Made by a program: the position numbers and the translations under genes. Of a DNA stretch of 64,000 nt, positions 1 through 64,000 are shown piece after piece. The stretch is from Natronosalvus caseinilyticus. Lineage in GTDB: Archaea > Halobacteriota > Halobacteria > Halobacteriales > Natrialbaceae. Positions within the stretch are counted from its first letter, which is position 1. The number at the start of each line of letters is the position of its first letter. The stretch spans positions 3,782,001 through 3,846,000 of the forward strand of contig NZ_CP071596.1 in the NCBI RefSeq assembly GCF_017357105.1, given 5' to 3'. The notes beneath the pieces were generated by a model. The model ran no database searches. It was not told the origin of the DNA and saw nothing but the letters and a program-made list of their open reading frames with translations.

Positions 1-762
1 CTGGACGGCGGTCGAACCGGCCTCGCGGATGTGGTAGCCCGAGACCGAGATGGGGTGGAACTTCGGGGTCTCCTCGGTCGAGAATTCGACGACGTCGGTC
101 ACGAGGTCGAGGGCGGGTTCGGGCGGGATGACCCACTCCTTCTGGGCGATGAACTCCTTGAACATGTCGTTCTGGAGGGTGCCGCGGACCTGGTCGCGGG
201 GCACGCCCTGCTGGTCGGCCAGCGCGACGTACATCGCGTAGATGACGGGCGCAGAGGGGTTGATCGTGAAACTCGTCGAGACCTCGCCGACGTCGATGCC
301 GTCGAACAGCACCTCCATGTCCCGCAACGTGTCCACGGCGACGCCCTCCTTGCCGACCTCGCCGTCGCTCATCGGGTCGTCCGAGTCGAGCCCCATCAGC
401 GTCGGCATGTCGAACGCCGTCGAGAGGCCGGTCTGGCCCTGGTCGATCAGGTAGTGAAAGCGCTCGTTGGTCTCTTCGACGGTCCCGAACCCGGCGAACT
501 GACGCATCGTCCACGTCCGGCCGCGGTACATCGTCGGGTACGGCCCCCGCGTGTAGGGTTCCTCGCCGGGAAAGCCCAGATCCTCGAGGTAGTCCAGGTC
601 AGAGACGTCGTCCGGGGTGTACAGTCGGTCGACCTCGAGGTTCGAGACCGTCGCGAACCGGTCTTTTCGCTCCCCGAAGCGGTCCATCACGGGCTCGAGC
701 GTCTCCGATTCCCACTCGGATTCGCCGTCCTGGATCGCCTCGAGCTCCTCCTCATCGTACAT
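1..762 (-). CDS. mcmA: methylmalonyl-CoA mutase large subunit, N-terminal part (gene runs off the left edge)
   Basis: This gene starts at 762 and is open to the window edge (254 codons seen). The enzyme interconverts methylmalonyl-CoA and succinyl-CoA using adenosylcobalamin. The visible part is the N-terminal TIM-barrel, substrate-binding domain. Family stretches such as RGPYPTMYRGRTWTMRQFAG, AFDMPTLMGLDSDDP, TSFTINPSAPVIYAMY and GTLQNDMFKEFIAQ are all present. The B12-binding domain is not in this part and is often a separate small subunit in archaea. The start is supported by a TATA-like element at 788-792, about 28 nt upstream, which implies a leaderless mRNA. It is divergent from the gvp operon. 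Specificity for methylmalonyl over isobutyryl or ethylmalonyl substrates is inferred from family resemblance only. Confidence 0.9.
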   Translation of the reverse strand, partial: MYDEEELEAIQDGESEWESETLEPVMDRFGERKDRFATVSNLEVDRLYTPDDVSDLDYLEDLGFPGEEPYTRGPYPTMYRGRTWTMRQFAGFGTVEETNERFHYLIDQGQTGLSTAFDMPTLMGLDSDDPMSDGEVGKEGVAVDTLRDMEVLFDGIDVGEVSTSFTINPSAPVIYAMYVALADQQGVPRDQVRGTLQNDMFKEFIAQKEWVIPPEPALDLVTDVVEFSTEETPKFHPISVSGYHIREAGSTAVQ

Positions 763-785
763 GAGCGTAAGTATTGCCGGACGGT

Positions 786-794
786 CCATTAAGG
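786..794 (-). promoter_or_regulatory. TATA-like box of the mutase gene
   Basis: On the minus strand this reads CCTTAATGG, centred about 28 nt before the ATG at 762. It is the only AT-rich element close to the start. Confidence 0.5.
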
Positions 795-967
795 ATTCCG
801 GGAACGGTCGATACGCCAGCGCCATTGGCGGAGCTGAGGGATGTGGGAACGCGATTTGCTCGCATCACCCGACCCGCACACTGTGAAGCGGACCGACGTC
901 GACGAGCCTAGGCTGCATCTGCAAGCAGCATGGTAACGCACGGCCCGCTCGAACCTCTGAGTGAGTG

Positions 968-989
968 AGCGGCGGCCACAGTCGCCGCT
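968..989. repeat. perfect 7-bp inverted repeat upstream of gvpF
   Basis: AGCGGCG (968-974) and CGCCGCT (983-989) are separated by 8 nt and lie just before the Shine-Dalgarno of the short ORF at 1010. It could be an RNA hairpin in the operon leader or a protein-binding dyad. Confidence 0.5.
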
Positions 990-1009
990 GCATTTGGAGG
1001 GTGAGACGT

Positions 1010-1150
1010 ATGCATACACGACAACAATCGACGACCGCAGACGCAGACGGCCGGTGGAACCGTCCGCGAGCGATCGGTCGCGGTCACCGGGACCGTCCCT
1101 GGGACCGGAACCAAAGCCGGCGACGATCCGCGAGGTGGCACGGTGGCTGA
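1010..1150 (+). CDS. candidate 46-aa arginine-rich leader ORF overlapping the gvpF start
   Basis: The ATG at 1010 is preceded by GGAGGGTGAG (996-1005), the best Shine-Dalgarno of the region. The ORF ends at TGA 1148-1150, overlapping the gvpF GTG (1143) by 8 nt in another frame. The same style of overlap links all the genes of the operon. The product would be 46 residues (MHTRQQSTTADADGRW...), with many Arg, His and Trp, which is the opposite of a normal acidic halophile protein. It may be a non-functional peptide whose translation delivers ribosomes to gvpF, or only a chance ORF. No family is recognised. Confidence 0.3.
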   Translation: MHTRQQSTTADADGRWNRPRAIGRGHRDRPWDRNQSRRRSARWHGG

Positions 1151-1838
1151 CTCGAACTCGAGTTACCACTACGTGTACGGGATCGTCGCCTCGAGCGACG
1201 CCAACGTGATTTCGCTCGAGGAGGGCGAGGCAGATGACGATTCGGACCGGGAGACGCTGCCCGTAGAGGGGGCGGGCGTCGCCGGGGCGACCGAGTTGTA
1301 CCCGGTCTCCCACGGACGACTCGCCGCGCTGGCGTCGCCGATCGACGTGACCGATCCCGAGGAGACCGACGAGGACGCGAAACGTCACGACGCGGTGCTC
1401 CGCGCGCTGTTGACCGAGAACGGCGGCCGAACGATCGTTCCGATGCGATTCGGCATGGTCTTCGAGAGCGAACGCGCGCTGAAGAACGTCCTCCGGGGCG
1501 GCCGTGGCGCGTTCCGACGAACGCTTCACGACATCGACGACAGGGTCGAACTCGGCCTGAAGGTCGTTCGCGAGCAGGACGCGACCGTCGACGACGAGAC
1601 GATCGTCGAGCGGGTGAGCGACGAACTCGAGCCACTGGCCACGAGTAGCGTCGACAGTGGCGAGTTCAGCGATCGGCTAGTGCTCAACCGCTCCTATCTC
1701 GTCGACCGGTCGGACCGCGAGGCGTTCGACACCGCCGTTGGCGAACTCGAGGCCGACCTCGAGGACGTGATGATCCGGTACTCGGGGCCGTTCGCACCGT
1801 ACAGTTTCGTCGACGTCAAGATCGGGGCCCAGCGATGA
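1143..1838 (+). CDS. gvpF: gas vesicle protein GvpF
   Basis: 231 aa with a GTG start. GAGGTGG (1132-1138) is a nearby Shine-Dalgarno, and no ATG occurs upstream in frame. It belongs to the GvpF/GvpL family, which in haloarchaea binds GvpA and the other accessory proteins at the start of gas vesicle assembly. Diagnostic features are YHYVYGIVAS near the N-terminus, the central VPMRFGMVF, and the C-terminal YSGPFAPYSFVDVKI. GvpL (4713-5786) ends with the same G-P-x-x-PYSF motif. It is the first gene of the overlapping gvpFGHIJKLM run. An assembly role is family knowledge; vesicles cannot be concluded because gvpA is not seen here. Confidence 0.93.
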   Translation: MADSNSSYHYVYGIVASSDANVISLEEGEADDDSDRETLPVEGAGVAGATELYPVSHGRLAALASPIDVTDPEETDEDAKRHDAVLRALLTENGGRTIVPMRFGMVFESERALKNVLRGGRGAFRRTLHDIDDRVELGLKVVREQDATVDDETIVERVSDELEPLATSSVDSGEFSDRLVLNRSYLVDRSDREAFDTAVGELEADLEDVMIRYSGPFAPYSFVDVKIGAQR

Positions 1839-2101
1839 TGGCGATCATCGTCGACGACCTGCTCGTCCGCCCGTTCGTCGGCCTCGTCAACACGCTGCAC
1901 ACGATGGCGATCGACGAACTGTACGACATCGAAGCCCTCGAGGACGAGCGCAAGGAAAACCGGCTCCTCTACGAACTCGGCGAACGGTCGAAAGCCGAGT
2001 ACGAGGAGCGCAAAGCCGAGATCGAAGACGAACTCGAGCTCGCTCGCGAGGTCCACGAGGAACTCACGAGCGGACGCGTGGAGGTCCGAACCAATGACTG
2101 A
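1835..2101 (+). CDS. gvpG: gas vesicle protein GvpG
   Basis: 88 aa, overlapping gvpF by 4 nt (or starting at the adjacent ATG 1838). It is a short, largely helical, charged protein with an N-terminal hydrophobic patch (IIVDDLLVRPFVGLVNTL) followed by a coiled-coil-like segment (residues about 33-75, rich in Glu, Lys and Arg), as in the GvpG family. GvpG is an accessory protein that interacts with GvpL and GvpF during assembly. Its position between gvpF and gvpH matches canonical haloarchaeal order. Confidence 0.9.
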   Translation: MMAIIVDDLLVRPFVGLVNTLHTMAIDELYDIEALEDERKENRLLYELGERSKAEYEERKAEIEDELELAREVHEELTSGRVEVRTND

Positions 2102-3014
2102 CGAACCACCAGACCCCCCAGATTCACCCGACGATCCGTCCGAAGAACCGCCCGATGAACCACCCGAGGAATCGTCCGCGACGCCACCGAACGACGGCGA
2201 CGACGATTCGGTGTCCGACTCGAGCCAGCCGTCCGACCAGGAGTCGACCGCGGGAGACGACGAAGTCGACGAGGTCAACGAAGTCGACGAAATGGACGCG
2301 AGCGAGGACGCGACGGAGGACCGATTCGGCGAATCCAGCGAATCCGACGAACCCGACAAATCCGGCAGTCAACCGAACGAGCGAGCGGATCGGTCCGACG
2401 AACGCGAGCACGAACACGAACACGGAGACGAGCGGCGTCCGTCGTCTCCGTCCTCCCGTCGGCACCACTCGGAGTCCGGATTCGAGGCCAGGCCGGGCGG
2501 ACAGCTCCTGTCGCGGCTCTTTCGGCTCCTCGAGTCGGGCGCCGAGAGCGGGACCGGATTTGGCGGCGCGTACGGAAACGCGCCCTTCGGCGACTCGAGC
2601 CGACGCGACGACGGTAGCCGTTTCAGGTTCGACACCGACGTCGACCTGACATTCAGCTCGATCGAACCCACCGGGGACGATGGCCGTCGAAATCGGCGCC
2701 ACAGCGTGCACGACGAGCGCTCGTCCGAACGCGCTCGACGCCACGCGACCCCGTCGATCGACGTCGCGAAGCGACGGTATGGGACGGAACTCGAGGTCGT
2801 CGCCGACGTCTCGTCAGTCGGGGAGGATCGGGTCCGCGTCGGGTTCGAGGACGACGACCTCGTGCTGGCCGACGACGACGATAACGAACTGTCACGCGTG
2901 AGCCTGCCGTGGCCGGAGACGGAGGCCGACGCGACGGTGAACAACGGCATCCTCACGGTTCGGGTGACCCGGGTAGATGCCCCTGGCTCCACGGATGGTG
3001 ATATCCATGAATGA
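2094..3014 (+). CDS. gvpH: gas vesicle protein GvpH (Hsp20-like C-terminal domain)
   Basis: 306 aa, overlapping gvpG by 8 nt, with Shine-Dalgarno GGAGGTC at 2080-2086. Residues 1 to about 160 are a low-complexity acidic tail rich in Pro, Asp, Glu and Ser. The middle is Arg/Ser-rich. Residues about 210-300 form a beta-rich region (VAKRRYGTELEVVADV, VRVGFEDDDLVLAD, NNGILTVRVTRVD) like the alpha-crystallin/Hsp20 fold of haloarchaeal GvpH, which is thought to act chaperone-like with GvpI. The protein is longer than I expect for GvpH because of the disordered N-terminus. Confidence 0.87.
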   Translation: MTDEPPDPPDSPDDPSEEPPDEPPEESSATPPNDGDDDSVSDSSQPSDQESTAGDDEVDEVNEVDEMDASEDATEDRFGESSESDEPDKSGSQPNERADRSDEREHEHEHGDERRPSSPSSRRHHSESGFEARPGGQLLSRLFRLLESGAESGTGFGGAYGNAPFGDSSRRDDGSRFRFDTDVDLTFSSIEPTGDDGRRNRRHSVHDERSSERARRHATPSIDVAKRRYGTELEVVADVSSVGEDRVRVGFEDDDLVLADDDDNELSRVSLPWPETEADATVNNGILTVRVTRVDAPGSTDGDIHE

Positions 3015-3939
3015 GACGAGCGAAACGAGCGAAACGAGCGAAGTGGACGACGGAATCGACATCGAGGCCGACGACCTCGAGTCGATCGTCGAAACCGGCG
3101 CCGCCGCACTCGACGCGCTCGAGGACGACCTCGCCGACGTCGACGCACTCGGCGAACTCGACGACGATGCACTCGAGAACGTGCGCCAGAATCTCGACGC
3201 GCTCGAGGACGTGACGACGGCCCTCGCCGAGTTCGTCGAAGCGATGGATCTCGAAGACCTGGCCGAGGTCGTCGAACCAGGCGAGTTGCTCGACGCAATC
3301 GAAATGGGCGAGATCCCGGATGCGCTCCAGTCGGGAGAGATCACGGACGCGGTCAACGTGACCGCCCTGCTTGACGCGCTCAATCTGCTCGAGGCGTGGG
3401 GCGCGACCGACGTGACCGACGTGCTCAGGGAGGGCGACGACCTCACCGATACGCTCGAGGACGTGAGCGAGGAGGATTCGGCCGTCGGCGCGGCGGCGTC
3501 GACGGTAACGGACGACGATGACGACGATGACGACCATGACGACGACTTCCTCGAGGACGAACTCGACGTCAGCGCCGAGGAAACCATGGACGCCCTCGAC
3601 GTCGACGTGCTCGAGGACCCCGAGTACGTACAGGTCTCGATCCAGCAAGCTGCGATGGAGGCCATCGACGGCGTCCGCTGGACGCTGCTCGAGACCCACG
3701 AGCAGTTCGAGAAGCTCTACGAGTTCAACCGGGAGCGGATGCGCCGCCAGGACCGCGGGACCACGTCCAGGAACCCGACCGCGGCGTCGACCATGCCGGT
3801 CGGCCGGGCGGACCTCGGGAGCGACAGCCGCTACTCGACGGTCCCCCAGCAGGTCAAGCTGTCGACGGCGCCTGCCCGGCGGCGGATCTACGGCAGACGA
3901 TTTGAGATTGAACGGGAACGCCAGCGGGGTGAGCGCTGA
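3007..3939 (+). CDS. gvpI: gas vesicle protein GvpI with a long acidic N-terminal extension
   Basis: 310 aa from the ATG at 3007, which overlaps gvpH by 8 nt and follows a GGTGAT Shine-Dalgarno-like sequence. Only the last ~60 residues look like GvpI: SRNPTAASTMPVGR, the STVP and STAP repeats and RRRIYGRRF. GvpI is normally a small basic protein of about 150 aa. Here about 200 residues precede this end. They contain helical Leu/Glu/Asp repeats (residues ~20-165), a poly-Asp run (~170-185) and a helix with QQAAMEAIDGVRWTLLETHE just before the basic tail. The identification rests on that tail and on the position between gvpH and gvpJ. Alternatively it is a fusion of an unknown acidic domain with GvpI. 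Confidence 0.75.
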   Translation: MNETSETSETSEVDDGIDIEADDLESIVETGAAALDALEDDLADVDALGELDDDALENVRQNLDALEDVTTALAEFVEAMDLEDLAEVVEPGELLDAIEMGEIPDALQSGEITDAVNVTALLDALNLLEAWGATDVTDVLREGDDLTDTLEDVSEEDSAVGAAASTVTDDDDDDDDHDDDFLEDELDVSAEETMDALDVDVLEDPEYVQVSIQQAAMEAIDGVRWTLLETHEQFEKLYEFNRERMRRQDRGTTSRNPTAASTMPVGRADLGSDSRYSTVPQQVKLSTAPARRRIYGRRFEIERERQRGER

Positions 3940-4379
3940 TGGTCGACGCCGTTCAGCCAAGCCGTCAGCAGGCCGATCTCGCGGACGTCGTCGAGATGCT
4001 GCTCGATAAGGGGATCGTGATCAACGCCGACATCGCCGTCTCCATCGGCGATACCCAGCTACTCGGCATCCAGCTTCGGGCCGCCATCGCCTCCTTCGAG
4101 ACGGCCGCGAAGTACGGCCTCGAGTTCCCCGAGGGGACGGACATGCGCCGCGTGGCGGAGGCCGCGGGCGAACCGGAACTCGCGGAGGAGGACCGGCGGC
4201 TGATTCCGCCCGTCGCACCAGTCCACGGCGTGAACGTAACTGGCGAGGACGACCAGATTGAGCGTTCGGACGCGGACGACTCGAGTGGGGCGGACGCTGA
4301 CGACGAAGAGGAGAGCGAAGACGAAACCAAGGGCGAGGCCGAAGCCGAAGCCGAGACCGACGGAGGCGAGACCACGTGA
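3939..4379 (+). CDS. gvpJ: gas vesicle protein GvpJ (GvpA-family minor structural protein)
   Basis: 146 aa; its ATG shares one base with the gvpI stop. Residues ~12-75 form the GvpA fold ([44 protein letters not shown]): helix, two beta strands, helix. It is followed by a ~70-residue acidic tail (Asp/Glu/Ala/Ser) absent from GvpA itself. GvpJ is a minor GvpA-like subunit needed at nucleation or at the conical tips. The sequence differs from main GvpA proteins, which are near-invariant, and the gene sits in the gvpJ slot. It is therefore unlikely to be the principal shell protein. Confidence 0.9.
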
Positions 4380-4723
4380 CCACGATCGACGTCGGCGAGG
4401 AGGGCAACGCGCGCCAGGGACTGATGACCCTCGTCATCACCGTCGTGGAACTCCTCGTCGAAGCGCTCGAGCGGGAGGCGATCCGGCGGATGGAGTCCCC
4501 GGATCTCACCGACGAAGAAATCGACCGGCTGGGGCGACAACTCGCGTCCATCGAGGCCGAACTCGAGCAACTCAAAGCCGACGAGGGGATCGAGGAGGGC
4601 GTCGACGACCTCCGAAACGACCTCGACGGCCTGGTCAGCGACGCGATCAGGCAACTCGAGGGCGATCCGACGAACGTCGAACCGGGCCACGCCATCCTTG
4701 GAGGTGACGACGATGGGGCGTGA
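4376..4723 (+). CDS. gvpK: gas vesicle protein GvpK
   Basis: 115 aa with a GTG start at 4376, overlapping gvpJ by 4 nt. It is a compact all-helical protein: [25 protein letters not shown], followed by [26 protein letters not shown], which is the core signature of GvpK. It is an accessory assembly protein of unknown biochemical role. A GTG start is consistent with translational coupling to gvpJ. Confidence 0.92.
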
Positions 4724-5786
4724 ACAGCGCGAAACCACGGCTCAGGAACGAGAGGCGAACCGCGACGACCCGGCGGGTCGCGACGACGAACCCGTTCCGG
4801 ACGCCGACGAAACCCCCGACTTCGACGACGGGCGCTACGTCTACTGCGTCGTCACGCTCGAGGGCGGCGAGGCCGACCTGGACGTCGACGGAATCGACGA
4901 CGAACCCGTGTCGGTCGTCGCGCTCGATCGCGGAGACGGGGGCGGGGGCGGGGACGAGGACGGGAACGCGACCCTCGCTGCAGTCGTTCACGCCTGTGAC
5001 TCGCTGTACGATTCGGCCGACCTCGCGCAGGTCAAACGGTGGCTGGTCCGCCACCAGACGGTCATCGACCGGGCGAGCCAGCAGTTTGGCACGCCGCTGC
5101 CCTTCCAGTTCGACACCATCGTCCGGGGCGACGACGACGCCGTCCGCGGGTGGCTCGCCGACCAGCGGGCCCCGCTCGAGGCGGCGCTCGCGGATCTCGC
5201 CGGCCACGCGGAGTACCGGATCGAGGTCGTCGAGACCGATCCGCCGGACGAGGAGACGCTAATCGAGCGCAACGACGACCTCGCGTCGCTGGCCGAAGAG
5301 CGGGAGGAGGCCTCGGAGGGACGGGCGTTCCTCCTCGAGAAGCAGTTCGACCAGCGGATCAGGGACCTTCGGCGCGACCGACGAGCGTCGATTCGGGAGT
5401 CCCTGCGACAGTCGCTCGAGTCGTGTGCGCGGGAGGTGCAGGTGCTCGAGCGCCAGCCGTCGGTGAGTCTCTCTAGCGCTTCTAGCGGTTCCAGCGGTTC
5501 CGGCGGGGCGGGAAAACCGACTGACGGCACCCGGCTCTGCCGGCTGACCGTCCTCGCCCGGGAGAGCGAAGAGGAGACGATCGGTTCGGTACTCGACGAC
5601 GTCGCCGAGAAACCGGGGCTCGAGGTCCGGTTCACCGGGCCGTGGCCGCCGTACTCGTTCGCGCCTACGCTCGGGGAGGAGACGGACGCTGGCGCGAGCG
5701 GTGGTCGGCCTGGGAGCACGGAGACGAGGACGCGACCCGAGACGGAAACGGAAACGGAAACCCAGACGGGTGATCGCCAGCGATGA
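4713..5786 (+). CDS. gvpL: gas vesicle protein GvpL (GvpF/GvpL family)
   Basis: 357 aa. I chose ATG 4713 because GGAGGTGA (4700-4707) lies just upstream; a TTG at 4698 is in frame but overlaps that site. It overlaps gvpK by 11 nt. An acidic N-terminus (1 to ~40) precedes the GvpF/L domain: [19 protein letters not shown], a helical [16 protein letters not shown] segment and the end motif [12 protein letters not shown]. The C-terminal ~30 residues are a low-complexity Glu-Thr repeat encoded by a GAAACG hexamer repeat. In haloarchaea GvpL acts as a platform that binds several other Gvp proteins. Confidence 0.92.
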
Positions 5787-6175
5787 AACCCGACCGAGAC
5801 GACGACGCACTGGTCGACGTCCTCGACGTGCTCCTGCGCGACGGCGCGGTCGTGCGCGCCGACGTGATCGTCTCCGTCGCGGAGATTCCGCTCGTGGGCA
5901 TCAAACTGTCCGCCGCGATCGCCGGCATGGAGACGATGACCGACTACGGGCTCTTCGAGGACTGGGACACGACGCGGCGCGCTCGAGCGCTCGAGCGCCG
6001 TCAGTACGGTCATCGGCGTGGAGGCGACGACCGCGAGGTCGACGCGGACGAGGCCCGCGAACTCCAGGATCACCCCACGATGCGCCCGCAGGGGGAACCG
6101 CGGCGATGGACGCCGGCGCCGGAGGACGAGCGAGAGCGTGAACGTCCGCAGCCATCCACCGTCTCCGAGGAGTGA
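5783..6175 (+). CDS. gvpM: gas vesicle protein GvpM (GvpA-family)
   Basis: 130 aa, overlapping gvpL by 4 nt (ATGA). Residues ~8-60 are GvpA-like (LVDVLDVLLRDGAVVRADVIVSV, LVGIKLSAAIAGMETMTDYGLF), followed by an Arg/Glu-rich polar tail. GvpM is a minor, aggregation-prone GvpA paralogue required for assembly in Halobacterium. It is the last gene of the operon, and the next gene (6277-6735) is convergent. Confidence 0.9.
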   Translation: MKPDRDDDALVDVLDVLLRDGAVVRADVIVSVAEIPLVGIKLSAAIAGMETMTDYGLFEDWDTTRRARALERRQYGHRRGGDDREVDADEARELQDHPTMRPQGEPRRWTPAPEDERERERPQPSTVSEE

Positions 6176-6203
6176 TCGCGACAGCGGTCGACGTCGGTCG
6201 ACG

Positions 6204-6243
6204 GACGACTCGCAAATTGGATAGACGACTCGCGAACTGAATC
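6204..6243. repeat. imperfect 20-bp tandem duplication after gvpM
   Basis: Two adjacent copies starting with GACGACTCGC (6204-6223 and 6224-6243) match at 16 of 20 positions. They lie between the convergent gvpM and MaoC genes. No clear terminator T-tract is visible. Confidence 0.6.
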
Positions 6244-6276
6244 GAACCGAACTCGAGCGCCGCCCGAGTTCGGAGT

Positions 6277-6735
6277 CTAGTCGTCCGCGAACTCGCGCTT
6301 GAGCGAGAGGACGGTTCGGGAGAACGAGCACACGAGGTCGTCGTCCTGGTTGAAAACCTCGACGTTCATCGTGACGATGCCGCGCTCGCCGTCGCTGGTC
6401 TCTCGTTTGTCGGTCACCGTCGACTGGACGCGGATCGTGTCCCCGTGGAACACCGGCGTCGGGTGCTCGACGTCGTCGTAGCTCAGGTTCGCGACGATCG
6501 TCCCGTCCGTCGTCTCGGGAATCGAGATGCCGACCGCCAGCGCCATCGTGTAGATGCCGTTGACCAGTCGTTCGCCGAACTGGGTCTCCGCAGCGAAGGT
6601 TTCGTCGAGGTGCAACGGCTGCTGGTTCATCGTCATATCGCAGAACCGCTGGTTGTCGCCCTCGGAAATCGTCCGCCGGCGCTCGTGTTCGATGGTCTCG
6701 CCCACCTCGAACTCCTCGTAGTACAGGCCAGTCAT
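6277..6735 (-). CDS. MaoC-family (hotdog) dehydratase
   Basis: 152 aa. The start at 6735 (MTGLYYEEFEVGE) was chosen because a TATA box (6761-6766) lies 28 nt upstream; the longer open frame to 6843 is rejected. It is a single hotdog domain with the MaoC hydratase signature: SEGDNQRFCDMTMNQQPLHLDE holds the catalytic Asp and His positions (D..N..PLH) and FGERLVNGIYTMALAVG follows. Such proteins hydrate or dehydrate enoyl-CoA or mesaconyl-CoA-type esters. The neighbours (glutamate dehydrogenases, CoA-ester lyase, methylmalonyl-CoA mutase) suggest C4/C5 acyl-CoA metabolism. The known haloarchaeal mesaconyl-CoA hydratase is, to my knowledge, a longer protein, so the exact substrate is uncertain. 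Confidence 0.82.
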   Translation of the reverse strand: MTGLYYEEFEVGETIEHERRRTISEGDNQRFCDMTMNQQPLHLDETFAAETQFGERLVNGIYTMALAVGISIPETTDGTIVANLSYDDVEHPTPVFHGDTIRVQSTVTDKRETSDGERGIVTMNVEVFNQDDDLVCSFSRTVLSLKREFADD

Positions 6736-6759
6736 CGTCTCGAGCGTCGACGGGGGCGA

Positions 6760-6767
6760 GTAAAATG
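6760..6767 (-). promoter_or_regulatory. TATA box of the MaoC gene
   Basis: On the minus strand it reads CATTTTAC, centred about 28 nt before the ATG at 6735; leaderless transcription is implied. Confidence 0.55.
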
Positions 6768-6970
6768 TCACCGATCGATCCCTGGTCGACACCGTGGCCG
6801 TAATCGGGGTGCAAGTATTGCCCAATCCAGGGAGTAATAGCAAGGATTAAGCGTCGGCCTCGGGAAATCCGAACGAATGCGTCGACGCACCCGTCCGCTC
6901 TCGACGGGGCCGTCGACGGGTTGGTCCAGACACCGTCCGCGACCGGACCGTGTCCGTTTCCAGAAATACC

Positions 6971-8257
6971 ATGGTAACCGCTGAATCCACGTCCGAACCA
7001 GAACGCGAATCTGAGGCAGAGTCAGCCGTCGAAACCGCTCGCGCGCAACTCGAGCGTGCCGCTGCACACCTCGACGTCGACGACGGCATCATCGAGCGAC
7101 TCCGGCACCCCGACTCGGTCTACCGGGTAGCGATTCCGCTCAAGCGCGACAGCGGAACGACCGAGATCCTCACCGGCTACCGCGCCCACCACGACGACGT
7201 TCGCGGCCCCTACAAGGGCGGTATCCGGTACCATCCGGACGTCTCCGAGGAGGAATGCGTCGCGCTCTCGATGTGGATGACCTGGAAGTGCGGCGTCATG
7301 AATCTCCCCTTCGGCGGCGCCAAGGGTGGCATCGTCGTCGATCCCAAGAATCTGAGCGAGACGGAAGAAGAGCGACTCACGCGACGCCTGGCAGAAGAGC
7401 TGCGCCCCGTCATCGGGCCGATGAAGGACATCCCCGCGCCGGACATGGGTACGAACCCGCAGATGATGGCGTGGTTCATGGACGCCTACTCGATGCAAGA
7501 AGGCGAGACCCAGCCCGGAATCGTCACCGGGAAGCCCCCCGCCGTCGGTGGCAGCGAAGGACGCGAGGAAGCACCCGGACGGAGCGTCGGGATTGTCGCC
7601 GAGAAGGCCATCGAACACTACGGCTGGGACATCACGGACACGACCGTCGCCGTCCAGGGCTTCGGGAGCGTCGGCGCCCCCGCCGCACGCTACCTCGACG
7701 ACCACGGCGCCAGCGTCGTCGCCGTCAGCGACGTCGACGGGGCGATCTACGACCCCGACGGACTCGACACAAACGACGTCGAGGACCACGACGCCCGTCC
7801 CGGAATGGTCTCGGGGTATGACGCCCCCGAACAGCTCACTAACGCCGAACTACTCGAACTGGACGTCGACGTCCTGATCCCCGCAGCGATCGGAAACGTC
7901 CTGACGGCCGACAACGCCAACGACATCCAGGCAAACATGATCGTCGAGGGTGCCAACGGGCCGACCACTTCGCGAGCGGACTCGGTCTTCGAGCAACGCG
8001 AGATTCCGGTGATCCCCGACATCCTCGCGAACGCCGGCGGCGTCACCGTCTCGTACTTCGAGTGGCTCCAGAACACGAACCGGCGCGCCTGGTCGCTCGA
8101 GCGCGTCCACGACGAACTCGAGACCGAGATGCTCCAGGCCTGGAACGCCGTGCGAACGGAGTACGAAGCTCACGACGTCACCTGGCGCGACGCCGCGTAC
8201 ATCGTCGCTCTCAAGCGGATCGCCGAGGCCCACGACGCTCGCGGCCTCTGGCCCTGA
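6971..8257 (+). CDS. gdhB: glutamate dehydrogenase (Glu/Leu/Phe/Val dehydrogenase family), copy 1
   Basis: 428 aa from ATG 6971; a GTG at 6950 would add 7 residues. It catalyses reversible oxidative deamination of glutamate to 2-oxoglutarate. The catalytic domain carries [11 protein letters not shown] and [16 protein letters not shown] with the substrate-binding lysines, and [14 protein letters not shown]. The Rossmann domain has [10 protein letters not shown] (residues ~225-235), and the [15 protein letters not shown] signature comes near the end. A polar N-terminal extension of ~25 residues rich in Glu and Ser precedes the fold. The paralogue at 9331-10587 flanks the same lyase gene. NAD versus NADP use cannot be read with certainty. 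Confidence 0.93.
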
Positions 8258-8300
8258 CCGGATCCGCAGATTCACGTTCTTTCTCTTCGAAACGGTAGGT

Positions 8301-9200
8301 ATGACACGTCGAAGCGTCCTGTTCACGCCCGGCGATCGACCCGAGATGCTACGCAAAGCGCCGACCGCCGGCGCCGACGTCCTCGTCTTCGACCTCGAGG
8401 ACGCCGTCTCACCCGCTCGGATCGCCGAGGCGCGGACGACCGTTCGCGAGGTACTCACCGACCCGGACTTCGATCCCGACTGCGAGGTGTGTATGCGAGT
8501 CAACGCCGCGCCGGATCAGGCGCGAGCGGACCTCGAGGCCATCCTCGGTGACGGTGGCGGTGCCGGTGACAATGACGACGCGGATAGAAATCCGCGACTC
8601 GACGCCATCATGCAGCCGAAAGTCGAGTCGGCGACGGACGTCGACCGGCTGGCGGGCGGACTAGAGGCGCACGACGCCTCCGTCCCGATTCTGGCGCTGA
8701 TCGAAACTGCTGGCGGCGTCCTGAACGCACCCGACGTCGCTGCGGCGCCGGCGACCGATGCCCTCGTCTTCGGCGCCGAGGACCTCTCGGCGGACATCGG
8801 TGCGACCCGGACCGACGAGGGCCTCGAGGTGCTCTACGCTCGCGAGCGCGTGGTAATCGCCGCGGCGGCGAACGGCGTCGACGCGATCGACACCGTCTAC
8901 ACCGACTTCGGCGACGAGCGCGGCCTGGTCGAGGAAACCGAGTTCGCCATTCAACTGGGGTACGACGGAAAGATGGCGATCCACCCGGCCCAGGTCGAGC
9001 CGATCAACGAGGCGTTCACCCCCGAACCCGCGGACGTCGAGTGGGCCGAGGCCGTCCTGGAGGGCAAACGCGAGGCCGACGCGGACGGTCGAGGGGTCTT
9101 CGAGGTTAACGGGCAGATGATCGACGCCCCGCTGATCGCCCAGGCCGAACGAATCCTCGAGCGTGCGGAGGCTGCGGCCGATTCCGACGGCGGCGAGTGA
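8301..9200 (+). CDS. citE: HpcH/HpaI-CitE family CoA-ester lyase
   Basis: 299 aa; a GGTAGGT lies just before the ATG. It is a TIM-barrel lyase of the CitE/malyl-CoA lyase family: RRSVLFTPGDRPEML at the N-terminus, VFDLEDAVSP with the acidic metal ligands, MRVNAAPDQ, MQPKVESATDV, LIETAGGVLN and FGAEDLSADIG. In haloarchaea relatives act as beta-methylmalyl-CoA or malyl-CoA lyase in the methylaspartate cycle. No citrate lyase alpha or gamma subunit genes are nearby, which argues against a true citrate lyase. Its place between two glutamate dehydrogenase genes supports a glutamate-linked carbon pathway. Confidence 0.88.
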   Translation: MTRRSVLFTPGDRPEMLRKAPTAGADVLVFDLEDAVSPARIAEARTTVREVLTDPDFDPDCEVCMRVNAAPDQARADLEAILGDGGGAGDNDDADRNPRLDAIMQPKVESATDVDRLAGGLEAHDASVPILALIETAGGVLNAPDVAAAPATDALVFGAEDLSADIGATRTDEGLEVLYARERVVIAAAANGVDAIDTVYTDFGDERGLVEETEFAIQLGYDGKMAIHPAQVEPINEAFTPEPADVEWAEAVLEGKREADADGRGVFEVNGQMIDAPLIAQAERILERAEAAADSDGGE

Positions 9201-9300
9201 TTCCGTCTCGGGTGCACGTACAGGCGCCGTTCCGTCGACGGAGGGTTCGGTTCGGTAGCGAGCACAGTCTTCTCGCCTAATATTCACCCTTGTCGACGCG

Positions 9301-9308
9301 CTTTTACC
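9301..9308 (+). promoter_or_regulatory. TATA box of the second glutamate dehydrogenase gene
   Basis: CTTTTACC is centred about 27 nt before ATG 9331, so a leaderless mRNA and a promoter separate from the lyase gene are likely. Confidence 0.55.
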
Positions 9309-9330
9309 GGCTTCACCAGAATATGACCGT

Positions 9331-10587
9331 ATGACTGAGTCCGCGAATCCATTCGAGAGCCTCCAGTCACAGATCGACGACGCCGCGGCCCACCTCGAAA
9401 TCGGTGACGACGTGCTCGACCGACTCAAACACCCCGAGCGAGTCCTCGAGACGAACCTCACCGTGGAACTCGACGACGGCACGCTCGAGCGATTCAAAGC
9501 GTTCCGGTCGCAGTTCAACGGCGACCGCGGGCCGTACAAGGGTGGCATCCGCTATCACCCCGGCGTCACCCGCGACGAGGTGAAGGCGCTCTCGGGCTGG
9601 ATGGCCTACAAGTGTGCCGTCGTCAACATCCCCTACGGCGGCGGGAAGGGAGGCATCGTCATCGACCCCGCCGACTACTCGGCGAGCGAACTCGAGCGGA
9701 TCACGCGCGCGTTCGCGACGGAACTGCGCCCGTTCATCGGCGAGGATCGGGACATTCCGGCCCCCGACGTGAACACTGGCCAGCGCGAGATGAACTGGAT
9801 CAAGGACACCTACGAGACCCTCGAGAACACGACCGAACCGGGTGTAATTACCGGAAAAGCGCTCGAGTCGGGCGGCAGCGAGGGCCGCGTCGAGGCGACG
9901 GGGCGCTCGACGATGCTCGCGACCCGCGAGGCCTACGACTACCTCGGTCGGGACATCGAGGGCGCCACCGTGGCGGTACAGGGGTACGGCAACGCCGGCT
10001 GGATCGCCGCGAACCTGCTCGAGGAACTCGGAGCGAGTGTCGTCGCCGTCTCGGACTCGAGCGGGGCGATCTACGCCGAGGACGGCTTCGACACGGCGGC
10101 CGTCAAGACGTTCAAGAACGAGACCGGAACCGTCGATGGGTACGAGGACGCCGACGAGGAGTTCTCGAACGAGGACCTGCTCACGCTCGAGGTCGACGTG
10201 TTGATCCCGGCCGCCCTCGAGAACGCAATCGACGAGGACCTCGCCCACGACGTCGAGGCCGACCTGATCGTCGAAGCCGCGAACGGACCGCTGACGCCGG
10301 GCGCCGACGACGTACTGGCCGAGCGCGACGTCCACGTCATCCCCGACATCCTCGCGAACGCCGGCGGCGTCACCGTCTCGTACTTCGAGTGGGTGCAGAA
10401 CCGCCAGCGGTTCTACTGGTCCGAAGAACGGGTCAACGACGAACTCGAGACGGTGATCGTCGATGCCTTCGACGAGTTGACGAGCGCCTACGAGGCGAAC
10501 GACCTCGAGAACTTCCGGACGGCGGCCTACGTCGTTGCTATGCAACGGGTCGTCAACGCGTTCGAGGAAGGCGGTACCTTCCCCTGA
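9331..10587 (+). CDS. gdhA: glutamate dehydrogenase (Glu/Leu/Phe/Val dehydrogenase family), copy 2
   Basis: 418 aa. It has the same architecture as the gene at 6971-8257: [47 protein letters not shown], the dinucleotide fold with [10 protein letters not shown], and [18 protein letters not shown]. Compared with copy 1 the glycine motif (GYGNAG versus GFGSVG) and the active-site stretch differ, so the two may differ in cofactor or direction. It lacks the long acidic N-terminus of copy 1. It has its own TATA box. Confidence 0.93.
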
Positions 10588-10599
10588 CGTTCGGTTCTG

Positions 10600-11202
10600 C
10601 TAGTCGTTCTCGTCGCCCTCGTCGTCCGCCGATTCCGTGTCACCCTCGAGCAACGCGTACAGCTCGACACCCAGTCGCGCCATCTCGAGGTCCGTCTCGA
10701 GTCGCTCGAGGTGGCGTTCGAGGGCGTCGGCGTCGAGTTCGTCGAGGGACTGTTCGAGGAGCCTCGCCAGCTCGGGATCGAGTCCGACCAGGTTCGAACC
10801 CGGCCGATAGGGGGCACACGAGCGACCGGCCTCGACCGCGGAGAGGAGTTCCTGGAGGGTGATGACCGTCCGTCGGAGGGCGCGAATGTCGGTTTCGTCA
10901 GCGGGGGACTGGAGGGTCGCCGCGAGGACGGCTTCGGCCTCGGCGACCGTTTCGGGGTCCATCGCGAGCGTTTCGCAGACGGCCGCTCGCTCGAGGGGCG
11001 GACGCGAATCCCGGCTGCGGCGGGTGAGCAGTGAAAGCGCGGCGACGGTCAACACCTCGCGATCGTACTGGTACCCGAGTACCGCTTCGGCGCGGGCGAC
11101 GACAGCTCGAGCGTCGTCGGCGACGCCGGCACACCCCAGGTCCCGGCTGATGCGTTCGACGGTCGAGTCGTCCGTGGGCACCGATTCGGTATTCCACAGC
11201 AT
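10600..11202 (-). CDS. uncharacterised haloarchaeal protein, possibly cyclin-fold
   Basis: 200 aa, mostly helical, acidic and soluble, with no signal peptide or membrane span. Residues ~20-95 (VERISRDLGCAGVADDARAVVARA..., LTVAALSLLTRRS..., MDPETVAEAEAVLAATL) have a rhythm reminiscent of the cyclin-like repeats of archaeal TFB, but this is a weak impression. The C-terminal half is a long Leu/Glu helix region. A TATA box at 11223-11231 fits a leaderless start at 11202, and an elaborate dyad (11243-11274) sits right upstream, so expression is probably regulated. Convergent with the dehydrogenase at its end. Confidence 0.6.
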   Translation of the reverse strand: MLWNTESVPTDDSTVERISRDLGCAGVADDARAVVARAEAVLGYQYDREVLTVAALSLLTRRSRDSRPPLERAAVCETLAMDPETVAEAEAVLAATLQSPADETDIRALRRTVITLQELLSAVEAGRSCAPYRPGSNLVGLDPELARLLEQSLDELDADALERHLERLETDLEMARLGVELYALLEGDTESADDEGDEND

Positions 11203-11221
11203 ATCTCCATCTCGTTTCTAC

Positions 11222-11231
11222 CGTATATTAT
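11222..11231 (-). promoter_or_regulatory. TATA box of the 10600-11202 gene
   Basis: The minus strand reads AATAATATAC, centred about 25 nt before the ATG at 11202; it is one of the clearest TATA boxes here. Confidence 0.6.
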
Positions 11232-11242
11232 TGACATCTGTG

Positions 11243-11274
11243 ATAGTATCGTTACCATCGTAACTATCGATACT
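11243..11274. promoter_or_regulatory. AT-rich nested dyad, candidate operator
   Basis: AGTATCG (11245-11251) pairs with CGATACT (11268-11274). Nested in it, GTTAC (11251-11255) pairs with GTAAC (11260-11264), and ATAGT (11244-11248) with ACTAT (11263-11267). It lies immediately upstream of the TATA box of the minus-strand gene starting at 11202, where an activator or repressor would bind. Confidence 0.5.
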
Positions 11275-11416
11275 TTCTTACCTTCATCATAATCCAACGC
11301 ATTCGGATAGCCCGTCTCGACTCGACCAGCAACGATCACCATGACCGTGACAGCGAGCGACGGCGAGCACTGACGAATCCGCCACGTTGAAGCCAGTTCC
11401 CTTCGAGGGTGGAGCC

Positions 11417-12595
11417 ATGACGAGAGCAGTCTGGGTGAAAGCCGACGGCACCGTCGGCGACTGGGACGCCCGCCGAAGACGGATCACCGCCGCCCTCGAG
11501 GCCGGCGCCGACTGGGTACTGGTCGACGAGGACGACGTCGCCCGCGTGCGCGAGCTGGGCGAAGTCTCGATCGCCGCCTTTCGAACCGACGGCGACGTGA
11601 CGTTGATCGACGACGCCGAGAACCAGGAGCGCGAGGAACGGCCGGACGCCTACGTCACCGGCAAAGACGGCGAGGGCGACGGCACGATCGACCTCCCCAA
11701 CGACTTCTCGGGGTCGGCCGACCTCTCGACGCTGCGTCGAAACGGCGCCGTCGACCAGGCGGCCTACGTTCGTATCCTCGGGACGGACTACGAGTCGTTC
11801 GCGGAAGCCGCCGCCGAGACCGCGGAGTACACCATCGTCATCGGCGACGACTGGACGATCATCCCCCTCGAGAACCTGATCGCCCGGATCGGCGACGAGA
11901 CGACCCTCGTGGCGGGCGTCACGGACGCCGCGGAGGCCAAAACCGCGTTCGAGACCCTCGAGCGCGGCGCCGACGCCGTCCTGCTCGATTCGGACGATCC
12001 CGACGAAATTCGCCGGACCGTCGAGGTTCGAGACGAGGCCGAACGCGAATCGCTCGACCTCGAGTGGGGCACCGTCGTCGAGATCGAACCCGTCGGCTCG
12101 GCCGACCGGGTCTGCGTCGACACGGGAAACCTGTTCGAACACGAAGAAGGGATGCTCGTCGGATCGATGGCCCGCGGCCTCGTGTTCGTCCACGCCGAGA
12201 CCGCCGAGTCGCCGTACGTCGCCTCCCGTCCGTTCCGGGTCAACGCGGGCGCCGTCCACGCCTACGTCCGGACGCCCGACGGCGGCACGAAGTACCTCTC
12301 GGAACTCACCAGCGGCGACGAAGTACAGGTCGTCGACACGAACGGCCACACTCGCGAGGCCATCGTCGGCCGAGTAAAGATCGAGAAGCGCCCGATGTTC
12401 CGGGTCGCCCTCGAGACCGGCTCCGGCGACCGGATCGAAACGCTCCTCCAGAACGCCGAGACGATCAAGGTGGCGACCAGGGACGGGCGCCGAGCGGTGA
12501 CCGACCTCTCGGCCGGCGACGAACTCCTGCTCTACTACGAGGACACCGCGCGCCACTTCGGGGAGGCCGTCGAGGAGAGCATCATCGAGAAGTGA
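11417..12595 (+). CDS. aroB': 3-dehydroquinate synthase II (archaeal-type)
   Basis: 392 aa from ATG 11417 (MTRAVWVKADG); the longer open frame from 11387 lacks support. This is the archaeal enzyme that turns 2-amino-3,7-dideoxy-D-threo-hept-6-ulosonate into 3-dehydroquinate, bypassing the bacterial DAHP route to the shikimate pathway. Family features include VWVKADG, EWGTVVEIEPVGSADRVCVDTG, EEGMLVGSMARGLVFVHAET and PFRVNAGAVHAYV. The next enzyme, AroD, is encoded about 0.5 kb further on the other strand. The partner ADH synthase gene is not in the window. Confidence 0.93.
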   Translation: MTRAVWVKADGTVGDWDARRRRITAALEAGADWVLVDEDDVARVRELGEVSIAAFRTDGDVTLIDDAENQEREERPDAYVTGKDGEGDGTIDLPNDFSGSADLSTLRRNGAVDQAAYVRILGTDYESFAEAAAETAEYTIVIGDDWTIIPLENLIARIGDETTLVAGVTDAAEAKTAFETLERGADAVLLDSDDPDEIRRTVEVRDEAERESLDLEWGTVVEIEPVGSADRVCVDTGNLFEHEEGMLVGSMARGLVFVHAETAESPYVASRPFRVNAGAVHAYVRTPDGGTKYLSELTSGDEVQVVDTNGHTREAIVGRVKIEKRPMFRVALETGSGDRIETLLQNAETIKVATRDGRRAVTDLSAGDELLLYYEDTARHFGEAVEESIIEK

Positions 12596-12610
12596 CGAGC
12601 GCCACTCGAG

Positions 12611-13015
12611 CTACGGCGTCGAATCCGGCTCCACTGGCTCGAGACGCGTCGTACACCAGTGACAGAACTCGAGGTCCGTATCGAGCGGGCGGCCGCAGTG
12701 GGGACAGGTCGGGCCCTCGTCGTCGTCGCGGCCGATTGCCCCGAGCCCACGAAAGAGCGCGTCAGTCGCCGTGAAGAGGGCAATCGACACGAGGACGAAC
12801 CGATCGACCGCGCTCGTCTCCTCGGTCACGACCGTCCACGTTCCCTCGAGCGACGACATCGCGGCCAGCTGGTCCGTCGAGAACGAGAGCGCGACGGCCG
12901 TGACGAACAATCCCGAGAAGAAGAGGGCACGTACCCACTCGCGGAGCACGGCGTGGCCGATCCCGGGGAACAGCAGCGAACACGCGGCGGCGACGAGGGC
13001 ACGGACCAGCGTCAT
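12611..13015 (-). CDS. membrane protein with C-terminal zinc ribbon
   Basis: 134 aa. The N-terminal ~45 residues contain hydrophobic segments (TLVRALVAAACSLLFPGIGH, LFFSGLFVTAVALSF), and a further segment follows at ~70-90. The C-terminus has a zinc ribbon, CPHCGRPLDTDLEFCHWC (two CxxC pairs). The LFPGIGHAVLREW stretch resembles small membrane proteins of the TM2/zinc-ribbon type common in haloarchaea. Role unknown. It is convergent with the dehydroquinate synthase gene, 15 nt apart. Confidence 0.7.
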   Translation of the reverse strand: MTLVRALVAAACSLLFPGIGHAVLREWVRALFFSGLFVTAVALSFSTDQLAAMSSLEGTWTVVTEETSAVDRFVLVSIALFTATDALFRGLGAIGRDDDEGPTCPHCGRPLDTDLEFCHWCTTRLEPVEPDSTP

Positions 13016-13122
13016 TCGTGTATGCGTTCGGTGTCGACTCCGTTAACATTCCGGTTTCGCTCGAGGTTTCAGGCGTGAATCGTGAATCTCAGGCTAGGCC
13101 CGCTACCGCCATCAATACGCCG

Positions 13123-13854
13123 TCAGTCCGTCGACTCGAGCGCCGCGACAAGCCGCGAGAGCGTCTCGAGGTCGTACTGGCCCGGCGCGGTCGCCTGCTC
13201 GGGGTCGACCGGCGCGTACCCGATCCTCGAGCCGTACACCGGCGCCACGGCCCGGGTGTGCCGACCGACCTCGCCCATCGCCATCGTCGCGACCGACGCT
13301 CCGTGCGCCGTCAGCTGTTCGGTCGCCGAGAGCAACGCCAGTGCGTCGGCGTTCGTCTCCGCCGTCACCGCCAGCTTCGCCACGTCGGCGTACTTCCCCG
13401 CTTCGGTGAGCGTTCGCACTAGCTCGGATCGCGGTGGCGTCCCCTCGAAATCGTGCGTCGAGGCGACGACGGCGACGCCGCGCTCGCGAGTCACTTCGAG
13501 CAGCTCGTCCGCCTCCCCTGCGAGTATCGACTCGAGTTCGACGTCGACCGCCCCGACGGCCTCGACGGTGATCGCCTCGGTGAGTGCCTCGAGTCGCCCC
13601 TCGTCGTCGGCCTCGCCGCCCTCCCAGGCGGCCCGGTTCGTCGCCAGGATCGGCAACTCGCCGTCGTAGGACTCGAGCGCCGCGACCGGTGCGTTGGCGA
13701 GGTCCATCCGGAACTCGAGACAGTCCGCACGGCCTCGAGCCGCCGGCTCCTCGCTCAAATCGGCCGTCGAGGCGGCGAGCGTGAACGTCTCGAACACGAG
13801 GGTCCTGTTCTCGTCCCCACCTCCGTCTTCGTCCTCGTCCCTGTTCGTGTCCAT
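13123..13854 (-). CDS. aroD: 3-dehydroquinate dehydratase, type I
   Basis: 243 aa. It dehydrates 3-dehydroquinate to 3-dehydroshikimate through a Schiff base. The core motifs are CLEFRMDLA (residues 45-53), VASTHDFEGTP with the catalytic His134, and YADVAKLAVTA with the Schiff-base Lys160, then GYAPVDPEQATAPGQYDL near the end. It has an ~18-residue Asp/Glu N-terminal extension. A T-rich element (13878-13883) ~27 nt upstream fits a leaderless start. Works in the same pathway as the synthase at 11417-12595. Confidence 0.93.
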   Translation of the reverse strand: MDTNRDEDEDGGGDENRTLVFETFTLAASTADLSEEPAARGRADCLEFRMDLANAPVAALESYDGELPILATNRAAWEGGEADDEGRLEALTEAITVEAVGAVDVELESILAGEADELLEVTRERGVAVVASTHDFEGTPPRSELVRTLTEAGKYADVAKLAVTAETNADALALLSATEQLTAHGASVATMAMGEVGRHTRAVAPVYGSRIGYAPVDPEQATAPGQYDLETLSRLVAALESTD

Positions 13855-13950
13855 GTGCGTCGCTCGAGGGGAACGGAGAAAAAAGACGCGTCGGCGGCGA
13901 TGCTCGCGCGTTGGGTAATCGAGACGGGAGAAATGGAACCGGAACCGCGA

Positions 13951-14937
13951 TCAGGCCATCCCGATCGTCTCTTCGGCCTCGAGTAACTCGTGGTAACGGT
14001 TGCGGATCGTGACCTCGGAGATGTCGGCGACATCGCTGACGGCTGCCTGGGTGGTCTTCTCGTTGGTCAACAGGGCAGCGGCGTACACCGCGGCGGCCGC
14101 GAGACCGACCGGCGACTTGCCGCTGTGGACGCCCTTCTCCTTGGCGTTTCGCAGGAGGCTGCGGGCGCGGTGTTCTGCCTCGTCGGACAGTTCGAGTCCC
14201 GAGGCGAAGCGGGGGACGTAGCTCTCGGGGTCGGCCGGTTGGACCTCGAGGCCGAGTTCGCGGACGACGTAGCGGTAGGTGCGCGCGATTTCGTTCTTCT
14301 CGACACGGCTGACGTCGGCGATCTCGTCGAGGCTGCGCGGGACGCCGGCCTGGCGGGCGGCGGCGTAGACACAGGAGGTGGAGACGCCCTCGATGGATCG
14401 ACCGGGCAGGAGGTCCTCGTTGAGCGCCCGTCGGTAGATCACGCTGGCGGTCTCGCGAACGTTGTTCGGGAGGCCGAGTGCGCTGGCCATGCGGTCGATC
14501 TCGCCGAGGGCCTGCTTGAGGTTGCGCTCCTTGCTGTCGCGGGTGCGGAAGCGCTCGTTCCACTTGCGCAGGCGCTGCATCTTCTCTCGCTGGCGGCTGC
14601 CCAGGGAGTTGCCGTAGGCGTCCTTGTTTCGCCAGTCGATGTTGGTCGAGAGACCCTTGTCGTGCATCGTGTTCGTCGTGGGCGCACCCACGCGGGACTT
14701 CTTGTTCTTCTCGGCGGAGTCGAACGCGCGCCACTCGGGCCCGCGATCGACGGAATCTTCCTCGACGACGAGGCCGCAGTCCTCACAGATGGTCTCGCCG
14801 TGTTCGTCGTCGACGACCAGCTGGCCGGCACACTCCGGACAGGCGAGCTCGCTGTCTGCGACGTCCTCGGATTCGGATTCAGTTTCGGTCTCGGACTCGG
14901 TGCGTCGGGCTCTAGCGGATAGTCGGGCGTTTGTCAT
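13951..14937 (-). CDS. tfb: transcription initiation factor TFB (TFIIB-like)
   Basis: 328 aa. The zinc ribbon is at residues 33-54 (C33, C36, C51, C54), followed by the B-finger region with RGPEWRAFDSAEKNKKSRVG and two cyclin repeats (~125-215 and ~225-325) with RSIEGVSTSCVYAAARQ and KSPVGLAAAAVYAA. It recruits RNA polymerase to TBP-bound promoters. Haloarchaea carry several TFBs, so this is one paralogue. The N-terminal 30 residues are a Glu/Ser/Thr repeat. The gene has an apparent ~50-nt 5' leader with Shine-Dalgarno GGGGAGA (14949-14955). Confidence 0.96.
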   Translation of the reverse strand: MTNARLSARARRTESETETESESEDVADSELACPECAGQLVVDDEHGETICEDCGLVVEEDSVDRGPEWRAFDSAEKNKKSRVGAPTTNTMHDKGLSTNIDWRNKDAYGNSLGSRQREKMQRLRKWNERFRTRDSKERNLKQALGEIDRMASALGLPNNVRETASVIYRRALNEDLLPGRSIEGVSTSCVYAAARQAGVPRSLDEIADVSRVEKNEIARTYRYVVRELGLEVQPADPESYVPRFASGLELSDEAEHRARSLLRNAKEKGVHSGKSPVGLAAAAVYAAALLTNEKTTQAAVSDVADISEVTIRNRYHELLEAEETIGMA

Positions 14938-15013
14938 ACGATGATAACTCTCCCCGGCCGAACGAAATCGGAAAAGCTCGGACGGATTCGTTACCTACTG
15001 GGTTCAGAGGTGT

Positions 15014-15023
15014 TGTATATAAA
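15014..15023 (-). promoter_or_regulatory. TATA box, probably for tfb
   Basis: TTTATATA on the minus strand, ~80 nt before the tfb ATG. It predicts a start near 14990 and a ~50-nt leader containing the Shine-Dalgarno. The sequence is nearly symmetrical, so it could also serve the plus strand. Confidence 0.5.
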
Positions 15024-15138
15024 CGTTTCGAAAGCATATACCGAGAGTGCGCAGAACCTGGTTATTCGTCGGAAATGGCATTATCAATCCAAACATTAAA
15101 ATACGTTCGTGCGCCCCACTCGCACGATTTTCGGACCG

Positions 15139-15147
15139 GCTTTAGGC
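15139..15147 (+). promoter_or_regulatory. TATA box of the ITP/XTP phosphatase gene
   Basis: GCTTTAGGC is centred 27 nt before ATG 15170. Confidence 0.5.
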
Positions 15148-15169
15148 GCCGAACGCCACCGTCGAGCCA

Positions 15170-15685
15170 ATGCACGTCGCCGTGGGCAGCACGAACCCGG
15201 TCAAAGTCCAGGCTACCGAACGCGCCCTCGAGCGGTACGATCCGTCCGTTTTCGGCGTCGCCGTCGACTCCAGCGTGTCCGAACAACCGACCGGCCAGCG
15301 CGAGACCGTCACCGGGGCGAAAACGCGAGCGAGGCGCGCCCTCGAGCGGTCCGACGCCGACTGGGGCGTCGGCCTGGAGGGCGGCGTCGCCCGAATCGAC
15401 GGTACTGACGGCCTGTTCCTGATCATGTGGGCGGCCGTCACGGACGGCGAACGAGTCGGCCTCGGAAGCGGACCCAGCCTTCGACTCCCGGCCGTCGTCG
15501 CCGAGCGTCTCGAGCGAGGCGCCGAACTCGGACCCGTGATGAACGACCTGCTGGGAACGACCGACATCGCCGAAACCGAGGGCGCCGCTGGCGCGCTCAC
15601 TGATGGACTGACCGACCGAACGACTGCGCTCGCGGCTGCCGTCTCCTGTGCCGCAGGGCCGTTCGTGACGCCGTACTACGAGTAG
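15170..15685 (+). CDS. inosine/xanthosine triphosphatase (YjjX/DUF84 family)
   Basis: 171 aa. It hydrolyses non-canonical purine nucleoside triphosphates (ITP, XTP) as pool cleansing. The N-terminus MHVAVGSTNPVKVQATERAL, SEQPTGQRETVTGAKTRA, and GVGLEGGVARIDG are the family signature. Full length. Leaderless start supported by a TATA box at 15139-15147. Divergent from tfb. Confidence 0.88.
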   Translation: MHVAVGSTNPVKVQATERALERYDPSVFGVAVDSSVSEQPTGQRETVTGAKTRARRALERSDADWGVGLEGGVARIDGTDGLFLIMWAAVTDGERVGLGSGPSLRLPAVVAERLERGAELGPVMNDLLGTTDIAETEGAAGALTDGLTDRTTALAAAVSCAAGPFVTPYYE

Positions 15686-15734
15686 TCGGATAAGCCACGA
15701 TTACCCGTCGCTCTCGTACTCTCGAAACGTTCGA

Positions 15735-15921
15735 GTCGGTTTACCGACTAACTCGACAGCCGACACCCCCTTCGAGAACGGGGGTATCGTTCAATTACCG
15801 GTGATCGTCACGTAAAAGAACGTATTAACCGGCCGTACCAAGAGCGACCGCCGGGTGGAGTAGTGGCCGGTTTACCGACCCAAAAACCGAGAGACTGCAA
15901 CGGGTTAACCGGGTGTACCAA
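15735..15921. repeat. set of repeated ACCGG/TTACC motifs upstream of the 15956 gene
   Basis: GTCGGTTTACCGAC (15735-15748) is a palindrome, and GGTTTACCGAC recurs at 15869-15879. TTAACCGGCCGTACCAA (15825-15841) recurs as TTAACCGGGTGTACCAA (15905-15921), exactly 80 nt later. A related ATTACCGGTGATC is at 15814-15826. Such reiterated dyads suggest binding sites for one regulator ahead of the small HTH-like gene. Confidence 0.55.
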
Positions 15922-15955
15922 ACCCCCTAAGTCGACACCGGTACTCGGGGGCAGT

Positions 15956-16189
15956 ATGAGCACAGCAGTCGCCGCCGACCTCACGAGCAAACAAACCCGT
16001 ATCCTGCGGTACCTCCGCGAACACGCTGCGACCAAGACGTACTTCAAGTCCCGGTTAATCGGCGAGGAACTCGGGATGACCGCGAAGGAAGTCGGTGCGA
16101 ACATCACGGCGATCCAGGACGGCGATTACGACATCGAGATCGAGAAGTGGGGCTACTCCTCGAGTACGACCTGGAAAGTGCTTCTGTAA
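15956..16189 (+). CDS. small helix-turn-helix-like protein (DUF7123-type)
   Basis: 77 aa from ATG 15956 (MSTAVAADLTSKQ); the longer frame to 15863 crosses the repeat region and is rejected. The sequence SKQTRILRYLREHAATKTYFKSRLIGEELGMTAKEVGANITAIQ looks like a winged helix DNA-binding domain; the end is EKWGYSSSTTWKVLL. It is a conserved small haloarchaeal family of unknown role (I believe DUF7123, from memory). The repeated motifs upstream suggest autoregulation or tight control. Confidence 0.7.
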   Translation: MSTAVAADLTSKQTRILRYLREHAATKTYFKSRLIGEELGMTAKEVGANITAIQDGDYDIEIEKWGYSSSTTWKVLL

Positions 16190-16214
16190 CTGGGCTCGGT
16201 TAGCAGTCGATCGA

Positions 16215-16219
16215 TTTTT
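16215..16219 (+). terminator. T-tract after the 15956 gene
   Basis: TTTTT about 25 nt after the stop at 16189, in a region between convergent genes. Confidence 0.35.
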
Positions 16220-16349
16220 ACGCCATCTTGCCTGTATTTACGTACCGAAAACGGCGTCTCTCGTTGAGTGATTGCCTCTCGAAACCGGAAATCGAAACAG
16301 AAACCGAAACTGAGCCATCAATACCACCCCAGTCGTAGCTCCGTTCGGG

Positions 16350-16967
16350 CTACCCGTCGTAGCTGATCAACGCGTCCGCGTCCCGCGCCAGCGTCACCGC
16401 TCGTTCGCCGAACGAATCGGCGTAGCGAACGAGCAACAACAGGACGGTTTCGGGTCGTTCGACCGCGTACCCGTCTTCCCGAGAGAGCAAACCGGCCTCC
16501 TCGAGTTCGCCCGCGTACTTGCTCACCGTCGGCGGGGACACCTCGAGGGCGGCCGCAAGGTCACTCGCCGTCGCGTCCGGATTCGAGAGGAGTTCGACGA
16601 GCATGCCTCGCGGGGTCGCTCGCCGGAGATATCCGAGGGCGTTCTTCTCGAAGCCGTCGAACCGGGCGGCGGGGACGAACCGCTTGTAGTCGCCGTCGCT
16701 GTAGGATTCGACGAGGTCCAGGTCCTCGAGCCGGCGCAGGTGGTGCTGGGTCTCGCCGGTTCCGAGCTGGAGGTCGTCTCTGACCTTCGAGAAGTGGGCA
16801 CCGGGGGTCGTCGAGAGGTAGCCGACGATGGCGTCTCGGGCGTCGCTCTCGCCCGTGTCGACGGCGGCTGACTCCGAAAACCGCGTGAGCGGCGAGGCCG
16901 CGCCGACGGCGGCGAACCGCCGAAGCGTGGCTCGTTTCTTCTCGTCGACCCCATCGGAACCCGTCAT
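16350..16967 (-). CDS. transcriptional regulator with two winged-helix domains
   Basis: 205 aa. The first wHTH (residues ~40-95) has IVGYLSTTPGAHFSKVRDDLQLGTGETQHHLRRLEDLDLVESY. The second (~115-165) has LVELLSNPDATASDLAAALEVSPPTVSKYAGELEEAGLL. Both resemble ArsR/MarR-like domains of haloarchaeal regulators. No ligand-binding domain is evident. It is convergent with the small regulator at 15956. A GAAAC-rich tract at 16281-16312 lies downstream. Confidence 0.75.
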   Translation of the reverse strand: MTGSDGVDEKKRATLRRFAAVGAASPLTRFSESAAVDTGESDARDAIVGYLSTTPGAHFSKVRDDLQLGTGETQHHLRRLEDLDLVESYSDGDYKRFVPAARFDGFEKNALGYLRRATPRGMLVELLSNPDATASDLAAALEVSPPTVSKYAGELEEAGLLSREDGYAVERPETVLLLLVRYADSFGERAVTLARDADALISYDG

Positions 16968-17091
16968 ATGCTGCGTATCGTTTGAAAAGTGGCGGAGGGT
17001 AAAACGCGTTTCGCTCCACCGCGTGTAGAGAAAATCGAGCGGTGTTCACACCTAGCCGACGAAAGCCGTCGACCGAGACGTCTTATTCGAC

Positions 17092-18249
17092 TCAGTCGTT
17101 TTCCGGCGATGTCGGCTCCTCACTCGAGGAGTCGAAGTCCTTGTCGATTCCGCCGATGCTCTCCTCGGTTTCGGCCTCTGAGATCGCCCCAGTGTCCTTC
17201 CCTTCCTTGATCGCCTGGGCCTGCTGTTCCATCGCCTCGAGATCCATCTCGGCTTCCTGGTCAATCTCGCCGATGATCTCGGCGATGTCGTCGAGGCCGA
17301 TGAGTTCGCGCGTCTCCTCGTCGAACTCGAGGCTATCGAGGCTCTCGCCGTCGGCTTTCACGTCGCTGCCGGTGAGGTGCTTGCCGTAGCGCCCGACCAT
17401 CGAGGACAGCTCCTGTGGCAGGACAAACGTCGTCGAGTCGCTCTGACCGATTTCCGCGAGCGTCTCCAGACCTTTGTCGATGACGGCGCGCTCGCCCATC
17501 GACTCGGCCGAGCGGGCACGAAGGACGGTCGAAATGGAATCACCCTGGGCCTCGAGAATCTGGCTCTGCTTTTCACCCTGTGCGCGGATGATCTGGCTCT
17601 GTTTGTCACCTTCGGCCTTCTCGACGGCACTGCGACGTTCACCCTGGGCCTCGAGGATCATGGCACGGCGTTTCCGCTCAGCGGAGGTCTGTTGTTCCAT
17701 CGCGCGCTGGACGTCCTTCGAGGGATTGACCTCGCGGACCTCGACGGACTCGACGCGGATCCCCCACTCGTCGGTGGGTTCGTCGAGTTCCGTACGGATG
17801 CGTGCGTTGATCGCCTGGCGCTTGTTCAGCGTCTCGTCGAGTTCCATGTCGCCCAGCACGGCCCGCAGGGTGGTCTGGGCGAGGTTCGAGACGGCGGTCT
17901 TGTAGTTGTCGACTTCGAGAAACGCCTTTTTGGCGTCCATAACGCGGATGTAGACGACGGCATCGGCGGTCACCGGCGAGTTGTCGCGCGTGATCGCCTC
18001 TTGGCGTGGGACGTCGAGCGTCTGGGTCCGCATGTCGAACGTGTACGTCTGGGAGACGAACGGCGGAATCACGTTGATACCGGGCTCGAGCAGTTTTCGG
18101 TATTCCCCGAAGACCGTCAGCGCGCGCTTTTCGTACGCGTTGACGATCTCGATGGCACTCAGGAGCGCCGCGAGGACTACGATCAGGAGGAGGGCGCCGA
18201 TGAAGAGCCCAACCGTTGCCGCTTGTGCGAGTATCAGCTCCGGAACCAT
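17092..18249 (-). CDS. SPFH/stomatin-prohibitin family membrane protein
   Basis: 385 aa. An N-terminal membrane segment (residues ~10-35, LFIGALLLIVVLAALLSAI) is followed by the SPFH/band 7 domain (AYEKRALTVFGEYRKLLEPGINVIPPF..., TLDVPRQEAITRDNSPVTADAVVYIRV) and a long coiled coil (~200-265, ERKRRAMILEAQGERRSAVEKAEG). The tail is acidic. Such proteins form membrane-associated rings that often act with NfeD partners, and an NfeD gene lies directly upstream in the same direction (57-nt gap). Leaderless start with TATA at 18273-18279. Confidence 0.9.
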   Translation of the reverse strand: MVPELILAQAATVGLFIGALLLIVVLAALLSAIEIVNAYEKRALTVFGEYRKLLEPGINVIPPFVSQTYTFDMRTQTLDVPRQEAITRDNSPVTADAVVYIRVMDAKKAFLEVDNYKTAVSNLAQTTLRAVLGDMELDETLNKRQAINARIRTELDEPTDEWGIRVESVEVREVNPSKDVQRAMEQQTSAERKRRAMILEAQGERRSAVEKAEGDKQSQIIRAQGEKQSQILEAQGDSISTVLRARSAESMGERAVIDKGLETLAEIGQSDSTTFVLPQELSSMVGRYGKHLTGSDVKADGESLDSLEFDEETRELIGLDDIAEIIGEIDQEAEMDLEAMEQQAQAIKEGKDTGAISEAETEESIGGIDKDFDSSSEEPTSPEND

Positions 18250-18271
18250 ACGCGGAACTTATGTCGGCGGG

Positions 18272-18280
18272 ACTAAAAGC
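18272..18280 (-). promoter_or_regulatory. TATA box of the SPFH gene
   Basis: Minus strand GCTTTTAGT, centred 27 nt before the ATG at 18249, so the SPFH gene has its own promoter inside the 57-nt gap after nfeD. Confidence 0.5.
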
Positions 18281-18306
18281 GTTCCCTTATTTCGCTAACA
18301 TTTTTT

Positions 18307-18879
18307 TCAGCCTGACCCTTCCGTCTCGGAGACGGTATCTCGAGACGAGGAATTTTCGGCGTCCGCCCGCCTGGCTTCCCGGGCCAGTTCCCGGTCGATG
18401 CTGTCGGTCTCGAGCGCCTCGAGCGACGCCACGGTCAGGACGTTCCCGCCGCCGGGGTCCAGGACGATGATCTCCTCGCCCTCCTCAATCGTCCCGTCGT
18501 GTGAGCGTGCGGAGTAGTACGGGGCGAACCCGCCGTCCTCGAGTTTGACCTCGCCGCTCCGGTTCGTGACCGTTTTGGTGACGTAGCCGGTCGACCCCGC
18601 GAGCGAATCCGAGTCACGGGTCTGGGCCGTTCCCTTTCCGCCGTAGAAGTCGAACTCGCGGTAAACGTACGTCGCGATTACGCCGATGACCAGCGTCAAC
18701 GCGACGAGGACGAACGGGCTGAGCGTCAGGGGGAGAAGCATCCCGACGAGCCCTGCGCCGGCGAGGGCGACGCCGATGACGATGAGGTGTGCGCCCGGTG
18801 AGATCGCCTCGAGCACCATCAATCCGAGCCCGGCCGCCAGGAGCACCACGGGGAGATTGTCGACGAGGAATTCGACCAT
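18307..18879 (-). CDS. NfeD-family membrane protein
   Basis: 190 aa. The N-terminal half contains three or four hydrophobic segments (residues ~10-80), and the C-terminal half (~95-165) is the soluble NfeD OB-like domain (SLAGSTGYVTKTVTNRSGEVKLEDG, EEGEEIIVLDPGGGNVLTV). NfeD proteins pair with SPFH proteins, as here. The short form without the protease domain is typical of the small NfeD class. A TATA box at 18903-18910 fits a leaderless start. Confidence 0.87.
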   Translation of the reverse strand: MVEFLVDNLPVVLLAAGLGLMVLEAISPGAHLIVIGVALAGAGLVGMLLPLTLSPFVLVALTLVIGVIATYVYREFDFYGGKGTAQTRDSDSLAGSTGYVTKTVTNRSGEVKLEDGGFAPYYSARSHDGTIEEGEEIIVLDPGGGNVLTVASLEALETDSIDRELAREARRADAENSSSRDTVSETEGSG

Positions 18880-18901
18880 GCGTGAGGGTTAGGTCTCAGT
18901 C

Positions 18902-18911
18902 CGATTAAAGG
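18902..18911 (-). promoter_or_regulatory. TATA box of the NfeD gene
   Basis: Minus strand CCTTTAATCG, centred ~28 nt before the ATG at 18879. Confidence 0.5.
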
Positions 18912-18929
18912 TTTACCGCGGCTGGCGAC

Positions 18930-19316
18930 TCAGATGGCGAAGATCGAGCCGAGTCTCACCATCACGAGCATCATGGCGATCGCCCCGAGCAGCACGAAGA
19001 CGGCGCCCTCGAGCGACGGATCGCCCGAGCGGACCGGCTGGCTGTTGGGCTCGGGTTCGGAGGCGGACGGATCGCCAGAGGCGACAGAATCGCCGGGATC
19101 GACGGCGTCGTCGTCCTCGGTTCGCTGCCGTCGCGAGGCCGGGTTCGAGATGGGAATGCGGCCCCACACGTCTTCGTCTTCGCTTTCGTTTTCGTTTTCG
19201 CCGCTGGCGTCGCCGTCCCTGTCGCCTCCTCGCTCGAGTCCATCGGGTCCGGCCTGCGCACGCTCGTCCCGCTCGCTCGATCGGTCCGAGCCGCGATCCG
19301 ATTCCCTGTCGTCCAT
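18930..19316 (-). CDS. acidic protein with one C-terminal membrane segment, uncharacterised
   Basis: 128 aa. Residues 1 to ~100 are highly polar and disordered (Asp, Glu, Arg, Ser). The last ~25 residues form a single hydrophobic helix (LEGAVFVLLGAIAMMLVMVRLGSIFAI). This is a tail-anchored topology with the charged part presumably cytoplasmic. It lies just upstream of the NfeD-SPFH pair in the same direction, which is the only functional hint. Small haloarchaeal families of this type are unassigned. Confidence 0.65.
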   Translation of the reverse strand: MDDRESDRGSDRSSERDERAQAGPDGLERGGDRDGDASGENENESEDEDVWGRIPISNPASRRQRTEDDDAVDPGDSVASGDPSASEPEPNSQPVRSGDPSLEGAVFVLLGAIAMMLVMVRLGSIFAI

Positions 19317-19388
19317 ACCCCGTCTTCGGTCGCTGCAGGCAAAAAGCCGCGGTTCGACTCCTCGCTTCGTTCTCGACGTCGATCCGAC

Positions 19389-21146
19389 CTAGTCCCGCAC
19401 CGACCGTCCGCGAACGTCGCCATCGTAGACGACGCCCCGCTCGCCGTCGATCGTCACCGTCCGCCCGTCCTCGAGGTCGGTGACGTCGGCGTCGCTCACC
19501 ATCGGGACGCCCGTTTCGCGTGCGATGAGGGCCGGATACCCCGTCATGCCCGGTCTGGCGTCGACGATGCCGCCGATCTTCCCGACGTCACCGGTGAACT
19601 CGGCGTCGAAGTCCGCAGAAAGGGCGATGATCGCGCCATCGGGAATGGCCTCGAGGTCGCCGTCGGTGACGCGGGCGATCGGACCCGTCGCACGACCGTC
19701 GACGACCACGCGTCCCGTCTCGAGAGCGTCCGCCGCGACGTGAACCTTCATCATGTTCGTCGTATTCGCACCCTCGAGTTCGGTCATCATGCCACAGAGG
19801 ACGACCACGGTGTCGCCGCTCTCGGCGACCCCGGCGTCGAGCGCCGACTGAACCGCCCGCGAGACGACGGCGTCGGCCCCCTGGTCCGAGACGCTGGCGT
19901 AGAGCGGCGTCACCCCCCAGGAAAGCGCGAGTTGGCGTCGGACGCGGTGGCTCGGCGTCGAGGCGACCACGGGGACACCGGGCCGGTACTTCGCCGTCTT
20001 CAGCGCCGTGTAGCCGGATTCGGTCGCCGCGACGACGGCGTCGGCGCCGATGTCGCGCGCCAAGTATCGCGCCGAACGGGCCAGCGCGTCGGTCCGGGCC
20101 TCGCCGGCGGTCGGCACACGTTGCTCGAGCAGTTCGGCGTACTCACCCGACCGTTCGACCTGGCGGATGATGCTGTCCATGGCCTCGACGACGGCCGTCG
20201 GGTGGTCGCCGACGGCGGTTTCGGCCGAGAGCATGACCGCGTCGGTCCCGTCGAGGACCGCGTTCGCCACGTCGGAGGCCTCCGCCCGCGTCGGTCGGCG
20301 GGAGTGAACCATCGAGTCGAGCATCTCCGTCGCCGTGATGACCGGCCGGCCCGCGTTTTTCGCCTTCCGGATGATTCGCTTCTGGATCATCGGGACGTCC
20401 TCCATCGGACACTCGACGCCCAGGTCCCCGCGGGCGACCATGATCCCGTAGGAGGCCTCGATGATTTCGTCGAGATTCTCGACCGCGCCCGCGCGTTCGA
20501 TCTTCGAGATGATCGGAATCTCGGCGCCGAAGGACTCGAGGGTCTCGCTGACCTCATAGACGTCGTCGGCGTCACGGACGAAACTCGCCGCGACGAAGTC
20601 GACCTCCTTCTCGGCGGCCAGCTCGAGGTCGCGCCGATCCTTCTCGGTGACGACGTCGAGGTCGAGGGCGACGCCCGGCAGGTTGACCCCCTTTCGTCCG
20701 CCGAGTTCGCCGCCGGTCTCGACGCGGGCGAGGACCGCCTCCCCGTCCACTCCGATGACGGTCGTCTCGATCAATCCGTCGTCCAGCAGGATTCGGTCGC
20801 CGGGTTCAACGCTGGTGAGCGGCACGGAGAGGCCGACTTCCTCGGCGGAGGCGTTCGTCCCTTCGACGAACCGAACCTCGCTCCCGGTCTCGAGGGTCAC
20901 CGTCTCCCCACCGGGGAGCGGCGCCGTTCGAATCTCCGGCCCCTTCGTGTCGAGCATCACGGCGACGGGGCTTGGCGTCGCCTCGTCGACGCGTCGAACC
21001 CGGTCGATCAACTCCGCGCGGTCCTCGAGCGAGCCGTGGCTGGCGTTCAACCGGGCGACGGACATCCCCGCCTCCGAGAGCTCTCGGATAGCCGAGCGAC
21101 TGTTCGTCGCCGGCCCCAGGGTACAGACGATCTTCGCGTTTCGCAT
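19389..21146 (-). CDS. pyk: pyruvate kinase with C-terminal PEP-utilising-type domain
   Basis: 585 aa from the ATG at 21146 (MRNAKIVCTLGPATN); an upstream open frame to 21266 is ignored. It transfers phosphate from PEP to ADP in glycolysis. Motifs: MLDTKGPEIRTAPLP, FVAASFVRDADD, ISKIERAGAVENLDEI, MVARGDLGVECP and TATEMLDSMVHSRRPTRAEASD. Residues ~475-585 are an extra domain like the PEP-utiliser swivelling domain, ending GMTGYPALIARETGVPMV. There the usual His of the TSHAAI motif is replaced, so phosphohistidine chemistry is unlikely. A T-rich element (21172-21177) ~29 nt upstream may be its TATA box. Confidence 0.95.
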   Translation of the reverse strand: MRNAKIVCTLGPATNSRSAIRELSEAGMSVARLNASHGSLEDRAELIDRVRRVDEATPSPVAVMLDTKGPEIRTAPLPGGETVTLETGSEVRFVEGTNASAEEVGLSVPLTSVEPGDRILLDDGLIETTVIGVDGEAVLARVETGGELGGRKGVNLPGVALDLDVVTEKDRRDLELAAEKEVDFVAASFVRDADDVYEVSETLESFGAEIPIISKIERAGAVENLDEIIEASYGIMVARGDLGVECPMEDVPMIQKRIIRKAKNAGRPVITATEMLDSMVHSRRPTRAEASDVANAVLDGTDAVMLSAETAVGDHPTAVVEAMDSIIRQVERSGEYAELLEQRVPTAGEARTDALARSARYLARDIGADAVVAATESGYTALKTAKYRPGVPVVASTPSHRVRRQLALSWGVTPLYASVSDQGADAVVSRAVQSALDAGVAESGDTVVVLCGMMTELEGANTTNMMKVHVAADALETGRVVVDGRATGPIARVTDGDLEAIPDGAIIALSADFDAEFTGDVGKIGGIVDARPGMTGYPALIARETGVPMVSDADVTDLEDGRTVTIDGERGVVYDGDVRGRSVRD

Positions 21147-21264
21147 GGCCGACCGTTGGCCGAGCGCTGTGAAAAAAGGTGCGTCCTCGACGACGGTCGA
21201 CGGGGCGGTCGCGGTGGCACCTGCCTGCCAAACGGTTTTCTTCCGCGAGAAGGTGGTCGGACAC

Positions 21265-21552
21265 ATGCCGCTCTACGCATCGTTCGTCGACGTCGGCGAC
21301 CGCGACGTCCAGAACGCACAGGAACTCGCGTCGATCTGGGGCGAGGTGCAGTCGGAGTTCGAAGAACACAACGCTGAACTCAAGGATTCCTACGCCGTCC
21401 TCGGCAGTCACGACTTCCTGGTCATCTTCGAGGCACCGGACCACGAGAAGGCGTTTACGTCAGCACTGACCCTCCACCGACACGGCCTGGACTGCGAGAC
21501 GATGGAGATTCTCGACACCGACGACTTCGCGTCGATCGTCGACGAGATCTGA
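21265..21552 (+). CDS. GYD-domain protein
   Basis: 95 aa from ATG 21265, with a GAAGGTGG Shine-Dalgarno-like sequence upstream. It shows the GYD/ferredoxin-like fold of small dimeric proteins: MPLYASFVDVGDRDVQN, YAVLGSHDFLVIFEAPDHEKAFTSALTLHRHG. In the family the sequence GxxDxxxxxEAPD is typical and matches GSHDFLVIFEAPD. Function unknown. It is divergent from pyruvate kinase. Confidence 0.8.
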   Translation: MPLYASFVDVGDRDVQNAQELASIWGEVQSEFEEHNAELKDSYAVLGSHDFLVIFEAPDHEKAFTSALTLHRHGLDCETMEILDTDDFASIVDEI

Positions 21553-21569
21553 GTACGCGCCGCCCCTGG

Positions 21570-22055
21570 TCACCGGAACACGTCGTATCGGAGGAGATAG
21601 CGAACCACCCCGAGCAGGTATGCCACCAGCCAGAAGAACACGTAGCCGAAGACGCCCACGCGAAGTCGCCGTCGCCAGGCACCCATGTGCTCGTGGAGGT
21701 CGTCGAGGTCGACGTCCTGGTCGGGGTTGCCGTAGACGTCGTGGGTAAGTTTGACCTGGAGGATACGAACGATGCCGGTCAGCGCGACGAGTAACATCGC
21801 GTACGCCTGGAGCCCGAAGAACGCGTGCACGGCCGCTAGCCCGCTTATCTGCTCGAGCACCCGCGGTGCCATCCAGAGGAGGACGGGAATCGTGTTCAGG
21901 ACCAGACCCACGGCGATGACCTTCAGGTGATAGACGAGGACGTCCCAGGTGACAATCTCCGCGTCGATCATGATCCAGGCGCCGTAGAGGTAGAAGGGGA
22001 AACTGGCGGTGACCATCACGAGCGCGACGGTGGCCGTCGCCAGCTCAGAGACCAT
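21570..22055 (-). CDS. four-helix membrane protein, haloarchaeal family (DUF7321-type)
   Basis: 161 aa. Four hydrophobic segments are visible (residues ~5-30, ~42-62, ~75-100, ~135-155) with a charged loop (VYGNPDQDVDLDDLHEHMGAWRRR) before the last. The spacing and conserved-looking WMAP and HAFFGLQAYA stretches suggest a DUF420/cytochrome-like small membrane protein, but I cannot assign a function. The family number is from memory. Confidence 0.6.
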   Translation of the reverse strand: MVSELATATVALVMVTASFPFYLYGAWIMIDAEIVTWDVLVYHLKVIAVGLVLNTIPVLLWMAPRVLEQISGLAAVHAFFGLQAYAMLLVALTGIVRILQVKLTHDVYGNPDQDVDLDDLHEHMGAWRRRLRVGVFGYVFFWLVAYLLGVVRYLLRYDVFR

Positions 22056-22225
22056 ACTGGACGTCGGGAGAGTGAACGAATAAACGAAGCGAAAGCGTTC
22101 CGGGGCGTGGGCGGGGGTTGACTCGTCGAATTCAGGGCCCTCGAGAGGGAGGTCGATTCCGACCTTCGTGAACGAAACGTGCGTTCACCGGGTGTGAAAC
22201 GTCGCCTCGCGGGGCGGAAACACCG

Positions 22226-22588
22226 TTATGCGACGCCGGCGTTGTCGTCGAACTCGGCGTACTCGCGGAATGCCCTGGACGCCTCGAGCACGGGGTGGTC
22301 CCGCCGTCTGACGTGGTTGCTCCGCTCGTCGTACTCGAGGAGCCCAACGTCGGCTAATTTCGGGAGTCCGGCGTGGTGCAGGTAGATCGCGGCATCTCGC
22401 GGCGATTCCGCCGCGCAGTCGAACTGAGCGTCGACGACGTAGTTAGCGAGTTCGTCGAGCGAGGCGACGTCGTCGGTGCAGCGGTGGAAATAGTCTATCA
22501 CTCCACGGGTGTACCCGTTCGAGAGTATTGATTGCAGGTCGTCGATTGTCTCGGGGTCGAATTCGTCCTCGAGGGTTGGTCTCGACAT
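22226..22588 (-). CDS. DUF7344-type winged-helix protein
   Basis: 120 aa. SNGYTRGVIDYFHRCTDDVASLDELANYVVDA..., then AAIYLHHAGLPKLADVGLLEYDERSNHVRRR, is the pattern of the small haloarchaeal HTH family in which a helix-turn-helix is followed by a HxGLPKLxxxGLLxYD motif. A related protein is encoded at 34060-34464. It probably binds DNA; targets unknown. Adjacent regulator at 22661-23320 is in the same direction. Confidence 0.72.
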   Translation of the reverse strand: MSRPTLEDEFDPETIDDLQSILSNGYTRGVIDYFHRCTDDVASLDELANYVVDAQFDCAAESPRDAAIYLHHAGLPKLADVGLLEYDERSNHVRRRDHPVLEASRAFREYAEFDDNAGVA

Positions 22589-22660
22589 GGCCTGGCTAGG
22601 GGTATTTGATCCATCGAGAAAGGGGTCATTATTGTTGAGACAACCCTCTTAAGACGGGGG

Positions 22661-23320
22661 TCAGTCGAAGTCGGCCGCAGTCGAGAGTAATATCTCACTG
22701 AGCACCTGCTTCGTACCCCGACGTACGCGGTTGGAGACGGCCTGCTGGGAGATGCCGAGTTCGTCGGCGAGTTCGTCTAGACTCGCCTCGCTCGGCGTGT
22801 CGAAGTAGCCGCGACGGAGCCCGAGGACGAGGGCTTCGCGTTGCTCGTCCGAGAGGCCGAACTGGTGGACGCTCTCGGTTCGCTCGGTGACCGTGTAGGT
22901 TCGATTGATGTGGATAGAGATGCCTTCGTCGGTGATGTAGTTGTGAAACCGCGAGAGCTGGTCGTGGTCCGGAAATCGAACGTGGAACTCCCAGCCGTCG
23001 TTGCTGTACGCCTGTAACACCGTCCCCTGTGCGTCCGTGATTCCTTGGATCAGATCAGTGTGATGATCGTGCCACGTGACGCGGTACAGAACCGCGTTCT
23101 CGACGCGGTCGATGGCGATGATGTCCTCGACGAAGCGGTGTGAGACGACCTTCTCCTCGAACGAGGCGTAGTCCTCGCCTGATACCCACAGAAATGGCAT
23201 CGCGGAGTCTCCAGTGGGGACGATCCGCTCGAGTTCGATGCGCATCGACGGCGGACCAGATAGCACCTGTCCGAGTGTGAACTGGTCGCTCTCGACGGTA
23301 AACTCCAGCGTGACGCTCAT
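22661..23320 (-). CDS. bacterio-opsin-activator-type HTH regulator
   Basis: 219 aa. The N-terminal ~150 residues form the haloarchaeal BAT/HTH-10 associated domain (VTLEFTVESDQFTLGQVLSGPPSMRIELERIVPT..., GWEFHVRFPDHDQLSRFHNYI). The C-terminal HTH_10 (LSDEQREALVLGLRRGYFDTPSEASLDELADELGISQQAVSNRVRRG) is the hallmark of Bat-like regulators. Signal and regulon cannot be told from the sequence. It ends just upstream of the DUF7344-type gene (22588) in the same direction and is divergent from the gene at 23489. Confidence 0.87.
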   Translation of the reverse strand: MSVTLEFTVESDQFTLGQVLSGPPSMRIELERIVPTGDSAMPFLWVSGEDYASFEEKVVSHRFVEDIIAIDRVENAVLYRVTWHDHHTDLIQGITDAQGTVLQAYSNDGWEFHVRFPDHDQLSRFHNYITDEGISIHINRTYTVTERTESVHQFGLSDEQREALVLGLRRGYFDTPSEASLDELADELGISQQAVSNRVRRGTKQVLSEILLSTAADFD

Positions 23321-23488
23321 TGCTGGCCGGGGGTATCACGGCCACGCACGTAGTGGTGTTGCCTGATACCTCGTCCCCTTCCCCTCTTTCCCTCGGGCGG
23401 AATGATTCGGCAGCACGGAGCGGAGCACCGTTTCGCTCGTCAGTACACGTCGCGGCGCTTATGCGGCTACGGGTCCCATCCTCGAACG

Positions 23489-24307
23489 ATGACCGACGCT
23501 TCGGACGAACCGTCCGCCGGCCGAACGACCGAGCCGTCGGCCGACCCTGCGGCGACCGGAGATGACGACCAGTCAGTCGAGGACCTCCGCCGGCAGGTCG
23601 AGGCGAAGTACGACTTCGAGAACTTCAGCGAGGCCGATATGGCCGAGATAAGCCCGGAGGAGTGGGACGTCGCCTTCGACGCGGACACCTGGATCACCGG
23701 CGACGAACTCCTCGAGCGCGTCGAACGGGAACTCAAATCCCGGATCGCCTACCGGGAGGTGTTCGCGATGCTCGAGTACGCCGTCGTCGACGGCCGACGA
23801 AGTCTCGTCGCGTACTCCGACACCGATTACGCGATCATCTTCCCGGACGGAACCGTCGAGGGCCGCGGAACGGTCGTTCGCGACGTCAAACCCACCGTCG
23901 CCCTGTGTTCGATGGAGAGCTACGACGTCGAGGAACCGCCCGCCGACTGGCACCTCCCCGAGCCCGCCGACCTCGAGGGCGAACACAGCGAACTCGGCAA
24001 CTGGATGCTCCAGTTGCTGGCGGCTGCCCAGCTCGTCATCGGGGTCGTCGCGATCGGGGTCTGGCTGGTGCAGGGACTCCAGTCCCAGCTCGTCCTCGGC
24101 ATCGTGGGCTTCGCGCTCGTCGTCATCTCGCTCGTGCTGTTCTTGATGGTGGCGAACGCCCGACTCTCGAATCGATTCCGGACCGAAGCGTACGAGTCGC
24201 GCCTGCGAACGATCGGCTCCGGGGATCGGCCCTCGTTTCTCCCCATCGACGACGAGGCCTTCGAGCGCGACGCACCGCCTCGAAATCGGTCGCCGCTCGA
24301 GGAGTAA
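23489..24307 (+). CDS. membrane-anchored protein at the head of the bc locus (DUF7319-type)
   Basis: 272 aa from ATG 23489 (MTDASDEPSAGR). A disordered polar N-terminus is followed by a soluble region (residues ~30-165, FENFSEADMAEISPEEWDVAFDADTW...) and two hydrophobic helices (~175-200 and ~203-227), then a polar tail. It lies 75 nt upstream of the halocyanin gene in the same direction and probably belongs with the cytochrome bc-type genes. No cofactor motif is seen. Confidence 0.65.
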   Translation: MTDASDEPSAGRTTEPSADPAATGDDDQSVEDLRRQVEAKYDFENFSEADMAEISPEEWDVAFDADTWITGDELLERVERELKSRIAYREVFAMLEYAVVDGRRSLVAYSDTDYAIIFPDGTVEGRGTVVRDVKPTVALCSMESYDVEEPPADWHLPEPADLEGEHSELGNWMLQLLAAAQLVIGVVAIGVWLVQGLQSQLVLGIVGFALVVISLVLFLMVANARLSNRFRTEAYESRLRTIGSGDRPSFLPIDDEAFERDAPPRNRSPLEE

Positions 24308-24349
24308 CACCACGATACTGCGGGGCACGGCCAGCGGCTGCATCGGTGG

Positions 24350-24357
24350 GTTTAAGC
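24350..24357 (+). promoter_or_regulatory. TATA box of the cytochrome bc operon
   Basis: GTTTAAGC lies ~30 nt before the halocyanin ATG at 24383. Confidence 0.45.
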
Positions 24358-24382
24358 GAACACGTTCCTGAGTCCACACTGT

Positions 24383-25042
24383 ATGAAGAGGCGGGAGTTT
24401 ATGGTAGCGGCCAGCGGCGTGTCCGGGGGTGCCGTAGCCGCCACTGCTGCGACACCCGTCGTAGCCCAGGAAGAAGAGGACGGTAACGACACCGAAACAG
24501 GTGACGGTGGCGACGGAAACGACACCGAAGCCGGCGGCGAAGAAGGCGGCAACGAGTCTGCCGACGGCAGTGGCGGAGGCGGCGGAGGCGGCGGCACCGA
24601 AACCGTCGAAGTCGACGACAACGAGTTCGTTCCCGCAGATCTAACCGTTCAACCCGGCACGACGGTCGTCTGGGAGTGGGTTGGCGACGCGGATCACAAC
24701 ATCGCCCCGAGCGAGATCCCGGAAGACGCTGACTGGGAGGGACACCCCGATCTTCAGTCGGATGGGACGTACGAACACACCTTCGATGTCGAAGGAACGT
24801 ACGACTACATCTGTGAGCCTCACGTGAGCGTTGGCATGACTGGTTCCATCGAAGTGACCCAGGACGCAGGCGGCGAAGGCGCAGCGGCCGCCGACGTCGA
24901 CATCCACGACCTCGGCGTCCCGATCCAGAAGCACTTCGTCGGCGTCGCGTCGTTCTTCGCGATTTTCATCGCCCTCGTCTTCACGTTCTACCTGCTGAAG
25001 TACGGTGAATCGGCCAACACCAGCAGCCCAGGGAGGAAATAA
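24383..25042 (+). CDS. hcp: halocyanin (blue copper protein) with C-terminal membrane anchor
   Basis: 219 aa. It begins with a Tat-like signal (MKRREFMVAASG), then a Glu/Gly/Asn linker (30-75) and a cupredoxin domain (~75-160). The type 1 copper ligands are His105, Cys144, His147 and Met152 (ICEPHVSVGM). A hydrophobic helix at ~186-206 follows. It carries electrons between the bc complex and an oxidase, taking the role of cytochrome c. The extra C-terminal anchor is notable: it would make it an integral part of the complex rather than a mobile carrier. Followed by 25045 with a 2-nt gap. Confidence 0.88.
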   Translation: MKRREFMVAASGVSGGAVAATAATPVVAQEEEDGNDTETGDGGDGNDTEAGGEEGGNESADGSGGGGGGGGTETVEVDDNEFVPADLTVQPGTTVVWEWVGDADHNIAPSEIPEDADWEGHPDLQSDGTYEHTFDVEGTYDYICEPHVSVGMTGSIEVTQDAGGEGAAAADVDIHDLGVPIQKHFVGVASFFAIFIALVFTFYLLKYGESANTSSPGRK

Positions 25043-25044
25043 CC

Positions 25045-25449
25045 ATGTCATCGTCAGGAAGCACCTACGGCGATATTCACCGCTACGAACCCCCACGTGA
25101 GAGCACCGCCGCGGCGATCGCGATCGTCCTGCTGACGTTCGTGCAGATCATCTTCGTCTCGCTGTTCGTGTACGGTCTCTCGGCGAACTGGGCGATCGCT
25201 GGACTCGATGCCGGCGTCGGGAACACGTTCCTCGGGTTCTTGCTGTCGGCGATTTTCCTCAACCTCGGGTTCATCCTCCTGCTGTACCGCAAGGAGTTCC
25301 TGCCCGACGTGATGATCGTCAAGAAGCGCCGTCGCAAGTGGGAAGACCTCTACGTCCGCGAGTCAGACGTCGAGGGACAGACGCTGTCCGACGACGCCGG
25401 TGCATGGGACACGATCAAACGCGCAATCTACCCCTACTACAAACGATAA
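25045..25449 (+). CDS. two-helix membrane protein of the bc operon (DUF7318-type)
   Basis: 134 aa, with Shine-Dalgarno GGGAGGAA upstream of the ATG. Two hydrophobic helices (~22-47 and ~55-82) are flanked by a basic loop (YRKEFLPDVMIVKKRRRKWEDLY) and a conserved-looking end (IKRAIYPYYKR). Conserved between halocyanin and Rieske genes in haloarchaea. No cofactor ligand is visible. Probably a small subunit or assembly factor of the complex. Confidence 0.7.
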   Translation: MSSSGSTYGDIHRYEPPRESTAAAIAIVLLTFVQIIFVSLFVYGLSANWAIAGLDAGVGNTFLGFLLSAIFLNLGFILLLYRKEFLPDVMIVKKRRRKWEDLYVRESDVEGQTLSDDAGAWDTIKRAIYPYYKR

Positions 25450-25452
25450 CCA

Positions 25453-26331
25453 ATGGCTAACGACGACAAATATCCAGTCGAGTCCGATCGTCGCCGCTTC
25501 GTCAAGGGCGTCGTCGGTGGGTCCGTGCTCGCCGGCGTGCTGACGACTGGCGCAGTCGCCGTCTCGAGCGCGACCGCTCCCTCGAGCGGCGGTGGCGGGT
25601 TCGTCAACTACTTCGGCGCGGAACGAACCGCCGGTCCGGCCCCCCGCGGACTTCCACAGATTCCCATCGAGATCGACGACGATGGACAGCTGCTCGGAAT
25701 CTGGCCCGAGCCAGAAACGCAAACCCTCCCCGACGGGAGCGAATTCACCGAAGCGAGCATGGAACTCGGCGGCGTGGAGTACACGACCGAGTGGTACCAG
25801 TACTGCGGCGTCCAGACGTTCGGCGGGATCAAACCCGACGCCGATGGCGAGGATCAGGTCCTTCGCTACGACGCCGGTTCGTACGAGTGGATGTCGGACG
25901 TCGAGAACGGCGACCCGATGCTCACCGAGGATTTCGAGGACTACGACGAGTGGACCAACGACATCGGCGAACCGGGCCAGGGTAAACCCGCAACGGGAAC
26001 CTGGCGGTCACAGAACGTTCCCCCGGAACAGACCGTTCCCGTGCTGGTGATCAAGACGGATCAACTCGACGTCGACAGCATGGACGACGCCACCCGCGAG
26101 TGGGTTGAAGCGTCCTGCCCCGAGGACGAAGACGGCGGGCGCTACCTCGGCTACGTCAACAAGTGTACGCACTTCTGCTGTGCGCCGGGTTACCGAACGC
26201 TCGACGACGCAGCGGCGTTCGGCGCCGCGAACGAAATTTACTGCAACTGCCACAACTCCGTCTACAAACCCTTCAACATCACCGAACAGCAGTTCGTGGC
26301 GCTCCCGCGACCGGAGGGTGATGACGAATGA
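25453..26331 (+). CDS. petA: Rieske iron-sulfur protein
   Basis: 292 aa. The N-terminus has a Tat-like motif (RRRFVKG) and one hydrophobic helix (~18-40) that anchors it. The Rieske cluster boxes are C238-T-H240-F-C-C243 and C264-N-C266-H267-N-S, giving the 2Fe-2S ligands plus the disulfide cysteines. The long insertion between anchor and cluster (~45-225) is larger than in bacterial Rieske proteins. It oxidises quinol with the cytochrome b subunits encoded next. Its stop overlaps the next start by 4 nt. Confidence 0.92.
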   Translation: MANDDKYPVESDRRRFVKGVVGGSVLAGVLTTGAVAVSSATAPSSGGGGFVNYFGAERTAGPAPRGLPQIPIEIDDDGQLLGIWPEPETQTLPDGSEFTEASMELGGVEYTTEWYQYCGVQTFGGIKPDADGEDQVLRYDAGSYEWMSDVENGDPMLTEDFEDYDEWTNDIGEPGQGKPATGTWRSQNVPPEQTVPVLVIKTDQLDVDSMDDATREWVEASCPEDEDGGRYLGYVNKCTHFCCAPGYRTLDDAAAFGAANEIYCNCHNSVYKPFNITEQQFVALPRPEGDDE

Positions 26332-27122
26332 GCTTAGAGCGCAAAGACGAACACGACCACGGTGCGTGGCTCGCCGAGAAGGACCTCTCGCTCATCGAGA
26401 AATCCTACCTGACGATGCTGATCTGGCTCGACCGACGGCTCCGACTCGTCGACTACCTCGAGTTGCTGGAGGACATGTACTACAAGATCAACCTCCAGAT
26501 GCCAAAGAGCCACACCGAACAGTACAACCTCGACAACAAGTTCTGGTACTGGTATCCGCTCTACGCACTGGGTTCGTTCTCACTGCTCGCGTACATCGTC
26601 GCCGCGATAAGCGGCGCACTGCTGGGCTTTTACTACTCCCCGTCGACGGCCGGCGAAACGCCGGTTGCGTACCAGACCGTCGAGGCGATCATGGCGGATC
26701 TCAACTTCGGATTCATGCTCCGGAGCATCCACCGCTGGTCTGCGCAAGTGATGGTCGCCGCGGTCTTCTTGCACATGCTTCGCGTCTACTTCACGGGCGC
26801 GTACAAGGAACCGCGTGAGGTCAACTGGCTGCTCGGCGTCGTACTTCTGGCGCTGACCGTCCTCTTCGGGTACACCGGCTACCTCCTGCCCTGGAACCAG
26901 CTCGCGTTCTGGGCGGGACAGATCGGCGTCGAGATGGCGATTTCGGTCCCCATCGTCGGCGAGTGGGCCGCGAACCTGCTGTTCGGCGGTCTCAGCCTCG
27001 GGCAACCGACGCTCCAGCGGATGTACATCCTGCACGTGTTCGTCTTGCCGTTCGTCGTCACGGCGCTGATCGCACTCCACATTGGCATCGTCTGGATGCA
27101 GGGCATCGCCGAACCACACTGA
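26328..27122 (+). CDS. petB: cytochrome b, N-terminal (b6-like) subunit
   Basis: 264 aa with four membrane helices (~75-100, ~135-155, ~168-188, ~232-256). The haem ligands are H135/H149 and H236/H251, spaced 13 and 14 residues as in b6-type subunits. The N-terminal 60 residues are soluble. It forms the quinol-oxidising core with the Rieske protein and with the following gene, which supplies the C-terminal half, so cytochrome b is split here as in b6f complexes. Confidence 0.93.
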   Translation: MSLERKDEHDHGAWLAEKDLSLIEKSYLTMLIWLDRRLRLVDYLELLEDMYYKINLQMPKSHTEQYNLDNKFWYWYPLYALGSFSLLAYIVAAISGALLGFYYSPSTAGETPVAYQTVEAIMADLNFGFMLRSIHRWSAQVMVAAVFLHMLRVYFTGAYKEPREVNWLLGVVLLALTVLFGYTGYLLPWNQLAFWAGQIGVEMAISVPIVGEWAANLLFGGLSLGQPTLQRMYILHVFVLPFVVTALIALHIGIVWMQGIAEPH

Positions 27123-27128
27123 TCTACT

Positions 27129-27902
27129 ATGACTGATACAGACACCGACGCAAACAACGACGTCCGAACCGACGGAAGCGGCACCGGCATCGTCGCTCCC
27201 GACGACGAGGTGCCGACCTGGAGCGAACGCAAAGAGCGAACGACCGGGCTCTCGCGACTCACCTACGAGTACTTCGAGCGGGCCCGCCGGGAGGACCAGG
27301 ACCTCCGTCAGGAGTCGAGTTACGTCGAGCGCGACGTACTCGGCTTCCCCGCCTGGCCCCACGAGACGATCCGAAACCTCGCACTCGCGAGTTTCTTCGT
27401 CGGTATGTTGCTGTTCCTCGCGGCGTTGTTGCCACCGACGATCGAGGACCCGGCAAATCCATCCGAGACGCCCTCGGTCATCCTGCCCGACTGGTACCTC
27501 TACTGGTCGTTCGGTCTGCTGCACCTCGAGTCGCTGAACCCCGAACTGGCGCTCGCCGGGGGCGAGAAGATCATGTCCGACCAGCTCTACGGCGTGCTGG
27601 CGAACGGCGTCGTCTTCGGGGCAATCGCGGTTCTCCCGTTCCTGAACAAGGGGAGCGCCCGGCGGCCCGTCGAGGAGCCGTTCTGGGCATCGATTGGCGT
27701 CGGCGGCGTCATCTTCGCGTTCACGCTATCGCTCCTGCCGATCGAGGCCATGTTCCCCTGGGACGTCCACATCACGTTCGACATGGCGTTCTTCCTGCCC
27801 GTCATCGGGGCTATCATCACCTACGCGGTGTTGAAGACGATGCGGGAGGGGTACATGTACAACCTCAACAAGCGGTACTACCGATTACGACCGCCGCGGT
27901 AG
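27129..27902 (+). CDS. petD: cytochrome b, C-terminal (subunit IV-like) subunit
   Basis: 257 aa. A soluble N-terminal ~75 residues is followed by helices at ~87-108, ~150-168, ~178-200 and ~210-232. The PDWYLYWSFGLLHLES stretch corresponds to the conserved PEWY quinol-site motif as PDWY. Six nt after petB, clearly co-transcribed. Confidence 0.88.
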   Translation: MTDTDTDANNDVRTDGSGTGIVAPDDEVPTWSERKERTTGLSRLTYEYFERARREDQDLRQESSYVERDVLGFPAWPHETIRNLALASFFVGMLLFLAALLPPTIEDPANPSETPSVILPDWYLYWSFGLLHLESLNPELALAGGEKIMSDQLYGVLANGVVFGAIAVLPFLNKGSARRPVEEPFWASIGVGGVIFAFTLSLLPIEAMFPWDVHITFDMAFFLPVIGAIITYAVLKTMREGYMYNLNKRYYRLRPPR

Positions 27903-28048
27903 GTCGTTGCGTACGGGCTTTTACTTTCGTCGTTCACGGTGGTGTCCAACCAGCCGCTGTGTTTCTCCATCCAGTCGAGCCGCTCAACTCGAGACGTACC
28001 GCCGAGTGAAGTCAAAGTACTCATTTTCCGTCGCCGCGTAGCCAGGCT

Positions 28049-28471
28049 ATGAGCGGCTCAGAATCGGGGTCGGACCCGCCGGCGGAGGAGGCGCGGACGG
28101 GAGAGCGCGAACGAGGCCTCGAGGACGGGGACGGGGGCGAGAAGGAGAGCGAGAGCGATGGCACCGCCGAAGGACCTCGAGTCGGCGCCTCGGGACAGCG
28201 CGAGGTCGTCGTTCCCATGCGGTTGTACAAGACGATCACCGTCTTCTCGACGCTGCTCGCGGTGGTCGCCATTCTCGGCGGGTTCATCGTACTCGACGTC
28301 GCGACCGATCGAGCACAGGCGGCGGCTTCGGACGTGAGCATCGGGCTGGCGTTGCTCGGCGTAGCGCTGATCGCGTGCGGGGCCGGAGCCTACGCGTTCT
28401 CGACCCGATTTCGAACGGCTGGAATGGGAAACGCTAAAGACGACGCCGACGAAGGATCACACAATGGCTGA
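28049..28471 (+). CDS. two-helix membrane protein of the bc locus (DUF7315-type)
   Basis: 140 aa. A Glu/Gly/Ser-rich N-terminus (1-55) is followed by VVVPMRLYKTITVFSTLLAVVAILGGFIVL and ALLGVALIACGAGAYAFS (two membrane helices). It lies 146 nt after petD and overlaps the next gene by 8 nt. It co-occurs with haloarchaeal bc loci. No function known. Confidence 0.65.
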   Translation: MSGSESGSDPPAEEARTGERERGLEDGDGGEKESESDGTAEGPRVGASGQREVVVPMRLYKTITVFSTLLAVVAILGGFIVLDVATDRAQAAASDVSIGLALLGVALIACGAGAYAFSTRFRTAGMGNAKDDADEGSHNG

Positions 28472-28727
28472 CGAATTCGTCAAGGGCTTCGTAATCCTGT
28501 CCCTCGGGCTCCTGGTGTGGATGACCTTCGCCGGCTGGTACAACACGCCGTCGTTCTACGACACCCAGCTCGTCGGACCGAACCCCGAAGACCCCGGCAC
28601 GTACACGACGCTGGCACTGGTCGTCAAGGAAGCGGCGTTCTACTTCGGTATCCTGGGCGCGGTCACGTTCTGGGCACTCATCCCGGCTGGCCGGCGCGTG
28701 CGAACCCACTACGCCGAGAACAACTGA
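28464..28727 (+). CDS. small two-helix membrane protein of the bc locus (DUF7314-type)
   Basis: 87 aa with helices ~7-25 and ~58-78 around a loop (WYNTPSFYDTQLVGPNPEDPGTYT). It overlaps the previous gene by 8 nt, so it is in the same transcript. The final position and size suggest a minor subunit of the cytochrome complex. Confidence 0.65.
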   Translation: MADEFVKGFVILSLGLLVWMTFAGWYNTPSFYDTQLVGPNPEDPGTYTTLALVVKEAAFYFGILGAVTFWALIPAGRRVRTHYAENN

Positions 28728-28745
28728 ACCATCTCTCGTCGCGTC

Positions 28746-28750
28746 TTTTT
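28746..28750 (+). terminator. T-tract ending the bc operon
   Basis: TTTTT about 19 nt after the stop of the last bc-locus gene; the next gene is convergent. Confidence 0.4.
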
Positions 28751-28933
28751 CCGGCTTCCGCTCGGTTTCCTGTTCATCTGTCCATCGAGCGTCTGCGTTC
28801 TCGAGGACGGTCTACCGTCGGTTACGCTGGTACTCGTGGTGGCTCGAGTCGGTGCCGAACGTCAGTAGCTCGAGCCAGTGCATTAGACAGTAGCTCGAGA
28901 CGGATCGGCTCGAGCGGTCGCGGCCGCCACCCG

Positions 28934-30451
28934 TCACTGTCCGCCCCGCCTCGGTAACCAGGATCGGAGATTGAACCCGAACTCGTTGGCGAGCTGGATG
29001 TCCTTGTCAGTGAACGCATCAGTGACGACGAGGGTGGCCACGTACACGAAGAGAACCACGAGCGGGAGCGTGGCGACGACGACGAGGTGCGAGTCGACGA
29101 GGAGGACGAGCGGAAGCCCGGCGAGAGCGGCCGGGATCCCCGCGAACACGACGGTGGCGAAGTCTCGAGTGAAGGGGTGGATTTCGTCGACGACGTGGAG
29201 TTCGCCCAGGGTCAGGAGGCCGACGACCACGAGCGCGGACGCCGACCCGATGGCGGCCCCGTTGATGCCGTAGATCGGGACGAGGAGGAACGAGACGACG
29301 AGGTTGGTGCCGAAGAGTGCGAGGGTGTTGGCGAAGACGATTCGGGAGTAGCCCATCCCCTGCAGGAGGGTGCCGTCGGGACCGCCGAAGGTGACGTTGA
29401 ACAGGAAGGCCATCGCGAGGAGGGCGACGACGGCGCTGGCTTCACCGTACTGGGGCGTGTACATGACGGAGAGAAACGCTTCTGCACCGAGAGAGATGAT
29501 GATCGCGAACGGGAGGGTGATGCCCGCGATCCAGCGAGCGGCGACGCGAAAGCGCTCCTGGACGAGGGCGGTGTCGTCTCGCGTTTCGGCGATGAGCGGT
29601 TTGAACACGGGCGAGAGGGAATTGAAGATGATCATCAACCCGGAGCCGAGCATGTAACCGACGCGGTAGATACCGACTTCGCCCGAGTCGAGGAAGTACC
29701 CGAGGACGAAGTAATCGACGTGGCCCATCAGGACGAAGACGACGCTCGTCATGGCCAAGGGTACCGAGTAGCGGATCATCGGCCCCGGCGCGACGGGTTC
29801 GAACGTCGCCGACATAATCTCCCAGGCGCGGTAGGTGAAGAGGAGAGCGCCGACCACGATGCACACGAAGAGTCCGACCAGGTAACCGCCCGCGAGTCCG
29901 AGTAACCCGAACCCGGCCAGGAGAAGCGCCGCGGTGACGACGAACCGAACCACCGGACGAACGATGTCGCGCATCACGACCCGGTACTGGAGCTTCTTGA
30001 TGCTGTAGAAGGATTTGAGCAGAACGTTGTACATCGCGAGCATCGGAATCGTCACCGCCAGCAACAGGAGCGCGACCTCGAGCGAGGGCTCTCGGAAGAA
30101 GACGCCGAACTGGTCGGCCGTCATCGCGAGAGCGAGCGCGACCAGCGACGACGTGACCAGGACGGTCGCCGTCACCTGCACGATGACGCCTTTGGCCTTC
30201 CCGGGTTCGTCCGCCTCAAGGTACTGCGGGACGAAGTAATCGATCGCCAGGGGCAATCCGAGGTTCGCGAACACCTGCATGAAGAGGATGACCGACGTCG
30301 CGAGCACCCACAGTCCGTAGACGGAAGGGCTGACGAACCGCGTCATCAGCATCACGATGGCGAACGCGAGAACGCCGTTGAGGACGTTCCCGACGAACGT
30401 GATACTCCCCTGTTTCGCCAGCGTGGAAACCCCTGAATCGTGTTCGGTCAT
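28934..30451 (-). CDS. flippase (Wzx-like, oligosaccharide lipid transporter)
   Basis: 505 aa with ~12-14 membrane helices throughout, beginning SITFVGNVLNGVLAFAIVMLMTRFVSPSVYGLWVLA, the usual start of polysaccharide-biosynthesis flippases (MVF/MOP fold). Stretches VYGLWVLATS, RYSVPLAMTSV, and GTNLVVSFLLVPIYGINGAAIGSA are typical. It would move lipid-linked sugars across the membrane for glycan or S-layer glycosylation. No glycosyltransferase genes flank it. Confidence 0.9.
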   Translation of the reverse strand: MTEHDSGVSTLAKQGSITFVGNVLNGVLAFAIVMLMTRFVSPSVYGLWVLATSVILFMQVFANLGLPLAIDYFVPQYLEADEPGKAKGVIVQVTATVLVTSSLVALALAMTADQFGVFFREPSLEVALLLLAVTIPMLAMYNVLLKSFYSIKKLQYRVVMRDIVRPVVRFVVTAALLLAGFGLLGLAGGYLVGLFVCIVVGALLFTYRAWEIMSATFEPVAPGPMIRYSVPLAMTSVVFVLMGHVDYFVLGYFLDSGEVGIYRVGYMLGSGLMIIFNSLSPVFKPLIAETRDDTALVQERFRVAARWIAGITLPFAIIISLGAEAFLSVMYTPQYGEASAVVALLAMAFLFNVTFGGPDGTLLQGMGYSRIVFANTLALFGTNLVVSFLLVPIYGINGAAIGSASALVVVGLLTLGELHVVDEIHPFTRDFATVVFAGIPAALAGLPLVLLVDSHLVVVATLPLVVLFVYVATLVVTDAFTDKDIQLANEFGFNLRSWLPRRGGQ

Positions 30452-30522
30452 GTCCTCGAGAGTCGTGTATTGAGTCGACTGCTGGGTTGGTGGTTCGGCT
30501 CGAGTCGGTCACAGATACCCGC

Positions 30523-30915
30523 TCAGACGCTCGTCGCTGGCTCGAGTTCGTAGCTGGCGACCTCTCTGGCCGCCTCGCCGAAGTGCGGGAACTCCACTTC
30601 GAACGGCCAGTCGGTTCCCTCCGTCGTGTCGTCGATGTGTTCGATGACGGTATCGATCTCCTCGCCGTCGGCGTCGAAGAACGTCGCCCGGATCTCGACG
30701 TAGGTCGGTTCACGTTCCCCCTCGTTACGGATGAGTCCCCAGACAGAGACGCGCTCCTCGTCGGTCCAGGGGTTCTCCCGGAGGAGATCCGACCAGACGA
30801 CCACCAGGTCCGTCGGCTCGAGGATGTCCTCGCCGCTGTCCGTCAGGAGGTCGAGACACCCCGAGAGGGACAGCGAGGCGAGGGCGGTCGACGCGAGGAG
30901 CGCGCGGCGTTTCAT
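30523..30915 (-). CDS. Tat lipoprotein with FxLYD-like domain
   Basis: 130 aa. [20 protein letters not shown] is a Tat signal with an LSGC lipobox, so the protein should be an external lipoprotein. The mature part ([51 protein letters not shown]) is a beta-sandwich of the FxLYD type found in haloarchaeal lipoproteins. Role unknown. Same direction as the flippase. Confidence 0.75.
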
Positions 30916-31066
30916 ACGCGAGTCAGCTACCAGTTCGACGGGTCGACTCTTCAGCCTTCGGGAACGGCCGTGTCAAGTGAACGACGCCGGCCGCCCGTCG
31001 TCGGACGGCTCGAGCAGTACGAGCGGCTTTGTGGCGACCGGTGTGTGCTCGAGCCGATTCGATACG

Positions 31067-31074
31067 TTTTACTA
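31067..31074 (+). promoter_or_regulatory. TATA box of thi4
   Basis: TTTTACTA is centred 27 nt before ATG 31097, so the mRNA is leaderless and cannot carry a TPP riboswitch in a 5' leader. Confidence 0.55.
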
Positions 31075-31096
31075 CCTGGTCGTACCACTTGTGAAT

Positions 31097-32023
31097 ATGA
31101 GCGAGTTCGAACCGTTCAGTGACGTTGGCGAAGCAGACGTAACTCGAGCGATTGGACAGGAGTGGACCGAGGAGTTCATGGACTTCTCCGACTCGGACGT
31201 CATCATCGTCGGTGGCGGCCCCTCCGGACTGACCGCCGCGAAGGAACTCGCCGAGCGCGGCGTGAAGACGATGGTCGTCGAGAAGAACAACTACCTCGGC
31301 GGCGGCTTCTGGCTCGGCGGCTTCCTGATGAACAAGGTTACCGTCCGCTCCCCCGCCCAACGGGTGCTCGAGGAACTCGACGTCGAGTACAAACCCGCGG
31401 CCGACACCGAGGGGCTGTACGTCGCCAACGGGCCCCACGCCTGCTCCGCGCTGATCAAAGCCGCCTGCGACGCGGGCGCGAAGATGCAGAACATGACGGA
31501 GTTCACGGACATCGTCATCCGCGAGGACCACCGCGTCGCCGGCATCGTGATGAACTGGACGCCGGTCCACGCCCTGCCCCGCGAGATTACCTGCGTCGAC
31601 CCCATCGCCGTCGAGGCGGACCTGGTAATCGACGCAACGGGCCACGACGCGATGGCGATCACCAAGCTGGACGAACGCGGCGTCCTCGACGCGCCCGGAA
31701 TCCGAGACGCTCGCGAGCGCGGCACGGTGATGGATCAGACCGATGGCGACACCTACGGCGCCCCCGGTCACGACTCACCCGGTCACGACTCGATGTGGGT
31801 GGGCAAGAGCGAGGACGCCGTCGTCGAACACACCGGTCTCGTCCACGACGGACTCATCGCGACGGGCATGGCGACAGCGACCGCCTACGGCCTGCCCCGC
31901 ATGGGCCCCACCTTCGGCGCTATGCTCGTCTCCGGCAAGCGCGCCGCCCAGGTCGCCCTCGATGAACTCGAGGTGGACGCCGAACCGGTGGAGTTGACGA
32001 GTCGAGTCCCCGCGGACGACTGA
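31097..32023 (+). CDS. thi4: thiamine thiazole synthase Thi4 (Cys-type)
   Basis: 308 aa from ATG 31097. It makes the thiazole moiety of thiamine from NAD, glycine and sulfur. The dinucleotide-binding motif is [22 protein letters not shown] (GGGPSG at 39-44) and the glycine-rich [12 protein letters not shown] follows. A cysteine at 166 (REITCVDP) aligns with Cys205 of yeast Thi4, the sulfur donor in the single-turnover enzyme; methanogen forms using sulfide have His here. It is therefore probably a suicide-type Thi4, as known from Haloferax. Confidence 0.92.
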
Positions 32024-32078
32024 GACGGTTGGTCACCGCCCCGTTCCGGAGCCGGTGATCGACGCCGAAAGCTACAGC

Positions 32079-32086
32079 ATTTAGGG
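32079..32086 (+). promoter_or_regulatory. TATA box of the epimerase gene
   Basis: CATTTAGG lies ~26 nt before ATG 32108. Confidence 0.45.
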
Positions 32087-32107
32087 ACCGCTCGAGAAAC
32101 GGTCGAT

Positions 32108-33016
32108 ATGACCGTCATCGTCACCGGCGCAACCGGCGGCGCCGGCAGCTGGATCGTTGAGGACCTCGCTCGAGACGGCTACGACGTCGTCGACCTCGAG
32201 CGTCCGCCCCGGGCCCGCGAGAACGTCACCTTCCTCGAGGCCGATCTTAGAGAACAGGGCCAGACGTGGGAACTTCTTCAGACGTACGACCCCGACGCCG
32301 TGGTCCACTTCGCCGCGATTCCGCGTAACGGGATCAAACTGGGAGCCGAGACATTTCTGACGAACGTCGAGAGCACCTACCACGTGTTCGAGGCCGCGGG
32401 CCGAGTCGGCGCGGACGTCGTCTGGGCCTCGAGCGAGAGCATCTACGGGTCGGTCTTCGCGGACGAACCGTGGCTTCCCGAGTACTTCCCGATCGACGAG
32501 GACCACCCGTTGCGACCGGAGGATCCCTACGCCACGTCGAAACTCGTCGGCGAGGACCTCGCCGCGGCGACCGCCCGCAAGTACGGCATCTCGGTGACGT
32601 CGATTCGGCCTTCCTGGATCACGTACCCAGGGAGCCAGCGGACGGCCCAGGGACGGGAGACGTTCGATCCGGAGACAGCGGACCCGAACGGCAACTTCTG
32701 GTCGTACGTCGACGTTCGCGACGTCGTAACGATCGTTCGCGCGGCGCTCGAGGTGGACCCCAAGGCCGACCGCGAGGGCCACGGCCACGGGAGCCACGAG
32801 GTGTACCTCGCGGCGGCCGAGAACAACTTCCTCGACCGCCCGACCGCCGAGGTGATCGAGACGGTCTTCGGCGACCTGCCCGACTCCTGTACCCTCGAGG
32901 GAGACCAGTCGGCGTTCAGCACCGAGAAGGCGGGTCGAGAACTCGACTGGCAGCCCGAGCACACGTGGGAGGACGCCGAACTCGAGCAAGTGCCGGGGCC
33001 GCTGTTTCTGGAGTGA
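32108..33016 (+). CDS. NAD-dependent epimerase/dehydratase (SDR family)
   Basis: 302 aa. The Rossmann fold starts VIVTGATGGAGSWIVEDLARDGYDVVDLERP; VVHFAAIPRNG, SSESIYGS and the catalytic Tyr and Lys in DPYATSKLVGE follow. Extended SDR length. The substrate is a nucleotide sugar or a related sugar, but it cannot be told from the motifs. Upstream of a different gene with only a 107-nt gap; no sugar cluster adjacent. Confidence 0.87.
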   Translation: MTVIVTGATGGAGSWIVEDLARDGYDVVDLERPPRARENVTFLEADLREQGQTWELLQTYDPDAVVHFAAIPRNGIKLGAETFLTNVESTYHVFEAAGRVGADVVWASSESIYGSVFADEPWLPEYFPIDEDHPLRPEDPYATSKLVGEDLAAATARKYGISVTSIRPSWITYPGSQRTAQGRETFDPETADPNGNFWSYVDVRDVVTIVRAALEVDPKADREGHGHGSHEVYLAAAENNFLDRPTAEVIETVFGDLPDSCTLEGDQSAFSTEKAGRELDWQPEHTWEDAELEQVPGPLFLE

Positions 33017-33058
33017 GCGACGCGGTCGGATTCGTCGCTCGGCCCGCTCGAAGACCTC

Positions 33059-33064
33059 TATATT
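33059..33064 (+). promoter_or_regulatory. TATA box of the 33124 gene
   Basis: TATATT predicts a transcript start near 33088, which is 36 nt before the chosen ATG and just before an out-of-frame ATG at 33090. Confidence 0.45.
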
Positions 33065-33102
33065 TCGACTCGCTCGAGGATCGACCGCAATGGTTACACC
33101 CG

Positions 33103-33125
33103 ATGGTACCACTACATTGTACCAT
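33103..33125 (+). repeat. perfect 7-bp inverted repeat over the start region of the 33124 gene
   Basis: ATGGTAC (33103-33109) and GTACCAT (33119-33125) can form a hairpin that overlaps both the in-frame ATG 33103 and the preferred ATG 33124. Confidence 0.5.
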
Positions 33126-34011
33126 GGTCGAGCACGTCGCCATCTACCGCGCACCGACCACCGTCGTCGACACCGAGGCCGTCGCCGCGTGGCTCGAGTC
33201 GCGACTCGAAGCGTCGGTAACGGTACGAGAACGGTTTCTGGACGACGTTGATGGCGACGAGTTGGCGGAACGGTTCGCGGCTGCCCGGATTCGAGGGCCG
33301 CGCGAGCGAGAGACGGGGAACACGATGCTCGGGACCGTTCGCTACGAAATGCGAGCACTCGAGCACCCCGAGCGGGAAGGCGGCGTGCTCTACGACGGCG
33401 CCCAAATCGCTCGCGCGCTCAACCGGGAACTGCCGGCCGACGAGCGAGGACTCGAGTGGGCACACGTCGTCCTCCTCGACCGCGCACTCGCGACGTGGGG
33501 CAACCACGACGGACGCTGGCACAAGCGGGTGACGGTTCCCGGCCAGCCGGCGCTCGTCTCGGTTCCCGGACTGTACGAGGCGCCGGCCAAGCCCGAATCG
33601 TACTACCAGGAGCAACAACGACGGGCGCTGGTTTCGGGCGACGTGCCGCCGAGGGAGATTCTCGAGCGCGACGTCGCGGACGAGTTCCTCCTCGAGGACG
33701 ACCCCCGGACGACCGACGCGATGTGCGGGTACGTGCTCCAGGCCGTCCACTACCTCGAGACCGGCGAGCCGTTCTGTCCGGAGCCGACCTGTCGGCTGTA
33801 CAACGCCCACACCCACGAAGACCTCGTTCGGGCGCAGCTAGTGGAGCCAGCGTTTTGCGTCGACCACGCCGCGGTCTACGCGAACGTGGACGCTGAGGCA
33901 GATGCGGATGCTGAGGCGGACGCGGTCGATGGTGAGGACGTAAATGCGGATACTGACAAAGATGCGAGTGATGGCGCGGATACAGTTGCGAAGGCTGAGG
34001 GAGGCGAGTGA
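33124..34011 (+). CDS. uncharacterised conserved haloarchaeal protein with Cys-rich C-terminus
   Basis: 295 aa from ATG 33124 (MVEHVAIYRAPTT); ATG 33103 in frame would add 7 residues. The globular part (1 to ~255) contains ERETGNTMLGTVRYEMRALEHPEREGGVLYDGAQIARALN and WAHVVLLDRALATWGNHDGRWHKRV, and a metal-site-like end, CPEPTCRLYNAHTHEDLV...FCVDHAAVY. The last ~40 residues are an acidic Ala/Asp/Glu tail. I recognise no enzyme. The Cys/His pattern suggests zinc binding. Promoter and hairpin are listed separately. Confidence 0.65.
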   Translation: MVEHVAIYRAPTTVVDTEAVAAWLESRLEASVTVRERFLDDVDGDELAERFAAARIRGPRERETGNTMLGTVRYEMRALEHPEREGGVLYDGAQIARALNRELPADERGLEWAHVVLLDRALATWGNHDGRWHKRVTVPGQPALVSVPGLYEAPAKPESYYQEQQRRALVSGDVPPREILERDVADEFLLEDDPRTTDAMCGYVLQAVHYLETGEPFCPEPTCRLYNAHTHEDLVRAQLVEPAFCVDHAAVYANVDAEADADAEADAVDGEDVNADTDKDASDGADTVAKAEGGE

Positions 34012-34059
34012 CAGCGCAGATGTGAATACAGTCGCTCGCGCTCGCACTCCCTCGAGCGA

Positions 34060-34464
34060 TCACTCGTCGTCGAGCGCGAGCGACGATTCCGGACGGTAAT
34101 CGCCGCCGACCGGCGACGCGGGTGCCACCGGTACCGACTCGTCGAGTTCGATCGCTCGCTCGACGATGCGCCGCGTCTCGAGGTCGACGTCCGCTCGAGT
34201 GACGCGTCCGTTCTCGGCGTCGTAGTCGACCAGCCCCACCTCGTCGAGTTTCGGCACGTGGTTGTGTACCAGCGAAACGGTGATCATCGAGCCTCGGACG
34301 ACGGCGTCGTCGGCCCCCGCTCGCTCCCAGCCGACGACCTCGTCGCAGAGTTCCTCGAGGCTCACCTCCGGACGGGCCAGTAGTAGCGACAGCACGTACC
34401 GGCGCCGGGCGTCCGCAAGCGCCTCGAAGAGCGGCTCCACCGATGGGGTTCGAACGGTTGACAT
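34060..34464 (-). CDS. DUF7344-type winged-helix protein, second copy
   Basis: 134 aa from the ATG at 34464 (MSTVRTPSVEPLFEAL). ADARRRYVLSLLLARPEVSLEELCDEV and SLVHNHVPKLDEVGLVDYDAENGRVTRADVD are the HTH and the HxxVPKLxxxGLVDYD motif of the family, as in 22226-22588. Longer Pro-rich tail. Convergent with the uncharacterised 33124 gene; AlaX starts further upstream in the same direction. Confidence 0.72.
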   Translation of the reverse strand: MSTVRTPSVEPLFEALADARRRYVLSLLLARPEVSLEELCDEVVGWERAGADDAVVRGSMITVSLVHNHVPKLDEVGLVDYDAENGRVTRADVDLETRRIVERAIELDESVPVAPASPVGGDYRPESSLALDDE

Positions 34465-34519
34465 AACTACTACCGGGACCCTCTCCCCCTCAATAATTCC
34501 GCCAAAAATATTAGGGCGG

Positions 34520-35290
34520 TTACTCGAGGAGCCGAAACCTGACACGTTCCTCCCCGCTTCCGGCAGTTTCGCGGCCAGTGATCTCGAGGGTGCCGAGGTC
34601 CGCGGTCGACTGGACGTGCGTGCCGGCACACGCCACCCGGTCGAGTGGGTCGTTCTCGTCCCCGATCTCGACGATCCGGATCTCCGTGATGCTGGCGGGC
34701 AGGAGATCGATGCGCGTGCGTTCGAGGTCCAGGTCGGTTTCGGCGACGTCGCGCTCGAGTTCGTACCAGCGAACGGCAAGGTCGTCGTCGATCAGGTCGT
34801 TGATGGCCGCCTCGATCGCCGCGAGATCGTCGTCCTGGAAGCGGTCGTACGCGCAGTCGAGGCGGGCGCGGTCGGCGTAGAGCTGGTTGCCCGTCGTCGG
34901 CGCGTCGTAGGCCTCGAGCAGGTACGCCGAGAGGAGGTGCTGGGCCGTGTGATAGCGCATGTGTGCGTCCCGTCGATCCCAGTCGAGTTCGCCGGTCACG
35001 GTTGTTCCGGGCTCGAGGGCGTCCGTGATCGACGCGGCCGTCGAATCTGGACCCGCCTCGAGATCCAGGGCGTGGTACACCGTATCGCGTTTCTGGACGT
35101 CAGCGACGGGCCACTCGAGCGTCGCTCCGTCAGCGTCGACGCGAAGGGTCCCCGTGTCCGCCGGCTGGCCCCCGCCTTCGGGGTAGAAGTGCGTTCGATC
35201 GAGGACGACGCGGCCGTCCTCGAGGATTCGCTCGACGGTGGCATCGAACGTTCGAACGTTCGAGTCCTCGAGGTACAGGAGGTCGGTCAT
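34520..35290 (-). CDS. alaX: alanyl-tRNA editing protein AlaX
   Basis: 256 aa from the ATG at 35290. It hydrolyses Ser-tRNA(Ala) or Gly-tRNA(Ala) in trans. The editing site zinc ligands are visible as HTAQH and CAGTH, with an upstream EGGGQPADTGTL stretch. Start supported by ATATAT (35316-35321) 28 nt upstream; leaderless. Length fits the medium AlaX-M class. Confidence 0.93.
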   Translation of the reverse strand: MTDLLYLEDSNVRTFDATVERILEDGRVVLDRTHFYPEGGGQPADTGTLRVDADGATLEWPVADVQKRDTVYHALDLEAGPDSTAASITDALEPGTTVTGELDWDRRDAHMRYHTAQHLLSAYLLEAYDAPTTGNQLYADRARLDCAYDRFQDDDLAAIEAAINDLIDDDLAVRWYELERDVAETDLDLERTRIDLLPASITEIRIVEIGDENDPLDRVACAGTHVQSTADLGTLEITGRETAGSGEERVRFRLLE

Positions 35291-35313
35291 AGGCGAGCCC
35301 AGGGGCTCGAGGG

Positions 35314-35322
35314 AGATATATG
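35314..35322 (-). promoter_or_regulatory. TATA box of alaX
   Basis: Minus strand GCATATATC, centred 28 nt before the ATG at 35290. Confidence 0.55.
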
Positions 35323-35448
35323 CTGGCGAGTGTCGTTGATCGAGACAAAACCCAACGTCTGTCCATCGCCCCGAACCAAAGGCTAAAGAGTGAATCACGC
35401 TAATGTCCGTGTAATGACTATCGTTCGTATATTGCGGAGGGATCTATC

Positions 35449-36123
35449 GTGGGTGTCGAGATAACCGAGACCACGGTCACCGACACCGAGTTCGAGGCCA
35501 TGAAACAGTTCGTCTTCGAGTACCTCGCCGCCAGCGTGGAGAAGGAAGACGAGGGCGGCCGGATGCGGTGGTACCCCTGGCACTCCGCCGAGTACCGCCA
35601 CAACCACATCCTCAACGTCGTCGAGCTGGCGACCGAGATCGCCGAGAAAGAGGGCGCTGACGTCGACGTCACGCGCGTCGCCGCGCTGTTTCACGACGTC
35701 GCGAAACTCGAGACCGACCAGGAACTCCACGCCGAGGCCGGCGCTCGCGTCGCCCGCGAGTACCTCGAGGCCCAGGGCGAGTACCCGGAGTCGTTCATCG
35801 CCCAGATCACCCGCGCCATCGAGTACCACTCCTACCAGGGCGACGTGACTGACCTCTCGATGGAGAGCCAGTGCGTGATCGAGGCTGACCTGCTCGACAA
35901 GATCGGTGCCAACGGGACGGCGCTCATGCTGTTGCGGATGGGCTACGAGGCGCGGACGCACATGGAGGCCGACGAGATGGTCGATCGGGTCCTCGAGCGC
36001 GGCCTCGACGCCGCCTCGCGCGTCCGGAGCGACACCGCCGAAGGGATCGCCCACCGCCGACTCAAGCGCGTGAAGTGGTTCCGCGAGTGGCTCGAGGACG
36101 AGATTGCGGCGCTGGGCGAGTAG
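35449..36123 (+). CDS. HD-domain phosphohydrolase
   Basis: 224 aa, GTG start with a strong Shine-Dalgarno (GCGGAGGGAT) upstream. The HD motif is H...HD...D: RHNHILNVVELATEIAEKEG, ALFHDVAKLET, AGARVAREYL, then AIEYHSYQGD. Single-domain metal-dependent phosphohydrolase; nucleotide or other substrate unknown. C-terminal helix ends WFREWLEDEIAALGE. Confidence 0.85.
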   Translation: MGVEITETTVTDTEFEAMKQFVFEYLAASVEKEDEGGRMRWYPWHSAEYRHNHILNVVELATEIAEKEGADVDVTRVAALFHDVAKLETDQELHAEAGARVAREYLEAQGEYPESFIAQITRAIEYHSYQGDVTDLSMESQCVIEADLLDKIGANGTALMLLRMGYEARTHMEADEMVDRVLERGLDAASRVRSDTAEGIAHRRLKRVKWFREWLEDEIAALGE

Positions 36124-36244
36124 CGGATAGCTGGCCCCTGCTCTCGGCCTCGGTCCGTAATCGATATCGTGCGTCGCCAGCCCTGCGTCCCGTCATCGTC
36201 GTGCGAACGGTAGCGATTTGGGGATTCGGGCCAGAGTCCCGACT

Positions 36245-36808
36245 ATGACTGCCGTTGCTCGAGATCGGGTTCCCCACCTGACGGCCCTGCTCTCGCTCGT
36301 TTCCCTGGCGCTCGTGTTCGGCGCCGCTGGCGGCGTGATTCCACAGACGGCCGTTCCGAAACCGCCCGCGTGGCTCCTCGAGGCGATTCCGACGGTGAAC
36401 GTCTTCCTGAGCCTGACCGCCATCGTGACGATCACGACGGGGTGGCGCGCGATCAGACGCGGAAACGTCGACCGCCACCGCCTGCTGATGGCGACCTCGG
36501 CCGTGCTGTTCGCAACCTTTCTCGTCCTGTACCTGTACCGGCTGGTGGTCCTCGGCGGCTCCCAGCCATTTCCGGGCCCGGACGCGATCCGACTGTACGT
36601 CTACCTGCCCGTCCTGGCGATCCACATCCTGCTGGCGATCGTTTGCATTCCCCTGCTGTACTACGTCCTCCTGCTCGCGGCGAGCCACAGCGTGCCGGAG
36701 CTTCGACGAACCGCCCACGCGCGCATCGGGCGAGTCGCCGCGGTGCTCTGGCTCGTCTCGTTCAGTCTCGGGGTCGTCGTCTACGTGTTGTTGCACGTGA
36801 TTTACTGA
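36245..36808 (+). CDS. DUF420 membrane protein
   Basis: 187 aa from ATG 36245, with five hydrophobic helices. IPTVNVFLSLTAIVTITTGWRAIRRGNVDRHRLLMATSAVLFATFLVLYLYRLVV resembles the DUF420 family, whose genes often sit with haem-copper oxidase assembly genes. No cofactor motif. Here no oxidase is adjacent, though a CtaA-CtaB fusion is 7 kb away. Confidence 0.85.
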   Translation: MTAVARDRVPHLTALLSLVSLALVFGAAGGVIPQTAVPKPPAWLLEAIPTVNVFLSLTAIVTITTGWRAIRRGNVDRHRLLMATSAVLFATFLVLYLYRLVVLGGSQPFPGPDAIRLYVYLPVLAIHILLAIVCIPLLYYVLLLAASHSVPELRRTAHARIGRVAAVLWLVSFSLGVVVYVLLHVIY

Positions 36809-36913
36809 CCGACGAACGAGAGCCAGATCGACTCGAGACTGACGGACGAGTACACCAGCTTCACTCGAGAACGGCACCCGACACAACAGCGCGGCTCGAG
36901 TACAGCCGCCCGC

Positions 36914-38425
36914 TCAGTCGTCCGCGTCGACGGCCGCTTGCCCGATCTGCGGGCGGGTCACGTCGCGGTCGGTCGCCTCGCCGTCGATGTCGTAGGGGTA
37001 CTCGCCGGTGACACAGCCCAGACAGAGGTCGTCCCGGTCGGTCTCGAGCACCTCGGCGACGGCGTCTGGCGAGAGGTACGCGAGGCTGTCGGCACCGATC
37101 TCGTCGCCGATTTCGGGAATCGTCTTGTCCGAGGCGATGAGTTCCTCGCGGGTCGCCATGTTGATCCCCATGTAACAGGGAGCGACGATCGGTGGCGCAC
37201 CGATGCGCATGTGGACTTCCTTCGCCCCGGAGTTCTTGAGGAGTTCGACGAGCTGGTTCGAGGTCGTCCCCCGGACGATGGAGTCGTCGATGAGGGTGAC
37301 GGTCTTACCCTCGACCGTCGAGGTGATCGGGTTGAGCTTGAGTCGCACCGCGCGCTCGCGCTCGTCCTGGGTCGGCATGATGAACGTCCGGCCGACGTAC
37401 CGATTTTTCATCAAGCCCTCCGCGAACTCGACGCCGTCGTCGTCTTCCTCCCGAGGCTCTCCCTGGGCAGTCGTCTCGTCGGCGGCGTCGGCGTACCCCG
37501 AGGCGAACGCACGCCCGGAGTCGGGAACCGGCATGACGACGTCGGTCTCGACGCCACTTTCCTCCCAGAGTTTGCGCCCGAGTCTGCGCCGGGCCTCGTA
37601 GACCAGCGTGCCGTCGATCTGGGAGTCTGGACGAGCGAAGTAGACGTGTTCGAAGAAGCAGTGAGCGGTCGCCTCGGCCTCGACCAGCTGGTAGGAGTCG
37701 AACCCGGAGCCGTCTTCCTCCAGCACGACGAGTTCCCCGGGTCGGACGTCGCGGACGAACTCGCCGCCGAGGGTGTCGATCGCTGCCGACTCGGAGGCGA
37801 GCACGTAGCCGTCCTCGAGTTCGCCGAGACAGAGCGGCCGGTTCCCCCGGGGATCGCGGACGCCCATCACGGTCTCGTCGTGCATGATCGTCAGCGAGTA
37901 CGAACCGTGAATCCGCTGCATCGTCCGCTTGACCGCCCGGATCAGGTCCTCCTCGAGCAGGTTGCGCGCGAGGTCGTGGGCGATCACCTCCGTGTCGCCG
38001 TCGGAGGTGAAGGCGTGGCCGAGCGCGGCGAGGTCGTCTCGAATCTCGTCGGCGTTGACGAGGTTGCCATTGTGGCTGAGCCCGAGCGAGCCCGATTTGA
38101 ACGAGACGGAGAACGGTTGGGCGCAGGAGGTATCGATGCTCCCGGCGGTGGGATAGCGAACGTGACCGATCCCCGCCGAGCCCGTGAGCGACTCGAGATC
38201 GCCCTCGTCGAAGGCGTCGCCGACGAGCCCCAGTTCGACGTGGCTGTGTTGCTGGAAGCCGTCGTGGGTGACGATGCCCGCTGACTCCTGGCCGCGGTGC
38301 TGGAGCGCGTAGAGTCCGTAGTAGAGCGGCCGCGCGACGTCGCGGTCCGCGAGGGCGACGCCGACGACGCCGCACTTCTCGGTCATTCCTGTTCGCCGGG
38401 GTGTCTCGCCCCGCCCATCAGTCAT
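36914..38425 (-). CDS. purF: amidophosphoribosyltransferase
   Basis: 503 aa. It makes phosphoribosylamine, the first step of purine synthesis. The N-terminal glutamine amidotransferase domain begins with the catalytic Cys18 after a short propeptide (MTDGRGETPRRTGMTEK-CGVVGV), and the C-terminal half carries the PRPP-binding loop (TVTLIDDSIVRGTTSNQLVELL). The upstream ATG at 38425 is preferred over 38386 because a TATA box (38451-38457) lies 29 nt before it. Cleavage before Cys18 would activate the enzyme. Confidence 0.96.
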   Translation of the reverse strand: MTDGRGETPRRTGMTEKCGVVGVALADRDVARPLYYGLYALQHRGQESAGIVTHDGFQQHSHVELGLVGDAFDEGDLESLTGSAGIGHVRYPTAGSIDTSCAQPFSVSFKSGSLGLSHNGNLVNADEIRDDLAALGHAFTSDGDTEVIAHDLARNLLEEDLIRAVKRTMQRIHGSYSLTIMHDETVMGVRDPRGNRPLCLGELEDGYVLASESAAIDTLGGEFVRDVRPGELVVLEEDGSGFDSYQLVEAEATAHCFFEHVYFARPDSQIDGTLVYEARRRLGRKLWEESGVETDVVMPVPDSGRAFASGYADAADETTAQGEPREEDDDGVEFAEGLMKNRYVGRTFIMPTQDERERAVRLKLNPITSTVEGKTVTLIDDSIVRGTTSNQLVELLKNSGAKEVHMRIGAPPIVAPCYMGINMATREELIASDKTIPEIGDEIGADSLAYLSPDAVAEVLETDRDDLCLGCVTGEYPYDIDGEATDRDVTRPQIGQAAVDADD

Positions 38426-38449
38426 GGCTGAACCTACCGGGCCAGGGCG

Positions 38450-38458
38450 ATAAAAATC
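38450..38458 (-). promoter_or_regulatory. TATA box of purF
   Basis: Minus strand ATTTTTATC, centred 29 nt before the ATG at 38425. Confidence 0.55.
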
Positions 38459-38567
38459 CCCCGTGTTCGTGCTCGCATCCGGCTTCTCGAGCGATAGAAT
38501 ATGCGTGTTCGTGTATAGATGCGCGTCGTCGTCGAGTTTCCGAGCAGTGCCGAGTTTCGAGAACCGG

Positions 38568-39053
38568 CTACACCCCGAGCATCGCGCGCGCCGTCTCGCT
38601 CGCCCAGACGTCCATCCGGTAGATAACGGCCGCGGCGATCAGCAGTTCGCCGGCCGTGACGAGGACCGTCACCAGGTCCGCCTGCCGGCTCGTGACGGCG
38701 ACGCCGACAGGGAGACCGAACTCCCGCTTCCAGACCGGGTAGAACAGGGCGATACCGCGCTTGCTCCCGGCGACGTCGAGCACGTAGTGGGTCAGGATGC
38801 CGAGCCAGACCCACTCGAGGTTGCCGAAGTAGAACGGAAAGGCGGCGAACCCCACCAGGATGGGCAGGTTGTGCAGCGTCTTGCGGTGTCTCCCGAACGC
38901 CGTGTCCACGTCCGGGAACAGCGCCCCGAGTGTGACGGGCACGCCCACCTCGAGCACCGTCGCGAAAGTCGTCTCGTCCCCGGCCGGCTCGAGGAGGTAC
39001 GCCAGCCCGATCCCCAGGAGGGCGGCGTTGAGCACGTGTCCTTTCTTGTTCAT
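38568..39053 (-). CDS. membrane-bound metal-dependent hydrolase (YdjM/LexA-regulated family)
   Basis: 161 aa from the ATG at 39053 (MNKKGHVLNA). KKGHVLNAALLG, GALFPDVDTAFGRHRKTLHNLPILV and LGILTHYVLDVA carry the His/Asp residues of the YdjM-type inner-membrane hydrolase family, with four hydrophobic helices. Substrate unknown. Downstream of the cinA-type gene in the same direction, with a 258-nt gap that holds an AT-rich dyad. Confidence 0.85.
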   Translation of the reverse strand: MNKKGHVLNAALLGIGLAYLLEPAGDETTFATVLEVGVPVTLGALFPDVDTAFGRHRKTLHNLPILVGFAAFPFYFGNLEWVWLGILTHYVLDVAGSKRGIALFYPVWKREFGLPVGVAVTSRQADLVTVLVTAGELLIAAAVIYRMDVWASETARAMLGV

Positions 39054-39269
39054 CGATTCGGTCTGTGTCGCCGAGGGAGAAAAGCCTGTCTTCGAGACGG
39101 TCAGGGTGGCCAGAGCCGTATCCGCGTTCGGCTGGTTGCGAGCCCCCTCGCCACGAGTGGTGCCAGGTGTACCGGTTACCGTTCGCTCGAGCGTTCTCGT
39201 CACCGGTCAGGCTTTTTCACCACCTGTTCGTTCGAGGTACCGTCCACATCGCCAGACAATCCGTCTTTG

Positions 39270-39297
39270 CTATAGATAATATACCGTATTAGTATCG
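39270..39297. other. AT-rich dyad in the gap between the YdjM-type gene and cinA
   Basis: GATAATATAC (39275-39284) faces GTATTAGTATC (39286-39296), an imperfect dyad in an AT-rich block (39270-39297). It is ~220 nt upstream of the 39053 start. Function unseen. Confidence 0.35.
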
Positions 39298-39311
39298 AAA
39301 GTGTAGTGAAA

Positions 39312-39932
39312 TCACGGCGTCGATTCGGAGTCAGATTCGGACTCGAGCACCGCCTGCAACCGCTCGAGCGCCGTGCGAACCGTCTGCATGCGAACGTCGT
39401 GTCGGTCGCCGTCGAACTGATGGCGCGTCGCCGTCGCGAACGAGGTTTCGGTCCCCCAGGGACCGGCGTAGGCGACCCCGATGAAGACCGTCCCGACCGG
39501 CGTCTCCGCGGTTCCGCCGCTGGGCCCGGCGACGCCCGTGATCGAGAGCCCCCACGTGGCGTCCGTGACGTCGCGTACCCCGCGCGCCATCTCGAGGGCC
39601 ACGGGTTCGGAGACGGCCCCGTGTTCGTCCAGCGACTCGCGGGAGACGCCGAGGTGGCGTCGTTTGGCGTCGTAGGCGTAGACGACGTGGCCGCTGTCGA
39701 AGTAGTCGCTCGAGCCTGGAATCGCGGTGATCGCGCCTCCGAGGAGGCCGCCGGTGCAGGACTCGGCGACGGCGAGGGTGTCACCGCGCTCGCGGAGTCG
39801 TTCGCCTACTCCGGAGACGAGGTCGAGGAGCGCTTCGAACTGTATCGCTCCAGACGCCGAATCGGTACGGGTGGCTGGATCTGTCGGTGACGATTCGGCA
39901 GGCCGTTCCGAATCGACGTTGGCGTTGCTCAT
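39312..39932 (-). CDS. CinA-type C-terminal amidase domain protein (PncC family)
   Basis: 206 aa from ATG 39932 ([11 protein letters not shown]); ATG 39953 is also possible. An acidic linker precedes the domain [48 protein letters not shown]...[25 protein letters not shown]. PncC deamidates nicotinamide mononucleotide to recycle NAD. The N-terminal MoCF domain of full CinA is missing, which is usual in archaea. Confidence 0.87.
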
Positions 39933-40067
39933 GTCTCCTCCGACGGGAGCCACCGCCGTGAATCGTGGGGTTGACGAACCGCTCGAGAGCGTGCTTTCGT
40001 CACGCGGTTCCGTCGAGAGGTACCGTCAGAGGAAGGCCGTTCACTCGAAAGTGGCTCAAGCGCCCCC

Positions 40068-40490
40068 TCAGACCGTATCGCGATCCGTGTACGTCCAGCG
40101 GTTTTCGATCACGCCGTCGGCGTTTACGTCGTGGAAATCGGCGAAGCCGAACGAAACCGACTCGCCGTCCTGAACGCCCGAGAAACGGCCGCGGACGGCT
40201 ACCCGATTGCCGTTGCTGTCGCCGTTTCCGCCGTCGTCTCCAGCACCGCCGAGGTCCACGATTACGGCCTCGAGGCGGTGCTCACCGTCCTCGAGCGGGC
40301 GGCCCCGCTCGTAGAACGCCCGAAGTTCCTCGCGGCCCTCGATCGGGTCCTGTCCGGGACGTTCGTAGGTGATCGTCTTCGAGAAGAGTTCGAGCAGTCC
40401 CTCGACGTCGTCGGCGTCGACGCGATCGTAGTAGCGCCGCACGAGCGCCTCGGGGTCGATTCCGTTGGGCGTGTCATCCAGCGGAGGCAT
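40068..40490 (-). CDS. SnoaL/NTF2-like protein
   Basis: 140 aa. A compact alpha+beta domain: EALVRRYYDRVDADDVEGLLELFSKTITYERPGQDPIEGREELRAFYERGRPLEDGEHRLEAVIVDL, then FADFHDVNADGVIENRWTYTD. Such single-domain proteins are small hydrolases or isomerases or ligand-binding proteins; no catalytic triad can be pinned down. Divergent from the aminotransferase at 40597. Confidence 0.75.
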   Translation of the reverse strand: MPPLDDTPNGIDPEALVRRYYDRVDADDVEGLLELFSKTITYERPGQDPIEGREELRAFYERGRPLEDGEHRLEAVIVDLGGAGDDGGNGDSNGNRVAVRGRFSGVQDGESVSFGFADFHDVNADGVIENRWTYTDRDTV

Positions 40491-40596
40491 GGCCCATCAC
40501 ACGCACTCGAGGGCAATGGTTCTATGGCATCGGCCCGCCCGGTCGTTGGATCCGCGTGACGAAAGAATCACCATCTCCGACGGCGCACGAGCGCAC

Positions 40597-41697
40597 ATGG
40601 AGTACGAAACGCCCCTCTTCTTTCACGTCATGGGCTACGCCGCCGAGGCCGACCGGGACGTCGTCGACATGGTCAGCGGCAACCCAGACTGGGAACCGCC
40701 ACAGGCCCTCCGGGACGGCCTCCACGAGTACGCCGACCTCGAGAGCGAGTACTTCCAGTACCCGCCCAGCGAGGGCCTTCGAAGCCTCCGCGAGGAGATT
40801 GCGACTCGCCGCGGCGTCGACCTCGAGCAGGTCGTCGTCACGAACGGGGCCGGCGAGGCGAACTACCTGGCGATGGCCCGGGCGCTCGAGCGGGGTGCAG
40901 GGTCCGAGGTGATCCTGACCGACCCCGTCTACTCGTACTACCCGGGCAAGACGACGATGCTCGGCGGCGAGCCGACGTACGTCGAGGCGGCCGAAAACGG
41001 CCAGCTCGATCCCGATGCAGTCCGCGAGGCGGCGAGCGAGGAGACGGCCGCCATCGTCGTCAATACCCCGAACAACCCCACCGGCGCGGTCTACCCCGAG
41101 TCGACGGTGACGGAACTCGTCGCCATCGCCGAGGCCAACGACTCGATCCTCGTCGCCGACGAGGTGTACGACCACTACGACCTCTCCGGGACGTTCTCGA
41201 GCGCGCTCGGGATCGACTCGGATCACCGGATCGTCACGAACGCGTTCTCGAAGTCGCTGGCGATCACGGGCTTTCGCGTCGGCTACGCCATCTTCCCACC
41301 GCACCTCGTCGACGACGCCAAGAGTCGCCACATGCTGGTGAACGTCGCCGGAAGCGCCCCGGCCCAGTACGCCGTCCTCCAGGCGCTCCGGGAGACCGGC
41401 CCCGAGTACTACGAGGCCAACCGCGAACTGCTCCGCGAGCGCGTCGACACCTTCACCGCGGCGCTCGAGGAGGCCGGCGCCGAGTACACCCGTCCAGACG
41501 GCGCGTTCTACGTCCTGGCCCGGTTCGAGGGGTATCCTGGTACGCTCGAGAACGTCGAGCGCCTGATCGACGAGGCCGGCGTCGCCGGGATGCCAGGCGA
41601 GGCATTCGGCACCGCCCGCGATGACTGGCTCCGATTCGCGCTCGTGACGCCGCGACTCGAGGTGGCCGCCGATCGGCTGGCCGAGTACTTCGGCTGA
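40597..41697 (+). CDS. class I/II pyridoxal-phosphate aminotransferase
   Basis: 366 aa from ATG 40597 (MEYETPLFFHVM); the frame is open further upstream to 40465 and a TTG or other upstream start cannot be excluded. Family features: MVSGNPDWEPPQAL, VVTNGAGEANYLAM, VVNTPNNPTGAVYPEST, ADEVYDHY (Asp and Tyr of the PLP site), TNAFSKSLAITGFRVGYAI with the PLP Lys, and a C-terminal RFALVTPRLEV. Substrate unknown. Confidence 0.82.
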   Translation: MEYETPLFFHVMGYAAEADRDVVDMVSGNPDWEPPQALRDGLHEYADLESEYFQYPPSEGLRSLREEIATRRGVDLEQVVVTNGAGEANYLAMARALERGAGSEVILTDPVYSYYPGKTTMLGGEPTYVEAAENGQLDPDAVREAASEETAAIVVNTPNNPTGAVYPESTVTELVAIAEANDSILVADEVYDHYDLSGTFSSALGIDSDHRIVTNAFSKSLAITGFRVGYAIFPPHLVDDAKSRHMLVNVAGSAPAQYAVLQALRETGPEYYEANRELLRERVDTFTAALEEAGAEYTRPDGAFYVLARFEGYPGTLENVERLIDEAGVAGMPGEAFGTARDDWLRFALVTPRLEVAADRLAEYFG

Positions 41698-41767
41698 TCG
41701 CTGCTCCGTATTTGCTGCTCGCTGCTCGCCACTCGCTAACCGCGAATCGCTAATCGCTGCTCGACTC
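41698..41767. repeat. reiterated GCTGCTC/CGCTAA short repeats between genes
   Basis: GCTGCTC occurs four times (41700-41706, 41714-41720, 41721-41727, 41756-41762) and CGCTAA twice within ~70 nt between the aminotransferase and the ArsA-type gene. Confidence 0.55.
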
Positions 41768-41817
41768 GAGCGCTCGCAACCGACGGGTACTCGTGGCTCC
41801 GACCGATAGCCTCGAGC

Positions 41818-42978
41818 ATGAGCGGACTCGATGTCGATCCCGTCGACGAGACCGACGCGGCCGAAGACGCGGACAACACGATCGAAGTGACGCCGACGGA
41901 ATCGGTCGACGACGGGGCCGACGAGGATATGGACGCGAGCGGGGACACAGATCGACAGACTATCGACGTCGAGCCATCCGACGAACCCGTCGACGGTCCC
42001 GCCTACGTCCTCTACGGCGGGAAAGGCGGCGTCGGCAAGACGACCATGGCCGCCGCGACGGCCCTCGACAGCGCCAGACGCGGAACCGCGACGCTCGTCG
42101 TCTCGACCGACCCAGCGCACTCCCTCTCTGACACCTTCGAGACCGAGATCGGGACCCGGCCCGAGCGCCTCCGGGAGGACATTCCACTCTTTGCGGCCGA
42201 GATCGATCCCGACGCGGCCCTCGAGGAGGGCCAGGCCGCGTTCATGGCCGAAGGCGGCCCCGACGCGCTGGGCGGCCTCGGCCAGTTCATGGGCGAGGAC
42301 ACGCCGATGGATATGCTCTTCGGCGGGACAATGCCCGGTGCCGACGAAGCCGCCGCGATGCAGACCCTCCTCGAGTACCTCGACGACGACCGATTCGACC
42401 GTGTGGTGGTCGACACGGCACCGACGGGCCATACCCTCCGATTGCTCCAGTTGCCAGAGATTATGGACACGATGATGGGCCGGATCATCAGCTTCCGCCA
42501 GCGCGTGGGCAGCATGGTCGACGGGATCAAGGGGATGTTCGGCGACGCCGGTGAGGCAGACGAAAACGACCTCCAGGACCTCGAGATCCTCCGAGAGCGC
42601 ATCGAACGCCTCCGCGCCGTACTCCAGGACCCCGAGCGAACCGACTTCCGGATCGTCATGGTCCCCGAAGAGATGAGCGTCCTCGAGTCGAAGCGACTGC
42701 GTGCCCAGTTGAACGAGTTCGACATTCCCGTCGGGACAGTCGTCGTCAATCGCGTGATGGAGCCGCTGGCTGAGGTCACCGACGACGTCGAGGGTGAGTT
42801 TCTACAGCCCGACCTCGAGTCCTGTGCGTTCTGCCAGCGCCGCTGGGACGTCCAGCAGAACGCGCTGATGGAGGCCCAGGACCTCTTTCGCGCGACCGAC
42901 GTGCGGCGCGTCCCGTTGTTCGCCGAGGAGGTCAAAGGCGAGTCGATGCTCGAGGTCGTGGCGGCCTGCTTGCGGTGA
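41818..42978 (+). CDS. ArsA/Get3-family ATPase with CxxC motif
   Basis: 386 aa. A ~60-residue acidic N-terminus precedes GGKGGVGKTTMAAA (67-80), the deviant Walker A of the SIMIBI ATPases. VVSTDPAHSLSDTFET (switch I region) and VVVDTAPTGHTLRLLQLPE follow. Residues 336-339 are Cys-x-x-Cys, as in Get3, where zinc bridges the dimer. It therefore resembles a tail-anchored protein targeting factor more than an arsenite pump. The acidic extension is unusual. Confidence 0.87.
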   Translation: MSGLDVDPVDETDAAEDADNTIEVTPTESVDDGADEDMDASGDTDRQTIDVEPSDEPVDGPAYVLYGGKGGVGKTTMAAATALDSARRGTATLVVSTDPAHSLSDTFETEIGTRPERLREDIPLFAAEIDPDAALEEGQAAFMAEGGPDALGGLGQFMGEDTPMDMLFGGTMPGADEAAAMQTLLEYLDDDRFDRVVVDTAPTGHTLRLLQLPEIMDTMMGRIISFRQRVGSMVDGIKGMFGDAGEADENDLQDLEILRERIERLRAVLQDPERTDFRIVMVPEEMSVLESKRLRAQLNEFDIPVGTVVVNRVMEPLAEVTDDVEGEFLQPDLESCAFCQRRWDVQQNALMEAQDLFRATDVRRVPLFAEEVKGESMLEVVAACLR

Positions 42979-42980
42979 CC

Positions 42981-43196
42981 TCAGGAAACGCTCAGGAGAA
43001 TCAGTCCGAATCCGACGAGCGTAATCACCACCCCAGACCCCTTCATCACGCGAATTCGATCGTCCCGGGAGACGCCGGCCGAGGCCGCGGCGCCGACCCC
43101 GCGTTCGGCCTGTGCGTCGATCATCCGCGGTGCCATCCGGATCCCGGCGACGCCGCTTACCACCAGCACCGCGCCGACGACGGCGAGCACGTTCAT
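42981..43196 (-). CDS. small two-helix membrane protein, uncharacterised
   Basis: 71 aa from the ATG at 43196 (MNVLAVVGAVLVVSGVAGI). Two hydrophobic helices (~1-20 and ~50-70) flank a polar loop with a basic patch (RDDRIRVMKGSG). No family recognised. Ends 2 nt from the stop of the convergent ArsA-type gene. Confidence 0.65.
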   Translation of the reverse strand: MNVLAVVGAVLVVSGVAGIRMAPRMIDAQAERGVGAAASAGVSRDDRIRVMKGSGVVITLVGFGLILLSVS

Positions 43197-43448
43197 CGAT
43201 CCTCCGCCTCCGTTCGGAGTGGTTTTCCGGTTGCCGCGGGTCTCGAGGAGCGAGGGTTTCGTCGAGCGAACATACGTGTCTCGACGGGGCACCTCGAGGA
43301 GCAAAGGCGCCCCGATATCGAGTGTCGTTCGTCGAACGTACGACCGGCGCCGTGGGTGGTCGGACAGCCGAGTGACGAATCGGCCGGCCGAATGGGCGCC
43401 GAATCGAGCGCCGCGAACGGTGGACGGCCGGGCAAAAAAGCGGGACCC

Positions 43449-43456
43449 CTAAATAC
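43449..43456 (+). promoter_or_regulatory. TATA-like box of the CtaA-CtaB fusion gene
   Basis: CTAAATAC ends ~28 nt before the GTG start at 43485. Confidence 0.45.
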
Positions 43457-43484
43457 ACGGAGACGAACCCTCCTCTAGAGACAC

Positions 43485-44906
43485 GTGTCATCGCCGCCGT
43501 TCCCTCGTCCGATCGAGACGCGCTCACGGTTCGCCGGGTTGCTGGCAGCGACCGCCGTCGGCGTCTACCTCCTGGTGATCGTCGGCGCGACCACGTCGCT
43601 GACGAACGCCGTCACCGCGTGCACGTCCTGGCCGGTGTGTGCCCCGCCTACCGACCCGCTGAGCCAGACCGAACTTGCGATTGCGTGGGGCCATCGCATC
43701 GCCGCCGTTTTCGTCGGCCTCCTGCTGATCGGCACGACCCTCGTGGCCGCGATCGGCGACGCCACCCGGCGCGTCCGGTGCGCCCTGTACGCCGCCGTCG
43801 CCCTGTACCCGATCCAGGTCGCCGTCGGCGCACTCACGGCGACGATGGGACCGCAGGCGCTGATCCCCGGATTACACCTCACCATCGGCGTCGCCATCTT
43901 CGCGTTCGTCGTCCTCGCGCTCGCGTGGGACCTCGAGGTCACCACCGGCTCGAACGACGACCGGATGGAGCCGCCGGAACCGATCGACACCGGCGACGCC
44001 CCGCCCCGACAGCTTCCCGACGGCGGACTCGCCAGAGCCCGGCTCACCGCCTACGCCTACTTCAAGATGATGAAGCCGCGGCTCATGTGGCTGCTGTGTC
44101 TGGTCGCCGCCGCCGGCATGGCGCTGGCCGCGGGGCCGGACCTCGAGGCCTCGACCATCGTCGCGACCCTCGGCGGCGGCGTCCTTGCCATCGGCGCCTC
44201 GGGGACGTTCAACCACGTCCTCGAGCGCGACATCGATAAGCAGATGTCCAGGACGGCTGACCGCCCGCTGGCGACCGACCTGATTCCGGTCCGGAACGCC
44301 CTGCTGTTCGGGTTGTTCCTCACAGCTGCGTCGATGACGGTCTTCCTGTCGATCAACGCGCTGGCGGCCGCCCTCGGCCTCGTAGCCATCCTCTTTTACA
44401 GCGTCGTCTACACGCTGTTGCTCAAGCCGAACACCGTCCAGAACACGGTCATCGGCGGGTTCGCCGGCGCGCTTCCGGCGCTCATTGGCTGGGCGGCCGT
44501 CACCAACGAGATCGGCGTCCCCGCCCTGGCGCTGGCGGGCCTGATCTTCCTCTGGACGCCCGCGCACTTCTACAACCTCGCGCTGGCCTACCAGGACGAC
44601 TACGCCCGCGGCGGCTTCCCGATGATGCCCGTCGTCCGGGGCGAAACCGTCACGCGAAAGCACATCCTGTATTACATCGGGGCGACGCTCGTCGGCGCGG
44701 TCGCGCTCGTCTGGCTCACGAACCTCGGCGCGCTCTACTCCGTCACCGTCGTGTGCTTTGGCGGCCTCTTCCTCTGGTTCGCCGTCGACCTCCACTTCGA
44801 GCAGACCGAACGGGCCGCGTTCCGCGCGTTCCACGCCTCGAACGCGTTCCTCGGGGCCGTCCTCGTGGCGATTCTGGTCGACGCGCTCGTCGTCGTCGGT
44901 GCGTGA
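43485..44906 (+). CDS. ctaB: fusion of a CtaA-like domain and haem O synthase (CtaB)
   Basis: 473 aa, GTG start, near a TATA-like box. Residues ~1-150 have four hydrophobic segments with a WGHRIAAVFVG His and a second GLHLTIGV His, as in one half of CtaA/Cox15 haem A synthase. Residues ~190-470 are the UbiA farnesyltransferase domain: KPRLMWLLCLVAAAG, FNHVLERDIDKQMSRTADRPLAT and YQDDYARGGFPMMPVVRGE. It makes haem O from protohaem, and the half-CtaA may assist haem A formation. The fusion is seen in other haloarchaea. Confidence 0.92.
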   Translation: MSSPPFPRPIETRSRFAGLLAATAVGVYLLVIVGATTSLTNAVTACTSWPVCAPPTDPLSQTELAIAWGHRIAAVFVGLLLIGTTLVAAIGDATRRVRCALYAAVALYPIQVAVGALTATMGPQALIPGLHLTIGVAIFAFVVLALAWDLEVTTGSNDDRMEPPEPIDTGDAPPRQLPDGGLARARLTAYAYFKMMKPRLMWLLCLVAAAGMALAAGPDLEASTIVATLGGGVLAIGASGTFNHVLERDIDKQMSRTADRPLATDLIPVRNALLFGLFLTAASMTVFLSINALAAALGLVAILFYSVVYTLLLKPNTVQNTVIGGFAGALPALIGWAAVTNEIGVPALALAGLIFLWTPAHFYNLALAYQDDYARGGFPMMPVVRGETVTRKHILYYIGATLVGAVALVWLTNLGALYSVTVVCFGGLFLWFAVDLHFEQTERAAFRAFHASNAFLGAVLVAILVDALVVVGA

Positions 44907-45149
44907 TCCCAGAGCGGGTAACCAGCCGTTATCGATTCCGACACGCTCGAGTCGACTGTCCACGCCGACCCTTCCGGTTTCGTGGCACCTCGAGTCGCCG
45001 ATAATCCTGGATTAGTCGTCCAGACAGTCGATCGTCGACTCGGGTGGCAGTCACAGCCGGCAGCGCGGAGCCTCGAGGCCGCGAACCAGCGGCTCGAACG
45101 GTCGACCGCCTTTTAGGGCGCCCTGGTTGGAGCCGACTCGAGGATAAAC

Positions 45150-45608
45150 ATGAGCGACTCATCACGCGGTTCGACGGATGCGACAGTCGACGACCGAACG
45201 ACGCGAACGGCGCGAGGGAACGCGAGCGGCCAGAAGTGGCTCAGCGGATTCGTCTCGCTGATCGGCCTCTGGATCGCGGTCTCGCCGTTCGTCTACGGGA
45301 CGGCGGAGACGGCCATCTGGAACAACGCGCTCGTGGGCGCGTCGATCTTCCTGCTCGCCGGCTACAACTACTACCGGATCCAGTCGGCTCACCCCTCGAG
45401 TACGCCCGCGATGGCACTCGTGACGATCCTGGGATTGTGGGTACTGCTCTCGCCGTTCGTGCTCGCGTACGGGACCGACGCCAGTGGCGCCTACTGGAGC
45501 ACCATCGTCTCGGGTGCCCTGACGGCGCTGCTCGCCGGCTACGTCGCCTACGCCGGGAGCCGCACGCCGACCGCGGCCGGAGTGGACGCGGCCGAAGATG
45601 CCCGGTGA
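45150..45608 (+). CDS. SPW-repeat membrane protein
   Basis: 152 aa. Two copies of the SPW repeat, W-I-A-V-S-P-F (residues ~40-55) and W-V-L-L-S-P-F (~95-105), each followed by a WNNALVGASIFLLAGYN-like helix, give four membrane helices. Function unknown. It has a GAGGAT Shine-Dalgarno and a CCTTTTAGG element ~37 nt upstream. The gene is free-standing between CtaB and the LLM oxidoreductase. Confidence 0.78.
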   Translation: MSDSSRGSTDATVDDRTTRTARGNASGQKWLSGFVSLIGLWIAVSPFVYGTAETAIWNNALVGASIFLLAGYNYYRIQSAHPSSTPAMALVTILGLWVLLSPFVLAYGTDASGAYWSTIVSGALTALLAGYVAYAGSRTPTAAGVDAAEDAR

Positions 45609-45734
45609 CGGTGGCTATCAGCCGAGATAGTCGAGGTGCTCGCTGACAGTGTCTGCCGGCCGAGACGGCCGAGGCGCCTCGAGAATGTGACCGGCCGGGT
45701 CGAACGCGATCCGACACCACCCTCGGACCCAACT

Positions 45735-46691
45735 CTACCTGACCTCGGGCAGCACCGTCTCCGCGTAGAACTCGATCGCGCGCTCCTCCTCGTCGCCGAT
45801 CTGGTGGACGTAGACGTGGTCGAACCCGGCGTCGACCGCCTCCTCGAGCGAATCGACGTGCGCGTTGGGGTCGGGATCGGTCACCGTCGACCCCTCCGCG
45901 ATGTCCTCCTTCTCGACCATCTGGGTCGCCTGCTCGAAGTGGGCCGGGCTCGGAAGCGCCTGGCTCAGCTCGCCCGGGAGCGCGCCGTTCGGCCACATTT
46001 CGTACACCGTGTCGATCGCCTCCTCCTCGCTGTCGGCGTAGCAGACGTCGAGCTGGGTGTAGGTCGGTCCGTCCCCGCCGGCGTCCTCGTAGGCCTCGAT
46101 GACCTCCTCCTGTGGGCCGACGGTCCAGAGGCCATCACCTTCCGCGGCGGCCATCCTGGCAGTTTTCGGACCGAACGCCGAGACGACGACGTCGGGGTCC
46201 TCGTCGGGCACGGTGTAGAGCCTCGCGTCCTCGACGGTGAAGTGCTCCCCGTGGAAACTGATCGGCTCGCCCGTCCAGAGTTCGCGCATGACGTGGATGG
46301 CCTCGTCGAGCATCTCGAGGCGAACCGAGTGCTCGGGCCAGCGCTCGCCGACGACGTGTTCGTTCAGGTTCTCGCCGGTTCCGACCCCGAAGGTGAACCG
46401 GCCGTCGGCCAGCTCCTGGACCGTCGCGACGGCCTGGGCGACGTTAACCGGGTGGATGCGGACGATGGGGCAGGTGACGCCGACACCAATCTCGATCTCC
46501 TCGGTTTCCCGGGCGATCGCGCCGAGGGTGCTCCAGACGAACGGGGACTCGCCCTGGGCGCTGATCCAGGGGTGAAAGTGATCCGAGATGGAGACGAAGT
46601 CGAAGCCGGCCTCCTCGGCAGCGACCGCGAGGTCGACGAGTCGGTCAGGGCCCTGTTCCTCGCTCGAGAGCGTGTACCCGAACTGGGTCAT
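45735..46691 (-). CDS. LLM-class F420-dependent oxidoreductase
   Basis: 318 aa from the ATG at 46691 (MTQFGYTLSSEEQ). It has the luciferase-like TIM-barrel with SISDHFHPWISAQGESPFVWSTLGAIARETEEIEIGVGVTCPIVRIHPVNVAQAVATVQ and GENLNEHVVGERWPEHSVRLEML, typical of the F420-dependent glucose-6-phosphate dehydrogenase-like group. Next to the sugar-transport operon, so a sugar phosphate or alcohol substrate is possible, but not shown. Confidence 0.85.
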   Translation of the reverse strand: MTQFGYTLSSEEQGPDRLVDLAVAAEEAGFDFVSISDHFHPWISAQGESPFVWSTLGAIARETEEIEIGVGVTCPIVRIHPVNVAQAVATVQELADGRFTFGVGTGENLNEHVVGERWPEHSVRLEMLDEAIHVMRELWTGEPISFHGEHFTVEDARLYTVPDEDPDVVVSAFGPKTARMAAAEGDGLWTVGPQEEVIEAYEDAGGDGPTYTQLDVCYADSEEEAIDTVYEMWPNGALPGELSQALPSPAHFEQATQMVEKEDIAEGSTVTDPDPNAHVDSLEEAVDAGFDHVYVHQIGDEEERAIEFYAETVLPEVR

Positions 46692-46876
46692 GTCCGTTCG
46701 TTTCACGGGCCACGGGAGTAGTCGCTACACTTGCATACGCCACTCGCCGGCGGTGGTCGTCTCGAGGCTCACCAGGATCGGGCAGCCGATTCGCACGCGT
46801 TCGGCAATCCGGAGCGGATCTGGCCCGCAATGTGACTCGCGATAGTGTCGGAACTCGTTCGCGCGAGCGTCACGCC

Positions 46877-46926
46877 ATGGGACGTGGAAATTGAGGACGC
46901 TTTGGGACGTGAAAACTGGAGAACGT
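46877..46926. repeat. imperfect 25-bp tandem duplication downstream of the malG-type gene
   Basis: Two copies starting with GGGACGTG (46877-46901 and 46902-46926), imperfectly conserved, lie just past the stop of the permease gene at 46953. Confidence 0.5.
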
Positions 46927-46952
46927 TGCTCGAGGGCGGGCTACCCCTACCC

Positions 46953-48032
46953 CTACCCCGAGACGCCGCCGAAGGAGAGTCCACTCTCGATGTAGCGCTG
47001 GGCGAACATGTAGACGAACACGATGGGCGAGGCGTACACCAGTGCGAACGCCGAGAACCGCCCCCACGGTACTGTGTAGGTGTCGACCAGGCTGAACAGC
47101 CCGACGGGGAGCGTGTAGTTCTCGGGACGCAACACCAGCTGGGCGACGATGAACTCCATCCACCCGGTGAGGAAGATGAAGATGAAGATCGTCGCCAGCC
47201 CCGGCTTCGCCAGCGGCAGGACGATCTCCCAGGCGACGCGGAACGGGGAGGCCCCGTCCATGATCGCCGCCTCCTCGTAGGAGACCGGAATCGAGTCCAT
47301 GTACGTCTTCAATAGCCAGGTGTTGAACGGTACGGCCATCGCCGCGTAGTAGACCGCCAACACGAGTTTGTTGTTGGTGAGCCCGGTGCTCGAGAAGATT
47401 GTGTACAGAGCGATCAGCGCCGCGATGCCGAGGCCGCCGCCGATCTGGGTGAACAGAATGTAGCCGTAGAGCAGCTTCATCCGGCCGGCGAACTCCCGGC
47501 GAGAGAACGCGTAGGCGGCCGGGACGATGAGTGACATGGCGATCACGACGGTGGCGACGCCGATGAACAGGCTGTTCCAGAAGTACCTGGGGAAGTCAGA
47601 CGTCGTGTCGACGTAGTTGCTCGCGTCGAGGAAGACGATGCGCGGCCACTCGAAGTAGTACACGACGTCGGTAAAGGGAACGGCGATCCGGACGATTGCG
47701 CCGGGAATGTACAGGTCGCCAACGACCCAGACGAACGCCTCCGGGCTGAATTCCTTGGGGATCAGACCCGCGCTGTCGGTGGAGTAAAGCGTGGCCCCGT
47801 CTCCCTGCAGGGCGATCATGAGTACCCAGTAGATGGGGATCAACAGCACGAAGACGAACGCGAGCGTCGCGAGCGTCGAGACGGCGGGGATCAACACGTC
47901 CCGCGGCGAGATCGTTCCCCGCTTGACTCCCTCGATCGTGTACTCCACGTCGGCCCGGAATTCGGCCGGCTTGTCGATTGCCGTGCGTACGTCGCGTGCG
48001 AGTTTTCGGCGAATACTTTCGAGCATCGTCAT
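46953..48032 (-). CDS. malG: sugar ABC transporter permease, MalG type
   Basis: 359 aa from the ATG at 48032 (MTMLESIRR), with GGGGGTGAACTAA upstream as Shine-Dalgarno. It has an N-terminal cytoplasmic stretch, then six membrane helices. The EAA loop that contacts the ATPase is EEAAIMDGASPFRVAWEIVLPLAKPG (residues ~265-290). It forms the channel with the MalF-type partner encoded immediately upstream, whose stop lies 2 nt before the start of this gene. Confidence 0.92.
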   Translation of the reverse strand: MTMLESIRRKLARDVRTAIDKPAEFRADVEYTIEGVKRGTISPRDVLIPAVSTLATLAFVFVLLIPIYWVLMIALQGDGATLYSTDSAGLIPKEFSPEAFVWVVGDLYIPGAIVRIAVPFTDVVYYFEWPRIVFLDASNYVDTTSDFPRYFWNSLFIGVATVVIAMSLIVPAAYAFSRREFAGRMKLLYGYILFTQIGGGLGIAALIALYTIFSSTGLTNNKLVLAVYYAAMAVPFNTWLLKTYMDSIPVSYEEAAIMDGASPFRVAWEIVLPLAKPGLATIFIFIFLTGWMEFIVAQLVLRPENYTLPVGLFSLVDTYTVPWGRFSAFALVYASPIVFVYMFAQRYIESGLSFGGVSG

Positions 48033-48034
48033 GG

Positions 48035-49027
48035 TTAGTTCACCCCCTCTGCCAGCTGCCCCTTCCAGACCGCGGCGAGCATGAAGATGCCGATGAAGAC
48101 GACGGCGGTCATCATGATCGCGGCCCCGGCCCCGTAGGCGTCGAACGTGAACGCTTCCCGGTAGCCGTACAGGATGATGAGTTCGTTCGCTCGACCCGGT
48201 CCGCCCCGGTTGAACACGTAGGGGATCAGGAACTGGGTGAACGACGCCGCAGCGGTCAGGATTGCCGCGAACATTACGGGTCGTTTGATCGACGGCACGG
48301 TTACGTTCAGGAATCGGTGAATGAAGCCAGCGCCGTCGACCTTCGCGGCGTCGATCAGGTCGTCCGGGACGGCCTGGAGCGCGCTCACGGTGATGATCAC
48401 CATGAAGGGGTACGCCAGCCACATCTCGGTCAGCAGGTAGGTCCCGAACGCGAGCCATCGGTCGTTGAACCACGATTTCGGCGCCATGCCGAAGACGGCA
48501 ATCGCCTGGTTCGCCAGGCCGAACCGAGCCGAGCTGAACACCCCCCTCCAGATGGTGATCGTGAATATCGGTGGCAGGGCCCACGGGATGATGATGATCG
48601 ACCGGAGATACCGCTTTCCGCGGACGCGGTCGCTCGTCACGAGCATCGCGAGGAAGATGCCGAAGGCCACCTTGAGCGTGACACTCAGCACGACGAACAG
48701 CCACGTGATTCCGAGCGAATTCCAGAAGGCGGGATCGGACAGAACCGACACGTAATTCTCCAGACCGACGAAGTTCTCCACCCCGCGCAGGCCGAAGAAG
48801 CCAGTTATTCCGCCGGGGCCGTCCTGGAAGACGGTCGCTGGTTCGGCGTCCGTAAAGGACAGGTAGATCGTAAACAGGAGCGGGAAGAACATGAACAGCG
48901 AGAAGAAAAACAGACCCGGCAAGACCAGGAACAACGCGCTGTTGTCACTGATCCACGCTCGCATTGACTCCGGTACTACCGCACGGTACCCGTCCCGTGA
49001 GCGCGCTCCGGCTGAAGAAAGGCTCAT
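48035..49027 (-). CDS. malF: sugar ABC transporter permease, MalF type
   Basis: 330 aa. MRAWISDNSALFLVLPGLFFFSLFMFFPLLFTIYLSF begins the first helix, and six helices follow. The EAA motif is AAKVDGAGFIHRFLNVTVPSIKRPV. The gene directly follows the binding protein (14-nt gap). Together with MalG, the binding protein and the MalK-type ATPase (53154-54284) it makes a maltodextrin or related oligosaccharide importer. Confidence 0.92.
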   Translation of the reverse strand: MSLSSAGARSRDGYRAVVPESMRAWISDNSALFLVLPGLFFFSLFMFFPLLFTIYLSFTDAEPATVFQDGPGGITGFFGLRGVENFVGLENYVSVLSDPAFWNSLGITWLFVVLSVTLKVAFGIFLAMLVTSDRVRGKRYLRSIIIIPWALPPIFTITIWRGVFSSARFGLANQAIAVFGMAPKSWFNDRWLAFGTYLLTEMWLAYPFMVIITVSALQAVPDDLIDAAKVDGAGFIHRFLNVTVPSIKRPVMFAAILTAAASFTQFLIPYVFNRGGPGRANELIILYGYREAFTFDAYGAGAAIMMTAVVFIGIFMLAAVWKGQLAEGVN

Positions 49028-49041
49028 TGGTGGTCAGACGT

Positions 49042-50370
49042 TCAGTTCCAGGCGTCCTGAATTTGACTCTCGGCGTCGGCCATCGCATCCTCGACGGACT
49101 TGTTGCCGTTGAGAGCCTCGAACCACTCGGTCTCGAGCGGTTCCCAGACGGCCTGGAAGTCGGCGGCGGTCGGCATCGGGTTGCCCTGGTTCACGGCCGC
49201 GGAGAAGCCCTGCAAGTTGTCGGACAGTGCATCCGATTCTTCGCCGTCGTCCGCGAAGGCGTTGTGGACCGGGATGAACCCGTGTTTGTCCGCCTGTTCG
49301 GCGATCAGGCTCGTGTTGGTCGTGTACCACTCCGCGAACCCGATTGCCGAATCGGCTCGCTCCTGGTCTTCGTCCATCGCGGCGGCGAAGTAGAACAGCT
49401 GGACGCCCGTGAACGGGCTGGGCTCGTTGCCCTCGACCTCGGGCCACGGTGCGATACCGTAGTCGAGGTCGTTGTCCTCGAAGTTGCCGAGGTTCCACGG
49501 GCCAGTGATGAGGAACGGCGAGTTGCCCTCGATGAACACCGACTGCTGGGCCTCTCCGCCGGGATCGGCCGGCATGTAGTCCCAGACGTTATCGATGACG
49601 TACTGGAAGCCGGCGATGGTCTCGTCGTTCGTGAGGCCGAGTTCGCCCGACTCCTCGTCGTAGTAGTAGCCGCCGAAGCCGTGTGGGAACGCGCTGACGT
49701 GGTAAGCGTCCATCGGCCAGGTGAACCCGTAGGTGTTGTCCTCGGGAGCGTGGTACTCCTCGGCGATCTCGAGCACTTCATCGAACGTCTCGGGCGCCTC
49801 GTCGACGTACTCCTTGTTGTAGACGAGAGCGACGGTTTCGGCTGCGAATGGCAGGCCGAGGGTCGCGCCGTCGTAGCGCGCCGAGTTCGCGTTCTCCCCG
49901 AAGTACTCCTCGGGATCGATGTTGAGGTTGTCGCTCTGGTCGCTCAGGAAGCCGTTTTCGTAGTACTTCCCGACCCAGTCGTGGGCCCAGACGAACAGTT
50001 CGGGACCGTCGCCGGCGGGGATCGACGCCGTCGTCTGATCCTCGAGTTCCGACACCGCGTTCGGGCTGATCGTGATGTCGTAGCTGCCGTTGAACTCCTC
50101 GACGTACGAGGTGAAGGAGTCCTGTTCGCCTTCGCTGAGGTCGTGCCAGAGTTCTGCCTCGCCGGAGACGCCCTCGGGTTCGACGGTCGGCCAGTCTTCG
50201 TCCTCCTCGTAGTCTCCGTTGCCGTTCCCGTTGCCGTTTCCATTGCCATCCCCGTTGCCGTTTCCGTTCCCATCACCGTTGCCGCTGGGATCTTCGGTAC
50301 TGATACATCCTGCCAGGGCACCTGCCGCCGAGGCACCCGCGAGGTACTTCACCAGCGTCCTCCTATCCAT
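49042..50370 (-). CDS. malE: sugar-binding lipoprotein of the ABC importer
   Basis: 442 aa from ATG 50370 (ATG 50376 adds two residues; the TATA box at 50394-50399 fits 50370). The signal MDRRTLVKYLAGASAAGALAGC combines a Tat motif (RRTLVK) and a lipobox (LAGC). A Gly/Asn/Asp linker encoded by GGAAAC/GGCAAC-type repeats follows, then the periplasmic-type binding fold (ELWHDLSEGEQDSFTSYVEEFNGSYDI; GLPFAAETVALVYNKEYVDEAPETFDE), like family 1 sugar-binding proteins. Ligand by context: maltodextrin or a related glucan. Confidence 0.92.
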   Translation of the reverse strand: MDRRTLVKYLAGASAAGALAGCISTEDPSGNGDGNGNGNGDGNGNGNGNGNGDYEEDEDWPTVEPEGVSGEAELWHDLSEGEQDSFTSYVEEFNGSYDITISPNAVSELEDQTTASIPAGDGPELFVWAHDWVGKYYENGFLSDQSDNLNIDPEEYFGENANSARYDGATLGLPFAAETVALVYNKEYVDEAPETFDEVLEIAEEYHAPEDNTYGFTWPMDAYHVSAFPHGFGGYYYDEESGELGLTNDETIAGFQYVIDNVWDYMPADPGGEAQQSVFIEGNSPFLITGPWNLGNFEDNDLDYGIAPWPEVEGNEPSPFTGVQLFYFAAAMDEDQERADSAIGFAEWYTTNTSLIAEQADKHGFIPVHNAFADDGEESDALSDNLQGFSAAVNQGNPMPTAADFQAVWEPLETEWFEALNGNKSVEDAMADAESQIQDAWN

Positions 50371-50392
50371 TGTCATGGTGAATACGTGATGA

Positions 50393-50400
50393 ATTATAAC
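50393..50400 (-). promoter_or_regulatory. TATA box of the ABC importer operon
   Basis: GTTATAAT on the minus strand, centred 26 nt before ATG 50370. Confidence 0.55.
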
Positions 50401-50446
50401 TTCACCTATTTAGTCCTTTGGATGCGGATGCCAACCACACTCGTGG

Positions 50447-52927
50447 TCACGGTGCGTCCCGATTCGGTTGGAGGACCACGGTCGCTGTGTCGAGGTCCCA
50501 GACGTCCTCCCCGCCGCTGACGGCGACGACACGTATCGGTGACGCTGCATCGCCCCTCTCGAGCGAGAACCGCCCGTCCGTGACCGCTCTCGTCTCGACT
50601 CCTGCATCCGTCTGCGCGACGACGTAATCGCCGTCGGTGGTTCCCGACACCGTCTCGTTATCAGCCTCGAGTTCGAGCGTCGGGGTCGTCGACTCACTCG
50701 AGGTGCGACCACGACCTCGTTCGCGGAAGAAGTCCGCGACTATTTCGGGCGTTTCGATCGGATATCCGGCGTCGATCGAGTGAGCGAGCCGAACGTACTG
50801 GGCGCAACTCCACGCCAGGGGCGTCGCGGCCGCCGTTCCGCTGCCGAACGTCCAGCCGAAGTCGGTCGGGTCTTCGCTGTCCCAGACCTGTTCCGGGAGC
50901 ATGCGGCCGCTGTTGGCGAAACTGGTCATCGTCTCCAGGAGGGCCGCCGGCTCGAGGTCGGCGTCGGTCTCGTCGGCGAGCAGTTCGTACTCTCCGCGCT
51001 CACCGGTGAAGATTGGCCACAGTCGCCCCTTGCCCGCGTGGGTGAGCGACCAGGGTGCGCCAGCGCCGTCCGGTCCGTCGGCGGTCTGTTCGCCGTAGCC
51101 GTCGCCGTTGTAGCGGTACCACGCGGGGCCGTGGGGCGTGTCGACGCGGATCGTCTCGTCGACGACGGCGAGCGAGTTGCGGACGACCTCGTCGTCCCAG
51201 GAGAGGATTCCCAGCCGAACGAGTTCGAGGAAGCCCGCGTCGACGATGTCGCGCTCGTCGAGCGTCGGGCCGCCGTTGGCGAGCGTCCGCTCGCTCGGCT
51301 CATCGGGCCGGCCGTCAACGCTCACGCGAACGTAGTAGGGCGTCGCGTGCTCGTCGGTGCCCGTCGTCGTGGCGCACCACTCTTCGACGCCGCGCGACCA
51401 GTCGTCGGCGACCGCGAGATAGCGGATGGCGTCCTCGTCGGCGCCCACGCGGTCGGCGAACCAGGCCGCACAGACGAGCCCCGCGATTTCGGCGGCGATC
51501 GTGCTCGGGGAGTAGCCCGCCTCTTCCTCCCAGCGCTCCTGTTCGCTGTCGGGCCCGCTTCGCAGGATATACTCCGCGATGGTCCGCACGTCCTCGTAGT
51601 CGTAGCTGGCCTGATCGAGCCCGTGGTCGTGACGGTTCGCGAGCTGGTAGGCCATCACGATCGGGAACGAAATGTTGTCCAGTTGCTCGCCACCCCATCG
51701 CGTGGTCCCCTCGAGGTAGGTGTTCTGCGGGAGGAAGCCGTCGTCCTCGAGCTGGTAGCGAAAGAGGTACGCCGTGGCGTCGATCGCGCTCTCGACGTCG
51801 CCCATCGCCTCGAAGGCGGTCGAGACCTGGTAGAGGTCGCGCGACCAGACGAAGTTGTAGCCGTAGTCCGCCGCTTCGGTGGCCTCGACGCCGGTTCCCC
51901 AGGGGACCGAGGGAGAGGCGAGACCCGCCCCGACGAACGTCTTGTCCTCGACGGCTTTGAGGGTCATCGCCGCGAAGTCGTACTGGACGCGCCGGTCCGG
52001 GTCGTCGACGACGCTCGCGGGGACGTCCAGGTCCGCGAGATACGACCGCCAGGAGGCGACGTAGTCCTCGCGAATCGTCTCGGAGCCGCGCTCGAGCGTT
52101 CGCCTCGTTTCCGCCCGTGCCGCGTCCACGTCCGCGTCGGTCGCGAATCCGAGCGCGACCTCGGTCTCGAGAGCAGAAACATCCGTCCCGACGCGAGCGC
52201 CGAGCGAGACGATTCCCTCGCCCGAAGCCGCGGCCCCGTCGTCCCCCTCGAGCGGTTCCGTCCCGTTCTCGCCGCCCTCGCGGACCGCCGCCCAGTCGAA
52301 TCCGTCTGCGGCCTCGAGTGCCAACGCCACGCGGTAGGGTTCGCCATCCTGGTCGTGAATGACGGTCGAGCCACCCTCGGTGTCGTACGCGACGAGGCCG
52401 TGGTCGCCGGTCTCGCCCACGCGTTCGGCGCGGATGTGGACGCCTCGTGCGGATGGCGTCGGCTGGCCGACGACGTAGACATCGTACTCGGTGAGCGCGT
52501 CGGCCGCGTCGAAGGCGAGCGAACAGCACAGCGCCTCGCTCTCGGTATCGACGGCGGTTTCGACGGTCAGTGCCCAGTCGTGACCCGCCGCCGTCTCACG
52601 AAATTGGTGTTCGTAGACGAGCGCGTCGTCGGCCGTCGGCATCACGGTGCGCTCGAGCGAATCGGTCGTACGCTGGGTCGGTCGACTCGTTCGCGCTACG
52701 TAGCCGTCGCCGTCGGTGACGATGAACGACAGCGTTCGCAGGTTCATCACGTCCACGCGCGGGAATCGCGGTTCGGTGATCGCTCCCTCGGTCAGCGTAC
52801 ACCAGACGCGCGTTGGATCGTCGGTGTCGTAGTCGTGGGGCGTCTCGAGTCCGTAGGTTTCGCCGCTCGCCCAGCTCACGGCGGGAAATCGATTCGAGTC
52901 GTCGTGGGTCGAATTCGGTGTCGTCAT
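50447..52927 (-). CDS. glycoside hydrolase family 15 (glucoamylase-type)
   Basis: 826 aa from ATG 52927 (MTTPNSTHDDSNRF). No signal peptide is seen. The N-terminal ~270 residues form a beta-rich domain (RVWCTLTEGAITEPRFPRV, like glucodextranase N-domains). The (alpha/alpha)6 barrel follows with YNFVWSRDLYQVSTAFEAMGDV, LPQNTYLEGTTRW, RWEEEAGYSPSTIAAEIAGLVCAA and MLPEQVWDSEDP, which include the general acid and base region. A C-terminal ~90-residue beta domain ends the protein. It would release glucose from alpha-glucans. The gene lies directly upstream of the importer operon on the same strand, but with its own promoter region. Confidence 0.9.
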   Translation of the reverse strand: MTTPNSTHDDSNRFPAVSWASGETYGLETPHDYDTDDPTRVWCTLTEGAITEPRFPRVDVMNLRTLSFIVTDGDGYVARTSRPTQRTTDSLERTVMPTADDALVYEHQFRETAAGHDWALTVETAVDTESEALCCSLAFDAADALTEYDVYVVGQPTPSARGVHIRAERVGETGDHGLVAYDTEGGSTVIHDQDGEPYRVALALEAADGFDWAAVREGGENGTEPLEGDDGAAASGEGIVSLGARVGTDVSALETEVALGFATDADVDAARAETRRTLERGSETIREDYVASWRSYLADLDVPASVVDDPDRRVQYDFAAMTLKAVEDKTFVGAGLASPSVPWGTGVEATEAADYGYNFVWSRDLYQVSTAFEAMGDVESAIDATAYLFRYQLEDDGFLPQNTYLEGTTRWGGEQLDNISFPIVMAYQLANRHDHGLDQASYDYEDVRTIAEYILRSGPDSEQERWEEEAGYSPSTIAAEIAGLVCAAWFADRVGADEDAIRYLAVADDWSRGVEEWCATTTGTDEHATPYYVRVSVDGRPDEPSERTLANGGPTLDERDIVDAGFLELVRLGILSWDDEVVRNSLAVVDETIRVDTPHGPAWYRYNGDGYGEQTADGPDGAGAPWSLTHAGKGRLWPIFTGERGEYELLADETDADLEPAALLETMTSFANSGRMLPEQVWDSEDPTDFGWTFGSGTAAATPLAWSCAQYVRLAHSIDAGYPIETPEIVADFFRERGRGRTSSESTTPTLELEADNETVSGTTDGDYVVAQTDAGVETRAVTDGRFSLERGDAASPIRVVAVSGGEDVWDLDTATVVLQPNRDAP

Positions 52928-53123
52928 GGGTATCTCAATGCTGACTGCTGCGTGCGTGTCGTCGAACGATGGACGACCTACCCGCGGGCGCTCTCGAGGA
53001 CTGGTGAAGCGAGTCTCGACCGAAAGTGCCAGCAGCCGCTGGAATACGATACCGAATCTCACCCAGCCACGGATAAAAATACTACGAAATAGTGCATCAT
53101 TCGTTTGAAATCGAGGAAAAGAA

Positions 53124-53132
53124 TTATATGTG
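53124..53132 (+). promoter_or_regulatory. TATA box of the MalK-type gene
   Basis: AATTATATG is centred 26 nt before ATG 53154, implying a leaderless mRNA. The 226-nt region is shared with the divergent GH15 gene and contains an ACTA/TAGT dyad in an AT-rich block near 53081-53098. Confidence 0.6.
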
Positions 53133-53153
53133 CGATTCACCCACACCTAGGAA

Positions 53154-54284
53154 ATGGCGAGTCTGAGAGTCGAGAACCTCCGAAAGGAGTACGACCGCGG
53201 AGCAATTGTCGCCGTCGACGATCTGAGTCTCGAGGTCGAAGACGGCGAGTTCGTCACCGTCGTCGGGCCCTCGGGGTGTGGGAAGACGACGACGCTGCGC
53301 ATGATCGCCGGCCTCGAGAAACCGACGAGCGGGTCGATCTCCCTCGGCGACGAGGAGGTCACGAGCCAGAGTGCCCGGGATCGAGACATCGCGATGGTGT
53401 TTCAGAACTATGCGCTGTATCCGCACAAGACGGTCTTCCAGAACATGGCCTTCGGCCTGCGGATGAGCACGGACCTGTCGAAAGCCGAGCGAGAGGAGAA
53501 AGTCCAGTGGGCGGCCGAGATGATGGACATCGAGGAACTCCTCGACCAGAAGCCCGACGAACTCTCCGGCGGCCAGAAACAGCGCGTCGCCCTCGGGCGA
53601 GCGATCGTCCGCGAACCCAAACTCTTCCTGTTCGACGAACCGCTCTCGAACCTCGACGCGAAGCTCCGGACCACGATGCGCGCCGAGATCCAGCGCCTCC
53701 AGGACGAACTCGGCATCACCTCCGTCTACGTCACCCACGACCAGGAGGAGGCGATGACCATGGGTGACAAGATCGTCATCCTCAACGACGGCGAACTCCA
53801 GCAAGTCGGCGCGCCGACCCACGTCTACGATAAACCCGCGAACGAATTCGTCGGCGGCTTCGTCGGGTCGCCGTCGATGAACTTCCTCGACCTCGTTGCC
53901 CGCACGTCCGGCAACTCGCTGGTCCTCACTGACGGCGAGGACTTCCGCTACTCGCTGTCGCCCGAGTACGCCGCCGATATCGACGTCGAGGACGGACAGC
54001 CGGTCACCCTCGGCATCCGCCCCGAGGACATCTACACGGCCGATCCCGGTTCGGACGGCATCCAGACGACGGTCGACGTCCTCGAGCCGATCGGGAGCGA
54101 CAACTACCTCTACCTCGACGTCCACGACGACTTCATCGCTCGCGTCAACGCCGACGTCAAGCCCACCGTGGGCGAGACCATCGAGATCACGTTCGACGAA
54201 TCGAAGATCCGACTCTTCGACCGGGACACTGGCGAGTCGTTGCTCCACCCCCAGCGACGTGAGCCGGCGGCTCCGGAAGCCTGA
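53154..54284 (+). CDS. malK: sugar ABC transporter ATP-binding protein (MalK/UgpC type)
   Basis: 376 aa. Walker A GPSGCGKTT, signature LSGGQKQRVALGRAIV, Walker B LFLFDEPLSNLD and the switch His region YVTHDQEEAMTM are complete. The C-terminal third (~240-376) is the TOBE-type regulatory domain. It energises the permeases encoded at 46953-49027, with which it is not co-transcribed: it lies on the opposite strand beyond the glucoamylase. A T-tract follows the stop. Confidence 0.94.
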   Translation: MASLRVENLRKEYDRGAIVAVDDLSLEVEDGEFVTVVGPSGCGKTTTLRMIAGLEKPTSGSISLGDEEVTSQSARDRDIAMVFQNYALYPHKTVFQNMAFGLRMSTDLSKAEREEKVQWAAEMMDIEELLDQKPDELSGGQKQRVALGRAIVREPKLFLFDEPLSNLDAKLRTTMRAEIQRLQDELGITSVYVTHDQEEAMTMGDKIVILNDGELQQVGAPTHVYDKPANEFVGGFVGSPSMNFLDLVARTSGNSLVLTDGEDFRYSLSPEYAADIDVEDGQPVTLGIRPEDIYTADPGSDGIQTTVDVLEPIGSDNYLYLDVHDDFIARVNADVKPTVGETIEITFDESKIRLFDRDTGESLLHPQRREPAAPEA

Positions 54285-54290
54285 ACGCGT

Positions 54291-54296
54291 TTTTTC
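54291..54296 (+). terminator. T-tract after the MalK-type gene
   Basis: TTTTTT 7 nt after the stop at 54284. Confidence 0.5.
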
Positions 54297-54353
54297 TGGC
54301 CATTCGCCCGGTTGCTGCCGTGCGATCGAACGGTTCGCCTTCAGCGACGTCGA

Positions 54354-55835
54354 TCAGAATCCGACCGGTCCGATGTCGACGTGCGTCTCGAGCAGCGACG
54401 CCGCTCGATCGTACGGCGACCCCTCGTCGTCGGCCTGGGAACGCGGCGGAAGCACGCTCGCCGACTCGAACACCGACGCGAGGAACGCTTCGCGGACGCA
54501 ATCGTTCTCGAACAGGCCGTGCAGGTAGGTTCCGACCACCAGCCCCGAGGCACAGCTCTCCGGACCGAACGGCTGGGGGGCCGGTGCCGTGAGTGTGGTG
54601 CGCCCCATCCGGATCTCGTAACCGGTGACGGCTCCCGCGATGTCGAACGGTCCGTCGCCGCTTACCGACCGCGAGACGCGCTCGACGCGCTTCTCTGGTG
54701 AAAACCGCGTTTCGACCGGTAAGAGTCCGACCCCCTCGACGGTGTCGACGTCCCGCGTACTCTCGAGGGCGGCGTTCTCGAGGCGCTCGCCGAGCAGTTG
54801 ATAGCCGCCACACAGGCCGACGATCGGCCCCTCGAAGGCCCGGAGGTGGTCGTCGAACCCGGCGTCGACGAGCGCCTGCAGATCGTCGACGGTGTTCTTC
54901 GTTCCCGGAACGATCACCGCATCGGCGTCGGTCAGATCTGCCTCGAGCGGCACGTACTCCACGCGAACGCCCGGCTCGCTACTCAGGGGCTCGAGGTCGG
55001 TAAAGTTCGAGATTCGGGGGAGCCGTGGGACCGCTATCGTGACCGATCGACCAGCGGGAACGTCGTCGCCGACGGGACGCGACTCGTTCGCGTTCAACTC
55101 GGGGACGGAGACGCTGTCCTCCGCGGGCAACCCGGGGTCGTCGTGGGGGACCACCCCGAGTATCGGCACGCCGGTCCGGGCTTCGAGTTCCTCGATGCCG
55201 GAGGTCAGGAGCGACGGGTCGCCCCGAAACTTGGTGATGATCGCACCAGCGACCCGTTCCCGGAGGTCGTCCGGGAGGAGCTCGAGCGTCCCGTACAGGC
55301 TGGCGAACGCGCCGCCGCGCTCGATGTCGACGGCAATCACGATGTCGGCGTCGGCGAACCGTGCGGTTTCGACGTTGGCCAGGTCCCGATCGTGGAGGTT
55401 GATTTCGGCGATGCTTCCGGCCCCTTCCGCGACGATTACGTCGTGATCCGCCGCGAGACGCTCGTGGGACTCCTCGGCGGCGCGTCGGGCGACCGACCAA
55501 TGGTCGTCGTAGTACCCCCCGGCACTGACGTTCGCGACCGCCTCGCCGTGAACGATCAGCTGACTCTCACCGTCCCCTCTCGGTTTCAGCAGAACGGGGT
55601 TGACGTCGGTCGTCGGAACGACACGGGCCGCTCGCGACTGGACGTACTGGGAAACCCCAATCTCGCCCCACGTCCCGTCGGGCGCGAGTGCCACTCGAGC
55701 GTTGTTGCTCATGTTCTGGGCCTTGAACGGAGCCACGGAGACGCCCCGTCGAGCCAGGAGCCGGCAGAGTCCGGCCGCGAGCGTGCTCTTGCCGACGTGG
55801 CTCGCGGTGCCGGCGACGAGGACGGTTTCAGTCAT
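54354..55835 (-). CDS. cbiP: cobyric acid synthase (CobQ/CbiP)
   Basis: 493 aa from ATG 55835 ([18 protein letters not shown]). It amidates adenosylcobyrinic acid a,c-diamide at b, d, e and g. The N-terminal ATP domain has [15 protein letters not shown] and [15 protein letters not shown]. The C-terminal class I glutaminase domain (~250-490) has [15 protein letters not shown] with the nucleophile Cys. Same direction as cbiA, 266 nt apart. Confidence 0.94.
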
Positions 55836-56010
55836 CCGTGTTCGATCCCCTCGAGAACGGGGCAGCACGCACTCGTGGTCGTCCGACGCCCACGTTCGTA
55901 CCGTTCGGTGGCACAGACTGACGCATTACCGACTCGCTCGGTCGGCGGGCGCAAAATGGTGGCGTTTCCCGTTCCCGAACCGGACGCGTTCTCTCAGTTG
56001 CTCGAAGATA

Positions 56011-56038
56011 CCCGATTCCCGATGCCCGATTCCTGATG
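56011..56038. repeat. 14-bp tandem duplication between cbiP and cbiA
   Basis: CCCGATTCCCGATG (56011-56024) is repeated as CCCGATTCCTGATG (56025-56038), one mismatch. Confidence 0.65.
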
Positions 56039-56101
56039 CCCGCCGTCTCCGGCCTCCACGATCGCCGCACTGACGGCTCGAGTGCCCGCAGAGACCGAGG
56101 T

Positions 56102-57427
56102 TCAGCGGCTGTAACCGCCGCCGTTCGCCGCAACCGCCTCGAGGAACCGGTCGAACGCGCCGCTCTCGGGGTGGACGTGCGCGTACGTCCCGAGGGACGC
56201 GTACTCGAGCAGGCCGTCGGCGTCGCCGGTGATCCCCTCGCCGCGTCGCACTTCGAAGGCGAACCGCGCGTCGGTGGCCGCGTCCGCCCGGGAGTAGTGA
56301 AACTCGTGGCCGCGGAGGGTTTCGCCGGCTCGGGCAGTGAGTCCGTCGCGTGTGGCCGCCAGTTCGACGTGATCGAGCGCCTGATAGCGCTCACACATCG
56401 TCACGTCCGCCGGCAAAATTCCAGCCAGTCGATGGTGTTCGCCGTCGACCGTCGTCAACGACTCCGCCATGACCATCAACCCGCCGCACTCGCCGAACAC
56501 CGGGACGCCCTCGCTCGCCCGCGCCTCGAGTTCTGCGAGCGTTCCCCCGGCGGACAGGTCGGCGGCGTGGAGTTCCGGATAGCCGCCGGGGAGGTAGACG
56601 CCGTCGCAGTCGGGGATCGGGTCGCCCGCTACGGGGGAAAACGTTCGGACGGCAGCGCGTTCGCGCAGCCGCTCGATCGTCGCCGGATATCGAAAACAGA
56701 ACGCCTGGTCAGACGCAACCGCGATACGGGCATCGCCCCCGGCGGCGGTTTCGGCGACCGACCGCGGTTTCGGGGGTGAGCGAGCGAGCGAAACCAATCG
56801 GTCGACATCCAGGTTGGCGGCCGTCCGCAGCGCATCCGCCTCGAGCGGCGCCTCCTCCCCGGTGTGTAACCCGAGGTGACGGTCGGGAATCTCGAGGTCT
56901 GGATGCGGCGAGACACGGCCGAAGTACGCCAGGTCTTCCGGGAGTGCGTTCCTGATTCCGTCCTCGTGACGGCCGCCGTGAGCGCGCTGGGCGACGATTC
57001 CGGCCACCTCGACGTCGCGGTCGGCGAGCTCGGCGTAGCGGCGAAATCCGAGCGCCGTCGCAGCCACGCTCTCCATCCCGGCAGCCGCGTCGACCACGAG
57101 GACGACGGGGAGGTCGAGTGCCTCGGCGAGCCCCGCCGTACTCGAGGCGTCGCCGTCGTACAGCCCCATCATTCCCTCGACGACGCAGACGTCGCCCTCG
57201 CCGCGGTGGTAATTTCGTCGCATCCCTTCGACGCCCTCGAGCCACGGGTCGAGCGTTCTCGAGGGGCGACTCGCTACGGCCTCGTGGTGGCTCGGATCGA
57301 TGAAATCCGGACCCGCTTTCGCAGGTTGGACGTCGTAGCCGGCGTCTTCGAGGGTCCGGATCGTCGCGAGCGTCGCGACGGTCTTGCCGACGCCGGAACT
57401 CGTGCCGGCGAGGACGAACCCGTTCAC
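56102..57427 (-). CDS. cbiA: cobyrinate a,c-diamide synthase
   Basis: 441 aa. It amidates cobyrinic acid at the a and c side chains, an ATP- and glutamine-dependent step upstream of CbiP. The ATPase domain has FVLAGTSSGVGKTVATLAT and AKAGPDFIDPSHHEAV; the glutaminase domain has GVPVFGECGGLMVMAESL with the nucleophile Cys. The two cobalamin genes are transcribed in the same direction and cut into the sugar island. Confidence 0.94.
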   Translation of the reverse strand: MNGFVLAGTSSGVGKTVATLATIRTLEDAGYDVQPAKAGPDFIDPSHHEAVASRPSRTLDPWLEGVEGMRRNYHRGEGDVCVVEGMMGLYDGDASSTAGLAEALDLPVVLVVDAAAGMESVAATALGFRRYAELADRDVEVAGIVAQRAHGGRHEDGIRNALPEDLAYFGRVSPHPDLEIPDRHLGLHTGEEAPLEADALRTAANLDVDRLVSLARSPPKPRSVAETAAGGDARIAVASDQAFCFRYPATIERLRERAAVRTFSPVAGDPIPDCDGVYLPGGYPELHAADLSAGGTLAELEARASEGVPVFGECGGLMVMAESLTTVDGEHHRLAGILPADVTMCERYQALDHVELAATRDGLTARAGETLRGHEFHYSRADAATDARFAFEVRRGEGITGDADGLLEYASLGTYAHVHPESGAFDRFLEAVAANGGGYSR

Positions 57428-57596
57428 GATCGATCGACCCCGGTCGCGAGGGATTCGGTCGGCCTCGGGTTCGTCGACGTTGCGGGCGGGTGGACGCAGG
57501 TCGGCTTCGATTCGGTCATCGAGACTCAGTTCGTTCGCGGTTGGACAGCCCGAAGAAAAAAGGTATCGAGGCGAGCACGCTCGAGCGTCGTTACCG

Positions 57597-59681
57597 TCAG
57601 TTCGAGACCGGCGTCGAGCGCTCCTGACGAACCGGGTCGTCGAGCTCGCGCAACTGCGCGACCGTCGCCAGCCGGAGCGCGTGGGGCCACCCGAGCGGCG
57701 TCGCGCTGTCGGGGGTGCCGTCGTCGAAGACCTGTTCGGGCAGGTAGCCCGACTCGAGGCAGAGACTCCCCCCGGGGAACAGTTCCGCGAGGAGGTCGCG
57801 GGCGCGCTCGAGGTACGCGTCGTCCTCGAGGAGTCGAGCGAGCGAGACGGCGGCGTTGGCTCCCCAGGCCGTCGAGACGGTCCAGATCTTCTCGTCTGCT
57901 TGCGTGCGAGTACGCCAGTCGTCGCCCTCGAAGCGGATCAGCCCGGAGACGGCGTCGGTCTCCCGGGCGAGTCCGTCCAGCGTCGCGTCGACGTGCTGGC
58001 GCAGGCGTTCGCGGCGTTCGTCGTCGACCGACTCGAGCGCGTCGTAGGCCGCGTGGGCGTCGACGAGGGCGAACGTGCTCGAGTCCAGCCGAGAGTCGAG
58101 GTCGCCGTCGCGGTCCCGGAGGACGTAGATGCCGCGGTCGTCATCCCAGAGTTGATCGAGGCCGTGGTAGACGACTCGCGCTTGCTCGCGGGCGTGTGCT
58201 CGCAGTTCCTCGTCGATCGGAGCCCCCGCGACGGCGGCGTAGGCGTGGAGGAAGGTCGCAGCGGTGTGGGTAAATCGGCCGGCCATGTTCTCCCAGGCGT
58301 TCTGGCAGGCGACCGGCAGCCCATCCTCGGCGAGGGTGGCGTCGAGACCCGCCAGGCCCCGCTCGATCACGGGCTCGACCTCGCGGGCTCGCTCGTCGCT
58401 CGTCTCCGCGTACGTCGCGAGGTACGAGAGGACGCTAGCGGTCTGGTCGGCCTGGTAGTCCACGCCGTCGCCACCGACGTGATCGTTCGCCCAGCCAGGC
58501 GCGAGCGAGCCGTCGTCGGGCCAGACCCGATGAGGCCAGGTGCCGTCCTCGAGTTGGGCGTCGACGTAGAAGGTCGCGCTGTGTTCGTGGACGGTCTCGA
58601 GGTCCAGGTCGAGGGCGTCCGCGCTCTCGAGGAGGAAGCGGGCGATTTCGGCGTCGTCGCGGAACCAGGTGTAGCCGTAACCCCCGGAGTACTCGTAGTG
58701 GGGGTCGAAGTCGGGACCGGCCATGCGACTGCCGCGTTCGCTCGAGAGGACGCCGAGGACGCGGAGGTCGTCGACGACGGCCGCGTGCTCGAGGTCCGCT
58801 GTCTCGGTCTCGGTCTCGGTCTCGATCTCGATTCCTGCTCCGGTCCCGGTCCCGGCATCGTCGCTTCCCTCCCGACCCGCGGAAATCGAGGGCGCCGCCG
58901 CTCGGATCGATTCGCCGTCGGCGAGCGCAGCGGTTCGTTCGACGAGGTCGTCGACGACGGCCGACGAGTCGGGGGCGCCGGTGAGACGGCTGACGACCGT
59001 CGCACTCCCGTCCTCGAACGGCACGAAGCCGAGCACGTACCCGCCGAGTCGGCCGTCCTCGTACTGGCCCGTCTCCTCGCCGCGGGGGAAATCCACGGGT
59101 CCGTCGTCGAGAACGTCCGCCAGTCGTTCGGGAAGCTGACCGCCGACCGTCTCGAAGCGGGGTTCGCTCGTCAGGAAGTCGTGTTCCGCCCGATGGTACA
59201 CCTCGACGATGCCCGGATCGTCGTAGACGAGTTGCCCGATCCGGTCGTCGCGTCCTCCCGGCGCGAACGAGACGAACGCCGCGAGCGCGTCGGCACTCCC
59301 CTCGGTGACCGTGACGTGGGTCACGTGCACCTCATCGAGCGTGAGGTCCAGGCGCTCGAGTTCGAGTTCGATGCCGAGGTCCTCGCCCGCGAAGGTCGTC
59401 TGGACCAGCGCCGTGTCGTCGACGTACGACTGGGACGTCGTCTCGAGTTCGTCGAGCCACCGTATCTCGCCGTCGATCCGAACGCCGAATCGAGAGCGGT
59501 CAATCCCATAGTAGCCAGTGAGCGGATAGGAAAAGTCTCGGAGCGTTCCATCTCGGCCGACGTGGACGGTTCGGCCGGCCAGTCCAGAGAAACGGCCGCT
59601 CGTGGTCCGGCGCTCGCCGGGGAACGCAGTCGGGGACCCCTGGTATCGCTTGTAGTCGTCGAGCGCGGCGCGTAGCGTCAT
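57597..59681 (-). CDS. glycoside hydrolase family 15 protein, second copy
   Basis: 694 aa. No signal peptide. N-terminal beta domain (1 to ~240): RDFSYPLTGYYGIDRSRFGVRIDGEIRWLDE. A low-complexity Glu-Thr stretch (~283-293) links to the alpha barrel: YGYTWFRDDAEIARFLLES, DGTWPHRVWPDDGSLAP, QNAWENMAGRFTHTAATFLHA and SGYLPEQVFDD, where the general acid and base glutamates lie. It resembles glucoamylase/glucodextranase. Only 138 nt separates it from the divergent amylase, supporting shared regulation. Start near a TATA-like TACTTTTGT element at 59709-59717. Confidence 0.9.
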   Translation of the reverse strand: MTLRAALDDYKRYQGSPTAFPGERRTTSGRFSGLAGRTVHVGRDGTLRDFSYPLTGYYGIDRSRFGVRIDGEIRWLDELETTSQSYVDDTALVQTTFAGEDLGIELELERLDLTLDEVHVTHVTVTEGSADALAAFVSFAPGGRDDRIGQLVYDDPGIVEVYHRAEHDFLTSEPRFETVGGQLPERLADVLDDGPVDFPRGEETGQYEDGRLGGYVLGFVPFEDGSATVVSRLTGAPDSSAVVDDLVERTAALADGESIRAAAPSISAGREGSDDAGTGTGAGIEIETETETETADLEHAAVVDDLRVLGVLSSERGSRMAGPDFDPHYEYSGGYGYTWFRDDAEIARFLLESADALDLDLETVHEHSATFYVDAQLEDGTWPHRVWPDDGSLAPGWANDHVGGDGVDYQADQTASVLSYLATYAETSDERAREVEPVIERGLAGLDATLAEDGLPVACQNAWENMAGRFTHTAATFLHAYAAVAGAPIDEELRAHAREQARVVYHGLDQLWDDDRGIYVLRDRDGDLDSRLDSSTFALVDAHAAYDALESVDDERRERLRQHVDATLDGLARETDAVSGLIRFEGDDWRTRTQADEKIWTVSTAWGANAAVSLARLLEDDAYLERARDLLAELFPGGSLCLESGYLPEQVFDDGTPDSATPLGWPHALRLATVAQLRELDDPVRQERSTPVSN

Positions 59682-59819
59682 TAACTCTGACCACGAACGG
59701 GGGGTACAAAAGTATGTTGTAAAATTAGTTCACAGTTGTTCACTGCATAGCGGGCGGGAGACCGTCGGAAATCGGCCGGAGACCAAAAGCGTAAGAGCGG
59801 GGCCCCAAATGGCGTTGGT

Positions 59820-61928
59820 ATGCGACACCCCGGACCACCTCGCTTCGCGTCCGTTGGCGAATCCGTCGAACTCGCCCCCCGCGATCCCGATCCGACGGCC
59901 ACCTACCGGTGGCGCGTCCTCGAAAAACCGGACGAAAGCGACCTCACGGCCCCCGATACGCCGGTCTGGCACGTCGAACCCGACGTGGCCGGAACCTACC
60001 GATTCGAGTGCGCGGGACCCGATGGCACCGCGGTCCAGCGCGTCAGGGTGTTCCCCGACGTTCGCCGCGAGACGACCTTCGAACTCGAGCGCGACGACCT
60101 CCCCGAGCACGACCCGGCGAACGTGTCGGTCATCGGGCCGTTCAACGAGCACCTTGCCGGCCGCGACCGGCCCAGGCTCGAGGCCGGCACCTACATCTTT
60201 GACGTCGAACTACCGCCGGGCGAGCACCGCCACGGGTTCGTCCACGGCGAGGGGAGCGAACACGACGTCTGGACCGAGACGACGGTTCCGGGCCCCGTCC
60301 GCCCGCGGATTCGCCTCGACGGCCGTGTCGAGGACGAGGCGGTCGTGATCGGCGCCGACGCGACCGCCGGACTCGACAGCGAGTTCGCGGACGACGAACT
60401 GGCCGTCGAGTTCCTGATCGACGACCGGGACGGGCTGGACGACGGCGTGCTCGAAGTCGACGGACACGAGGCCCGCCTCCCGCTCCGGGCCCTCGAGTCT
60501 GTGGACGACCCCGTTCGCGTCCACGCCGTTGCCGTCGGCGAACGCCACAGCGTCGCGGACTGCGTCGCCGTCTCGCCGGACGGGTCGGTCGACCGCGTGA
60601 ACGACCCCCCAGCGTGGATTCGCGACGCCGTCGTCTACGAGGTGTTCGTCCGCTCGTTCACCGACGAGGGGACGTTCGAGTCGTTCGAACGTCGCGTTCC
60701 CTACCTCGAGTCCCTCGGAGTAGATTGCGTCTGGCTCACGCCAGTCCTGGAGAGCCCGACGACCCACGGCTACCACACGACGGACTACTTCGACACGGCT
60801 TCGGATATAGGCTCTCGAGACGCGTTCGAGTCGTTCGTCGACCGCTGTCACGAGGCGGGCATCCGCGTCGTCTTCGACCTCGTTATCAACCACACCGCCC
60901 GCGAGCACGCGAACTTCGACCTGAGCGCCGCCGGGGTCGACGACTACGCCGACTGGTACGTCTGGGAGCCGTTCGCGGAGAACCACCTCACCGAGCGCGA
61001 CCTCGAGAAGGGACGAGACGAGTACGGCCCACCACGACGGTACCTCCCCAACCGGGGCACCGAGGTCGCCCAGTACTACTTCAACTGGCGGAACATCCCG
61101 AACGTCAACTACGACTCCCTTGCGGTTCGACGATTCATGCTCGAGGTCGTCGACGAGTGGGCGGACGTCGTCGACGGCTACCGGTGTGACGTCGCCTGGG
61201 GCGTCCCTCACGGCTTCTGGAAGGAAGTCCACGACCGGCTCGAGAGCCGCGACCCCGAGTTCCTCCTGCTCGACGAGACGATTCCGCGCGACCCCGCCTA
61301 CGCCGAGGCCGAGTTCGACGTTCACTACGACACCACCCTCTACTGGACGCTGGTCGACGTCGGCTCCGGTGAAGCGCCCGCCGAGTCGATTCTCGAGGCC
61401 GCTCGAGCGCCGGAACGGGAGGGGTTTCCCGACTGGTCGCTCCACATGCGTTACATCGAGAACCACGACGAAGATCGCTACCTCGAGACCTGCGGCCCAC
61501 ACGCCCAGCGCGCGGCCGCCGCGGCGGTGCTCACGCTCCCTGGCGTCCCCATGATCTACTACGGCCAGGAGCGAGGCGCGACCGGCTACCGGCAACCGAT
61601 GCCCTGGGAGGGCGACGGCGAGTCCACCGTGTTCCACCGACGACTCGTGGCCGCCCGTCGGTCCGAACCAGCGCTCTCCCGTGGGACGCTCCGAAACCTC
61701 GCGTACGACGCCGATACTGACGCGGCCGTCGCGTTCGCTCGAGACCACGAGGACCAGCGCGTCGTGGTTGTCCTGAATTTCGGCGAGAAACCCGCGACGA
61801 TCACGTTCGACGCGACGGTCACGGTCGACCCAACGGACCTCGTCACCGGGAACTCCGTCGACTGCGAGACCGACGGGAGCGAGACGGCGATCACCGTGGA
61901 CGATGTGGTCGTCCTCGAGACGAGGTGA
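59820..61928 (+). CDS. GH13 alpha-amylase family enzyme
   Basis: 702 aa. No signal peptide. Residues 1 to ~250 are beta domains (an N-domain and a linker) of the cyclomaltodextrinase/neopullulanase kind. The catalytic barrel has region I VVFDLVINHTA (~353-363), region II GYRCDVAWG with the nucleophile Asp (~452-460), region III LLLDETIP with the Glu acid (~483-490), and region IV YIENHDEDR (~544-552). Region II lacks the usual His, as in pullulan-type members. C-terminal beta domain from ~615. Cytoplasmic maltodextrin hydrolysis is likely. Confidence 0.9.
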   Translation: MRHPGPPRFASVGESVELAPRDPDPTATYRWRVLEKPDESDLTAPDTPVWHVEPDVAGTYRFECAGPDGTAVQRVRVFPDVRRETTFELERDDLPEHDPANVSVIGPFNEHLAGRDRPRLEAGTYIFDVELPPGEHRHGFVHGEGSEHDVWTETTVPGPVRPRIRLDGRVEDEAVVIGADATAGLDSEFADDELAVEFLIDDRDGLDDGVLEVDGHEARLPLRALESVDDPVRVHAVAVGERHSVADCVAVSPDGSVDRVNDPPAWIRDAVVYEVFVRSFTDEGTFESFERRVPYLESLGVDCVWLTPVLESPTTHGYHTTDYFDTASDIGSRDAFESFVDRCHEAGIRVVFDLVINHTAREHANFDLSAAGVDDYADWYVWEPFAENHLTERDLEKGRDEYGPPRRYLPNRGTEVAQYYFNWRNIPNVNYDSLAVRRFMLEVVDEWADVVDGYRCDVAWGVPHGFWKEVHDRLESRDPEFLLLDETIPRDPAYAEAEFDVHYDTTLYWTLVDVGSGEAPAESILEAARAPEREGFPDWSLHMRYIENHDEDRYLETCGPHAQRAAAAAVLTLPGVPMIYYGQERGATGYRQPMPWEGDGESTVFHRRLVAARRSEPALSRGTLRNLAYDADTDAAVAFARDHEDQRVVVVLNFGEKPATITFDATVTVDPTDLVTGNSVDCETDGSETAITVDDVVVLETR

Positions 61929-62023
61929 GACGCGGGCCGATCCTCAGTCCCTCACCTCTCCCACCCTCGTTCGCTCTACCGCCGAGCAGAACACTCATTG
62001 TACCCGACTAACCAACAGTCAGT

Positions 62024-63133
62024 ATGGACGACGAGACGGTCGCGGACAACCTCCGGCAGCTGGGCCTGTCGGAGAAGGAAATCGACACGTATCTCACTAT
62101 TCTCGAGCACGGGGAGGCGAAGGCGAGCACGGTAGCGGAGGACGCCGGCGTCTCGAAGCGCTACGTCTACAGCGTCAGCGAGAAACTCGACGAGCGAGGC
62201 TTCGTCGACGTCATCGACCACGTCGTGCCGACGACCATCCGGGCGAACCCGCCGGAGGAGGTCGTCGCGGCGCTCACGAGCGACCTCGAGTCGCTCGAAC
62301 CCGAACTCACCACCCGGTACGGGAACGTCTCCGAACAGGAACGGGAGTTCGAAGTCATCAAGACCCGAACGACGATCATGAAGCGGATCAAAGGGTTGCT
62401 CGAGCGCGCCACCGAGGAGGTGACGCTCTCGATTCCCGCCTCGCTGCTCGAGGAAGTCGAGGACGAACTGCGGAGCACGGTCGACCGCGGCGTGCTAGTC
62501 ATCCTGCTCGTGACTGGCGACGACACCCTCCCCGCCGAGCGCTTCGAAGGCATCGCGAGCGTCGTCAGGGTCTGGGGAGAGAACGCGCCGCTCATCGTGA
62601 CCGCCGAGCGCCGCCTCGGCCTGTTCGCCCCGAACGAGATGATCGTCCGTTCGAACGCCGGAGCGCAGGGGATCGCCATCTCGCAGGCCCAACTCGTACC
62701 GATCATCGTCGGCTCCTTCTTCGGTAACTACTGGCCGATGGCCCAGCAGGTGTACGTCACGGACCCGGATGACCTCCCGCGGACCTACACCGACTTCCGC
62801 CACGCCGTCTTGCAATCGACGCTCCACCTCGAGGCCGGGCGCGAGATCGTCGTCAGGGCCGAGGCCCGTCCCGTTCGGACGGACGAGTACGCCACCGTCG
62901 AAGGGCGACTCGTCGGGGTCAGACAGAGCCTCCTCGAACCGACGCGGGACACGTTCGCGGTCGAGAACGCGCTGATCGTCGAGATCGAGGCCGCCGATGG
63001 AGCGGGAGACGACGAGGGTGAAGACGAGAGCGAGGGCGAGGACGGCGACAGCCACACCGTCACCCTCGGGGGCGAGGGCGCGTTCGTCGAGGACTACGAG
63101 ACGAAGTCGGTGACCCTCGAGCCGGTGTCGTAA
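62024..63133 (+). CDS. trmB: TrmB-family transcriptional regulator
   Basis: 369 aa. The N-terminal winged helix (1 to ~85, NLRQLGLSEKEIDTYLTILEHGEAKASTVAEDAGVSKRYVYSVSEKLDERGFVDV) is followed by a coiled coil and a ligand-binding domain (~110-245, VTLSIPASLLEEVEDELRSTVDRGVLVILLVTGDD...) and a C-terminal beta region. TrmB senses sugars and in haloarchaea regulates sugar metabolism and gluconeogenesis. It is adjacent to the amylase gene and should regulate the island. Confidence 0.92.
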   Translation: MDDETVADNLRQLGLSEKEIDTYLTILEHGEAKASTVAEDAGVSKRYVYSVSEKLDERGFVDVIDHVVPTTIRANPPEEVVAALTSDLESLEPELTTRYGNVSEQEREFEVIKTRTTIMKRIKGLLERATEEVTLSIPASLLEEVEDELRSTVDRGVLVILLVTGDDTLPAERFEGIASVVRVWGENAPLIVTAERRLGLFAPNEMIVRSNAGAQGIAISQAQLVPIIVGSFFGNYWPMAQQVYVTDPDDLPRTYTDFRHAVLQSTLHLEAGREIVVRAEARPVRTDEYATVEGRLVGVRQSLLEPTRDTFAVENALIVEIEAADGAGDDEGEDESEGEDGDSHTVTLGGEGAFVEDYETKSVTLEPVS

Positions 63134-63142
63134 GGGTCGAGA

Positions 63143-63694
63143 TCACTCCTCGAGCACGTTTTGCGACGCGCGCTCGTCGACGTCGACCAGCAGCGCGAAG
63201 ACGGTGCCGAGGATCGTCCCGAACAGGAGGTGCCCGACGAGGCCGCTGGTCGCGAGTGCGGGGAACTGCGTGGTTTCGCCGGCACCGACGGCACTCAGCC
63301 AGACGGGGAGGATGAGCATCGGGAGGACGGCCCACACGGCGAATCCGAAGACGAGTCCGGCAGCGACGAGGCGACCCGTCGGGCCGGTTCGAGCGATTGC
63401 GTCCGTCTCGACGTCCGCCCGGAGCAGACCCAGGACGGCCTGGCGAGTAACGACGAACGCGAATATCAGCCCCAGTACTGCCCCGTGTGCGAGCTGAATC
63501 GCCCAGCCGATCGTGCCCGCCGCCTCGAGGCCGTACGCCGCCGGAATCGTCGCCTCGATGACGTCGGGGTTGAGGAGCCAGACGAGTAGGCCGAACGCGG
63601 CGGCGCCGACGGCGCCGCCAATCGCGCCACCGATGGGCCAGCCGATGTGCCCGCCGATGCCGAACCCGCTGGTCGTGTCAGTGTTCGCACTCAT
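63143..63694 (-). CDS. multi-pass membrane protein, uncharacterised
   Basis: 183 aa from the ATG at 63694 (MSANTDTTSGFGIGGHIGW). Gly-rich start GGHIGWPIGGAIGGAVGAAAFGLLVWLL and at least four hydrophobic segments. The pattern resembles haloarchaeal small membrane proteins with histidine-free helices; function unknown. A TATA-like GCTTTTGTC (63718-63726) lies 28 nt before the start. It is convergent with trmB. Confidence 0.65.
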   Translation of the reverse strand: MSANTDTTSGFGIGGHIGWPIGGAIGGAVGAAAFGLLVWLLNPDVIEATIPAAYGLEAAGTIGWAIQLAHGAVLGLIFAFVVTRQAVLGLLRADVETDAIARTGPTGRLVAAGLVFGFAVWAVLPMLILPVWLSAVGAGETTQFPALATSGLVGHLLFGTILGTVFALLVDVDERASQNVLEE

Positions 63695-63716
63695 GTCGTA
63701 TGCTAGCACGGAAGGC

Positions 63717-63726
63717 GACAAAAGCG
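63717..63726 (-). promoter_or_regulatory. TATA box of the 63143-63694 gene
   Basis: Minus strand CGCTTTTGTC, centred ~28 nt before the ATG at 63694. Confidence 0.45.
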
Positions 63727-63888
63727 AACGGCTGGCGACCGCCCGGTCGTTGAAGTCGGGGTCTACTCCGCGGTCGTGGCCGCTCACGACCTCCCGTCGA
63801 TTCCCGGTCTGGAAGAGACGACACTCGAGCGAAGCGTTCGATTCACCGAACACGCGGGTTTTTCCGCGAGGCGCGCGAACTGCACGCA

Positions 63889-64000
63889 ATGCCCGAGGAA
63901 CCGCAGGTCGCCCTCGAACTGCTCGGCTGGCCGCCCAACGGGCCCACGCTCAGGCTTCACCACGAGCGGTTCAGCTACGCGGGCAAGTTCGTGATGTCGT
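63889..64000 (+). CDS. probable GNAT acetyltransferase, N-terminal fragment (runs off the right edge)
   Basis: 37 codons seen. MPEEPQVALELLGWPPNGPT followed by LRLHHERFSYAGKFVMS resembles the start of a haloarchaeal GNAT family, but too little is visible for certainty. A TATA-like GTTTTTCC (63859-63866) is ~27 nt upstream of ATG 63889. Confidence 0.5.
   Translation, partial: MPEEPQVALELLGWPPNGPTLRLHHERFSYAGKFVMS

Follow-up and report, generated by a model that had tools for sequence, protein, structure and literature searches.

The gas-vesicle (vac) regions closest to the locus described here are those of other Natrialbaceae (Natrialba, Natrinema, Natronococcus and Halopiger) and the p-vac region of Halobacterium salinarum. 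The latter is contiguous and consists of gvpACNO and gvpDEFGHIJKLM. Eight gvp genes, i.e., all except gvpC, gvpD, gvpE, gvpH, gvpI and gvpN, are essential in Haloferax volcanii transformants, according to the portion of PMC7688916 that cites Offner (2000). Several Natrialbaceae have been reported without gvpC and gvpDE, and several gvp-bearing members of the family have been reported as Vac- (PMC4390858); thus, expression of the gvp genes in such species may require special conditions.

The window, i.e., the whole 64,000-nucleotide stretch of the Natronosalvus caseinilyticus chromosome that was analysed, carries a gvpF-M operon, whose structural counterpart lies far to its left. The two loci share with the Natrialbaceae vac regions the same eleven genes in the same order inside each operon, a gvpO that is usually near MutS, the lack of gvpDE between gvpA and gvpF, and the same sequence box upstream of gvpA and gvpF; however, the operons are adjacent and divergent in those regions and 125 kb apart here. 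Relative to p-vac, the order of gvpFGHIJKLM and that of gvpA, gvpN and gvpO are the same, whereas gvpC was not found, gvpE was matched only by PadR-domain relatives, neither half has gvpD nearby, and the halves are apart. Very probably, an ordinary haloarchaeal vac region was broken in two by a rearrangement of the chromosome in an ancestor of this Natronosalvus lineage, and this gvpF-M operon is its accessory part.

The gvpF-M operon

Eight ORFs on the plus strand, spanning 1143-6175 of the window, form an intact operon (Table 1), whose junctions overlap, from gvpF to gvpM, by 4, 8, 8, 1, 4, 11 and 4 nt if gvpL is taken to start at 4713. The canonical order of the eight accessory genes and the overlaps of 1-11 nt claimed in the first-pass annotation are borne out by these ORFs and junction lengths, and its placement of the mutase on the left and MaoC on the right agrees with the gene calls in the window. 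The genes were identified from family-model matches judged against curated cut-offs, which six of the eight (F, G, J, K, L and M) exceed, the GvpF/GvpL family PF06386 being among the models matched. The identities of gvpH and gvpI are supported by their position and by tblastn, which found homologues in the equivalent place in other Natrialbaceae clusters. Their products (306 and 310 aa; window 2094-3939) are much longer than the H. salinarum counterparts, for which masses of 19.8 and 15.8 kDa are given (PMC7688916), and contain long acidic stretches. On neither flank of the operon were gvpA, gvpN or gvpO found.

Table 1. Features of the two gvp loci and their flanks (window positions, or chromosomal positions where prefixed by C1)
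Feature	Position	Strand	Remarks
gvpA	C1:3658039-3658326	minus	PF00741 match; 95 aa; resembles solved GvpA shells
gvp box, gvpA copy	C1:3658367-3658380		before gvpA; exact GCTTGCANNTGCAG match
mutase gene	start at 825	minus	left flank; adjoins gvpF
gvp box GCTTGCAGATGCAG	913..926 (C1:3782913-3782926)	minus	217 bp before gvpF start; one of two exact GCTTGCANNTGCAG matches
gvpF	1143..1838	+	PF06386, E=1e-42; start = C1:3783143
gvpG	1835..2101	+	PF05120 and NF045779 over cut-off
gvpH	2094..3014	+	C-terminal part Hsp20-like (weak match, E=4e-5, under the cut-off); N-terminal extension long and acidic
gvpI	3007..3939	+	310 aa; no family match; homologues in equivalent place in other clusters
gvpJ	3939..4379	+	NF046090, E=8e-45; PF00741
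gvpK	4376..4723	+	PF05121, E=2e-24
gvpL	4713..5786	+	NF045778, E=4e-103; alternative TTG start at 4698 possible
gvpM	5783..6175	+	NF046091, E=2e-37
MaoC	6277-6843	minus	right flank

The distant gvpA-gvpN-gvpO locus

A whole-genome search with the gas-vesicle Pfam model identified three places, namely gvpJ and gvpM of the window and C1:3658177-3658293 on the minus strand. The 95-aa protein of this distant locus matches the solved GvpA shell proteins 7R1C and 8GBS, and GvpO was located at C1:3656333 in the whole-genome search. The gvpA-gvpN-gvpO genes occupy C1:3,656,315-3,658,326, on the same chromosome and to the left of gvpF-M, in a stretch (L035) that reads MutS, gvpO, gvpN and gvpA, in this order, on the minus strand throughout. 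The two operons are still divergent, pointing apart as in adjacent clusters, and their starts (gvpA at C1:3658326 and gvpF at C1:3783143) are 124,817 bp apart. The presence of gvpA-gvpN-gvpO at this distance on the same chromosome shows that the vac region is split and that gvpF-M is no vesicle-independent module. The first-pass annotation had called gvpA, gvpC, gvpN and gvpO missing, which holds for gvpA, gvpN and gvpO on both flanks and fails genome-wide; of its two readings, a gvpACNO set elsewhere in the genome is what the search supports for gvpA, gvpN and gvpO (gvpC not found), and a vesicle-independent module building a different GvpA-fold assembly does not survive the finding of these genes on the chromosome. 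The structural and accessory operons lie 124.8 kb apart here; adjacency of the two is a common feature of vac systems, not an obligatory one.

The product of gvpO (L035:8315-8917) carries an N-terminal Cys/His motif of DUF5763 (PF19067, E=7.5e-13), and a DUF5763-like stretch also occurs between gvpJ and gvpK in L040 (from the congener G003) and L075.

Between them, the two loci hold, by family or homology, the complete set of eight genes (A, O, F, G, J, K, L and M) that H. volcanii transformants need for vesicles, along with the non-essential gvpN, gvpH and gvpI. The H. salinarum GvpC query had no match in this genome or in the congeners G002 and G007, and matched in a control genome; gvpC is among the non-essential genes in the cited portion of PMC7688916. 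No gvpD match was found in the 198 kb spanning both halves, where positive controls matched. A gvpE query retrieved PadR-domain relatives only, the best at 44% over residues 77-174. A PadR-type protein at C1:942201-942494, also present in G007, shares 44% identity with the C-terminal domain of GvpE from H. salinarum; it was rejected as a clear GvpE-type regulator, this level of identity being found here and in G007 and not in G002, and it may be kept as a weak candidate regulator.

Distribution among relatives and path of the split

Among the genomes compared, G000 denotes this N. caseinilyticus genome and G001-G007 denote its congeners. The canonical Natrialbaceae cluster has MutS, gvpO, gvpN and gvpA reading one way and gvpF to gvpM reading the other, and only a few kb separate gvpA from gvpJ in the other Natrialbaceae genera examined that have a full gvp set. 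Within Natronosalvus, the halves are split by ~127 kb in G002, ~195 kb in G003 and ~50 kb in G007, and they lie on different contigs in G006. G004 and G005 carry an adjacent cluster of another lineage, without detectable gvpN, and the genome search of G001 found no gvp genes. A tree built from seven concatenated Gvp proteins groups the split genes of G000, G002, G003, G006 and G007 in one clade (ultrafast bootstrap 100) and places those of G004 and G005 apart from it. One ancestral split, subsequently inherited, would be the simplest reading for the five split genomes. The open-licence literature searched contained no account of a vac region split in this way in haloarchaea.

The junctions indicate how the split may have arisen. 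MutS adjoins gvpO in more than 20 examined Natrialbaceae clusters and does so here; thus, the F-M side is the half whose neighbourhood changed. The junction of the mutase gene with gvpF is common to G000, G002, G003 and G007, and that of gvpA with a helicase gene is common to G000, G002 and G007. In G000, the mutase and helicase genes flank the 120-kb segment between gvpA and gvpF, and in G004 they are directly adjacent (C6:28817-32731), which represents the reciprocal junction; this adjacency was not seen in G001, G005, G008 or G016. Recombination between the gvpA-gvpF and mutase-helicase intergenic regions would give this pattern as its expected outcome. Neither transposition of F-M alone nor a single inversion fits the junctions, and a tree of the mutase and helicase gives weak support (55-58) for the placing of G003 and G004.

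Several other arrangements were observed in the family. Extra gvpA-like genes, ~85% identical to the gvpA of the same genome, occur in G002 (C1:1302114-1302230, L048) and G007 (C1:2002474-2002590, L049), with no other gvp gene within the surrounding 20 kb. In Halostagnicola sp. A-GB9-2 (L067), an F-M operon with gvpF at 6059 has no gvpA, gvpN or gvpO in the 6 kb upstream that were examined, which is possibly a second, independent split. gvpA and gvpO adjoin without detectable gvpN in L045, L046, L087, L088, L089 and others. The chromosomal and plasmid loci of Natronorubrum bangense (L052 and L053) have an identical gvp match pattern and positions, and this cluster looks duplicated or misassembled.

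The shared upstream box

Comparison of the two upstream regions revealed the same sequence before both operons. The 4.2-Mb genome of G000 contains just two exact matches to GCTTGCANNTGCAG, one preceding gvpA and the other gvpF. The pattern was derived from these two sites, and the box is defined from the promoters that it describes; the conservation of the pattern in relatives is an independent observation. In most gvpA-gvpF intergenic regions of the adjacent type in Natrialbaceae, the box GCTTGCAGNNGCAG is found twice. With up to one mismatch allowed, CTTGCANNNGCAG has 70 matches in these regions of 41 adjacent-type loci; every one of the 70 is in the gvpA sense, and 32 of the 41 loci have at least two copies. 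Shuffled regions averaged 0.018 matches, two being present in none of the 820; this comparison overstates the certainty of the enrichment, since related loci are non-independent samples. In adjacent-type loci, one copy begins 48-60 bp ahead of the gvpA start, and the other lies on the gvpF side, at a distance that varies. A position and an orientation this constant are nevertheless hard to explain if the enrichment were not real.

Among the congeners, G002 and G003 have exactly two exact copies each, one per half. G007 has an exact gvpF box, a gvpA box with one mismatch and one other site, whereas G006 retains the gvpA copy, its gvpF contig being cut; the genome of G001, which is without gvp genes, has none. 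After the split, each half retained one copy. The gvpA box of G000 forms part of the inverted repeat GGCTTG-N11-CAAGCC. Four single-mismatch sites elsewhere in G000 follow no consistent pattern, two of them (253457 and 1303763) lying inside predicted ORFs or at an ORF start.

If the transcript has little or no leader, the gvpA box would stand where an archaeal activator might be expected to bind, immediately in front of the promoter core. As far as the literature was searched, the box is a promoter element without earlier description. Such a rare shared sequence suggests that the two halves are still switched on together, and its presence at both points to a shared trans-acting regulator in place of GvpDE. 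We lean slightly towards the view that, in Natrialbaceae, a putative dedicated DNA-binding regulator replaces GvpDE and acts via GCTTGCAGNNGCAG, co-regulating distant operons in trans. This putative regulator would bind the box and thereby switch the two operons in concert. Assembly would take its usual path, with GvpF-M acting early to nucleate and chaperone it and with a shell formed by GvpA from the distant locus.

Weighing the alternatives

The absence of gvpA from both flanks could be read as a sign that the F-M operon is a stand-alone module, in which GvpJ and GvpM are assembled into another kind of GvpA-fold structure. This is very improbable, since gvpA, gvpN and gvpO are present and conserved and have a box in common with gvpF-M, and since all congeners in which the native F-M half was found have gvpA as well. 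The distance between the halves could also be apparent only, through an error of assembly; however, the independent assemblies of G002 and G007 show both the gvpA-helicase and the mutase-gvpF junctions and G003 shows the latter, leaving this account a negligible probability.

A decaying remnant that makes no vesicles is improbable as well. Loss does occur, as in G022, which keeps only a gvpJ/gvpM remnant beside MutS, and related species with complete clusters have been reported as Vac- (PMC4390858). Nevertheless, all eleven gvp reading frames are intact in G000, and the box is retained in both halves of several species. In comparisons of G000 with G002, G007 and G003, dN/dS ranges from 0.02 to 0.06 for gvpA and from 0.06 to 0.40 across the ten remaining gvp genes, within or close to the range of the neighbouring housekeeping genes (0.09-0.23 for MutS, helicase and mutase). 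Judged by these ratios, all eleven genes are under purifying selection, and both halves are being kept. The G022 remnant itself (L050, 9114-9700) consists of one 251-aa frame and is a decayed cluster at the usual site.

Implications

What is new here is the split vac region, as a variant of a known system, together with the box. The split constitutes a natural experiment, in which structural and accessory vac operons need not adjoin and can remain apart across speciation, both under selection. The shared box offers a way into a question left by PMC4390858, namely whether and by what means Natrialbaceae clusters that lack GvpDE are expressed, and makes the regulation of such clusters testable.

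Follow-up and report, generated by a model that had tools for sequence, protein, structure and literature searches.

The window, a stretch of 64,000 nucleotides from Natronosalvus caseinilyticus, carries eight ORFs between positions 23489 and 28727, at the place given in the first-pass annotation, all on the plus strand and separated, in order, by 75, 2, 3, −4, 6, 146 and −8 bases. The corresponding Pfam families are DUF7319, Copper-bind, DUF7318, none (the Rieske protein), Cytochrome_B, Cytochrom_B_C, DUF7315 and DUF7314. Together with a divergently transcribed neighbour the features are:

21570–22055, minus strand: DUF7321 protein, multi-TM, divergent neighbour, candidate assembly protein (PF24007, E 7.2e-78)
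23489–24307, plus strand: 272-aa DUF7319 protein, N-terminal domain predicted to be soluble, two TM helices at the C-terminus, candidate for an accessory or assembly role (PF24003, E 5.7e-89)
24383–25042, plus strand: halocyanin, Tat-type at the N-terminus and TM-anchored at the C-terminus, proposed acceptor replacing cytochrome c1, cytochrome f or QcrC
24938–24994, plus strand: halocyanin C-terminal TM anchor at aa 186–204, the sole hydrophobic segment of the protein (hydropathy, alignment)
25045–25449, plus strand: DUF7318, hairpin protein of two TM helices, homologue of the TMH1/2 region at the N-terminus of actinobacterial QcrA
25453–26331, plus strand: Rieske protein, 292 aa, single Tat-type N-terminal TM anchor, parts apparently circularly permuted
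25615–25722, plus strand: permuted Rieske segment, aa 55–90, containing TAGPAPRGLPQIPIEIDDDGQLLG; located after the second cluster motif in QcrA
26164–26181, plus strand: Rieske cluster motif 1, CTHFCC, aa 238–243 (C238, H240, C242 and C243 invariant in 28/28)
26242–26253, plus strand: Rieske cluster motif 2, CNCH, aa 264–267 (C264, C266 and H267 invariant in 28/28)
26328–27122, plus strand: N-terminal half of cytochrome b, b6-like, haem-ligand residues H135, H149, H236 and H251 (PF00033, E 1.1e-45)
27129–27902, plus strand: C-terminal half of cytochrome b, subunit-IV-like, four hydrophobic segments (PF00032, hydropathy)
27486–27497, plus strand: Qo motif PDWY (invariant in 14/14)
28049–28471, plus strand: DUF7315 protein, two-TM, with a long and acidic tail at the N-terminus, candidate for a supernumerary subunit (PF23997, E 7.8e-32)
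28464–28727, plus strand: DUF7314 protein, 87 aa, two-TM, invariant MADEF start, candidate supernumerary subunit (PF23996, E 1.6e-35)

The order of these genes is conserved in 21/21 other loci examined, except for the Rieske gene, which is located elsewhere in 14 of them, and for one locus that lacks DUF7319 and DUF7321. The cluster is therefore not a chance arrangement. DUF7321, with H43 and H77 invariant in 14 sequences, adjoins it in 20 of the 21. The first-pass annotation had described a Rieske protein, a split cytochrome b and a C-terminally anchored halocyanin, and on these ORFs, Pfam matches, motifs and hydropathy agree. It had also claimed that cytochrome c1 is missing: none of the nine proteins (the eight of the cluster and DUF7321) contains a CxxCH motif, and among them there is no c-type cytochrome subunit (c1, f or QcrC) as would define a strict cytochrome bc1 or b6f complex. 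Its four small membrane proteins were found as four extra membrane proteins (DUF7319, DUF7318, DUF7315 and DUF7314), but with 272 aa the product of the 23489 gene is not small.

The best solved relatives of the N-terminal half of cytochrome b are cytochromes b6 (E 7e-50), and that of the C-terminal half is subunit IV. H135, H149, H236 and H251, invariant in 11/11 sequences and aligned to cytochrome b6, form the two haem-ligand pairs, and the P-E/D-W-Y motif of the Qo site is present as PDWY. Two features differ from cytochrome b6f. There, a cysteine of the N-terminal half is the covalent haem ci ligand, whereas the half encoded in the window lacks any cysteine and has an alanine aligned at this position. 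Subunit IV has three hydrophobic segments, while the C-terminal half encoded in the window is longer and has four.

The halocyanin matched PF00127 with 51.1 bits (cut-off 21.2), and the type-1 copper ligands H105, C144, H147 and M152 are invariant in 14 halocyanin sequences; its TIGR03102 score of 60.6 bits is below the curated cut-off of 93.8. We propose that it serves as the fixed acceptor of the complex. It could instead be a mobile, replaceable carrier, with lipoprotein halocyanins doing the work and the complex having no fixed acceptor subunit, and in Haloferax volcanii eight predicted halocyanins are indeed described as mobile carriers (passages in PMC6267482). We regard this as unlikely, as the gene lies inside the cluster in 22/22 loci (window included) and the anchor region is better conserved (0.689) than the cupredoxin domain (0.566) and the linker (0.349).

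To assess the extra genes, their presence, defined by strong matches, was compared across 145 genomes of the order to which the source belongs. The same 107 genomes carry the split cytochrome b, DUF7318, DUF7315, DUF7314 and the window-type Rieske protein. DUF7319 occurs in 106, every one among these 107, and DUF7321 in the same 106; genome G134 lacks both and keeps the remainder of the complex. Among plasmids the window Rieske protein was found in six records, all haloarchaeal. The extra genes belong to the complex or to its assembly.

For the 28049 and 28464 genes, which had been put forward as candidate unrecognised subunits, the support consists of strict co-occurrence and synteny. Their products, DUF7315 and DUF7314, most likely serve as supernumerary subunits in the membrane. 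The same kind of evidence applies to the 23489 gene, but here an assembly factor is as likely as a subunit, because DUF7319 and DUF7321 are missing from a genome that keeps the rest; both are thus candidate accessory or assembly proteins. One may go further and take all DUF proteins as assembly factors, or as membrane neighbours co-regulated with complex III. The situation in G134 and the divergent transcription of DUF7321 would fit, but every one of the 107 genomes that have the complex contains DUF7314 and DUF7315, none of the 38 others does, and the homology of DUF7318 is to a portion of a true subunit (see below), so that we consider this quite improbable. Profiles of DUF7314, DUF7315 and DUF7319 gave nothing credible against solved structures. 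The AF2 model of DUF7319 (pLDDT 74.3) had no standout match in a fold search, in which most rows cover the two TM helices and barely probe the soluble domain. A similarity of DUF7314 to PsbY was dismissed, since no stretch in the match row passed on its own.

A second haloarchaeal Rieske/cytochrome b complex, which adjoins a molybdopterin oxidoreductase in L052 and L053, offers a comparison. As in the window, a hairpin gene directly precedes the Rieske gene, and its product is homologous to DUF7318, so that the subunit is split in the same way. The differences from the window are a hairpin protein with four TM helices, a single-chain cytochrome b and a Rieske protein with its parts in the usual order. 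DUF7314 was also considered as kin of the N-terminal hairpin of this 4-TM protein, and rejected (hhalign 2.4%).

All 16 DUF7318 members tested matched NF050121 (bc1_QcrA_actin; best E 1.8e-6), and 11 of the 16 matched Pfam QcrA_N. The window protein aligns to positions 20–99 of the 319 positions of NF050121. These scores lie under the curated cut-offs, with 16.2 versus 27 bits for PF19297 and 19.9 versus 275 bits for NF050121, whose cut-off applies to full-length proteins. In hhalign, DUF7318 alone reached 57% with a diverse QcrA set (30 sequences, wider, from one phylum), and 89.6% (E 1.9e-6) with the same set after merging with the second-complex hairpin; against that hairpin itself it reached 94% (E 1.5e-7). 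In neither of the latter two comparisons did any of 60 block-permuted controls score as high, and four other small-protein profiles gave at most 12.2%. A narrow QcrA profile (Streptomyces group) gave 0.4%, which is no signal, and the DUF7318 profile found nothing in four Streptomyces-group genomes and no PDB chain up to E 10. The second-complex hairpin protein matched no QcrA model, and phmmer against the PDB returned nothing for it.

The AF2 model of DUF7318 is a hairpin (mean pLDDT 70.4, pTM 0.50). Fold comparison returned 8hcr_M with Z 8.1 (rmsd 5.4 over 82 aligned residues), level with hairpins of unrelated proteins, and among the best 50 matches listed three are QcrA entries (8hcr_M, 7e1v_A, 8ovd_G), amid many unrelated hairpins. 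Because of these ties the fold comparison was not taken as proof of kinship. In M. tuberculosis QcrA, TMH1/2 and TMH3 are described as a pair of arms that connect close to the cytoplasmic side (passages in PMC8616580). Judged from the profile matches, DUF7318 is homologous to the front of a Rieske subunit, detached and encoded just upstream of the Rieske gene. This strongly supports the view that the 25045 gene encodes an unrecognised subunit.

The Rieske protein itself matched no Pfam family up to E 0.1, and the gathering cut-off of PF00355 was not reached. It is identified by the motifs CTHFCC and CNCH together with a match to NCBIfam TIGR01416 (E 4.6e-6, under the cut-off of that model); CxHxxC and CxCH, the motifs of the [2Fe-2S] cluster, are present in 28/28. 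In the canonical order the anchor is followed by the basal strands, motif 1, motif 2 and the GPAxR Pro-loop with the last strands. The window protein departs from this order. GPAPR occurs in 28/28 window-type Rieske proteins, and the GPAPR...LPQIPIEIDDDG segment stands ahead of motif 1 in all 28. In QcrA (30/30, of which 29 were scored by pattern and L179 by eye) and in the second-complex Rieske proteins (32/32) it comes behind motif 2 instead.

The segment aligns to positions 283–304 of 319 in the QcrA profile and to residues 369–390 of 7q21_A. When it was moved back to the C-terminus, profile similarity improved from E 1.7e-8 to 3.6e-16, and the hhalign score rose from 62.3 to 111.9 against QcrA and from 53.8 to 85.2 against the second-complex Rieske protein, with a collinear fit over 170 columns. 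For aa 45–95 alone E was 1e-10, and a clear gain was seen only for moved segments that contain about aa 60–77. In a PDB profile search rotation shifted the best E merely from 4.7e-5 to 1.6e-5, since HMMER adds separate pieces anyway. By sequence, the Rieske protein thus appears to be circularly permuted. A search of the open-licence literature found no report of such a permutation among the matches listed, and none of DUF7314, 7315, 7318, 7319 or 7321 by name, but absence of this kind is weak evidence. The permuted segment resembles QcrA-type C-termini and not mitochondrial ones.

The C-terminus of the Rieske protein retains a Pro-rich LPRP/RPRP end, which might act as Pro loop itself. This allows for another reading, in which the GPAPR segment is an extra N-terminal piece that arose by partial duplication or fusion, while the head is closed by the C-terminal Pro loop. 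The Pro-rich stretch past motif 2 is conserved, and circular permutations usually arise via a duplicated stage. A second copy of the segment behind motif 2 was found in 0/28 window-type proteins, however, and the moved piece becomes collinear with the canonical last-strand segment over the 170 columns mentioned above, which makes a mere addition rather improbable.

From gene content, motifs, co-occurrence, the hairpin homology and the segment order, all obtained by computation, we infer, with a probability of about three in four, that the eight genes specify the main complex III of haloarchaea. It would be a menaquinol:halocyanin oxidoreductase working by a Q cycle, in which the copper acceptor is tethered, the Rieske subunit consists of two chains and its head is permuted. 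Menaquinol would be oxidised at the Qo site bearing PDWY. One electron would cross the membrane via both b haems of cytochrome b, which is divided into two chains behind the fourth helix. The other would pass to the Rieske cluster, then to halocyanin and on to an oxidase. The C-terminal helix of the halocyanin would keep this protein next to the complex, a layout as in QcrC, cytochrome c1 and cytochrome f. DUF7318 would provide the TMH1/2 hairpin of the Rieske subunit, and the Rieske protein TMH3 and the head, in which the Pro-loop/last-strand segment would come right behind the membrane anchor, with the cluster motifs close to the C-terminus.

We also put forward, as a tentative reading, how such a permuted head may work in haloarchaeal complex III. 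The tether would run into the Pro loop over the cluster, and a single covalent link would join the cluster domain to the basal domain (two in the canonical head), with an added disulfide between the invariant Cys118 and Cys242 replacing the lost one. Such a head, the detached QcrA hairpin and the anchored halocyanin might jointly provide a fixed path from Rieske cluster to copper to oxidase without cytochrome c.

The cluster shares with the actinobacterial bcc complex (QcrCAB) menaquinol oxidation, a QcrA-type hairpin with Rieske anchor and head, PD in the Qo motif, and an acceptor subunit with a C-terminal TM helix (as far as described in passages of PMC8795186 and PMC8616580). In the actinobacterial complex, however, QcrA and cytochrome b are single chains, the Rieske parts have the usual order, and the dihaem cytochrome c QcrC takes the place of the copper protein. 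With cytochrome b6f the cluster shares the split cytochrome b, both halves having their closest solved relatives there, but it lacks cytochrome f. The complex III annotated as petABD in Haloferax volcanii (HVO_2620, HVO_0842, HVO_0841) is the same complex, and all five DUF families are also present in this species. A quinol:halocyanin oxidoreductase, as first suggested for the window, is well supported, and the general idea has been published: the passages on complex III in PMC8305020 state the halocyanin link as probable, and name neither the DUF proteins nor a QcrA hairpin nor the order of the Rieske parts. While a halocyanin-linked haloarchaeal complex III was already known, the two-chain Rieske subunit with the DUF7318 hairpin and the permuted head are new.

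Few parts of respiration and photosynthesis are as conserved as the Rieske head, and the Q cycle depends centrally on its swing between cytochrome b and the acceptor. A natural permutation throughout a family would shift the point where tether and cluster meet, and would offer a test of how far this geometry matters. Our results also bear on the 'haloarchaea paradox', that cytochromes c have been purified yet not found in genomes (as outlined in part of PMC4429474), and they give Pfam families without function a concrete, testable place in a complex, in a genetically tractable archaeon. Both the order of the Rieske parts and the second haloarchaeal complex with the same hairpin had been overlooked in the first-pass annotation.

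The Rieske protein of the haloarchaeal complex III cluster in the window is, as judged by its sequence, circularly permuted, and DUF7318, encoded just upstream of it, is, going by profile comparisons, the detached front of the Rieske subunit. The genes concerned are listed below.

Complex III cluster and neighbouring genes (window positions)
23489-28727, + strand: cluster of DUF7319, halocyanin, DUF7318, Rieske protein, cytochrome b N-half, cytochrome b C-half, DUF7315 and DUF7314, in this order and all on the same strand
21570-22055, - strand: DUF7321, multi-TM protein, divergent neighbour of DUF7319
22226-22588, - strand: protein of unassigned family, related to the next (iterated profile E 1e-44)
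34063-34791, - strand: second member of this pair
22661-23320: BAT/HTH_10 regulator

The gaps along the cluster are 75, 2, 3, -4, 6, 146 and -8 bases. The first-pass annotation had described a Rieske protein, a split cytochrome b and a C-terminally anchored halocyanin without cytochrome c1. This was borne out, since the eight genes are in place, the halocyanin is anchored and a scan of the cluster proteins found CxxCH in none. Baymann and colleagues reportedly described two haloarchaeal Rieske/cytochrome b complexes in 2012. PMC8305020 reports a haloarchaeal complex III with a b6-like cytochrome b and halocyanin as probable acceptor. In the open-licence literature searched, neither the DUF families nor the hairpin relation nor the Rieske permutation came up.

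The family profile of the cluster Rieske protein aligned in crossed order with Corynebacterium glutamicum QcrA, the Rieske subunit of actinobacterial cytochrome bcc, in a profile search of solved structures: residues 224-269 matched the cluster motifs (324-362), while residues 60-81 matched 369-390, past these motifs. The window protein gave the same crossed alignment with NCBIfam. The element GPAPR lies upstream of motif 1 in all 28 permuted proteins (eight from clusters, including the window, and 20 from further genome stretches) and downstream of motif 2 in none. A matching element is downstream of motif 2 in 30/30 QcrA (29 located by pattern and L179 by eye), as well as in 32/32 Rieske proteins from the second haloarchaeal complex (of the 33 loci searched, one had no hit; L048 and L056 contain the same gene). 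With residues 50-92 shifted to the C-terminus, hhalign scored 111.9 against QcrA, up from 62.3 (E 3.6e-16 instead of 1.7e-8); with the second-complex Rieske proteins, the score rose from 53.8 to 85.2 and the aligned length from 29 to 170 columns. When 17 segments of 43 residues were moved one by one, a clear gain was seen only if about residues 60-77 were included. Segment 45-95 alone scored 59.2 versus a maximum of 20.6 in 60 shuffled controls. HMMER against PDB chains gained only slightly from rotation (4.7e-5 to 1.6e-5), because it sums separate pieces.

C118, C238, H240, C242, C243, C264, C266 and H267 are invariant in 28/28 permuted proteins; C118 and C242 are additional to the usual Rieske set. 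In the canonical head the cluster domain is inserted in the basal domain, with a second link formed by the Pro loop's C-terminal part (PMC12954380). The permuted order would sever this link and connect the Pro loop with the tether. Three to five matches to the permuted profile per genome, some stop-broken, were seen in six genomes of family f6 (G209, G234, G271, G276, G291, G305), and plasmid-borne copies occur in Haladaptatus, Halobaculum and Halorussus.

DUF7318 has two helices; its EFLPDV stretch is invariant, and basic residues that follow helix 2 are conserved. Of the members tested, 16/16 hit the actinobacterial QcrA model of NCBIfam (best E 1.8e-6; window protein E 4.2e-4, profile 20-99 of 319) and 11/16 hit Pfam QcrA_N, all below the curated cut-offs. 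A similar hairpin is found in the second complex.

Second-complex hairpin protein, 4-TM, C-terminal hairpin DUF7318/QcrA-like, gene directly upstream of the Rieske gene
L048, 8280-8999
L052, 3665-4249 (annotated hypothetical)
L053, 4632-5207 (annotated hypothetical)

The L048 hairpin matched DUF7318 with E 3.1e-4, and the Rieske protein of L048 matched the remainder of that QcrA model (120-315). Profile-profile comparison of DUF7318 with the second-complex hairpin gave 94% (E 1.5e-7, per single comparison), and ten other small-protein pairings gave at most 3%. From 149 actinobacterial-phylum genomes, 98 of which matched the QcrA model, 30 QcrA loci were retained; against these, hhalign gave 57% for DUF7318, 75% for the second-complex hairpin and 89.6% for both merged (E 1.9e-6, per single comparison). 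All 60 column-shuffled controls stayed below each of these values, and the remaining four profiles of small proteins did not exceed 12.2%. The DUF7318 profile had no match among PDB chains (up to E 10) or in four Streptomyces-group genomes, its hhalign value with a narrow Streptomyces-group QcrA profile was 0.4%, and the second-complex hairpin protein did not match the QcrA models. In a fold comparison of the DUF7318 model, QcrA chains tied with unrelated hairpins. In Mycobacterium tuberculosis QcrA, according to PMC8616580, the N-terminal hairpin (TMH1/2) and the Rieske anchor (TMH3) are two arms meeting near the cytoplasm; a two-chain split there would therefore be structurally easy.

Synteny was compared over stretches of 10 to 20 kb surrounding DUF7318 in 21 other genomes, with genes called by iterated profiles. 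The order seen in the window, with DUF7321 divergent, was found in 21/21 loci apart from two deviations: in 14 (L027-L031, L034-L041, L047; 13 in family f4, plus G134) the Rieske gene is at another place in the genome, and G134 lacks DUF7319 and DUF7321. The relocated Rieske genes that were fetched retain the permuted order. In L028, about 2 kb separates the cytochrome b C-half from DUF7315, an interval that is short or absent in the other loci.

Among 145 genomes of the order, the cytochrome b C-half profile matched 117: in 107 the E value was below 1e-100, and in the remaining ten it was above 1e-20, in the range of the second complex. DUF7318 matched 110 (107 strongly; G280, G295 and G304 have only weak, second-complex matches), the cluster-type Rieske 109 (107 strongly), and DUF7314 and DUF7315 107 each. 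These are the identical 107 genomes, as compared by reading the lists; DUF7319 and DUF7321 each occur in 106, G134 being the missing one. The 38 genomes without split cytochrome b have none of DUF7318, DUF7314, DUF7315, the Rieske type, DUF7319 and DUF7321. Such a pattern would be expected of subunits or of dedicated assembly factors. The earlier proposal that the extra membrane proteins are candidate subunits fits co-occurrence and synteny; for DUF7319 an assembly factor is as likely. In family f1, that of the window, the complex was seen in only four listed genomes (G000, the window's own, G242, G247, G252), and at least 20 listed relatives are without it. G273, G204, G254 and G305 have an additional strong match to the C-half elsewhere.

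The cytochrome b N-half is closest to cytochrome b6 but has no cysteine, and the C-half, with four hydrophobic segments, is closest to subunit IV. Quinol would be oxidised at the PDWY site and the b haems held by four invariant histidines; together with menaquinone as the haloarchaeal quinone (PMC8305020), these features point to a Q cycle. The N-terminus of the halocyanin is of Tat type; its cupredoxin domain carries invariant H105, C144, H147 and M152, and a hydrophobic anchor lies at the C-terminal end. The anchor and the stretch preceding it are better conserved than the copper domain (mean 0.689 versus 0.566), which suggests that the anchor contacts fixed partners. This topology matches that of QcrC, the dihaem cytochrome c of the actinobacterial complex, which has a single C-terminal helix (PMC8795186). 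Because of this likeness and the well conserved anchor, we prefer the halocyanin as resident acceptor subunit of complex III over a mobile carrier.

His43 and His77 of DUF7321, which occurs in the same genomes as DUF7319, are invariant and could be haem ligands. In the window, the 22226-22588 protein sits between DUF7321 and the BAT/HTH_10 regulator, and both stand between DUF7321 and the cluster.
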